Shown here one piece after another: positions 1-36,514 of a stretch of DNA of 36,514 nucleotides; the stretch's first letter is position 1; the number at the start of each line of letters is the position of its first letter. The translations under genes were made by a program, and so were the position numbers. Source of the DNA: Hydrogenophilaceae bacterium. Its GTDB lineage: Bacteria > Pseudomonadota > Gammaproteobacteria > Burkholderiales > Thiobacillaceae. Under the pieces are notes generated by a model, which saw only the letters and a program-made list of their open reading frames with translations, had not been told where the DNA came from and ran no database searches. The DNA lies in NCBI GenBank assembly GCA_013389025.1, contig JACAED010000046.1, positions 1 to 36,514 on the forward strand. The letters are read 5' to 3'.

Positions 1-127
1 ACAGGGCATGATAGAAACAGCCAACCAGTAAACACCGAAGAAATTTCCATGACACCTGCGATAAATCTTGCAAGCAATCGGCAGCGTTTTGCAGAATGGG
101 TTTTTCTACAACCTCGTTAGCGCCCTC

Positions 128-655
128 ATGGACACAGCCCGTAGTCACTTCAGGAAGTTGGTTTTGTGGCTTCTTGTCGCCACAAGCCTTATCGTCATAC
201 CAAAATATGTTTCAACGGACCCCGGATGGTTTGTGGCTGCCATAACGTTGGTGGCTCTCGCATATTCTTGCGCGATGATAGTGGTCAATTCTGGACGACT
301 TATTTTGAGCTTGGTGTTTAATGACGTTACAGGCATTAAGCACCTACGTATCCCAGCCGTACTGGCATTGGGGGTGATATTTCTTTTTTATGTCCTTATT
401 AGTAATGGCCTTGTTTTGTACAAAGCGCTTGAATCAAAATCAATCGAGTGTATCTATCGATATTGCAATGATATTTACACTTTCAAAGACAGCCCTGACG
501 ATTACTGGTCTTCGGTTTTGTTTTCAGCCTTCATTGAATCCATAATATTCATATTTCTCGCTTTCTCAATCTATGCTCTGTACAAGTCAGTTGCATCTAT
601 CCGTACTGGCGCTAACACTGCGTATATGGACTCCCCCAAAAAGCAAGGAAACTGA
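128..655 (+). CDS. Unrecognised four-helix membrane protein
   Basis: I do not recognise this family. From the ATG at 128 the protein is 175 aa; an in-frame TTG at 68 would add 20 residues, and neither start has a clear Shine-Dalgarno. Four hydrophobic stretches look like membrane helices: about residues 10-28, 33-55, 76-95 and 134-154. A soluble loop with two cysteines (SIECIYRYCND) lies between helices 3 and 4. The C-terminus is short and hydrophilic (SPKKQGN). The gene is visibly more AT-rich than the ribosomal and pilus genes that follow, which suggests accessory or transferred DNA. It is isolated: the next gene, xerD, is convergent and about 400 bases away. It is probably an inner-membrane protein; no function can be assigned. 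Confidence 0.6.
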   Translation: MDTARSHFRKLVLWLLVATSLIVIPKYVSTDPGWFVAAITLVALAYSCAMIVVNSGRLILSLVFNDVTGIKHLRIPAVLALGVIFLFYVLISNGLVLYKALESKSIECIYRYCNDIYTFKDSPDDYWSSVLFSAFIESIIFIFLAFSIYALYKSVASIRTGANTAYMDSPKKQGN

Positions 656-1049
656 TCGATAGGTTTGGCTGGCTGGAGTTGCGTGCAGTCGTATATCCGG
701 CATCTCTCGTGGGTTCTCTTTGACCCGTGCCGACATGGAATCTGCTCACGGCGCGCCAATCGCTACAAGCGGCAGCAGGGTATGTGCCGGCAGGGTTACC
801 GGCGTCAGTCCGTGATGAGGCAATCCTTTTGGCCATGATGGGCGATCAGTCTCTGCGCAAACGCGGGGGGATTCCTTAACCTGCTATCGCATAGGCCGTG
901 CGGCTCATTTTCTTGTTCTCCTCTCTTGTTGATAGCTGCCGGTAGGGCTCGTGGCTTTTGAGGAGGATAAGGAACCAGGGTCGAGTTGATTTTCTGTTGC
1001 TTGCAAATCAAGGCAAACCTGATTGGATTCATTTTGCCGGCTGTTTGGG
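656..1049. other. Gene-poor gap between hypothetical gene and xerD
   Basis: About 390 bases separate two convergent genes. I find no convincing gene, RNA gene or U-tailed terminator. A short imperfect palindrome (GCCGG...CCGGC, 786-803) has no T-run. The minus-strand frame directly after xerD, starting with a GTG that overlaps the xerD stop, encodes a low-hydrophobicity, Pro/Arg/Gln-rich peptide that does not look like a real protein. The purine-rich GAGGAGGATAAGG at about 960-972 resembles a ribosome binding site, but no start codon lies at a suitable distance. Confidence 0.4.
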
Positions 1050-1958
1050 TCACCCCCTTGGATGATGTTGTCTGTGCAACTGCTTGAGCCGTTCACGCGC
1101 GACGTGGGTGTATATCTGCGTGGTGGAAATGTCGGCGTGGCCCAATAGCATTTGCACGGCGCGCAGGTCGGCGCCGTGGGCGAGCAGGTGGGTGGCGAAG
1201 GCGTGGCGCAGGGTGTGGGGCGAAAGCGGCTTGTGGATGCCGGCGGTTCTCGCGTGCCGTTTCAGCAGGTGCCAGAAGGCTTGCCGGGTCATGCTACTTC
1301 CGCGCGGGGTGACGAACACTTCGGCGCAGGCCTTCCCATTTAATAGCAACGGGCGCGATTCTCTGAGATAGCGCGACAGCCAGTGCTGGGCTTCTTCGCC
1401 CAGCGGGACGAGCCGGTCCTTGCCGCCTTTGCCGGTGACGCGCAGCACGGCGGCGTTGAGGTCAAGATTCAGCAGCTTTAGTCCCACCAGTTCGGACACG
1501 CGCAAGCCGGTGGCATAAAGCGTTTCGATCATGGCGCGGTCGCGCAGGCCGGCCGGGGTGCTGATATCGGGTGCAACAAGCAGGCTTTCCACTTCGGATT
1601 CGGACAGCACTTTCGGCAAAGACCTTGGCAGTTTGGGGGTGTCCAGATACTGGGTGGGGTCGTTTTCGATCAGGTTTTCGCGCGCAAGAAAGCGGTAAAA
1701 CCGGCGCAGGCTGGCGGTGTAGCGTGCCGCCGTGCGAGGCTTGGCTTTGGCGGCAAAGCGGTAGGCGAGATAGGCGTCGATGTCCATTGCGGCGGCTTCG
1801 ATCAGGGTGTGGTGGCGTGTTTCGTTCAACCAATCAGAAAACGCCTTCAGGTCGCGGCGGTAGGCAGACAGGGTATTCTGCGACAGCCCGTCTTCCAGCC
1901 ACAGCCGGTCGCAAAAGCGATCGATCAGGTCGCTGGTTTCGCTATTCGCCTTGCTCAT
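1050..1958 (-). CDS. xerD: Tyrosine recombinase XerD
   Basis: Site-specific tyrosine recombinase that, with XerC, resolves chromosome dimers at dif under FtsK control. The protein is 302 aa, normal for XerD (about 298). The N-terminal SAM-like core-binding domain covers roughly residues 8-92 and the catalytic domain 115-295. The full catalytic set is visible: Arg153 (GLRVSEL), Lys177 (TGKGGKDR), His248 and Arg251 (PHTLRH), His274 (LLGHADIS) and the nucleophile Tyr283 (TQIYTHV). Its start overlaps the ogt stop as ATGA, so translation is probably coupled to ogt. The KGGKDRLVPLG and LLAHGADLRAVQMLLGH stretches fit XerD better than an integron or phage integrase, and no attachment site or cargo is seen nearby. 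Confidence 0.95.
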   Translation of the reverse strand: MSKANSETSDLIDRFCDRLWLEDGLSQNTLSAYRRDLKAFSDWLNETRHHTLIEAAAMDIDAYLAYRFAAKAKPRTAARYTASLRRFYRFLARENLIENDPTQYLDTPKLPRSLPKVLSESEVESLLVAPDISTPAGLRDRAMIETLYATGLRVSELVGLKLLNLDLNAAVLRVTGKGGKDRLVPLGEEAQHWLSRYLRESRPLLLNGKACAEVFVTPRGSSMTRQAFWHLLKRHARTAGIHKPLSPHTLRHAFATHLLAHGADLRAVQMLLGHADISTTQIYTHVARERLKQLHRQHHPRG

Positions 1959-2416
1959 GGGGCGCGCTCATGCGCCAGCAGCCAAGATTTGATATTGAGC
2001 GGCCCGAGGTATCGGGTTTTCATGAAACCGCCAATCCCTGAAGCAGACACCACGCGATGACAGGGCACGATGACGGGAATGGGGTTGGCGCCGCATGCGC
2101 CGCCAATCGCGCGGGCAGCCGTGTTGAGTTTCGTTGCCAGTTGGCCATACGTCAGGGGCGTGCCGGCAGGGATGCCGCACAATGCTTTCCAGACTCGTTG
2201 TTGAAATGGGGTGCCGTCCAGTTTCATCGGCAGATCGAAAACGTGGCGGGGATTTTTGAAATAGGCCGTAAGTTGCGCCTCGGTTTCCTTGAGGATCGGG
2301 GTATTTGCTTTCTTGAGCGGCACCCGCTCAAGCAGAAACTCGATGCCGATCAGATGATCGGCATCGGCCGTCAGCCTCAGTTGGCCGAAAGGAGCAGTGA
2401 TGATGGCCTGGTCCAT
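1955..2416 (-). CDS. ogt: Methylated-DNA--protein-cysteine methyltransferase
   Basis: Suicide DNA-repair enzyme that transfers the O6-alkyl group from guanine (or O4 from thymine) to its own cysteine. From the ATG at 2416 it is 153 aa; a longer frame runs upstream through the rplS terminator and is not a plausible start. The active-site signature PCHRVV is present with Cys119. The helix-turn-helix region before it (PLTYGQLATKLNTAARAIGGA, approximately residues 88-107) contains the usual recognition-helix pattern. There is no Ada-type N-terminal domain, so it is a stand-alone Ogt/AGT. It sits between rplS and xerD and overlaps xerD by ATGA. Confidence 0.93.
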   Translation of the reverse strand: MDQAIITAPFGQLRLTADADHLIGIEFLLERVPLKKANTPILKETEAQLTAYFKNPRHVFDLPMKLDGTPFQQRVWKALCGIPAGTPLTYGQLATKLNTAARAIGGACGANPIPVIVPCHRVVSASGIGGFMKTRYLGPLNIKSWLLAHERAP

Positions 2417-2443
2417 GGCGCATTCTACTGCGCTTAAGAAAAT

Positions 2444-2473
2444 AAAAAAGCCGCGCACCGCGCGGCTTTTTTT
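2444..2473. terminator. Bidirectional intrinsic terminator after rplS
   Basis: A 6-bp perfect GC stem (GCCGCG 2450-2455 and CGCGGC 2461-2466) with a 5-nt loop is flanked by an A-run (2444-2449) and a T-run (2467-2473), so either strand would yield a stem followed by U residues. On the minus strand it lies just after the rplS stop (2489) and before the ogt start (2416), so it most likely ends the rpsP-rplS transcript and separates ogt-xerD from it. Confidence 0.85.
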
Positions 2474-2488
2474 GCTGGCAAGCAGGGC

Positions 2489-2869
2489 TTATTCCGTAGC
2501 CGCGGCTTTGGCGCGGTTGGGCAGCTTTTCCTTGATGCGGGCGCTCTTGCCTGAGCGGTCGCGCAGATAATAGAGCTTGGCGCGGCGCACGTCACCGCGG
2601 CGCTTGACTTCGATGCTGGCGACCTGGGGTGAATAGGTCTGGAAAGTGCGCTCGACGCCTTCGCCGGCGGAAATCTTGCGCACGGTAAAGGCCGAATTGA
2701 GGCCGCGATTGCGCTTGCCGATGACGACGCCTTCGTAGGCCTGCAAACGCTCCTTGTCGCCTTCCTTCACTTTTACCTGCACGACCACGGTGTCGCCGGG
2801 CGCGAAGTCGGGAATGGTTTTGCCCAGGCGGGCGATTTCTTCCTGTTCCAGTTGTTCGATGATGTTCAT
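2489..2869 (-). CDS. rplS: 50S ribosomal protein L19
   Basis: Large-subunit protein at the 30S/50S interface. From the ATG at 2869 ([15 protein letters not shown]) it is 126 aa. This start is preferred over the frame's upstream ATG at 2917 because it has AAAGGAAG just upstream and matches the usual L19 N-terminus. Conserved segments include [29 protein letters not shown], approximately residues 22-50, and the C-terminal [22 protein letters not shown] region. The tail ([10 protein letters not shown]) is slightly extended. It is the last gene of the rpsP-rimM-trmD-rplS cluster, 57 nt after trmD, and is followed by a strong terminator. Confidence 0.97.
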
Positions 2870-2926
2870 TTCATCTTCCTTTTCATGTCGCGAATTGGTT
2901 TGCTGTTGGGCAAACATTGCGCGGTT

Positions 2927-3694
2927 TCAATAGCCCTTGCGGGCCGCCCAAGCCCGACGGGTTTCTTCGTCGAGCAAATCCATTTCGGCCGGGTTCATTT
3001 CCCGCTTATCCAGCAGGTCGGGCCGTATTTCGGCGGTCTGTTTCAGGCGCTGCGCCAGCCGCCAGCGTTCGATGGCCTTGTGGTTGCCCGACAACAGCAC
3101 GTCGGGCACTGCCTCGCCCCGGTAGACCTCGGGCCGGGTGTAACAGGGCGCATCGAGCAGCCCGTCCACAAACGATTCCTGCAAGGCGGATTCCGCGTTG
3201 TTCAAACTGCCTGGCAGTTGCCGGATGACCGCATCCATGACCGCCAGCGCGGGAATCTCGCCGCCCGAGAGGACAAAATCACCCAGCGAAATTTCCTCGT
3301 CTACCCGGCGGCGCAAAAACCGTTCGTCCACGCCTTCGTAACGCCCCGCGATCAGCGTCAGCGCAGGACGGCTGGCCAGTTCGATCACCTTTGGATGATC
3401 CAGCGGCCTGCCGCGCGGCGTGAAATAAATCACATGCGATGCGGCGCCTGCCTGTTTCAATTCTGCCTCGATGGCGTCCATCGCCGCATCCAGCGGCTCG
3501 GCCAGCATCACCATACCGGGCCCGCCGCCGTAGGGCCGATCGTCCACCGTGCGGTAATTGTCGGTGGCGAAATCCCGCGGGTTCCAGGCCTTGAAGCTGA
3601 AGAGGCCACGATCCATCGCGCGCCCGGTAATGCCAAAATCCAGCAATGCATCAAACAGGGCCGGGAACAGGGTGATGACATCAAATCGCATCAT
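2927..3694 (-). CDS. trmD: tRNA (guanine-N1)-methyltransferase TrmD
   Basis: SPOUT-class methyltransferase that makes m1G37 in tRNAs reading CNN codons, protecting against +1 frameshifting. It is 255 aa, the family's usual length. It begins [14 protein letters not shown]; either of the two adjacent ATGs (3694 or 3691) may be used. The knot-forming and AdoMet-binding elements are visible: [13 protein letters not shown] near residue 52, [11 protein letters not shown] near 116 and [21 protein letters not shown] near 145. The gene starts 6 nt after the rimM stop, so it is co-transcribed and probably translationally coupled. Confidence 0.97.
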
Positions 3695-3700
3695 GAAACC

Positions 3701-4210
3701 CTAGTAATCCAGCCCCCAATCCACTTCGATGATGCCCTGCGCCAAATCCACATTCAGCACATAGACCCCAACGAAGGGAATCAGGTGTTCCTTTTCGTTT
3801 TTTACCACCAGCACGTCGTGCGCGCCGGTTTCCAGCAGTTTGACCACGTGCCCCAGCTCGACGCCTTCGCGGTTGACGACGGTCAAGCCGATGAGGTCTT
3901 CCCAGTAGTATTCGTTGTCTTCCGGTTCCGGAAGCTCGTCGCGGAAAACCGCGATTTCCTGGCCGCGCAGGGCGAATGCGGCATCCCTGTCATTGCAGCC
4001 GGCCAGTTTGGCGATGATTGACTGGCCGCGAATGCCGGCTTCCTCGATTTCGGCTTCTTGCCAGTTATCCTGGCTGCCAATCTGCCAGACCGGGTAATCC
4101 AGCAGGGCATCCAGGGTTTCGGTAAAAGGCTGAATCCTGACCCATCCCTTGATGCCATACGGTCCGGCAATTCGTCCCATCACCACTCTGGGGGCTTGCG
4201 GATCCCCCAT
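3701..4210 (-). CDS. rimM: 16S rRNA processing protein RimM
   Basis: Ribosome maturation factor that binds S19 and helps assemble the 30S head. It is 169 aa, with an N-terminal RimM barrel (VVMGRIAGPYGIKGWVRI, about residues 9-26) and a C-terminal PRC-barrel (YYWEDLIGLTVVNREGVELGHV onward, with HLIPFVGVYVLNVDLAQG and the terminal DWGLDY). The start is the ATG at 4210, 10 nt after the rpsP stop. Order and spacing are those of the classical rpsP-rimM-trmD-rplS operon. Confidence 0.96.
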   Translation of the reverse strand: MGDPQAPRVVMGRIAGPYGIKGWVRIQPFTETLDALLDYPVWQIGSQDNWQEAEIEEAGIRGQSIIAKLAGCNDRDAAFALRGQEIAVFRDELPEPEDNEYYWEDLIGLTVVNREGVELGHVVKLLETGAHDVLVVKNEKEHLIPFVGVYVLNVDLAQGIIEVDWGLDY

Positions 4211-4220
4211 GCCGGATCGG

Positions 4221-4469
4221 TCAGGCAGCGGCCTTGCCCTGCTTGACCAGGCGAGTCACGGTGTCGGACAGCTTGGCGCCGTGCTTGACCCAGTGCTCCA
4301 CGCGGGCCAGGTCGATGCGGGTCGACTCCACGCCTTCCTTGGCGACCGGGTTGTGAAAGCCCAGACGCTCGATGAAACGGCCGTCGCGGCGGCTGCGGGA
4401 ATCGGCAACCACGACATTGTAGTAAGGACGGTTCTTGGAACCGCCACGGGAAAGACGAATGACTACCAT
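4221..4469 (-). CDS. rpsP: 30S ribosomal protein S16
   Basis: Small-subunit protein S16, 82 aa, beginning [20 protein letters not shown], with the conserved [14 protein letters not shown] segment near residues 29-42. It is needed for assembly of the 16S 5' domain. It leads the rpsP-rimM-trmD-rplS cluster and lies 94 nt downstream of ffh on the same strand. The ffh-rpsP gap contains a possible -10 (TAAAAT on the minus strand near 4509) and could hold a separate promoter, but I see no strong -35. Confidence 0.97.
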
Positions 4470-4563
4470 GGCTTCAATCCAGTTTGGAAATCGGAAAACA
4501 GCGAATTTTATGCCAAAAAGCGGTTTTTTGCCATAGGGCTGGAAGGGGCTGCTTGGGAAGCGC

Positions 4564-5907
4564 TTACTTCATCCCCGGCAGCATGCCTTTCATGCCACGC
4601 ATCATTTTGCCCAGGCCGCCCTTGGACATCATTTTCATCATCTTCTGCGCCTGTTCGAACTGGTTGAGCAGTTTATTGACCTCCTGCACCTGAACCCCGG
4701 CGCCAGCGGCAATCCGGCGCTTGCGCGAGGCCTTGATGAGTTCGGGCTGGCGTCGCTCCTGTTTGGTCATGGAATTGATGATGCCTTCCACCCGGTTGAT
4801 GGCTTTGTCTTCGTTGCCGGTTAGCTGGGGCGCCTGACCCATGCCTGGCAGCTTGTCCATCAGTGCCGACAGCCCCCCCATCTTGCGCATCTGGATGATT
4901 TGCGATTTGAAATCCTCCAGATCGAAGTTCTTGCCTTTCTTGACCTTGTCAGCGAGTTTTTTGGCCTCGGCGATATCGATCGAAGCCTGCGCTTGCTCGA
5001 CCAGCGAGAGCACATCGCCCATGCCCAGGATGCGGGATGCCATACGCTCGGGATGGAAAGGCTCCAGCCCGTCGGATTTTTCCCCCACGCCGACGAACTT
5101 GATCGGCTTGCCGGTAATCTGGCGGACGGAAAGCGCCGCGCCGCCGCGCGCATCGCCATCCAGTTTGGTGAGGATCACGCCGGTCAGGGGGAGGGTGTCG
5201 CTAAAGGCCTTGGCCACATTGACGGCGTCCTGGCCCTGCATGGCATCGACCACAAACAGGGTTTCGATCGGGTTGAGCGCTGCGTGCAGGTCGCGGATTT
5301 CCGCCATCATCGCTTCGTCGATGGCGAGCCGCCCAGCGGTATCGACAATCAGCACGTCGAAGAACTGCTTGCGCGCATGATCCTGGGCAGCGCGGGCGAT
5401 GGCGACAGGATTGTTGAGTGCGCCGGCCTCGAAAAAGGCGACGTCGAGCTGCTTGCCGAGTTGCCGGAGCTGATCGATTGCGGCGGGTCGGTAGACGTCG
5501 CACGACGCCAGCAGGACTTTTTTCTTGCGTGATTTCAGCAGCCGGGCGAGCTTGCCGCTGCTGGTGGTTTTGCCGGAACCCTGCAAACCAGCCATGAGGA
5601 TGATTGCGGGCGGCTGGGCGGCCAGGTTCAGATCGGACGTATCGCCGCCCATCAGGCGGGTCAATTCGTCGTGAACTATGCCGATCAGCGCCTGACCGGG
5701 CGTCAGGCTTTGCAGGACTTCCGCGCCCATGGCCTTGATCTTGACCGCATCGATGAACTGCTTGACCACTGGCAAGGCCACGTCGGCTTCCAGCAGGGCC
5801 ATGCGCACCTGTCTGAGCGTATCCTGGATGTTGGTTTCGGTGATGCGGGCCTGTCCGCGCAGAGTCTTGACAACACCGGCCAGGCGGCCGGTCAGGTTTT
5901 CAAACAT
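4564..5907 (-). CDS. ffh: Signal recognition particle protein Ffh
   Basis: SRP54 GTPase that, with 4.5S RNA, binds signal sequences of nascent membrane proteins and docks with FtsY. It is 447 aa. The N-domain covers about residues 1-85. The G-domain has the P-loop [14 protein letters not shown] (about 106-119), [19 protein letters not shown] and the [14 protein letters not shown] closing segment. The methionine-rich M-domain carries the 4.5S RNA-binding helix [11 protein letters not shown] and ends in a Met/Gly/Lys tail ([14 protein letters not shown]). It is upstream of rpsP on the same strand and divergent from the CcsA-like gene. Confidence 0.97.
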
Positions 5908-5997
5908 ATCATTTCCTCGTCGGACTTCCTTGATCCGGGGGCTGGATGGATAATAGGCCCAATCCTTAATATTTTGGACGCTTTGTCTATTCTACCA

Positions 5998-6801
5998 ATG
6001 CCGGTTTTTGCCCTCACTTCATTTACGGCCGCCGTTCTTTATGCTACAGCGGCATGGCAATTCTTGCGTGGGGAGGGGTTCCGGAACAAGAAAATCTGGG
6101 TTTCGGCCATACTGCTTGCAGGTATCGTGATTCATGCCGCCCTGCTGGGCGCTAGCGTGTTTCGCCCGAATGCGATCCATCTTGGATTTTCCAATGCAGT
6201 TTCCCTGATTGCATGGCTTTCGGTTTCGGTTTATGCGCTGACCGCGCTTAAAGTGCCTTTGCCGGGAATACAGGGCTGGGTGGCTGGCGTGGCGGCAGTG
6301 GGTGTATTGTTGCCGCTGGTTTTGCCGGACGCGCGTGCAATTCCCAATTCAAACGCATTCGGCTTCCGGGCGCATCTGGTGCTTTCCTTGCTGGCCTATT
6401 GCCTGCTGTTCATTGCGGCCTTGCAGGCGCTGTTGATGTCGGCTTTCGAAAAAAAACTGCACCATGGCGCCAGCGCCGCAGGCATGCCCGGAATGCCACC
6501 CTTGCTGACCCTGGAATCGGTGTTGTTCAAGCTGATCGGAGCCGGCTTCATTCTGCTGACGCTGGCGGTTGGTAGCGGCATCCTCTTTTCCGAGGAAGTC
6601 TTTGGCAAGGCCATGAGCTTCAGTCATAAAACGCTTTTTGCCATCCTGTCTTGGCTGGTGTTTGGCGCCTTACTGGCCGGGCGTCTGATCTGGGGCTGGC
6701 GTGGTCGTCTGGCCGTGCGCTGGACGATTACCGGCTTTGTCATGTTGCTGCTGGCCTATGTCGGCAGCAAATTCGTTCTGGAAATCCTGCTGCATCGCTG
6801 A
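5998..6801 (+). CDS. Cytochrome c assembly (CcsA/YpjD-like) membrane protein
   Basis: Polytopic inner-membrane protein of the CcsA/HemX/YpjD family (267 aa from the ATG at 5998, MPVFALTSFTAAVLYA). Eight or so hydrophobic helices are visible. The central FRAHLVLSLLAYCLLFIAALQALL segment and the terminal AYVGSKFVLEILLHR are typical of the YpjD branch found beside ffh and corB in proteobacteria. The frame is open well upstream but runs antisense to ffh, so the later start is preferred; an in-frame TTG at about 5974 is an alternative. Related proteins bind or handle heme, but for YpjD homologs the role is not settled. It is followed 29 nt later by the CorB-type gene. Confidence 0.85.
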   Translation: MPVFALTSFTAAVLYATAAWQFLRGEGFRNKKIWVSAILLAGIVIHAALLGASVFRPNAIHLGFSNAVSLIAWLSVSVYALTALKVPLPGIQGWVAGVAAVGVLLPLVLPDARAIPNSNAFGFRAHLVLSLLAYCLLFIAALQALLMSAFEKKLHHGASAAGMPGMPPLLTLESVLFKLIGAGFILLTLAVGSGILFSEEVFGKAMSFSHKTLFAILSWLVFGALLAGRLIWGWRGRLAVRWTITGFVMLLLAYVGSKFVLEILLHR

Positions 6802-6830
6802 CGATATCGCTGAATCCTGGCTGAAATTCC

Positions 6831-8105
6831 TTGGACAATATTTCCACAAGCACGCTGTTTATAGTCTTGGCGGTGTTGCTGACGCTTTCCGGTTTTTTCT
6901 CGGCCAGCGAAACAGCCATGATGGCGATCAACCGTTACAGGCTCAAACATCAGGCTGAAAAGGGCCATCGGGGCGCCAGGCTGACGCTTGCACTTCTCAA
7001 TAAAACCGACAAGCTGCTCGGCGTGATCCTGCTGGGCAATAACCTGGTCAATACCGCTGCCGCAACCTTGTCCACGGTTCTGGCGATACGGTTGTTTGGC
7101 GAGGGTGAGGTCACGCTATTTGTTGCAACCTCAGTGCTGACGTTTTTGATTCTGGTCTTCAGCGAAGTCACTCCCAAGGTTATTGGCGCGTCGTTTCCGG
7201 AACGCATCGCCTATCCCGCCAGCTTTGTGCTGACGCCATTGCTCAGGCTGGCATACCCCATCGTCTGGTTCGTCAATCTGTTTGTGCAGGGGTTGCTGAA
7301 ACTGTTGCGAATCAAGCCCCGACAGGATGACGACAGCAACATGCTGGGCCTGGAAGAATTGCGGACCGTGGTCATGGAGTCTTCCAAGCTGCTGCCGCGC
7401 ACGCACCGTAAAATCATGCTGAACTTGCTGGATCTGGAGCGCATCACGGTGGATGACGTGATGACCCCCAGAAACCAGATCGAGGCCATCGACCTCAACG
7501 CGGAGCCTGACAAACTGGCCCAGCAGATTGCGACCAGTCATCATACAAGGTTGCTGGTTTATGACGGATCGCTGGACCGGGTGTCAGGAATTTTGCATGT
7601 CCGAAGGGTGCTGCACCCATTGTCAAGTGGGGAGTTGACCGTGGAAACCTTGAAGGAGGTTTTGCAGGAACCCTACTATGTCCCGGTTGGCACCCCGCTT
7701 TTTACCCAGCTGCGCCATTTCCAGGAAAACCAGAAGCGGCTGGCGATTGTGGTGGATGAATACGGGGAACTCCAGGGCCTGGTTACGCTTGAAGACCTAC
7801 TCGAGGAAATGGTGGGCGAATTCACCACGCAGGCGCCTTCGCAAATGGGCTGGCTCAGGCAAATGGAGGATGGCAGCTGGATGGTGGAAGGGTCCGCTCT
7901 GGTCAGGCATATAAACCGCAAGCTTGGACTGGCATTACCCCTGGAAGGTCCAAAAACGCTGAATGGATTATTGCTCGAAAGTCTTGAAAGCATCCCTGAG
8001 GCGGGTGTTAGCATCAAAATCGGCGACATTCCCATAGAAATCGTGCAAACTCAGGATCGGGCGGTCAAGGTTGCGAGGATCATCCCCTTGGTTCAGGATG
8101 AATAG
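6831..8105 (+). CDS. CNNM/CorB-type DUF21-CBS transporter-like protein
   Basis: Membrane protein of the HlyC/CorC (CorB, YfjD, CNNM) family, 424 aa. The N-terminal DUF21 membrane domain has about four helices in residues 1-180 and the usual motif SGFFSASETAMMAINRYRLK. Two CBS domains follow at about residues 205-325 (VDDVMTPRNQIEAIDL; RLAIVVDEYGELQGLVTLEDLLEEMVGE). A C-terminal CorC_HlyC domain follows. Family members are linked to Mg2+/Co2+ efflux or tolerance. The start is a TTG at 6831 (read as MDNIST): it reproduces the family's usual N-terminus, and the next ATG would delete the first helix. The ribosome binding site is weak. Confidence 0.88.
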   Translation: MDNISTSTLFIVLAVLLTLSGFFSASETAMMAINRYRLKHQAEKGHRGARLTLALLNKTDKLLGVILLGNNLVNTAAATLSTVLAIRLFGEGEVTLFVATSVLTFLILVFSEVTPKVIGASFPERIAYPASFVLTPLLRLAYPIVWFVNLFVQGLLKLLRIKPRQDDDSNMLGLEELRTVVMESSKLLPRTHRKIMLNLLDLERITVDDVMTPRNQIEAIDLNAEPDKLAQQIATSHHTRLLVYDGSLDRVSGILHVRRVLHPLSSGELTVETLKEVLQEPYYVPVGTPLFTQLRHFQENQKRLAIVVDEYGELQGLVTLEDLLEEMVGEFTTQAPSQMGWLRQMEDGSWMVEGSALVRHINRKLGLALPLEGPKTLNGLLLESLESIPEAGVSIKIGDIPIEIVQTQDRAVKVARIIPLVQDE

Positions 8106-8191
8106 GGATTCACGCTGGGCAATCTGATGACAAAACGCTCAATTTTTTGCGAAAGGGGGCCGATAAGGACGTGTCAAGACATAAAAATCCC

Positions 8192-9910
8192 ATGGCTGCC
8201 GTAACTACTCAAAACACCTCATCGCTTACAGGATTGGCGCGCACGCTGGTGACCCAAGGCTGGCTGACGGAGTCCGAGGCCGAAAGCATCTGGAAAAAAA
8301 CCAATGCCAGTGGTGAGAGCTTTGTGCCCGAATTGCTCAAGGGACGTCGCTACAGTGCTGCCCAGGTCGCCGAGTTGGCGGCCAGTGCATTTGGCTATCC
8401 CATGTTTGATCTGGATGCCATGGATCCAGAACTGCTGCCAAGATCGATTCTTGATGCCAAACTTTCACAGAAGCGCCGGATAGTCGCCCTGTTTCAGCGT
8501 GGCAGCAAACTGTTTGTAGGTACTTCCGATCCGACAAACCTTCAGGCGCTCGACGAGGTCAAGTTTCAGACCGGGTTGGCGATCGAACCGGTCGTGGTTG
8601 AGGACGACAAGCTAGCCAAACTCATTGAAAAGACCAGCAGGGAGGCGGAAAACGCCACATCCATCATGGATGTGGAAGACCTGGAATTGGATTTTTCCGA
8701 TGAAGAGGCCGCTGTTCAACAGGACACGAGCGGGATCGAGATTGATGATGCACCCGTTGTCCGCTATCTGCAAAAGATCATGCTGGATGCCATCAATAGC
8801 GGCGCATCGGACATTCACTTCGAACCTTATGAAAAATTTTATCGCATAAGATACCGTCGTGATGGAATCTTGTATGAAATTGCCCAACCTCCGCTTGCCA
8901 TCAAGGAAAAGGTCGCATCGCGCATCAAGGTCATTTCCCGGCTGGATATCGCCGAAAAGCGCGTGCCGCAGGATGGCCGTGTCAAGATGGTGCTTTCCAA
9001 AAACCGGGCCATCGACTTTCGGGTAAGCACCCTGCCCACGCTGTATGGCGAAAAGATCGTCATGCGTATCCTGGACCCGACCAGCGCACAGCTCGGGATT
9101 GATGCTTTGGGCTATGAACCCTGGCAGAAACAGATTCTGCTCGATGCCGTGCAGCGTCCTTATGGAATGGTTCTAGTCACCGGCCCTACCGGATCAGGCA
9201 AGACAGTATCCTTGTATACCTGCCTCAACATATTGAACAAACCGGGTGTCAACATTTCCACTGCGGAAGATCCCGCGGAAATTCAACTGGCCGGGGTTAA
9301 TCAGGTCAACGTGAATGACAAGGCGGGTTTGACCTTCGCTGCAGCCCTTAAATCTTTCCTGCGTCAGGATCCGGACATCATCATGGTGGGCGAGATTCGC
9401 GATCTGGAAACGGCGGATATTGCCATCAAGGCTGCGCAAACCGGCCACATGGTTTTGTCAACGCTTCATACGAATGATGCGCCGGGCACTCTGACACGCT
9501 TGTTGAACATGGGGGTGGCGCCATTCAATGTGGCTTCATCGGTGATCTGCATTACCGCTCAACGTCTGGCCAGAAAGCTTTGCACCTGCAAGCGGCAAGT
9601 GGAGATACCTCCGGAAGCCCTCTTAAAAGCCGGATTCAGGGAAGAAGAACTGGATGGAAGCTGGCAACCTTATCACGCTGTCGGATGCGACATTTGCCAG
9701 GGATCGGGGTACAAGGGACGAACGGGCATATACCAGGTCATGCCCATAACCGATGAAATGACACGTATCATTCTAAAGAACGGTTCTTCAGTCGATATAG
9801 CAGACCAGGCACGCAAAGAGGGTGTAATGGATTTGCGACAGGCAGGTTTGCTGAAAGTCAAGGCGGGCATTACTTCCCTTGAGGAAGTCGAAGCCGTTAC
9901 CAATCTGTAA
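8192..9910 (+). CDS. pilB: Type IV pilus assembly ATPase PilB
   Basis: Hexameric cytoplasmic ATPase that powers pilus extension. From the ATG at 8192 (MAAVTTQ) it is 572 aa; an in-frame GTG at 8171 is less likely. The N-terminal MshE/GSPII_E domain covers about residues 40-150. The core has Walker A GPTGSGKTVSLYT, Asp-box and Walker B (DPDIIMVGEIRDLETADIAIKAA) and the His-box TGHMVLSTLHTND. The zinc-binding tetracysteine (LCTC...CDIC) near residues 460-510 is intact. It heads the pilB-pilC-pilD run. Length and the zinc motif fit PilB rather than the retraction ATPase PilT, which lacks both. Confidence 0.96.
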   Translation: MAAVTTQNTSSLTGLARTLVTQGWLTESEAESIWKKTNASGESFVPELLKGRRYSAAQVAELAASAFGYPMFDLDAMDPELLPRSILDAKLSQKRRIVALFQRGSKLFVGTSDPTNLQALDEVKFQTGLAIEPVVVEDDKLAKLIEKTSREAENATSIMDVEDLELDFSDEEAAVQQDTSGIEIDDAPVVRYLQKIMLDAINSGASDIHFEPYEKFYRIRYRRDGILYEIAQPPLAIKEKVASRIKVISRLDIAEKRVPQDGRVKMVLSKNRAIDFRVSTLPTLYGEKIVMRILDPTSAQLGIDALGYEPWQKQILLDAVQRPYGMVLVTGPTGSGKTVSLYTCLNILNKPGVNISTAEDPAEIQLAGVNQVNVNDKAGLTFAAALKSFLRQDPDIIMVGEIRDLETADIAIKAAQTGHMVLSTLHTNDAPGTLTRLLNMGVAPFNVASSVICITAQRLARKLCTCKRQVEIPPEALLKAGFREEELDGSWQPYHAVGCDICQGSGYKGRTGIYQVMPITDEMTRIILKNGSSVDIADQARKEGVMDLRQAGLLKVKAGITSLEEVEAVTNL

Positions 9911-9934
9911 GCTGCATATTATCGGGAGACGCAT

Positions 9935-11149
9935 ATGGCAGTTGCAGCCACAAAAGATTCTTCCTTTTCCTGGGAAGGAACGGACAAGCGGGGCAAGAAG
10001 GTCAAGGGACAGATGCTTGCTGGCGGGGAGTCGGTTGTCACTGCGCAACTTCGGCGTCAGGGCATTACCGTCACCAAGGTTCGCAAGCAAAGTGCCTTGT
10101 TTGCGCGTACCCAACCCATCAAGGAGAAGGATATCACTCTGTTCACCAGGCAACTGGCAACCATGATGAAGGCAGGTGTACCCTTGCTTCAGGCTTTCGA
10201 TATCGTGGGCAGGGGTGCCGCCAATCCCTCCGTTCAGCGTCTGCTTGCCGAGGTCAAAGCGGATATCGAGAAAGGCAGCAGCATGAATGTCGCCTTTTCC
10301 AAGCATCCGAAATACTTCGATACCCTGTTTTGCAATTTGGTGCAGGCGGGTGAACAGGCCGGGATACTGGAAGGGGTTCTGGATCGGCTGGCGACTTACA
10401 AGGAAAAGATTCTTGCCATCAAAAGCAAGATCAAATCTGCCCTGTTCTATCCCGCTGCAATCATCGTTGTGGCATTTATCGTAACTGCGGCAATCATGAT
10501 TTTTGTCGTGCCAGCCTTCAAGGAGCTTTTCTCGAGTTTTGGCGCTGACTTGCCTGCTCCCACCTTGCTGGTCATGGCGATTTCAGATTACTTTGTGAAA
10601 TATTGGTGGCTGATTTTTGGTGCCATCGGTGGCGGGATTTATGGGTTTTTGCAGTTATGGAAACGTTCCAAGCCCGTGCAGCGCTTGATGGACAAAATCA
10701 TGCTCAGGTTACCTGTGTTTGGAGCAGTCATCGAAAAAGCAACCATTGCCCGCTGGACGAGGACCCTTTCCACCATGTTTGCGGCAGGGGTGCCCCTGGT
10801 CGAGGCACTCGATTCTGTCGGTGGCGCATCCGGCAATCAGGTTTTTGTGGAAGCAACCGAAAAAATTCGCAACGATGTTGCTACGGGAACGTCATTGACA
10901 GTTGCCATGCAGGCAACAAATCGTTTCCCAAACATGGTATTGCAAATGACATCGATTGGTGAAGAATCGGGCTCCCTGGACTCGATGCTGGGAAAGGTGG
11001 CGGATTTCTACGAGCAAGAGGTTGATGATGCCGTGGAAGCCATTTCCAGCCTGATCGAGCCGATGATCATGGTTGTGCTCGGCACCTTGATTGGTGGTCT
11101 GGTCATTGCCATGTATCTGCCTATCTTCAAGATGGGATCCGTGGTTTGA
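9935..11149 (+). CDS. pilC: Type IV pilus platform protein PilC
   Basis: Inner-membrane platform protein that couples PilB and PilT to pilin insertion. It is 404 aa, with two T2SSF (GspF) domains: about residues 70-190 (LFTRQLATMMKAGVPLLQAF; LVQAGEQAGILEGVLDRLA) and 275-395 (RTLSTMFAAGVPLVEALDSV; IGEESGSLDSMLGKVADFYE). The repeats are followed by hydrophobic helices, the last ending MYLPIFKMGSVV. The start ATG at 9935 has GGGAG upstream. Its stop overlaps the pilD start (TGATG), giving translational coupling. Confidence 0.96.
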   Translation: MAVAATKDSSFSWEGTDKRGKKVKGQMLAGGESVVTAQLRRQGITVTKVRKQSALFARTQPIKEKDITLFTRQLATMMKAGVPLLQAFDIVGRGAANPSVQRLLAEVKADIEKGSSMNVAFSKHPKYFDTLFCNLVQAGEQAGILEGVLDRLATYKEKILAIKSKIKSALFYPAAIIVVAFIVTAAIMIFVVPAFKELFSSFGADLPAPTLLVMAISDYFVKYWWLIFGAIGGGIYGFLQLWKRSKPVQRLMDKIMLRLPVFGAVIEKATIARWTRTLSTMFAAGVPLVEALDSVGGASGNQVFVEATEKIRNDVATGTSLTVAMQATNRFPNMVLQMTSIGEESGSLDSMLGKVADFYEQEVDDAVEAISSLIEPMIMVVLGTLIGGLVIAMYLPIFKMGSVV

Positions 11150-12000
11150 TGGAACTGCTGCAAAGCGAACCAGCCCTGTTTGTCGGGCTGGTTTTTTTAT
11201 TTGGTCTGCTGGTAGGCAGCTTTCTGAATGTTGTCATTCACCGTTTGCCCCGCATGATGGAGGCTGACTGGCGTGCGCAATGCGCTGAAATGAGGGGGGA
11301 ACCAGCCGAGTTGGCATCCCCCTACAATCTTTGGACACCACGTTCTGCTTGTCCTGTTTGCGGCCATCCGGTTTCCGCACTGGAAAACATTCCGGTTCTT
11401 TCATGGTTATGGCTCAGGGGGCGCTGTTCTGGTTGTGGAGCCAGCATCAGTGTCCGCTATCCGCTGGTTGAAGGATTGACAGCCGTTTTATCGGCACTGG
11501 CCGCATGGAAATTTGGTTTCGGGTGGGCAGCGATCGGTTCGATACTGTTCATCTGCGGCCTTATTGCACTTGCCTTCATTGATCTCGATACGACCCTTCT
11601 TCCCGATGACATTACCCTTCCATTGTTATGGCTGGGGCTTTTGTTCAACTTGTTCGGGATTTTCGTCAGCCTTCAGTCCGCCGTGATCGGCGCCATGGCA
11701 GGATATCTTGTTCTGTGGAGCGTCTACTGGTTGTTCAAGTTTGCAACCGGAAAGGAAGGCATGGGTTTTGGGGATTTCAAACTTCTTGCTGCCATAGGCG
11801 CCTGGCTTGGATGGGAGCAATTGCCGGTCACAATTTTATTGTCCTCGGTTGTGGGGGCGCTCATTGGCATTTCGATGGTGATCTTCATCAAGCATGACCG
11901 CCGCATTCCCATTCCATTCGGCCCCTATCTTGCTGGTGGGGGGCTGGTGGCCATGTTTTTTGGAACCGAGATCACTCGTGCCTATCTGGGCAGCTTCTGA
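11149..12000 (+). CDS. pilD: Prepilin peptidase / N-methyltransferase PilD
   Basis: Bifunctional aspartyl protease of the inner membrane that cleaves type IV prepilin (and type II secretion pseudopilin) leaders and N-methylates the new Phe1. From the ATG at 11149, inside the pilC stop, it is 283 aa. The cytoplasmic domain has the zinc tetracysteine CPVC...CSGC (about residues 68-105). The catalytic aspartates lie in FIDLDTTLLPDD and GMGFGDFKLLAAIG. About eight membrane helices are visible. The N-terminal codons contain a terminator-like hairpin, listed separately. It overlaps coaE by TGATG. Confidence 0.96.
   Translation: MELLQSEPALFVGLVFLFGLLVGSFLNVVIHRLPRMMEADWRAQCAEMRGEPAELASPYNLWTPRSACPVCGHPVSALENIPVLSWLWLRGRCSGCGASISVRYPLVEGLTAVLSALAAWKFGFGWAAIGSILFICGLIALAFIDLDTTLLPDDITLPLLWLGLLFNLFGIFVSLQSAVIGAMAGYLVLWSVYWLFKFATGKEGMGFGDFKLLAAIGAWLGWEQLPVTILLSSVVGALIGISMVIFIKHDRRIPIPFGPYLAGGGLVAMFFGTEITRAYLGSF
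11168..11198 (+). terminator. Terminator-like hairpin inside the pilD 5' coding region
   Basis: A perfect 9-bp inverted repeat (AACCAGCCC 11168-11176 and GGGCTGGTT 11185-11193, 8-nt loop) runs into seven T residues (11192-11198). This is the standard intrinsic terminator form, but it lies 20 nt into the pilD reading frame, just after the pilC stop. If functional, it would be an attenuator that acts unless translating ribosomes disrupt it. That role is inferred; only the structure is seen. Confidence 0.55.
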
Positions 12001-12605
12001 TGCTGAAAATAGGCCTGACCGGTGGATTGGGATCCGGAAAAACCGCCGTTACTCAGGAGTTTTCCCGCCTCGGTGTGCCCGCGATTGACACGGATGACAT
12101 TTCTCGGGAATTGACGGCCGTCAATGGCCCCGCCCTGCCAGACATCAGAGCATCCTTTGGCGATTCAGTGTTCAATGCCGATGGTACCCTGAATCGTCAT
12201 AAGCTGAGATCGAAAATACTTGAGGATGACTCGGCAAGGAGAATTCTTGAATCCATTCTCCATCCCATGATTCAGCATGAAGTCGGTCAACGGATTTCAC
12301 GCTTAGACGAGGCCTATGTGCTTGTGGTGATTCCGCTGCTTGTTGAACTGGGCAGTTACGACGAGATGCTGGATCGAGTCCTGGTCGTGGATTGCAGTGA
12401 GGAGACCCAGGTCAAGCGAGCGCTGGCCCGTGGGGGATGGACTGAATCCGAAATTCGGACCATGCTTGCCAAACAGGCCACCCGTCAAGCACGCCTGGCC
12501 CGCGCTGATGACATCATCCATAACGAAGGCGGGTTGGATGATTTGTCGGCCCAGGTGGCTTCATTGAATGAAAAATATAAACGGATGGCCAGGCAGGTGC
12601 TTTGA
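12000..12605 (+). CDS. coaE: Dephospho-CoA kinase
   Basis: Last step of coenzyme A synthesis: ATP-dependent phosphorylation of the 3'-OH of dephospho-CoA. It is 201 aa, the family's usual length. It begins MLKIGLTGGLGSGKTAV, with the P-loop GGLGSGKT at residues 8-15. The DTDDISRELTA segment (about 31) and the LLVELGSYDEMLDRVLVVDC segment (about 110) are typical, followed by the lid-region RALARGG and the QATRQARLARADDIIHNEG region. It overlaps pilD by TGATG. The pilD-coaE-zapD-yacG order is a conserved proteobacterial arrangement. Confidence 0.96.
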   Translation: MLKIGLTGGLGSGKTAVTQEFSRLGVPAIDTDDISRELTAVNGPALPDIRASFGDSVFNADGTLNRHKLRSKILEDDSARRILESILHPMIQHEVGQRISRLDEAYVLVVIPLLVELGSYDEMLDRVLVVDCSEETQVKRALARGGWTESEIRTMLAKQATRQARLARADDIIHNEGGLDDLSAQVASLNEKYKRMARQVL

Positions 12606-12656
12606 TTTTGCTGGCCAATCGGCGAAAATCGACAAAATTCCCTATTGGCGCGACGC

Positions 12657-13415
12657 ATGATCCGCTACGAATATCCCCTCAATGAGAGAATCCGCATTCT
12701 GCTGCGACTGGAGGATTTATTCGACAGGCTGGCTTGGTATGTCCAGGGAGAGCATCCTTACAACCATCATGCCGGTTTGGCAACCTTGTTTGAAATTGCC
12801 GAGGTCGCATCACGCTCGGACCTTAAAACCGACCTCCTGCAGGAACTCGAACGACAGCGAGCCACGCTATCGTCCCTGCGTGGAAATCCGGATGTGGAGC
12901 AGAACAAACTGGAATCCGTTCTCAGGGAGATCGATGCGGCACATGCGGGTATTCACCAAATGGCAGGAAAGCTTGGCCAACACCTCAAGGATGACGAATG
13001 GCTGATGGCTGTCAAGCAACGCGCCGTGATTCCGGGAGGGCTTTGTGAATTTGACATGCCTTCCTACCATCTCTGGCTGAATGCAGAAGCCGATTTTCGA
13101 CGCGAGGATCTGTATCGCTGGCTAACCCCGATGTTGCCAATTCGCGCCGGCCTCGGAATAGTCCTGCGTTTGATGCGCGAGAGTTGCAGGCCAGGCATGG
13201 AAGAGGCGGTAAACGGTGTCTATCAGCAAATGCTCGATATCAACGTCAGGCCTCCGCAAATGGTTCGTATCGGCATGGACGACGGCGTGAACTGTGTGCC
13301 GGAAATTTCCGCCAACAAATACATGCTCAATATCCGCTTTGTAAGAAGCCAGCCCGGTGAATCGAAGGTATGTGCCGGTACCATACCGTTCGAGTTGACA
13401 TTCTGCACGCTATGA
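12657..13415 (+). CDS. zapD: Cell division protein ZapD
   Basis: FtsZ-bundling protein that cross-links FtsZ filaments at midcell (formerly YacF/DUF1342). From the ATG at 12657 ([22 protein letters not shown]) it is 252 aa, the usual length. This N-terminus matches the family, so the in-frame TTG 12 nt upstream is not needed. The protein is mainly alpha-helical, with typical segments [20 protein letters not shown] (about 33-52) and [15 protein letters not shown] (about 128-142). It starts 51 nt after coaE and overlaps yacG. Confidence 0.93.
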
Positions 13416-13612
13416 ATCGCGATCCCGTGCCTCGTGTTCATTGCCCGTCATGTGGCAAAAAAATGCCATGGAGCACCGAAAACAAATATCGCCCCTTCTG
13501 CAGCGAGCGTTGCAAGCTGATCGATTTGGGACAATGGGCAACAGAGCGCTATCGTGTAGCCGGTGAGTCGATACGCGATGAAATCGAAATCCCCGTCACA
13601 CGAGAAAACTAG
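13412..13612 (+). CDS. yacG: DNA gyrase inhibitor YacG
   Basis: Small zinc protein that binds GyrB and blocks gyrase binding to DNA. From the ATG at 13412 (ATGA overlap with the zapD stop) it is 66 aa. The four zinc ligands are Cys11, Cys14, Cys30 and Cys34 (CPSC and CSERC), followed by the family hallmark [15 protein letters not shown]. The C-terminal tail ([11 protein letters not shown]) is the acidic extension usual for this family. It closes the pilus-coaE run; its stop codon lies at the edge of a long inverted repeat. Confidence 0.93.
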
Positions 13613-13662
13613 GGCCTGTTGACCTTGGTTTCACGCTTGAGAAAATAGGATCAACAGGCCCT
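13611..13662. repeat. 12-bp perfect inverted repeat between yacG and rpiA
   Basis: AGGGCCTGTTGA (13611-13622) and its exact reverse complement TCAACAGGCCCT (13651-13662) enclose 28 bases. The left arm begins within the yacG stop codon, and the right arm ends 6 bases from the rpiA stop on the other strand. There is no T-run on either side, so it is not a classical intrinsic terminator. It may act as a bidirectional 3' stem protecting both convergent transcripts, or be a short palindromic element of the REP/MITE kind. Confidence 0.6.
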
Positions 13663-13667
13663 GGGCT

Positions 13668-14327
13668 TTACGGTTGGTTGTAGGTTTGAACGCCGTTTTC
13701 CGTGCCAAGCAGCAAAACGTTGGCCCCACGGCGTGCAAACAGTCCATTGGTGACCACACCTGTAATCTGGTTGATGTCGCTTTCCAGGGCCACCGGGTCA
13801 AGAATGCTCAGGCCGTGCACATCCAGAATGACATTGCCATTGTCGGTTGTGAAACCCTCACGCAGCTTCGGTTGTCCGCCCATCCTGACCAGTTCGCGCG
13901 CAACATAACTGCGAGCCATGGGTATGACCTCGATGGGCAAAGGAAATTTGCCAAGAACATCGACCAGCTTTGACTGATCTGCCACGCAGATGAACGACCT
14001 GGCGCAGGCTGCGACAATTTTCTCACGGGTCAGTGCGCCGCCACCTCCCTTGATCATGTGGAAATGACGGGTGATCTCGTCCGCGCCGTCCACATAAATA
14101 TCCATGCTCCCCACGCTGTTCAGATCCAGGACCTGAATGCCGTGGCCTTTCAAACGGTTGGCTGTCGCCTCCGAGCTGGCAACAGCGCCATCGATGCGCC
14201 CCTTGATTTTGGAGAGTTCGTCGATGAAGTAGTTGGCTGTCGAACCCGTGCCGACCCCGATAATTCCCCCTTTTACATAATCAATGGCTGCCCGGGCTAC
14301 TGCCTGTTTCATTTCATCCTGAGTCAT
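13668..14327 (-). CDS. rpiA: Ribose-5-phosphate isomerase A
   Basis: Interconverts ribose 5-phosphate and ribulose 5-phosphate in the pentose phosphate pathway. It is 219 aa. Visible motifs are the substrate-binding [13 protein letters not shown] (about residues 21-33), [15 protein letters not shown] (about 51-65), YVDGADEI with the catalytic Asp pair (about 78-85), and [14 protein letters not shown] (about 94-107), whose Glu and Lys are catalytic. It is convergent with yacG and divergent from ilvA across about 106 bases. Confidence 0.96.
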
Positions 14328-14433
14328 TTTTTGCTGCCTTCCTACTGGAACAACCTGTCAAAATTTGTGCAAGATTAGCCGCAAAGCGGGAATTTCACAA
14401 ACCACAGGGATCAGGAAGCGGTAAACTTCGACC

Positions 14434-15957
14434 ATGAAAAAACAGCAATCTGACGATTATCTGGAGCGCATTCTGACGGCACGAGTCTACGATGTGGCCA
14501 TCGAGTCACCCCTTGATCTTGCAGCCAATCTGAGTCGCAGACTGTCAAACACCGTGTATCTGAAGCGCGAGGATCTGCAGCCCGTGTTTTCCTTCAAGTT
14601 GCGCGGCGCTTACAACAAGATGTCCGGACTGGCTGCCGCAGAACTGAAACGCGGGGTTGTGGCCGCATCCGCTGGAAATCATGCCCAGGGTGTGGCGCTG
14701 GCCGCCCAACGCCTGCATGCCAAGGCAACCATCGTCATGCCGGCAACCACGCCACAAATCAAGGTCAAAGCCGTCGCTTCGCGTGGCGCAAAGGTTATCC
14801 TGCACGGAGATTCCTATGACGAGGCCTATGAGCATGCCCTGGCACTGGCAAGGAGGAACAATTCCACTTTTGTCCATCCTTATGACGATCCGGACGTAAT
14901 AGCCGGTCAGGGAACCATTGCCATGGAAATGCTGCGCCAGCACCCCGGTCCAATCCATGCCGTTTATGTGCCGGTCGGCGGCGGTGGGTTGATCGCGGGG
15001 ATCGCGGCTTACATCAAGAGGCTGCGGCCGGAAATCAAGGTGGTGGGCGTGGAACCCGAGGATGCCGATGCCATGGCGCGTTCACTGTGCCGGAATGAGC
15101 GGGTGAAGCTCGAACGTGTCGGCATATTTGCCGATGGCGTTGCGGTCAAGCAGGTCGGCAAGGAAACCTTCCGGCTGGCGCAGAAGTATGTGGACGAGGT
15201 GATACGCGTCAATAACGATGCCATCTGCGCCGCGATCAAGGATGTGTTTGAAGATACCCGATCCATACTGGAACCGGCTGGCGCGCTGTCTGTGGCCGGC
15301 CTCAAGGCTGCGGTCGCCGGCGACAGGCTCAAGGGCCAGACATTGATCGCCATCGCTTCGGGCGCGAACATGAATTTCGATCGTTTGCGCCATGTTGCCG
15401 AACGCGCTGAACTGGGAGAAAAACGCGAGGCCATCATTGCGGTAACCATTCCGGAGAAACCGGGAAGCTTCAAGAAATTCTGTTCCATGCTGGGTGCGCG
15501 CAACATTACCGAATTCAATTACCGGTTTGCCGACCCCACACAGGCGCGTGTCTTTGTCGGTTTGCAGATTCACGAAGGTGATGAAATCGGCAAGCTGGTC
15601 TCACAGTTGAAGAAACAAGACCTCGACGCAGTCGACCTGACTGAAAATGAAATGGCCAAACTGCATGTTCGACATCTGGTTGGCGGTCGTGCGCCACAGG
15701 CCCGGCACGAAGTCATCTATCGCTTCGAGTTTCCCGAGCGGCCTGGCGCACTGATGAACTTTCTCAACAGCATGAGCCATGACTGGAACATCAGTCTTTT
15801 CCATTACCGTAATCACGGAACCGACTATGGACGGGTGCTGGTTGGCATCCAGGTGCCGCCAAAAGAGAAACCCAGCTTCCAGAAATTCCTGGACAAGCTG
15901 GGTTACCGTTACTGGGACGAAACCCGCAATCCTGCCTACAAGCTATTTCTTGCCTGA
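14434..15957 (+). CDS. ilvA: Biosynthetic threonine ammonia-lyase IlvA
   Basis: PLP enzyme that deaminates threonine to 2-oxobutanoate, the first committed step to isoleucine. It is 507 aa, the length of the long biosynthetic form. The PLP lysine is Lys55 in FSFKLRGAYN. SAGNHAQGVALAA contacts the cofactor, and VGGGGLIAGIAAY binds its phosphate. Two C-terminal ACT-like domains (about residues 325-400 and 420-500; PEKPGSFKKF and PERPGALMNF) provide isoleucine/valine allosteric control. They exclude the short catabolic TdcB form. It is transcribed away from rpiA. Confidence 0.96.
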   Translation: MKKQQSDDYLERILTARVYDVAIESPLDLAANLSRRLSNTVYLKREDLQPVFSFKLRGAYNKMSGLAAAELKRGVVAASAGNHAQGVALAAQRLHAKATIVMPATTPQIKVKAVASRGAKVILHGDSYDEAYEHALALARRNNSTFVHPYDDPDVIAGQGTIAMEMLRQHPGPIHAVYVPVGGGGLIAGIAAYIKRLRPEIKVVGVEPEDADAMARSLCRNERVKLERVGIFADGVAVKQVGKETFRLAQKYVDEVIRVNNDAICAAIKDVFEDTRSILEPAGALSVAGLKAAVAGDRLKGQTLIAIASGANMNFDRLRHVAERAELGEKREAIIAVTIPEKPGSFKKFCSMLGARNITEFNYRFADPTQARVFVGLQIHEGDEIGKLVSQLKKQDLDAVDLTENEMAKLHVRHLVGGRAPQARHEVIYRFEFPERPGALMNFLNSMSHDWNISLFHYRNHGTDYGRVLVGIQVPPKEKPSFQKFLDKLGYRYWDETRNPAYKLFLA

Positions 15958-15979
15958 GGGGATGGTGTCGTCCTTTCCA

Positions 15980-16168
15980 TTATTGCTTTGTACCGCAGGT
16001 GTTCATGCCCAGAAGGCTGTAAGCAGGGCAAACACGTACAAGGCCCGTCACCAGTGGCACAACACCAATCCAGGCCCAAACAGGCCCGCCCATCAGCGCC
16101 CAGACGATCAGCGCCAGGCCCACAACGATACGAACGATACGATCTGTATTGCCAACATTAGCAGTCAT
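15980..16168 (-). CDS. DUF2892 (YgaP-like) small membrane protein
   Basis: 62-aa inner-membrane protein of the DUF2892 family. The start ATG at 16168 is chosen because GGAGGAAG lies immediately upstream; the frame's earlier ATG does not have this. It begins MTANVGNTDRIVRIVVGLALI, the usual pattern (N-x-x-x-x-x-R-x-x-x-G). Two hydrophobic helices follow, then VCPAYSLLGMNTC, which is conserved in this family. The function is not known; in YgaP a related membrane part is fused to a rhodanese domain. It is convergent with ilvA and nearly back-to-back with the lytic transglycosylase gene. Confidence 0.85.
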   Translation of the reverse strand: MTANVGNTDRIVRIVVGLALIVWALMGGPVWAWIGVVPLVTGLVRVCPAYSLLGMNTCGTKQ

Positions 16169-16183
16169 GACTTCCTCCATTGT

Positions 16184-18199
16184 TTGAAAGCGGTATATGA
16201 CACTCTTCTAAGCAATGCCAAAAGGCAAGGCTCTCACAGTATAGCTGCCGTATGTTTTTTCTTGGCAATCTCGTTTTTTGCCACCTGCGTAAATGCGGAT
16301 TTCCAGAGGGATTTCCTGAAGGTCCGCGATGCGGCAAGTTCAAGGGATGCCCGGCACTTTGAACGGGCGGCGGCAAAAATTCCTGTCGATCATGTCCTGT
16401 ATCCCTATGTTGCATACTGGCGCAGTGCCAGAAATCTTGAGAATGATGCTGTCGTTGCTGATTTTCTGGCGGACCATGCCGATTCGTGGCTGGCTGAAAG
16501 GCTTCGTGGCGAGTGGCTGAAGGATCTCGGCAGGCGTGAAAACTGGCCGGCATTCCTGGCAGAATTCCCTCGTCTTGGAAAACCTGATACGTCACATCTG
16601 TGTTTGGCAAGGCGAGCCGAACTATCGGTTAACGATCAGAGCGGGCTCAGGCATGCGATTGCCATGTGGTTTACAGGCAGGGACATGCCCAGTGTATGCA
16701 CGCCACTTTTTTCATGGCTTTTTCAACAGGGCTATTTGAAAGAGGAAGACACCTGGAAACGCCTGCGGCTGGCCTTTTCTGCGGGCAATACGGGCGTAGC
16801 CAGATCGCTGGCGACCCTAATCGCCAGTGAGAGACGCCCCAAGGCAGACTGGATCGACATGGCTTTCAGGAAGCCGGAAGCATGGTTTTCATCTGGCGAC
16901 ATGGATTGGGAAAAGAGACCTCAAAAGGAACTTGGCTTTCTGGCTTTATCGCGCATGGCCAAGGTTGACTCGGTCAAGGCTGCGCGATTGCTCGAGCCCG
17001 CAATTCCCCTGCTTGACCAGGCTGACCGGCAACATGTCTGGGGTTTGCTTGCACTCGAGGCGGCACAAAAGCACGAGCCCCAGGCAGTGCCTTGGTTCGA
17101 GTTGACCGACGGCGTTGGGTTGACCGATTTTCAGCGTGAGTGGTGGGCACGGGCCGCGCTGAGGGAAGGCAACTGGTCATCCGTGCAACGTGCCATTCAG
17201 GGCATGAACGAGGAAACCCGCAATTTGCCGACATGGCGGTACTGGCATGGCCGAGCATTGAAAGCGAATGGCTGGGTGGTTTCTGCAAACCAGTTGTTTG
17301 CGCCCTTGTCACGCGAGCATCACTATTACGGACTACTGGCTGAAGAAGAACTCGGGACGGTCATTGCAGGGCAAACCATCAATATCAAGGTGTCGGACAA
17401 TGAGGTCGAAGCCGCTTCACGTATCCCGGGGATCATGCGTGCGCTGGCATTGAGAGATGCGGGGCTGGTGACCGAAGCGGTAAATGAGTGGAACTGGACT
17501 ACCAGAAACATGACCGATCGCCAGCTGCTTGCGGCTGCCGAGCTGGCCATGCGTCATGAATGGTATGACCGGGCAATCATCACGGCTGAGAAAACCCGGG
17601 ACTTGCACGATTTCCAATTGCGCTTCATCACACCCTACCGTGAGCTGGCATCAAGACAGGCGAAGGAAAACAACCTTGATGAGGCATGGGTATACGGATT
17701 GATCAGGCAGGAAAGCCGCTTTATAAATATTGCACGGTCAAGGGTGGGGGCTTCCGGTTTGATGCAAATCATGCCGGCCACTGGCAAATGGATTGCAAGG
17801 AGACTTGGCATGGATGGTTTCAGAGTCAGCAGCCTGAATGAGCCAGAGACGAACATCAAGTTCGGTTCCTATTATTTGCGTCATGTGCAAGACAGCCTGG
17901 ACGGTCATCCGGTTCTGGCGACTGCGGCATACAATGCCGGACCGAAAAGGGCGCAACGCTGGCGCGACAGCAAGCCCATGGAAGGAGCGGTTTACGTGGA
18001 ATCCATTCCTTTCAGGGAAACCAGGGATTATGTGAAAAAAGTCATGAGCAATGCCATGTACTACGCAAGGCGGTTTGGACAGACATCCGTTCTGTTGCGA
18101 GACAGGCTGGGAATCATTCCGGCCAGACATTCAACGGCCCCAGCAGATGATGTCAATGACGGACAGCCCGTTATGGAATCCGCGGAAGTCGAAAGCTAG
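16184..18199 (+). CDS. slt: Slt-type soluble lytic murein transglycosylase
   Basis: Periplasmic enzyme that cleaves the MurNAc-GlcNAc bond of peptidoglycan, forming 1,6-anhydroMurNAc. The N-terminal superhelical domain spans most of the protein. The C-terminal catalytic domain has WVYGLIRQESRF (catalytic Glu510 if counted from 16184), SGLMQIMPATGKWIA and TAAYNAGPKRAQRW. A signal peptide is clear (SIAAVCFFLAISFFATCVNA, then DFQ). No ATG exists in this frame before it: TTG at 16184 gives 671 aa and TTG at 16262 gives 645 aa but removes the basic residues. The start is therefore uncertain. Confidence 0.9.
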   Translation: MKAVYDTLLSNAKRQGSHSIAAVCFFLAISFFATCVNADFQRDFLKVRDAASSRDARHFERAAAKIPVDHVLYPYVAYWRSARNLENDAVVADFLADHADSWLAERLRGEWLKDLGRRENWPAFLAEFPRLGKPDTSHLCLARRAELSVNDQSGLRHAIAMWFTGRDMPSVCTPLFSWLFQQGYLKEEDTWKRLRLAFSAGNTGVARSLATLIASERRPKADWIDMAFRKPEAWFSSGDMDWEKRPQKELGFLALSRMAKVDSVKAARLLEPAIPLLDQADRQHVWGLLALEAAQKHEPQAVPWFELTDGVGLTDFQREWWARAALREGNWSSVQRAIQGMNEETRNLPTWRYWHGRALKANGWVVSANQLFAPLSREHHYYGLLAEEELGTVIAGQTINIKVSDNEVEAASRIPGIMRALALRDAGLVTEAVNEWNWTTRNMTDRQLLAAAELAMRHEWYDRAIITAEKTRDLHDFQLRFITPYRELASRQAKENNLDEAWVYGLIRQESRFINIARSRVGASGLMQIMPATGKWIARRLGMDGFRVSSLNEPETNIKFGSYYLRHVQDSLDGHPVLATAAYNAGPKRAQRWRDSKPMEGAVYVESIPFRETRDYVKKVMSNAMYYARRFGQTSVLLRDRLGIIPARHSTAPADDVNDGQPVMESAEVES

Positions 18200-18230
18200 A
18201 ATTCAGGAACGAGTGTAAATTTCTCCGAAA

Positions 18231-19265
18231 ATGAAAATTGAAAAAGTATGCATTCTGGGTGGAACCGGTTTTGTCGGGCATGCGCTGGTTTCCGAATTGG
18301 CTGCGCGCGGCATTCAGGTGCGTGTGCTGGCCCGGCGTCGGGAACATGCCAAGCCGCTTATCCTGTTGCCTACCGTAGAGGTCGTCGAGGGCGATATTCA
18401 TGACGAACGGGTCCTCGTTCGGGCGTTCGAAGGCTGTGATGCGGTGATAAATCTTGTGGGCATTCTGCATGAATCGATCATGGGTCGAGTGGACAGCCCG
18501 GAACACAGGCGCGGAGATTTTCATCAATGCCATATCGAATTGCCGCGCAAGGTGATAGGCGCCTGTGCACAGGCCGGCATTGACCGATTATTGCACATGA
18601 GCGCATTGGGGGCCGACCCGACTTCGCGGTCCGCCTATCAGCGTTCAAAAGGCATAGGCGAAGCCATTGTTCGGGAGGCCGGCATGGTTCCGACATACGA
18701 ACCGGGCACCTTGTACGGCGCCAAGTTCACTGCACGACGCGGGTTGCATGTCACCATTTTCAGGCCATCCGTCATTTTTGGTCCTGCGGACAGCTTCCTC
18801 AACCTGTTTGCCCGCTTGCTGAAATTCCTGCCTGCAATCCCTCTTGCCTGTCCGCAGGCACAATTCCAGCCGGTTTACGTTAGGGATGTGGCACGTGCCT
18901 TTGTCGAAAGCATCGACAACCCAGGAGCTTTCGGACAAACCTATGATCTTTGCGGCCCGAAACGCTACACACTGATCGAGTTGATGCAAATTCTTGTTCA
19001 CGTGCTCGGTATTCGCAGAAAAATCATTCCTCTGACCGATCGTTTTTCCTACTGGAATGCATGGCTGCTCGAATGGAAGCCGGGAAGAAAAATCATGACC
19101 CGCGATAATTATTACGCCATGCAGATACCGAATGTCTGTACCGGCGCCCATCCACTCCCACCGGATTGGCACCCGGCTGATCTGGAAGCCACCGCCCCCG
19201 GCTGGCTGCAAGGCATCAGCCAGCGCAGCGGGTATCAGCGTTATCGCAATCGGGCGCATCGCTAG
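18231..19265 (+). CDS. NDUFA9-like NAD(P)-binding (atypical SDR) protein
   Basis: Atypical short-chain dehydrogenase of the complex I NDUFA9-like group, 344 aa. The Rossmann nucleotide-binding motif GGTGFVGHAL is at residues 10-19. VLARRREHAK supplies the expected basic residues after beta-2, and VVEGDIHDERVL and VINLVGILHE follow the extended-SDR pattern. The classical YxxxK is altered (SAYQRSKGIGEAIVREA retains YQRSK). The C-terminal half is less conserved. Homologs commonly lie next to cca in betaproteobacteria. Substrate is unknown; quinone or coenzyme Q-related roles have been suggested for relatives. The gene starts 31 nt after slt and ends 9 nt before cca. Confidence 0.82.
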   Translation: MKIEKVCILGGTGFVGHALVSELAARGIQVRVLARRREHAKPLILLPTVEVVEGDIHDERVLVRAFEGCDAVINLVGILHESIMGRVDSPEHRRGDFHQCHIELPRKVIGACAQAGIDRLLHMSALGADPTSRSAYQRSKGIGEAIVREAGMVPTYEPGTLYGAKFTARRGLHVTIFRPSVIFGPADSFLNLFARLLKFLPAIPLACPQAQFQPVYVRDVARAFVESIDNPGAFGQTYDLCGPKRYTLIELMQILVHVLGIRRKIIPLTDRFSYWNAWLLEWKPGRKIMTRDNYYAMQIPNVCTGAHPLPPDWHPADLEATAPGWLQGISQRSGYQRYRNRAHR

Positions 19266-19274
19266 GATTCCCGG

Positions 19275-20486
19275 GTGCGTACATATATCGTCGGCGGTGC
19301 TGTCAGGGATGAATTGCTCGGGCTGCCGGTACAGGATCGTGATCATGTTGTCGTGGGTGCTACGCCGGAGCAGATGGCTGAATTGGGTTTCCGGCCTGTA
19401 GGCAAGGACTTTCCTGTCTTTCTCCATCCCGATAGCCACGAAGAGTATGCGCTGGCGCGCACGGAGCGGAAATCAGGCCACGGTTACAAGGGCTTCACGG
19501 TTTTTGCCTCACCTGAAGTTACCCTCGAAGAAGATCTCCTGCGCCGTGATCTCACCATTAACGCGATGGCCAGGGACGAACAGGGAAACCTGATTGATCC
19601 GCATTCCGGTCTGGCGGATATCCGGGCAAGAATACTGCGGCATGTCAGCCCGGCGTTTGCCGAAGATCCGGTACGCATACTCAGGGTAGCGCGTTTTGCC
19701 GCCAGATTTCCGGATTTCCATGTCGCATCTGAAACGCTGGAACTGATGCGAAGCATGGTGTCATCGGGCGAAGTCGATCATCTTGTACCAGAGCGTGTAT
19801 GGCAGGAGTTTTCTCGAGGATTGATGTCCCTCCGACCTTCACGCATGTTTGACGTCCTCAGGGAATGCGGCGCTTTGGCAAGACTGTTGCCGGAATTGGA
19901 CCGCCTGTTTGGCGTGCCTCAGCCTCCGGAACATCATCCGGAAGTCGACACGGGCGTGCATGTCATGCTGGTGGTGGATTGGTCTGCTTCCAAGGGATAC
20001 AGCCTTCCGGTTCGTTTTTCAGCCCTCGCACACGATTTGGGCAAGGGCACGACCCCAAGCGAACTCTGGCCAAAACATCACGGTCACGAAGCAAGAAGTG
20101 TCGAGCTGGTCAAGGAAGTGGCACAAAGACTGAGAATTCCCTCGGATTGCCGGGATCTTGCCTTGCTGGTTGCACGCTATCATGGCGACATCCATCGCGC
20201 GTTGGAGCTGAAACCTGAAACCGTGCTGAAAATACTCGAATCGACCGATGCCTTCAGGCGTCCCGAGCGTTTTACTGAAATGCTTGAGGCCTGCGAATCG
20301 GATTTTCGCGGCAGGCCGGGTTATGAGAACAGGCCCTACCCTCCCTTCGATTTCTTCCTGTCGGCACTTGCCAGATGCCAGGCTGTGGATACCGCTTTCA
20401 TTGCCGTGGAAAACCTGGGCAACGAGAAGAATGCCGTCCATCAGGCACGGCTGACAGCGTTGAAAACCCCGATCAAACTGGCGTGA
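19275..20486 (+). CDS. cca: Multifunctional CCA tRNA nucleotidyltransferase
   Basis: Adds or repairs the 3'-CCA end of tRNAs without a template. It is 403 aa, with the GTG start at 19275 giving MRTYIVGGAVRDELLGLP, the conserved N-terminus. The nucleotidyltransferase signature GGAVRDELLG is at residues 7-16 and the metal-binding DRD follows. RRDLTINAMA is the fingers motif. The C-terminal HD domain (SALAHDLGKG; HHGHEA; ARYHGDIHRA) marks the multifunctional form with phosphatase and phosphodiesterase activity. It is the last gene of the slt-epimerase-cca run. Confidence 0.95.
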   Translation: MRTYIVGGAVRDELLGLPVQDRDHVVVGATPEQMAELGFRPVGKDFPVFLHPDSHEEYALARTERKSGHGYKGFTVFASPEVTLEEDLLRRDLTINAMARDEQGNLIDPHSGLADIRARILRHVSPAFAEDPVRILRVARFAARFPDFHVASETLELMRSMVSSGEVDHLVPERVWQEFSRGLMSLRPSRMFDVLRECGALARLLPELDRLFGVPQPPEHHPEVDTGVHVMLVVDWSASKGYSLPVRFSALAHDLGKGTTPSELWPKHHGHEARSVELVKEVAQRLRIPSDCRDLALLVARYHGDIHRALELKPETVLKILESTDAFRRPERFTEMLEACESDFRGRPGYENRPYPPFDFFLSALARCQAVDTAFIAVENLGNEKNAVHQARLTALKTPIKLA

Positions 20487-20654
20487 TTGCAGGCTGTTGT
20501 GGAGATGGCAACAAACCATCTGCGCACAGTCAAAAGGCCTTGAAATGGCAGGATGATTATCAAACAGTCCTCGACGGGTGCATGCGGGGAAAGAGGAGGT
20601 GGTGGATTGTCCTGCTTCCCGCCCTGCCAGACGGGAGTGCATCCGGGTGTTGGA
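20487..20654. other. Intergenic segment after cca
   Basis: No gene or U-tailed hairpin is visible between the cca stop and the small minus-strand remnant. An AAAGAGGAGGTGG stretch near 20590 resembles a ribosome binding site, but no start codon with a plausible reading frame follows. Confidence 0.3.
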
Positions 20655-20657
20655 GAA

Positions 20658-20842
20658 TCAGTAAATCACCCACGCAATCCACATACGATGACATGGCACC
20701 GAATGCCATTCGCCGAAGCGGGCTCCTTTGGTGTGGTCAGTAAACCCGCCATCGCCAGGAAGATGAGCGCGACGATCACACCGCCCAGAACGTCGCCATG
20801 GTTTCGCCTGGATTTGTACAGTGCCTTGCAGATCGAGACCAT
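20658..20842 (-). pseudogene. Possible frameshifted small membrane protein
   Basis: Reading from the ATG at 20842, a basic N-terminus (MVSICKALYKSRRNHGD) leads into one membrane helix (VLGGVIVALIFLAMAGLL) and then into an unconvincing tail that stops at 20666. In the neighbouring frame the same stretch reads FGEWHSVPCHRMWIAWVIY and stops at 20658, which looks more like a natural C-terminus. One frameshift around 20705-20725 would join the two halves into an about 60-aa single-span protein. There is no ribosome binding site. It lies 22 nt downstream of the His-rich exported protein gene, on the same strand. I do not recognise a family. Confidence 0.25.
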
Positions 20843-20864
20843 GGCAATTCTGCAGTGCCAACGA

Positions 20865-21230
20865 TTACCAGCGGCGATCTCCGCGGCCAGTACCGTGATG
20901 TCCGTCATGATGGTCATGGTGACGCCGATCATCTCGCCAGTCATGCCGGTAATGGGGCGCAAGGTAGTAATGATGAACAACACGCGGCGGGCGAACGCGG
21001 ATCCAGCCGCCTGGATGACGCGGGCCATAGGTCCAGTAGTGATTGCCGCCCCATTCGTACAGGATGCGGAAGGCGTCATCGCCACCCCAGTTGCTGTATG
21101 AAATACTCAAACGGGGTTCGACTCGAATCACGCGGGCGTCAACATAGCCATCGTAATAGCCGCCATGAGCAAATGCAGGCGCGGCTGAAGCAAGGGCCAG
21201 CAGGCCGGCAAAAAGAGTTTTTTTCAACAT
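20865..21230 (-). CDS. Small exported His/Arg/Asp-rich protein
   Basis: 121 aa from the ATG at 21230, two bases after the stop of the upstream glycine-zipper gene. An upstream in-frame ATG at 21245 is less likely because the chosen start begins the signal peptide MLKKTLFAGLLALASAAPAFA. The mature part has an aromatic/glycine region (WGGDDAFRILYEWGGNHYWTYG) and ends in a very His/Asp/Arg-rich tail (residues about 90-121). Such tails can bind divalent metals, but that is inference from composition. It is the third gene of a minus-strand run of exported proteins divergent from an OmpR/EnvZ system. No family function is known to me. Confidence 0.75.
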   Translation of the reverse strand: MLKKTLFAGLLALASAAPAFAHGGYYDGYVDARVIRVEPRLSISYSNWGGDDAFRILYEWGGNHYWTYGPRHPGGWIRVRPPRVVHHYYLAPHYRHDWRDDRRHHDHHDGHHGTGRGDRRW

Positions 21231-21232
21231 GA

Positions 21233-21808
21233 TCAATACCTCCATTCGTTGTTGCGATAATCATCGCGGGACTGGTTTTCGGCCACATTGACGTGGACAT
21301 TCACATCCAGCCACTTGCCGGGGTCATAGGGCAGGCGGGTGGCGAATTCCTTGCCGTGGTAACGGTAAACCACGTCGTAGCCAACGATTTCCTGGCGGTA
21401 GTTGTCCACCATCCGGCATTGTTCGACCGGGCGATGGCGGGTCGTGGTGTAGTAGCCGTCACGGTCATTCCAGCGGTCGCCGATCACGGCGCCGGTTGCG
21501 GCGCCCACGGCGGCGGCAGCGACCTTGCCGTTGCCCTTGCCGACGGTCGAGCCCACCAGGCCGCCGACGATTGCCCCCAGTACGGCGTTGCCCTTGTCAT
21601 TGCCATTGCGATAAACGCGCTCCTCATAACTCACATGCTCGGTCCAGCATTCGCGACGCGGCTCATTGACCTGTTCATAGACCGGCGTTGAAGTAATGAC
21701 CCTGGCACGATCCGGAAAACCATGGCCATGGCCTGCCCATGCCAAGCCGGAAGACAGCGCAAGCGCGGCGGTCAGTGCCGTGATCAGGGGGGTGTTGCTT
21801 GTTTTCAT
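21233..21808 (-). CDS. Glycine-zipper 2TM-domain exported protein
   Basis: 191 aa with a signal peptide (MKTSNTPLITALTAALALSSGLAWA). The glycine-zipper domain is at about residues 74-112 (NAVLGAIVGGLVGSTVGKGNGK, then GAATGAVIGDR). The C-terminal part (VEQCRMVDNYRQEIVGYDVVYRYHGKEF, with GKWLDVNVHV) is typical of the periplasmic or outer-membrane glycine-zipper proteins seen widely in beta- and gammaproteobacteria. A good ribosome binding site (AAAGGAGC) precedes the ATG at 21808. Such proteins are usually envelope-associated, but the specific role is unknown. It is co-directional with the two flanking small exported proteins. Confidence 0.85.
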   Translation of the reverse strand: MKTSNTPLITALTAALALSSGLAWAGHGHGFPDRARVITSTPVYEQVNEPRRECWTEHVSYEERVYRNGNDKGNAVLGAIVGGLVGSTVGKGNGKVAAAAVGAATGAVIGDRWNDRDGYYTTTRHRPVEQCRMVDNYRQEIVGYDVVYRYHGKEFATRLPYDPGKWLDVNVHVNVAENQSRDDYRNNEWRY

Positions 21809-21840
21809 GGTTACGCTCCTTTGTTCAAATGTCGTGAAAC

Positions 21841-22131
21841 TCAGTGACGTCCGCGGTCGTCATAAACTTTGTCAGGCCTGTCGAGGCTGCGACGTTCATA
21901 GCCGTAGCCATAACCGCGATCCTTGTCTTCGTCCTCGGCCCGATCCTGCTTCTTCTTGCCGGATTGCTGCCTGGACTTGCGCGGGTCGCGGTCTTCCTGC
22001 CTGTATTCATCGCCGCCCTTGCGCGCGACCATCCAGGCTTCCTCGGGAAAGCCCTGGCTGGCCTCAGCGGGGCTGGAAAATGCCGGGCCGGCAAGGCTGG
22101 CGGTCAATACGGCAATCAGTAATCTGCTCAT
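21841..22131 (-). CDS. Small exported highly charged protein
   Basis: 96 aa from the ATG at 22131, which has GGAAAG just upstream; the longer frame adds 28 residues with no signal-like character. The signal peptide is MSRLLIAVLTASLAGPAFS. The mature protein begins with an ordered-looking stretch (PAEASQGFPEEAWMVARKGGDEYRQ) and then becomes a Lys/Arg/Asp/Gln-rich, probably disordered segment with GYGYGYERR. It leads the minus-strand exported trio, and its promoter region is shared with the divergent response regulator gene. I recognise no functional family. Confidence 0.72.
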   Translation of the reverse strand: MSRLLIAVLTASLAGPAFSSPAEASQGFPEEAWMVARKGGDEYRQEDRDPRKSRQQSGKKKQDRAEDEDKDRGYGYGYERRSLDRPDKVYDDRGRH

Positions 22132-22191
22132 GTTCTTTCCTTTCACCGGGAGGACGTTTCTGTCTTCCACGGTTTGCAGTATGGGGGGGAG

Positions 22192-22240
22192 TCGTAACCA
22201 GGCGGTTTCCCGCAAGCGCGATTTTGTAACAAGTTGTAAC
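22192..22240. promoter_or_regulatory. Phased TTGTAAC repeats, likely OmpR-type binding sites
   Basis: TTGTAAC occurs at 22224-22230 and again at 22234-22240, exactly 10 bp apart, with a third related copy TCGTAAC at 22192-22198. Tandem half-sites one helical turn apart are the normal arrangement for winged-helix OmpR-family regulators. They lie between the divergent response regulator gene and the exported-protein genes, so autoregulation plus control of the trio is a reasonable inference. A -10-like TATATT is at 22272-22277. Confidence 0.5.
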
Positions 22241-22284
22241 GGCGATGTTTCTAGTTGCGGGCTGGCGCTGTTATATTCCCCGGC

Positions 22285-23004
22285 ATGAGCGAGAAACAGC
22301 CTACCATCTATGTCGTGGACGACGATTCAGGCATCCGCGACCTGTTGTCGGAATACCTGATGGCCCAGGGGATGATCGTCCGGACCGCCTCCGGCGGTTC
22401 TGAACTTGACGGTCTCATGGCGGAAGACAGGCCCGATCTGCTGGTGCTGGACCTGATGATGCCGGGCGAGGACGGTTTGTCGATTGCCCGGCGCATCAAG
22501 GCACAGGCGGGTTCGCCGCCCATCATCATGCTGTCGGCCAAGGGCGAGGATATCGACCGCATCGTTGGGCTGGAAGTCGGCGCGGACGACTATCTGGCCA
22601 AGCCCTTCAACCCGCGCGAGCTGCTTGCGCGCATCCGCGCCGTCATGCGCCGGGGCAGTGCCGCGGAACCACGGCAACCGGAACAATCCGCCCGCCTGAT
22701 GGAATTTGGGCCTTTCCAGGTCAATCTCGATGCACGGTCGTTCAGCCGCGATGGTGAAGAAATCACGCTGACCAGCGGCGAGTTCAGCCTGCTCGAAATC
22801 ATGGTCACGCATCCCAACCGCGCGCTATCGCGGGATTGGCTGATGGATCAGTTGCGTGGATTCGAACGCGATCCGTTCGATCGCAGCATCGATGTCCGCG
22901 TCAACCGCCTGCGCAAGAAAATCGAGGACGATCCCGCCAACCCCCGCTACATCAAGACCGTGTGGGGACAGGGCTATTTGTTTGCGCCGCAGGGTAAAAG
23001 TTAA
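22285..23004 (+). CDS. OmpR-family response regulator
   Basis: 239-aa two-component regulator. The receiver domain (about residues 7-120) has the acidic pair Asp12-Asp13, phospho-acceptor Asp56 (LVLDLMMPGEDG), Ser84 and Lys106 (AKPFNPREL). The C-terminal winged helix (about 135-235) shows TSGEFSLLEIMVTHPNRALSRDWLMD and RSIDVRVNRLRKKIE...KTVWGQGYLF, matching OmpR more closely than PhoB. The ATG at 22285 lacks a ribosome binding site and sits 7 nt after a TATATT element, so the transcript could be nearly leaderless. The sensor kinase follows 6 nt later. Confidence 0.92.
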   Translation: MSEKQPTIYVVDDDSGIRDLLSEYLMAQGMIVRTASGGSELDGLMAEDRPDLLVLDLMMPGEDGLSIARRIKAQAGSPPIIMLSAKGEDIDRIVGLEVGADDYLAKPFNPRELLARIRAVMRRGSAAEPRQPEQSARLMEFGPFQVNLDARSFSRDGEEITLTSGEFSLLEIMVTHPNRALSRDWLMDQLRGFERDPFDRSIDVRVNRLRKKIEDDPANPRYIKTVWGQGYLFAPQGKS

Positions 23005-23010
23005 TCGTAC

Positions 23011-24285
23011 ATGGTGCAGTCGCTTTTTGCCCGCACCGCGATCATCCTAGCCATCGTTTTCCTGCTGTTTCAGGCCATGGCCAGCTATGTTGTCTATCGC
23101 ACGCTCGTCAAGCCGGTCGCGCAACGTTCGGCGGATGATCTGGCAGGATTGATCGTTCTTTCCGCGCAGACCTGGGTCGAACTACCCCCGGAGGTGCGTC
23201 CGGCTTTCGAGCGGGAACTGGCCAGACGCCACGGTTTGCGCTTGCAGGCTGCCTCGGGCGTCACGCCTGTCGAGGCGGCCGGTTTTCCGTTCAGGAATGA
23301 AATCGAGCTGGCGCTTTCGTCCAGGCTGGGCGAGGAGATTCGACTTGATGGCCGCAAGGACAGTCATGCGGTTTGGGTTGAATTGCCGGTGGGCGGAACA
23401 TTGCTGCAAGCCGGTTTTTTTCCTGATCGATATGCGGTCAGGCCACCACTCGCCGCAGTCACCCTTGTTTCCGTTGGGGCGTTCATCGTCTTGTTGACAG
23501 CCTTGCTGCTGGTGCGGCGAATTACCGTACCGCTTGCCAAGGCTTCGCAGGCGGCAGGCGTGGTGGGCAAGGGGAACATTCCCGAAAGTCTGCCCGAAAC
23601 CGGCCCCCGGGAACTGGCCGATCTGGCCCGGCGATTCAACCAGATGGCCCGCGAGGTTCATGATCTGCTGGAAAACCGCACGACATTGCTGGGCGGCATT
23701 TCGCATGACCTGCGCACACCGCTGACCCGCATGCAGCTCAACATCGAGCTGTTGCGCGAAAAGTTTGATCCGGAGAGGCTTGCCCGGATGGAAACAGACC
23801 TGGCCGAGATGAATGGCCTCATTGGCGGGTACCTTGAACTGGCCCGCAATACCCAGGCGGAGCTTCCGCAGACTGTTGATCTCGACAGTCTTGTGGCATC
23901 GGTTGCTGCCAAACATGGCGCGATTTATCAATCCCGAAGCCGATGCGATTACCCGGTGGCGCGGGCATCGCTGGAAAGATTACTGGACAATCTGATGCAG
24001 AATGCTCATCAATACAGTGGCGGCAAAGCTATTGAAACAAGATTGCGTTGTGGAAAGACCCACGTGGAAATCTCGGTCCTGGATTCAGGTCCGGGTATTC
24101 CGGAGCCGGAACTGGACAAGGTTTTCAGGCCGTTTTACCGGCTGGAATCATCGCGTGCGAGTTCGACGGGCGGGACAGGGCTGGGCCTGGCCATCGTCAA
24201 GCAACTGGCGGAATTGAATGGGTGGGAAATTCGCCTGGTCAATCGCCCCGAGGGCGGGCTTGAAGCAAAAGTGGTACTGAGATGA
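23011..24285 (+). CDS. EnvZ-like sensor histidine kinase
   Basis: 424-aa inner-membrane kinase partner of the preceding regulator. Two membrane helices (about residues 8-27 and 147-168) flank a periplasmic sensor of about 120 residues that I cannot assign to a ligand class. A HAMP domain follows (about 170-222). The H-box is GGISHDLRTPLTRMQ with His232. The N-box is LLDNLMQNAHQYSGG, and the G-boxes are LDSGPGIPE and GGTGLGLAIVKQLAEL. This architecture is that of EnvZ. The 3' end directly abuts a convergent micro-ORF (24286-24432): the stop codons form TGATCA. Confidence 0.92.
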   Translation: MVQSLFARTAIILAIVFLLFQAMASYVVYRTLVKPVAQRSADDLAGLIVLSAQTWVELPPEVRPAFERELARRHGLRLQAASGVTPVEAAGFPFRNEIELALSSRLGEEIRLDGRKDSHAVWVELPVGGTLLQAGFFPDRYAVRPPLAAVTLVSVGAFIVLLTALLLVRRITVPLAKASQAAGVVGKGNIPESLPETGPRELADLARRFNQMAREVHDLLENRTTLLGGISHDLRTPLTRMQLNIELLREKFDPERLARMETDLAEMNGLIGGYLELARNTQAELPQTVDLDSLVASVAAKHGAIYQSRSRCDYPVARASLERLLDNLMQNAHQYSGGKAIETRLRCGKTHVEISVLDSGPGIPEPELDKVFRPFYRLESSRASSTGGTGLGLAIVKQLAELNGWEIRLVNRPEGGLEAKVVLR

Positions 24286-24432
24286 TCAGCGTATGCGGCT
24301 TAGTTGAATTTCAATGAACAACAAGGTCAAACACACCAGCGACATGCGTTTCGTGCTTCCGCTGAAATAACCAAGCGGCGTGGAGCACATGCCGATCCTG
24401 AGTGCAATGCCACGCGAAAGTGTAAGTCGCAT
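24286..24432 (-). CDS. Micro-ORF B, similar to micro-ORF A upstream
   Basis: A 48-aa frame starting at the ATG at 24432 (MRLTLSRGIALRIGM...) and ending at 24286, back-to-back with the histidine kinase stop. Its central and C-terminal part, YFSGSTKRMSLVCLTLLFI, aligns without gaps to WFQGETERMRLTSLCLMFI of micro-ORF A. Over the ungapped 26 residues beginning at Met14 of A and Met15 of B, eleven positions are identical (M, F, G, T, R, M, L, L, L, F, I). Most conserved residues use different codons in the two copies. The C-terminal half is hydrophobic enough for a short membrane or amphipathic helix. It lacks a clear ribosome binding site and is 22 nt after A. The family is unknown to me. Confidence 0.45.
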   Translation of the reverse strand: MRLTLSRGIALRIGMCSTPLGYFSGSTKRMSLVCLTLLFIEIQLSRIR

Positions 24433-24454
24433 GCGTTTGATTGGGCCGGCAAGA

Positions 24455-24610
24455 TCAGAACGCCGGGGAACGCTGGGCGAATACCGACAACTGTATGAAC
24501 ATCAGGCACAGGCTGGTTAGACGCATCCGCTCGGTTTCACCCTGAAACCAGGCGAAAACGGACTTGTTCATTTCCAGAACCAGCAGATTGCTTCCAAGAC
24601 GTACACGCAT
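24455..24610 (-). CDS. Micro-ORF A behind a sigma-54-type promoter
   Basis: A 51-aa frame starting at the ATG at 24610 (MRVRLGSNLLVLEMNKS...), with a strong Shine-Dalgarno (GAGGAG) 6 nt upstream. It has a basic N-terminus, an aromatic pair (AWFQGETERM) and a hydrophobic C-terminal half (LTSLCLMFIQLSVFA). A near-perfect -24/-12 element begins 42 nt upstream of the ATG. Micro-ORF B follows after 22 nt and looks like a diverged duplicate. Promoter, ribosome binding site and paralogy together make it a credible small-protein gene. I recognise no family and propose no function. Confidence 0.55.
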   Translation of the reverse strand: MRVRLGSNLLVLEMNKSVFAWFQGETERMRLTSLCLMFIQLSVFAQRSPAF

Positions 24611-24651
24611 GATTTTCTCCTCGAAAATGATTCATTCATGGATGATCATGG

Positions 24652-24667
24652 TGCAACGCCTGTGCCA
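24652..24667 (-). promoter_or_regulatory. rpoN site: Near-consensus sigma-54 (RpoN) promoter
   Basis: On the minus strand the sequence reads CTGGCAC-AGGCG-TTGCA. The invariant GG and GC are 12 nt apart as required for -24/-12 promoters, and the elements match TGGCAC-N5-TTGCA exactly. The predicted transcript start is near 24642, giving a leader of about 30 nt that contains the GAGGAG ribosome binding site of micro-ORF A. The region just upstream (about 24690-24725) is very AT-rich, as expected for a bendable or IHF-bound segment. No sigma-54 activator gene is in this window. Confidence 0.65.
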
Positions 24668-24907
24668 GGACGGCCATTTCGAAATGTTGATATAACACAA
24701 TGAATTTAAATGATTAAATATTCAATTCACGAGGCATTTGGTTGAGCGCCCTGGACGGCCTGGCGTAAATTCGACAGGCTTTGACGAAACCGGACTCATT
24801 TCTCCTTGGTAGCGAGTACTTTGCAATCAAGCAAGATCCCTGGCCGGGGGAAGCACCGTTTGCAGGTAAAATCTGTCCTTTACAGGTAGCCTGCTCATAC
24901 TCAATCG

Positions 24908-25828
24908 ATGCGAACATTTCAGGAACTGATACTGGCCCTGCAAACCTACTGGGCCAAACAGGGCTGCGCGCTGCTTCAGCCCTATGACATGGAAGTCGGC
25001 GCGGGGACCTCGCACACCGCCACCTTCCTCCGCGCCCTGGGACCAGAGCCCTGGAAAGCCGCGTATGTCCAGCCCAGCCGCCGGCCGAAGGACGGCCGTT
25101 ATGGCGAGAATCCCAACCGCTTGCAGCATTACTACCAGTTTCAGGTGGTGCTGAAACCCGCTCCCGCCAATATCCTCGATCTGTACCTCGGCTCACTGGA
25201 AGCGCTGGGTTTCAACCTCAAACAGAACGATATCCGCTTTGTGGAAGACGACTGGGAAAATCCCACCCTGGGTGCCTGGGGGCTGGGCTGGGAAGTGTGG
25301 CTCAACGGCATGGAAGTGACTCAGTTCACGTATTTCCAGCAGGTCGGCGGCATCGACTGCAAGCCCATTACTGGCGAAATCACCTACGGCCTGGAGCGTC
25401 TGGCCATGTACTTGCAGGGCGTGGAAAACGTGTTCGATCTCCAATGGACCGAAGGCCTGACCTACCGCGATGTGTATCACCAGAACGAAGTCGAGCAGTC
25501 GGCCTACAACTTCGAGCACAGCGATGTCGAGTTTCTGCTGACCGCTTTCGGCGCACATGAAAAACAGGCCCAGCACTTGATGGAGCAGCAGCTTGCCCTG
25601 CCGGCCTACGAGCAGGTGTTGAAGGCCGCGCACACCTTCAACCTGCTGGATGCGCGCGGCGCGATTTCCGTGACTGAACGCGCGGCGTATATCGGTCGTA
25701 TCCGCAACCTCGCCCGCAGCGTGGCGAAGAGTTATCTGGATTCGCGAGCACGCCTGGGTTTCCCGATGGCGCCCAAAGCATGGGCCGAGGAAGTGCAGGC
25801 CATGCTGGCCAAAAAGGAGGCAGCGTAA
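24908..25828 (+). CDS. glyQ: Glycyl-tRNA synthetase alpha subunit
   Basis: Catalytic alpha subunit of the bacterial alpha2-beta2 glycyl-tRNA synthetase, 306 aa. It starts [20 protein letters not shown]. Class II active-site segments are clear: [19 protein letters not shown] (about residues 33-51), [25 protein letters not shown] (about 59-83) and the motif 3-like [16 protein letters not shown]. Its stop overlaps the glyS start as TAATG, and the two subunits are needed together, so coupled translation makes sense. It begins a six-gene plus-strand run. Confidence 0.97.
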
Positions 25829-27933
25829 TGAGTACGCAGAGCCTCCTGGTCGAACTCTTTACCGAAGAACTGCCACCCAAGGCGTTGAGGAAAATCGGTG
25901 AAAGCTTTGCCGAACTGCTGTCATCCAGCCTCAAGGCACAGGGCCTGGCCATGCAGGATGCCGCTGTCACGGCGTATGCCACGCCACGCCGGCTGGCGGT
26001 GCATGTGGAAAACGTGTTGTTGCAAGCGCCGGACAAACCCGTTTCGCAAAAGCTCATGCCCGTGTCGGTCGCGCTGGATGCAAATGGCCAGCCGACTGCG
26101 GCGCTGCTGAAAAAACTCGCGGCGCTTGGCGCCGATGCTTCCGTGCTTGCAAGCCTCAAGCGCGAAGGCGAGGGCAAGAACGAAACCCTGTTCCTCGATT
26201 CCATGGTGAAAGGCGCAAGCCTGGCCGAAGGCCTGCAAAAGGCCCTGGATGAAACCCTGTCCAGACTGCCCATTCCAAAGGTCATGCAATACCAGCTTGC
26301 TGACGGCTGGAACACGGTCAACTTCGTGCGCCCGGCGCACCGGCTGGTTGCCTTGCATGGCGCGGATATTGTCCCGGTATCGGTGCTGGGCTTGCAGGCC
26401 GGGCGTGAGACAATCGGCCATCGGTTCGAGGCGAAAAACGCGGTGGTCTCCATCAAGGATGCGGACAGCTACGCAAGCCAGCTGCGCGAGGAAGGTTCGG
26501 TGATTGCCAATTTTGACGAGCGCCGCGATGAGATCGTTCGCCAGTTGCAGGCTGCGGCTTCAAGGCAGGGGCTGAAGACGATTGAAGACGATGCATTGCT
26601 GGATGAAGTGACGGCACTGGTCGAGCTTCCCAACGTCCTCACAGGAAAATTCGACGAGGCCTTTCTCGACGTGCCGCAGGAATGCCTGATCCTGACCATG
26701 AAAGCCAACCAGAAGTATTTCCCGCTGCTGGAAGCGAACGGAAAACTGTCGAATCAATTCCTGATCGTCTCCAACATCCATCCTGCCGACCCCTTCGCGG
26801 TGATTGGCGGCAATGAAAGGGTTGTCCGTCCGCGTCTGGCCGATGCCAAGTTCTTCTTTGACCAGGACCGCAAGAAACCCCTGGAATCGCGCGTACCGGG
26901 GTTGTCGAAAGTCGTCTACCACAACAAGCTGGGCAGCCAGGGCGAGCGTGTGGAACGTGTGATGGCGATTGCCCGAGCGATTGGGAAAATGCTCGGCAGC
27001 GAGGAACTGGCCAAACATGCCGACCGTGCCGCGCTGCTCGCCAAGGCTGATCTCCTGACCGACATGGTCGGCGAGTTTCCCGAGTTGCAGGGCATCATGG
27101 GCCGCTACTATGCATTGCATGATGGCGAGGACCCATTGGTTGCCGAAGCAATCGAGGATCACTACAAGCCGCGTTTTGCCGGCGACGTCTTGCCCCGCAA
27201 TGATGTGGGCGTATGCGTGGCGCTGGCCGACAAGCTGGAAACGCTGGCCGGCCTGTTCGGCATTGGCCAGATTCCCACTGGCGACAAGGACCCCTTTGCC
27301 TTGCGTCGGCATGCACTGGGGGTGTTGCGAATTCTGATCGAGGAATCGCTGCCGCTGAGCTTGGCTGAGCTTGTCAAGCTGGCGTTTGCGGTGTTCCCGA
27401 AAGGCTCGTTGAGTGAGGCGCATGCCGACGCTGAAACTTTCCTGTTCGAGCGTCTCGATGGCATGATGCGTGAGCAGGGCTATTCTGCAAATGAGGTACA
27501 GGCAGTACTCAGCATGCGGCCGAATCAAATCTGGCTTGTGCCAAGGCAACTCAATGCAGTACGTGCCTTTGCCGGGTTGGCGGAATCGGCAAGTCTTGCT
27601 GCTGCCAACAAGCGCGTGGGAAACATCCTGAAAAAAGTGGAAGGCGGCGTTCCGATCGAAGTGGATGCCACGCATTTTGTCGAGTCAGCAGAAAAGAACC
27701 TGTTCGATGCGCTGACGCAATTCAAGCCAAAAGCCGATACAGCGTTTGAATCTGGCGATTACACGACATCCCTGCAAACCCTGGCAGCGCTGAAAACACC
27801 GGTGGATGATTTTTTCGATCACGTCATGGTCAATGTGGACGACCCCGCGCTGAGAGCCAACCGCCTGGCGTTGCTGAACCAGTTGCATCAGACCATGAAC
27901 CGCGTGGCCGATCTCTCCAAACTCGCTTCGTAA
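25828..27933 (+). CDS. glyS: Glycyl-tRNA synthetase beta subunit
   Basis: Beta subunit of the heterotetrameric glycyl-tRNA synthetase, 701 aa from the ATG at 25828, preceded by AAAAAGGAGG. It carries tRNA-recognition modules and an HD-like domain. Typical segments are LLVELFTEELPPKAL (about 6-20), RPAHRLVALHG (about 169), LILTMKANQKYFPLLEANG (about 288-306), FFFDQDRKKPLESR and DKLETLAGLFGIGQIPTGDKDPFALRRHALG. An anticodon-binding (DALR-type) region forms the C-terminus. The 1-nt overlap with both neighbours indicates an operon. Confidence 0.97.
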   Translation: MSTQSLLVELFTEELPPKALRKIGESFAELLSSSLKAQGLAMQDAAVTAYATPRRLAVHVENVLLQAPDKPVSQKLMPVSVALDANGQPTAALLKKLAALGADASVLASLKREGEGKNETLFLDSMVKGASLAEGLQKALDETLSRLPIPKVMQYQLADGWNTVNFVRPAHRLVALHGADIVPVSVLGLQAGRETIGHRFEAKNAVVSIKDADSYASQLREEGSVIANFDERRDEIVRQLQAAASRQGLKTIEDDALLDEVTALVELPNVLTGKFDEAFLDVPQECLILTMKANQKYFPLLEANGKLSNQFLIVSNIHPADPFAVIGGNERVVRPRLADAKFFFDQDRKKPLESRVPGLSKVVYHNKLGSQGERVERVMAIARAIGKMLGSEELAKHADRAALLAKADLLTDMVGEFPELQGIMGRYYALHDGEDPLVAEAIEDHYKPRFAGDVLPRNDVGVCVALADKLETLAGLFGIGQIPTGDKDPFALRRHALGVLRILIEESLPLSLAELVKLAFAVFPKGSLSEAHADAETFLFERLDGMMREQGYSANEVQAVLSMRPNQIWLVPRQLNAVRAFAGLAESASLAAANKRVGNILKKVEGGVPIEVDATHFVESAEKNLFDALTQFKPKADTAFESGDYTTSLQTLAALKTPVDDFFDHVMVNVDDPALRANRLALLNQLHQTMNRVADLSKLAS

Positions 27934-28472
27934 TGAAACTTGTCATTCTCGACCGCGACGGCGTCATCAATTTCGATTCGGACAAGTTCATCAAGAGCCC
28001 TGAGGAATGGAAGCCGATTCCCGGCAGCCTGGAGGCGATTGCCCGGCTGAACAAGAATGGCTACCGCGTGGTGGTGGCAAGCAACCAGTCGGGTATCGGA
28101 CGCGGGCTATTCGATATGGCGACACTCAATGCCATCCATGCCAAGATGCACAAGGCCCTGTCACAGTTTGGCGGGCACATCGATGCGGTGTTTTATTGCC
28201 CGCACGCGGCGGACAGTCAGTGCGACTGCCGCAAACCCAGGCCGGGCATGTTGAAGCAGATTGCGGAACGCTTCCATACGGATTTGAAAGGTGTGCCGGC
28301 GATTGGCGATTCGCTGCGCGATCTGGAGGCCGCTGCCGCGGTGGGGGCATTGCCGGTTTTGGTGGAAACGGGCAAAGGAAAAAAAACGATGACTGCGGGC
28401 GGGCTGCCCCCGGCAACTGAAGTATTTCCCAATCTGTTGGCGGCGGCGGATGCCCTCATCGAACGGACATGA
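27933..28472 (+). CDS. gmhB: D-glycero-beta-D-manno-heptose-1,7-bisphosphate 7-phosphatase
   Basis: HAD phosphatase of the ADP-heptose pathway that supplies LPS inner-core heptose. It is 179 aa. HAD motif I is LDRDGVIN (residues 6-13) with Asp7 and Asp9. Motif II lies in VVVASNQSGIGRG, with the Ser/Asn-Gln pair. The zinc-binding loop CPHAADSQCDCRKPRPGML is around residues 89-107, and motif IV is GDSLRDLEAA. The start ATG overlaps the glyS stop (TAATG), and its stop overlaps plsC (ATGA). Its neighbour plsC also serves envelope lipid synthesis. Confidence 0.94.
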   Translation: MKLVILDRDGVINFDSDKFIKSPEEWKPIPGSLEAIARLNKNGYRVVVASNQSGIGRGLFDMATLNAIHAKMHKALSQFGGHIDAVFYCPHAADSQCDCRKPRPGMLKQIAERFHTDLKGVPAIGDSLRDLEAAAAVGALPVLVETGKGKKTMTAGGLPPATEVFPNLLAAADALIERT

Positions 28473-29179
28473 ACTTACTGCGATCGACCCTTTTCGCCAT
28501 CATTCAGGTATTCCTGACCATTCTCTTCAGCCTGCTCGCGCTGCTGACTTTTCCGATCAAGCCCTACGCGCGTTATCGCATCATCTTTCTCTGGAATCAT
28601 ATCGTTGTCCGGCTGGCCCGCGCGATCTGCGGCATCCGTTATGAAATTAAGGGCCTGGAAAACATGCCGGATCATCCGGTAATCGTCATGTCCAAGCACC
28701 AGTCGGCATGGGAAACCATCGCCCTGCCGACGCTGTTTCCGCCCATGTCCATCGTCATCAAGAAAGAATTGCTGATGATTCCCTTTTTTGGCTGGGGCAT
28801 GCGCATGGCCTCGCCGATCGCCATCGACCGCAAGGCGGGCAAGGAAGCGCTCAAACATATCGTCGCGCAGGGCAGGGAAAGAATCGCCGAGGGCTTCTGG
28901 GTGCTGATTTTTCCGGAAGGCACGCGCGTCAAGGCAGGCGAGGTGGGCCGCTACGGCATTGGCGGCGCCTGGCTGGCCACGCACACGAATACGCCGGTAC
29001 TGCCGGTGGCGCATAATGCCGGCGAGGTCTGGCCGAAAAATTCGTTTCTCAAACGCCCTGGGACGGTGACCGTTTCCATCGGGCCGGTGATATCCTCCGA
29101 AGGCAAGAAAGCCGATGCGCTCAATGAAGAAGTCAAGAACTGGATCGAAACGGAGATGAAACAGCTCCCTCATGCCTGA
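28469..29179 (+). CDS. plsC: 1-acyl-sn-glycerol-3-phosphate acyltransferase (PlsC family)
   Basis: Inner-membrane acyltransferase that converts lysophosphatidate to phosphatidate in phospholipid synthesis, 236 aa. A hydrophobic N-terminal anchor covers residues about 5-30. Motif I is KHQSAWE with His77 and Glu82 in place of the usual HxxxxD. Motif III is IFPEGTRVKAGEVGRYGIGG (about residues 147-166), and motif IV-like PVLPVAHNAGEVWP follows. The Glu variant occurs in a proteobacterial subgroup, so activity is not excluded. It overlaps gmhB by 4 nt and the metalloprotease gene by 8 nt. Confidence 0.88.
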   Translation: MNLLRSTLFAIIQVFLTILFSLLALLTFPIKPYARYRIIFLWNHIVVRLARAICGIRYEIKGLENMPDHPVIVMSKHQSAWETIALPTLFPPMSIVIKKELLMIPFFGWGMRMASPIAIDRKAGKEALKHIVAQGRERIAEGFWVLIFPEGTRVKAGEVGRYGIGGAWLATHTNTPVLPVAHNAGEVWPKNSFLKRPGTVTVSIGPVISSEGKKADALNEEVKNWIETEMKQLPHA

Positions 29180-29870
29180 CGACAACGCAGTCATCCACAT
29201 ACAAGGCCGTGACATACCTTACCGGCTCACGCGTACCCGCCGCCGCACCCTGGGGCTTTCGGTCACCGAATCGGGGGTCAAGGTCAATGTGCCCAAGTGG
29301 GTCACCCAAGCCCAAATCGACCGCTTTTTGCAAGAGCGCATCGACTGGCTTCTCAAGAATCTGGAAAAAATCGAGCAGACCCGGCGCGAGCAGCCCGTTC
29401 TGCGCGATGGGGAAAACGTATTCTTTCTTGGCGTGCCATTGAAAATTCGTGTCGCCCCCTGCCTGTTTCCGGACATCCGCCGCAATGGGAGAATGTTGTG
29501 GGCCTCCGTGGCCCACGATGACGAAGTGCCCGGACTGGTGAAAAGCTGGCTCAAAATCCGCGCCGAACGCATCCTCAGAAAACGGCTGATGCATTTCGCG
29601 CGCAAGCAAGGCGGCCGTATTCCTGAATTCTCGCTGTCCGATGCCAAGACCCAGTGGGGTATCTGCCATCCCGACGGGCGCATCCGTCTCAACTGGCGAT
29701 TGATCCAGGCGCCGCTTTCCATTATCGATTACGTGGCGGCGCACGAAGTCGCGCATTTGCTGCACCTCGATCATTCGCGCGCGTTCTGGGCGCAGGTCGA
29801 ATCCTTGTGTGCCGATGCCGGCACGGCACGCGAATGGCTGAACAGGCATGGCCACAAACTGATGATCTGA
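29172..29870 (+). CDS. YgjP/SprT-like zinc metallopeptidase (DUF45)
   Basis: Predicted zinc-dependent protease of the DUF45 (YgjP, M48-like) family, 232 aa. The zinc site is [18 protein letters not shown] with His191, Glu192, His195 and probably His201. The family signature [25 protein letters not shown] (about residues 157-181) precedes it. The N-terminal part ([21 protein letters not shown]) is also typical. There is no signal peptide, so it is cytoplasmic. YgjP homologs have no settled substrate. It overlaps plsC by 8 nt and is followed 4 nt later by gloA. Confidence 0.87.
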
Positions 29871-29874
29871 TGAC

Positions 29875-30285
29875 ATGAGAATCCTTCATACGATGCTAAG
29901 GGTTGGCGATCTGGACCGATCGATCGATTTTTACACCCGCGTGCTGGGCATGAGGCTGCTGCGGCGCAAGGATTACCCAGACGGCAAATTTACCCTGGCC
30001 TTTGTCGGCTTCAATACCGAAGACAAGGCCGCGGTACTCGAGCTGACTTACAACTGGGGTGTAGACAAATACGAACTGGGCAATGCCTATGGGCATATTG
30101 CCATCGAGGTCGAGGATGCCTATCGGGCTTGCGAAGCGGTCAAGGCCAATGGGGGTGTCGTCACACGCGAAGCCGGACCGATGAAACACGGATCAACCGT
30201 GATCGCCTTCGTGCAGGATCCGGATGGCTACAAGATCGAATTCATCCAGAAAGGCACGGCGGGCTGGTCACGCGGCGGGGATTGA
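29875..30285 (+). CDS. gloA: Lactoylglutathione lyase (glyoxalase I)
   Basis: Isomerises the glutathione hemithioacetal of methylglyoxal to S-lactoylglutathione. It is 136 aa. All four metal ligands of the bacterial (Ni-type) enzyme are at the expected positions: His5 (RILHTM), Glu56 (VLELTYN), His74 (YGHIAIEV) and Glu122 (YKIEFIQ). It is the last gene of the glyQ run. Its 3' end overlaps the convergent rsmA gene by 44 nt. Confidence 0.96.
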
Positions 30286-31039
30286 TCCGGGTCAATTTCT
30301 CAAAATCACCGACAGCCAGATTTTCTGCCCGCAAGCCGGGGTCGATTCCTGCTGCGGTGAAAGCTTCTTCACCAAGCAGCTTTCCCAATGTATTCCGGAG
30401 TGTTTTGCGCCGCTGCGAGAATGCGGCGGTGACGATTTCCGCAAAGCGCTGTTCGTCGAGTTCGGCATATTCGCCAGTCTTTTTCGGAATCATGCGCACG
30501 ATGGCGGACTCGACTTTGGGTGGCGGGTCGAATGCTTCGGGCGGCACGTCGAACAGAGCCTCCATGTGAAAGCGCCGTTGCAGCATGACGGACAGGCGCC
30601 CGTAGGCGGGCGTGGAGGGCGTGGCCACCATGCGGTCGACCACTTCCTTTTGCAGCATGAAGGTCATGTCAGAGATTTGCCAGGCATATTCTTTCAGGTG
30701 AAACAGCAGCGGGCTTGAGATGTTGTAGGGCAGGTTGCCGCAAACGCGGATGCCATGTCCCAGGCTGCCAAAATCGAATTTCAGCGCATCGCCTTCGTGA
30801 ATGACGAGCCGTTCGGGGGGCCAGGTCTTTTTCAGCCGCGCGATGATGTCGCGGTCCAGTTCAACGACATGCAAGTGGGGGATGCGTTCGAGCAGCGGTT
30901 TGGTGAGCGCGCCAAGCCCGGGCCCGATTTCCACCAGCACATCGTCCGGCCTGGGATCAATGGCATTGACGATGGCGTGAATGACGCGCTCATCCGTCAG
31001 GAAGTGCTGGCCAAAGCGTTTGCGGGGAATATGTTTCAT
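30242..31039 (-). CDS. rsmA: 16S rRNA dimethyladenosine transferase RsmA (KsgA)
   Basis: Dimethylates A1518 and A1519 in helix 45 of 16S rRNA, a late 30S assembly step. It is 265 aa. It begins [16 protein letters not shown]. AdoMet motif I is [14 protein letters not shown] (about residues 37-50), and the catalytic [14 protein letters not shown] is at about 103-116. The C-terminal domain has the usual [12 protein letters not shown]. The last residues ([15 protein letters not shown]) are unlike the normal end and are read antisense to gloA, suggesting stop-codon drift. The start overlaps the pdxA stop (ATGA). Confidence 0.95.
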
Positions 31040-32025
31040 GTGCTGCGGGCAGCAAGCCGGATGGCAAGTTCTATTGCAGCCAGCAGGCTACCCGTCTCGA
31101 TTTTTCCCGTTCCCGCCAGTTCAAGCGCGGTGCCGTGATCGACCGAGGTGCGGATGAAGGGCAAGCCGAGCGTGACATTCACGCCCTCGCCAAAGCTGGC
31201 GTATTTCAGCACCGGCAGGCCCTGGTCGTGGTACATCGCCAGCACGGCATCCGCGGGCTGCTTTCGCAACCGGGCAAAGAGGGTGTCCGCAGGATGCGGT
31301 CCGCTGAGGTGCATGCCTTCATCGCGCAGGATATTGAGCACGGGTTCGATGACATCGATTTCCTCGCGCCCCAGATGGCCTGATTCGCCCGCATGCGGGT
31401 TGAGCCCGCACACGGCGATGCGTGGATGGGCCATGCCGAATTTCCTGACCAGATCGGCATGCAGAATGCGCAGCACGGCAATGAGTTTTTCACGGGTGAT
31501 GGCGCGCGAAACTTCCGACAACGGGAGATGGGTGGTCGCAAGCGCAACATTCAGCCCGCCGCCGGTCAGCATCATCACCACTTTGGAGGTGCCAGATTTT
31601 TTAGCAAGGTATTCTGTGTGGCCGGTAAAGGGGATGCCCGCCTCGTTGATGAGGCCCTTGTGCACCGGCCCTGTCACCATCGCGTTGTAACGGCCGTGCA
31701 GGCAGCCATCGATGGCTTCGTCCAGCATGGAGAGCACATGCGGGGCATTGCGAACATCGAGTTGCCCGGGCACGACCTGGGCGGAAACCGGAAAGGATTG
31801 CACCACAAGCCGGCCGGCTGCATGCACGGGGGTTGGGTCATTTTCTCCCAGTTCCAGAAAATCGACATTTCTGGCGAGTTGCTTTGCACGTGCGCGCAGC
31901 ACATCCAGATTGCCCAATATCCTGAGGCGGCAGGACAGCGGCGTGTCTGCCAGCAGGATGGCCAGATCGGGCCCGATGCCAGCGGGTTCTCCACAGGTGC
32001 AGGCAATGGCGGGCAGGTCGGTCAT
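31036..32025 (-). CDS. pdxA: 4-hydroxythreonine-4-phosphate dehydrogenase PdxA
   Basis: NAD-dependent dehydrogenase of the DXP-dependent pyridoxal phosphate pathway, 329 aa. Visible signatures: CGEPAGIGPDLA (about residues 11-22), TGPVHKGLINEAGIPFTGHTEYLA (with metal and substrate ligands), GLNPHAGESGHLG and AMYHDQGLPVLKYASFGEGVN, followed by PFIRTSVDHGTALELAGTG. The surA-pdxA-rsmA order is standard in proteobacteria. An intrinsic-terminator-like hairpin lies between surA and this gene. The gene overlaps rsmA by ATGA. Confidence 0.96.
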   Translation of the reverse strand: MTDLPAIACTCGEPAGIGPDLAILLADTPLSCRLRILGNLDVLRARAKQLARNVDFLELGENDPTPVHAAGRLVVQSFPVSAQVVPGQLDVRNAPHVLSMLDEAIDGCLHGRYNAMVTGPVHKGLINEAGIPFTGHTEYLAKKSGTSKVVMMLTGGGLNVALATTHLPLSEVSRAITREKLIAVLRILHADLVRKFGMAHPRIAVCGLNPHAGESGHLGREEIDVIEPVLNILRDEGMHLSGPHPADTLFARLRKQPADAVLAMYHDQGLPVLKYASFGEGVNVTLGLPFIRTSVDHGTALELAGTGKIETGSLLAAIELAIRLAARST

Positions 32026-32041
32026 GCAGGTTGTCGGGATG

Positions 32042-32067
32042 AAAAAGGCCGCCCCGACAGGCGGCCT
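32042..32067 (-). terminator. Terminator-like hairpin between surA and pdxA
   Basis: On the minus strand, AGGCCGCC (32067-32060) pairs perfectly with GGCGGCCT (32053-32046) around a 6-nt loop, followed by five U residues from 32046 to 32042. It is 22 nt downstream of the surA stop and 17 nt upstream of the pdxA start. The U-tract is short, so partial termination that lowers pdxA-rsmA relative to surA is more likely than complete stop. Confidence 0.7.
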
Positions 32068-32088
32068 GGCAACTTCAACAAGGGTATC

Positions 32089-33387
32089 TCAATCCAGCGG
32101 TCTGATCTCGACATAGGCTTGGTCGCGGATTTGCCGGACCCATTCCTGAAAAGCTTCTTCGGATTTGCGTTCGCGGATGTTCTGGCGGGCAATCAGGCGC
32201 TGGCGTTCTTCGGTGACATCTTGCTGGCGGCGCTCCAGCACCTGAATAAGGTGCCAGCCGAATGGAGACTGGACCGGCTGGCTCAATTCTCCCGGCTTGA
32301 GCGCATCCATGGCTTTCTGGAATTCGGGCACGAGATCGCCGGGGCTGACCCAGTTGAGTTCGCCACCCTTGGCGCCGCTGCCAAGGTCTTCGGAATATTG
32401 TCGTGCCAGATCCTCGAACTTTGCCCCACCTTGTTCGATGCGTTCACGGATTTGCAGCAGGCGGTTTTTTGCGTCCGATTCCGACGTCAGTTCGCTTGGC
32501 TTGATCAGGATATGGCGCACACGGGTCTGGGTGATGACGGTCGAGACATCCTTACCGCGCTTGTCGTTCAGTTTGACGATATGGAATCCATTGGCGCTTT
32601 TCAGGAGTGGAGCGGTTTCGCCCGGATTGAGGCCGCGCAGCGAATCAAGGAACAGGGAAGGAATTTGTCCTCTGGACTTCCAGCCAAGGCCACCGCCTTG
32701 CAGGGCATTGGGCGCATCGGAATAGCTGGCGGATAGCTGGGCAAAATCACCGCCTTTGTTGAGTTGATTGAGAATGTCTTCGGCGCGTTCCTTGCGGGCC
32801 TGTATCTGTTCCGGCGATGCATTTTCCGGAACCGTGACGAGAATATGCGAAAGATTGTATTCCTCGTCCTTGCCTTGTGCGGATTGTGTTTGCAGGTAAC
32901 CATCGATCTCCGCATCGCTGACAGTCACCTTGTTGTCGACCTGGCGCTCTCGCGCGCGCGCAAGCAATATCTCGTTGCGGATGTTTTCCCGAAAACGCTC
33001 AAAGCCCATGCCATCCTTGGCCAGCGCCTCGCGAAGCTGGTCGACGGTCAACCTGTTCTGGTCAGCGATTCTCTGTATGGCCCGTTCGACCTGGACCGGG
33101 TCGACCCGTATGCCGGAACTCCTTGCGGACTGAAGCAAGGCCAGTTCAGTGATCATGCGTTCCATCAATTGCTGTTCCAGCAGTCTTCGCGGCGGCAACT
33201 GGATGTTCTGGCTACGCATCTGCCGGGTGACTTCCTGGTAGCGTCGATCCAGTTCCTGGCGCGTGATGACTTCGTCATTGACCACTGCTGCGATCTGATC
33301 GACTGGCTGTATCTCCGTTGCGGCAAACCCACGGCCGGCCATGGCCATCAACGCAACGACTAAAAAACTACGGATTCTGGAATTCAT
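32089..33387 (-). CDS. surA: Periplasmic chaperone/prolyl isomerase SurA
   Basis: Periplasmic chaperone for outer-membrane proteins, delivering them to BamA; LptD is a main client. It is 432 aa with signal peptide MNSRIRSFLVVALMAMAGRGFA. The N-terminal chaperone domain (DQIAAVVNDEVITRQELDRR onward) is followed by two parvulin-like PPIase domains: about residues 178-275 (NLSHILVTVPENAS...GGLGWKSRGQIPSLF) and 285-385 (RVRHILIKPSE...GGELNWVSPGDLVPEF). The start overlaps the lptD 3' end by 20 nt, as expected for a coupled lptD-surA pair. Confidence 0.95.
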   Translation of the reverse strand: MNSRIRSFLVVALMAMAGRGFAATEIQPVDQIAAVVNDEVITRQELDRRYQEVTRQMRSQNIQLPPRRLLEQQLMERMITELALLQSARSSGIRVDPVQVERAIQRIADQNRLTVDQLREALAKDGMGFERFRENIRNEILLARARERQVDNKVTVSDAEIDGYLQTQSAQGKDEEYNLSHILVTVPENASPEQIQARKERAEDILNQLNKGGDFAQLSASYSDAPNALQGGGLGWKSRGQIPSLFLDSLRGLNPGETAPLLKSANGFHIVKLNDKRGKDVSTVITQTRVRHILIKPSELTSESDAKNRLLQIRERIEQGGAKFEDLARQYSEDLGSGAKGGELNWVSPGDLVPEFQKAMDALKPGELSQPVQSPFGWHLIQVLERRQQDVTEERQRLIARQNIRERKSEEAFQEWVRQIRDQAYVEIRPLD

Positions 33388-35608
33388 TGCTTGGTATATA
33401 CCCTGGGATACTTTCTTTCAATGCACTCATGGGGCTGGCGCCCAGCCGTCCCATGCCGTTCAGTTCCAACTGCAGATAAAAGGAGTTGCTGACATCCTTT
33501 TCAGCGGTGGCGATGCGCTGCACGACACCGCGCAAGACCCAGCAGCCGCCATTATATTCAAGTCCGGCCAGGCCTTCGATCAGCCGGTTGTCGCGGAAGG
33601 AATAATTGGCCCGGGCTAGGCTATACAGCCTGGATGTGAGAGGCCACTGAAACGCCGAGTCAAGCTGTTCTACCGACCCGTCCAGGAAGCGGTAGCCCAT
33701 GCTGGCGGCCCGGCCTGGGGCGGGCCGATAGCTTGCTGAAATCGTGCTCTTGATGGTTTTGCCAAGGTCCGTATCAAACTGCCACCCCGAGTCCAGCCGC
33801 CATGCATCGTTGATCTGTCCCGACAGAAGGGCAAGCAGGTCTGTTGAACTGCTGTCACGCACGGGGTCGCCCGGATTGAGGGTGACTTTCTGGCTGGAAA
33901 AATAGTAACGCTGGCCGAATGCCACTTTCAGCCTTTCCAGGCCATTGCTTTCATCGATGAACCGGCTGGTCAGGGCCAGAGTCAGCTGGTTCGCGTCGTT
34001 GATGCGGTCGCTGCCGGTAAATTGATTCTCGGTGAATATCTGAGCGAAGCTCAGGTCAAGCGGCGCCGAGTCGAACAACGGAATGTCATTCTGGTTCCGG
34101 TAGGGGACGTTGACATAAAAGGCACGCGGTTCGAGTGTCTGGAGATAGGATTTGCCTCGAAAGCTGAAATCGCGCTCCATGAAGAGCCCCGTATCGAGAC
34201 TGGCAATGGGCAGGGAACGGTTTTTTTGCTCGGGATAGACTGGATTGTTCTCAAGCTCATATCGCGTGAAATGGTAACCCAGCTTGGGAGTGATGAAATA
34301 GGAGCTTGTCTGGTACGGAAGCCTGATGCTGGGGTACAAGGTAAGACGCTTGCCGTCCACCAGCGTGGGATGCTCAAAATGGACGTATTCACTTTCAATC
34401 TCGGCTTTTAGATCTCGCAATTGGCGATTTCCGGACAAGGTGACTTGCGGGAGCCGGTTGTAGGGTGTCGGATTGATGGGCGCGTCCGGATCCTGCAATA
34501 CCTGCAATTGCTGGACACGCAAACCGGCCTGCCAGTTGTAGCCTTCATAGGTCAGTGTCCCCTCCTGCGGCAGGATGGAACGCGAAGTGACTGTGACTTG
34601 ATTCGACAGGTCGCGGAAATACTCGTCATCCGATACGCGCAGGAAATTGATCACCCCTCTCAATCTTGAATTGAACCGATGATCGTGATTCATGGTTGCC
34701 AGCCATCGCGACCGCTTATCGGTCTGATCGTCCGGCAGGAATTCGAGCGCGGCCTCCCCATGATAGGAAGGCATCAGGTAGCGGAATTCACTCCCCAGCT
34801 GTATGCCACGTGAAGCCAGCAGGCGCGGGTAGAGCGTGGCGTCATAATTCGGCGCCAGATTGAAGTAATAGGGCAGCGTGATGTCGAGGCCACTTTTACC
34901 GGTAAAGCCGATGGTAGGCGGCAAAAAGCCGGTCTTGCGGGCGTCGTTCAGGGAGAAATCAGCCCAGGGCGCATAGAGCAGCGGCACATCCTTGAAGGTC
35001 AGCAAGACATTCCGGGCGGTGCCCACCTGCCTGTTCTGGTCGATTTCAAGGTCGGCGACTTTCAGATACCAGTCATCATTGCCGACCGGGCAGGTGGTAT
35101 AGGTGGCGTCTTTTGCTGAGTAGATTTCCTGCCCGGCAAATTCAAGCTTTTTAGCTTCACCCCTGCCGGTTATCCGTACATCCGGCGCGGGAAGAATGCG
35201 GTATTTCGGGTCGATCAGAAAGCCGGTATGGCTGTCCAGTTGCAGTTTCAACCTGCTGCCGCTGACCACCAGTTTGGATTGTTCCAGCCTCACCTTTCCG
35301 CTGGCCTCGATCTGATTCAGGGCGCGATCGTAGCGCAGGGTGTCGGCAAAGAAATTCTGTCCGGCCTTGCGGGCCTCGACCTTGCCGCTGGCCTCGATGA
35401 CGTTTTCGGAAATCGATTGAACCACATCTGCCGATAGAAACAGCGGGCCTTGGTTTCCCGCCACCTGGGAGCCCCGCAGTTCGATGTCTTTCTTCAGGAT
35501 CAAGGGCGCGTCGCTCGCGCGAGCAGGCACCCACCCCGACAAGGCAAGCGAGAACAGGAAGAAGCCAAGGGACAGACGCAAGGGGTAAAATCCAGCTTTT
35601 CGGGTCAA
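33368..35608 (-). CDS. lptD: LPS-assembly outer-membrane protein LptD
   Basis: Outer-membrane beta-barrel that, with lipoprotein LptE, inserts LPS in the outer leaflet. It has a signal peptide ending LALSGWVPARA, an N-terminal OstA jelly-roll domain (about residues 40-190; LSADVVQSISENVIEASGKVEARK) and a large barrel beginning near residue 200. From the TTG at 35608 it is 746 aa. No in-frame ATG exists in the plausible start zone; TTG at 35581 is the alternative. Only two cysteines are present (TTCPVG, codon 35092-35090; GGCWVL, codon 33544-33542), versus four in E. coli. It is divergent from amgK by 18 nt. Confidence 0.93.
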   Translation of the reverse strand: MTRKAGFYPLRLSLGFFLFSLALSGWVPARASDAPLILKKDIELRGSQVAGNQGPLFLSADVVQSISENVIEASGKVEARKAGQNFFADTLRYDRALNQIEASGKVRLEQSKLVVSGSRLKLQLDSHTGFLIDPKYRILPAPDVRITGRGEAKKLEFAGQEIYSAKDATYTTCPVGNDDWYLKVADLEIDQNRQVGTARNVLLTFKDVPLLYAPWADFSLNDARKTGFLPPTIGFTGKSGLDITLPYYFNLAPNYDATLYPRLLASRGIQLGSEFRYLMPSYHGEAALEFLPDDQTDKRSRWLATMNHDHRFNSRLRGVINFLRVSDDEYFRDLSNQVTVTSRSILPQEGTLTYEGYNWQAGLRVQQLQVLQDPDAPINPTPYNRLPQVTLSGNRQLRDLKAEIESEYVHFEHPTLVDGKRLTLYPSIRLPYQTSSYFITPKLGYHFTRYELENNPVYPEQKNRSLPIASLDTGLFMERDFSFRGKSYLQTLEPRAFYVNVPYRNQNDIPLFDSAPLDLSFAQIFTENQFTGSDRINDANQLTLALTSRFIDESNGLERLKVAFGQRYYFSSQKVTLNPGDPVRDSSSTDLLALLSGQINDAWRLDSGWQFDTDLGKTIKSTISASYRPAPGRAASMGYRFLDGSVEQLDSAFQWPLTSRLYSLARANYSFRDNRLIEGLAGLEYNGGCWVLRGVVQRIATAEKDVSNSFYLQLELNGMGRLGASPMSALKESIPGYIPSNEFQNP

Positions 35609-35626
35609 TTTGGAATCATTTTTCTC

Positions 35627-36514
35627 ATGGAGCGTTTGCAGGCTCTCCAGCACTGGTTGAGCAAGGCGATGCAGTCCGATGCATTCGACCTCGCACCGGC
35701 ATCGAGCGATGCCAGTTTCCGCCGCTACTTCCGCGCCACGTTCAATGACCGGCATTATATCGTCATGGACGCCCCGCCGTCGCATGAAGATTGCCAGCCT
35801 TTCATCCATGTGGCAGCCCTTTTTGCGGAGGCAGGTGCCCACGTGCCCAGGGTGCTGGCACAAGACCTTGATCAGGGATTCCTGCTGCTGACCGACCTGG
35901 GCAGCACGACCTATCTGTCGGTGCTGGACGACGCCAGCGCACACAGGCTGTATCTGGATGCCAATACGGCGCTGATCAAAATCCAGCTGGCCAGCCGGCC
36001 GGGTGTGCTACCCGAATACGACCGCGCATTATTGTTGCGCGAGCTGAACCTGTTTCCCGACTGGTATGTCGGCAAGCATCTTGGTGTTGACTTGAATCCA
36101 GTCCAGCGGGAAACCCTGCACATGGTGTTCGAACGCATCCTGGCCAACAACCTTTCCCAGCCTAGGGTCTATGTGCACCGCGATTACCATTCGCGCAATC
36201 TGATGGTGGCCGACCCCAATCCTGGTGTGCTGGACTTTCAGGATGCGGTATATGGCCCGATTACCTATGACCTGGTTTCGCTATACAAGGATGCCTACAT
36301 CAAGTGGGATGAAGAACGCGTGCTGGACTGGACCATCCGCTACTGGGAAGCGGCTCGTGCTGCACGCTTGCCGGTCAGTACCGATTTCTACGAGTTTTAT
36401 CGAGATTTTGAATGGATGGGGGCGCAACGTCACATCAAGGTGCTGGGGATTTTTGCGCGCCTGTTTCACCGTGACGGCAAGGACGGCTACCTGAAGGACA
36501 TGCCGCTGGTCATG
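35627..36514 (+). CDS. amgK: N-acetylmuramate/N-acetylglucosamine kinase AmgK (partial)
   Basis: Aminoglycoside-phosphotransferase-fold sugar kinase that phosphorylates MurNAc and GlcNAc at the anomeric position, in the peptidoglycan recycling bypass used by Pseudomonas and betaproteobacteria. The first 296 codons are present; the window ends before a stop. The catalytic loop is VHRDYHSRNLM with His184, Asp186 and Asn191. The metal-binding Asp203 is in VLDFQDAVYGP. It begins MERLQALQHWLSKAM. Adjacent to lptD, its usual partner murU is expected just beyond the window edge. It is missing from a simple list of closed ORFs because it runs off the sequence. Confidence 0.92.
   Translation, partial: MERLQALQHWLSKAMQSDAFDLAPASSDASFRRYFRATFNDRHYIVMDAPPSHEDCQPFIHVAALFAEAGAHVPRVLAQDLDQGFLLLTDLGSTTYLSVLDDASAHRLYLDANTALIKIQLASRPGVLPEYDRALLLRELNLFPDWYVGKHLGVDLNPVQRETLHMVFERILANNLSQPRVYVHRDYHSRNLMVADPNPGVLDFQDAVYGPITYDLVSLYKDAYIKWDEERVLDWTIRYWEAARAARLPVSTDFYEFYRDFEWMGAQRHIKVLGIFARLFHRDGKDGYLKDMPLVM

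Follow-up and report, generated by a model that had tools for sequence, protein, structure and literature searches.

Genome annotation readily overlooks proteins of about 50 residues, and the locus described here raises the question of whether two such short frames are genes and, if so, how they are controlled and what they make. The frames lie on the minus strand of the window (the whole stretch of DNA analyzed, 36,514 nucleotides), beside genes resembling a two-component system and glyQ. An earlier note, made from the letters alone, described one frame of 51 codons and a second of 48, separated by 22 nt, and proposed a new small-protein pair. Here, we confirm the finding and show that it reaches further than the earlier note could tell, and we propose an account of the control region and of the products.

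Window layout and the two frames

Features are listed in Table 1, with neighbors named by eye or by similarity to genes of the window. The frame lengths, the gap of 22 nt and the GAGGAG ribosome binding site given in the earlier note are all borne out by the coordinates. Copy 2 ends directly against the stop of the convergent envZ-like gene (24285), and no separate ribosome site for it is evident by eye in the window; GGAG stands at the position of the copy 1 site in 16/16 loci printed.

Table 1. Coordinates of the micro-protein genes, their control elements and adjoining genes in the window
Feature	Position	Strand	Remarks
Copy 1 micro-protein gene	24455..24610	-	51 codons + stop; 53/117 f1 genomes; dN/dS 0.16; frame control
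Copy 2 micro-protein gene, copy 1 paralogue	24286..24432	-	48 codons + stop; dN/dS 0.30; separate clades
Copy 1 ribosome binding site GAGGAG	24617..24622	-	
Putative sigma-54 (RpoN) promoter element TGGCACAGGCGTTGCA, -24/-12 type	24652..24667	-	51/52 f1 loci; forms of the element before distant relatives
Probable enhancer site TGTCGAATTTACGCCA, 16-nt palindrome	24761..24776	-	51/52 f1 loci; G395 and G088
EnvZ-like sensor kinase gene, convergent neighbor	23011..24285	+	Context only; named by eye
OmpR-like regulator gene, beside EnvZ-like gene	22255-23004		Context only; named by eye
GlyQ-like gene, divergent neighbor	24908..25828	+	Context only; named by eye

The two peptides align ungapped around F-x-G-x-T-x-R-M-x-L-x-x-L-x-L-x-F-I; in the best 26-residue window anchored on F-x-G-x-T, 11 positions are identical, a figure that agrees with the earlier count. 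Along the full diagonal, the number of shared residues rises to 13, and 10 of these have different codons, as had been remarked of most conserved residues. The BLOSUM62 local score of the pair (62) was reached by 0/5000 shuffles.

Evidence for coding

For copy 1, the median NG86 dN/dS was 0.162 (1295 usable of 1326 pairs), with every pair below 1, and for copy 2 it was 0.302 (1174 usable of 1225 pairs), with 97.2% of pairs below 1; this set excludes G150 for both copies and G130 and G140 for copy 2. A frame control was run on 49 (copy 1) and 46 (copy 2) ungapped codons. The true frames gave dN/dS values of 0.14 and 0.26, respectively, with stops in 0/52 and 0/50 sequences. The +1 and +2 sense frames gave 1.03 and 2.19 for copy 1 (stops in 52/52 and 10/52) and 0.79 and 1.94 for copy 2 (stops in 50/50 and 17/50). 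One antisense frame was also low (0.25 for copy 1 and 0.40 for copy 2; stops in 42/52 and 10/50), which we attribute to shared third positions.

The earlier note had asked for a Ka/Ks below 1 and had named stops, frameshifts or a lost residue pattern in homologous loci as grounds for rejection. The ratio is below 1 in the median of both copies, the frames are open in 52/52 copy 1 and 50/50 copy 2 sequences, and the residue pattern persists with one exception, copy 1 of G150, which keeps an open frame but no longer has the motif's G and E. On these comparisons, both frames are almost certainly protein-coding genes under selection as proteins. That their similarity is due to chance or composition in a noncoding gap has next to no probability: short frames are common and this gap holds several others, but conservation across 53 genomes refutes chance similarity, and selection, the tree described below and the shuffles also speak against it.

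Sigma-54-driven small RNAs exist, and an element this short and tightly controlled could be a sigma-54-dependent regulatory RNA, with the open frames as incidental or secondary features. We consider this very improbable, given that dN/dS well below 1 and zero stops coincide in the coding frame only, that the ribosome site is conserved, that Rfam had no match within the window and that the copy 2 stretch folds no better than shuffles (z of -0.82). As for how copy 2 is translated, its start falls on the last base of copy 1 (one-base overlap) in 42/50 loci measured, an arrangement that suggests translational coupling; in the window, the two genes are 22 nt apart.

Distribution and family structure

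The window genome (75% complete) has the pair at one place only, with both copies. In a search of this genome and 100 relatives (101 in all), 22 genomes matched at E 1 or better, of which 16 have copy 1 (E ≤2.7e-11) and six are weak. Rows from G052, G064, G074, G081 and G095 and second places in G057, G030 and G043 were treated as noise, and G088, weak in this search (0.121), is a real relative by a wider profile (A4). Across the 117 genomes of family f1, to which the window genome belongs, 56 matched at E ≤0.1, and 53 of them have copy 1 at E 4.4e-26 or better; the three at E 0.06 to 0.09 (G015, G020 and G029) and second places in G154 and G141 were set aside as noise. Copy 2 follows copy 1 in 53/53 of these genomes (50/52 loci by text pattern; G130, G140 and G150 by eye), probably with a GTG start in G130. 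The remaining 64 f1 genomes have no strong match, including 7/9 in the window's own genus (g1) and 8/56 in g6; many of the 64 are incomplete, yet G003 and G126 are 99% complete.

The designation as a pair holds within f1 but is too narrow for the family, which has single-copy relatives in three other families. The copy 1 profile found distant ones in genus g95 of family f50, in which a search gave a relative in 8/8 g95 genomes and in 0/2 genomes of the other genus (noise rows of the profile search that found f50: G242, G368, G439, G400, G465, G428, G078 and G461). Profile A4, run against 399 genomes of the order, added G395 in f35 (E 6.2e-10) and G088 in f29 (E 2.7e-8), with G215, G078, G363 and G392 as noise. 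No convincing relative appeared outside in a class-level sample of 369 genomes, where rows from G606 (internal stop), G640 and G746 were noise.

In a tree of 98 sequences, with the root placed by our choice on G395, outside f1, 44 copy 1 and 44 copy 2 sequences form separate clades (support of 0.65 and 0.77, respectively), and both f1 clades together split from the 10 single-copy relatives (support of 0.92). Supports are modest, as expected at 50 residues. Given a root outside f1, the topology suggests one tandem duplication before the f1 genera g1, g6 and g12 parted.

All 30 rows of A4 have the core F, G and T. In sequences that A4 does not include, the G is replaced by A in G395 and G088, by C in G346 and by R in G150. 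In the last of these (L110, reverse strand from about 876), copy 1 reads WFHRQTRRM instead of WF.G.TERM and the motif of copy 2 is intact; this copy 1 is a natural variant of the core.

Neighborhood

An OmpR- and/or EnvZ-like gene is convergent beside the pair in 12/12 f1 loci read (8 of g6, 3 of g12 and G008). On the other side stands glyQ or glyS in G008 and g12 and, in g6, an ABC-F-like gene that is readable in 5/8 loci. In g95, a glycerate-kinase-like gene adjoins the micro-protein gene in 7/8 loci, and the 5 to 12 kb read at g95 loci hold no gene similar to OmpR or EnvZ of the window. The two-component system reported beside the pair in the earlier note keeps its place in f1 but is missing from the surroundings of the gene in the f50 loci read, and its position is therefore no evidence of function; the OmpR/EnvZ neighbor was rejected as a candidate partner on the same comparison.

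These constant chromosomal neighbors also bear on whether the locus is a toxin with a paralogous partner, or another selfish module, as might be supposed of two coupled genes with small, partly hydrophobic products. Such modules are highly unlikely here, in view of the OmpR- and/or EnvZ-like gene in all 12 f1 loci, the existence of single-copy relatives and the lack of a match in plasmids and phages (searched with one copy 1 protein), in viral contigs (searched with the copy 1 alignment) or in PADLOC.

Upstream of the OmpR-like gene, small exported-looking genes occupy positions 20865-22215 of the minus strand. Relatives of one of them, the gene at 21233-21808, lie close to the pair in G008 and in three loci of g6 (L056, L062 and L065).

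Probable sigma-54 promoter element

A TGGCAYAGGCRTTGCA-like -24/-12 element is located -50 to -57 from the ATG in 51/52 f1 loci, so that the sigma-54 site whose conservation the earlier note had proposed to check is indeed kept. The element is one letter off in G033 (AGGCATAGGGCTTGCA) and reads CGGCATGACAGTTGCA in G150, which is outside the 52 loci. In g95, the pattern is present in 7/8 loci and is weaker in the eighth (TGGTATGGATGTTGCC). Sigma-54-like elements also precede the f35 and f29 relatives, AGGCATGCCGATTGCA at -41 in G395 (AGGCAT, one letter off) and TGGCATGGAATTTGCA at -58 in G088; these genomes were found by protein similarity alone and were outside profile building, which makes them the closest approach to a test. 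The sigma-54 and palindrome patterns were drawn up after viewing the sequences, and the counts are descriptive rather than a test. As background, TGGCAYNNNNNTTGCW has 6 matches each in the whole genomes of G000 and G048 (1.84 and 2.9 Mb), with controls at 0 and 2. The pair is very probably under sigma-54 control. Promoter and micro-protein are what the families share; the neighbors are not.

Other sigma-54-like elements were seen in the same two genomes (gene names by eye). In G048, TGGCATAGGGGTTGCA (L116:1128-1143) lies 49 nt before an opgG/mdoG-like gene, which has TGTCGC...GCGACA repeats upstream. An argJ-like gene is preceded by such an element in G048 (L114) and in G000 (L120), and in both genera the element is followed by a conserved-looking stretch starting ATGTACCT.GG.CC. 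At L117 of G048, the order is a sigma-54-like element, a 67-residue frame and a gene resembling sulfide-quinone reductase.

Upstream palindrome

The palindrome of the window starts 109 nt upstream of the -24 element. TGACGG-N4-CCGTCA, the form in most g6, or a relaxed form of it is present in 51/52 f1 loci, starting 109 to 113 nt before the -24 element, with a start at 100 to 104 nt in g12; the one locus without it, in G117, has 11 Ns in the region. The exact form occurs once per genome, at the pair, in 4/4 g6 genomes tried and is absent from G000 in a genome scan. TGTC-N8-GNCA is found at -111 in G395 (f35) and at -110 in G088 (f29), and g95 (f50) has a different palindrome at -90 to -100 (7/8 by pattern; G431 has none). 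Since the palindrome is conserved in f1, f35 and f29, a specific enhancer-binding protein is likely.

PrsR and the PEP-CTERM question

PrsR (TIGR02915) exceeds its curated cutoff in 85/117 f1 genomes. It occurs together with the pair in 51 genomes, while 2 have the pair only (G119, with a partial PrsR gene, and G131), 34 have PrsR only and 30 have neither (Fisher 5.5e-8, kinship ignored). The same four counts are 2, 0, 0 and 7 in the window's own genus and 46, 2, 5 and 3 in g6, in which the 99% complete G126 has PrsR and lacks the pair. In f50, PrsR is present in 10/10 genomes, with or without the micro-protein relative (8/8 in g95). From co-occurrence, PrsR appears to be a companion of the pair.

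According to two publications (PMC1569441; PMC9850573), PEP-CTERM genes are controlled by PrsK-PrsR and RpoN, and the former (Haft et al., PMC1569441) places a 17-nt motif ending in TTTACA ahead of the sigma-54 motif of these genes, at a mean distance of 62.8 nt (32 to 92). Our PrsR box model drew on three genomes and on loci for 30 of 47 PEP-CTERM matches. A [TC]GTCGGNTTTCTTTACA-like box is present in 15/30 of these loci, 52 to 98 nt before a sigma-54-like element apart from one nearer match at 18.

The pair could accordingly be imagined as a member of the PEP-CTERM/exosortase regulon, switched on directly by PrsR. Co-occurrence suggests as much (PrsR in 51/53 f1 genomes that have the pair; within g1, 2/2 genomes with the pair and 0/7 without it; 10/10 in f50), the promoter is of the same type, and the palindrome ends about 94 nt from the -24 element, within the 52 to 98 nt of the PrsR boxes. 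Box scores at the palindrome do not support it: true PrsR boxes score 22 to 30, against -0.7 or lower for the f1 palindromes, -12.8 for that of f29 and -17.6 for that of f35, none of which matches the box; two g95 sites score 13.0 and 4.3. Closer to the promoter, the best PrsR-like upstream stretch falls at -36 to -41 in 24/52 f1 loci, and the best score of the upstream region has a P value of <0.05 in 13/52 loci (10/52 with other shuffles; 2.6 expected). This signal is weak, for the stretches belong to a T-rich tract, are nearer the promoter than PEP-CTERM boxes and score 9.3 or less in every f1 locus other than G048. No PEP-CTERM sorting domain was found in the products (NCBIfam at E 1, 30 members), and the gene is absent from 34 PrsR-positive f1 genomes and 2 f50 genomes. 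We do not accept the T-rich stretches as boxes, and we regard direct activation by PrsR, with membership in its regulon, as unlikely.

In G048 (L054), TGTCGGCATTTTTTACG scores 22.6, like a true PrsR box, and lies 39 nt before the sigma-54 element of the pair. Of 52 f1 loci, this is the one in which a stretch before that element reaches the scores of true boxes.

The proteins

Pfam, NCBIfam and PADLOC gave zero matches for 30 members of the family. PHROGs (best E 0.1) and PDB (best E 0.14) gave nothing significant, and the papers listed, a part of those that matched the search terms, include none on the pair. With dN/dS below 1, frames open in relatives and no match in the databases searched, the proposal of a new small-protein pair is supported.

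All nine proteins examined have a net charge between +1 and +6 and, after the motif, a hydrophobic stretch of 17 residues with E or Q within it. The hydrophobic moment favors a strand over the last 9 of the 17 C-terminal residues in 8/9 proteins, and over the whole 17 neither form prevails; alternation in the N-terminal part favors a strand in 7/9 proteins. Two AlphaFold models, built with four sequences each, were mostly helix, at low confidence (pLDDT of 67 and 58). The proteins probably act as adaptors or regulators, either in the cytoplasm or close to the membrane.

Proposed mechanism and meaning

The best explanation of the whole, which we hold with somewhat better than even confidence, is a signal-switched sigma-54 operon of two paralogous micro-proteins that are cotranslated and form a heteromer. 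Both frames would belong to one sigma-54-dependent operon, turned on upon a signal by an enhancer-binding protein at the palindrome, and copy 2 would be made through translational coupling to copy 1. The two products would then assemble as a heteromer, a step toward which we lean slightly, and the single-gene relatives would form a homomer. The weakest step is the process served. Envelope or exopolysaccharide function is a doubtful guess from co-occurrence, made because PrsR, the enhancer-binding protein of PEP-CTERM genes, is found in nearly every carrier genome tested.

Taken as a whole, the locus may represent an undescribed sigma-54-switched micro-protein family of at least four bacterial families, in which the Thiobacillus-type branch was duplicated into an obligate two-protein complex with a dedicated enhancer-binding protein and site; for this full statement, we would put the chances a little below even. 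If true, it would be a self-contained regulatory output module, with one signal answered by one operon, and the sigma-54 network of Thiobacillus-like bacteria would gain an output of a new kind. Comparison yields the family, the type of regulator and the likely binding site together, and knowing which enhancer-binding protein acts at the palindrome would lead to the signal and, from there, to the process.

Comparison with known systems

As a kind, a conserved and probably sigma-54-controlled small-protein operon is already known; this family and its control region are undescribed as far as these searches go. PspB and PspG are small proteins of sigma-54 operons. The likeness lies in short proteins that are produced when needed under the control of an enhancer-binding protein, and the difference is that the 30 members of the pair family have no Pfam or NCBIfam match. 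PEP-CTERM genes resemble the pair in having a sigma-54 promoter with an upstream enhancer site, and almost all tested genomes with the pair encode PrsR; the pair differs in its enhancer sequence, in lacking a PEP-CTERM domain, in products of about 50 residues and in its two-gene operon. Its spacing falls near the upper limit of the PEP-CTERM values obtained here, not outside them. CydX (PMC4325964), an example of the conserved small-protein families that are hard to annotate, belongs to a known oxidase, whereas the proteins of the pair have no known partner; the two are alike in length and in having been recognized through conservation.
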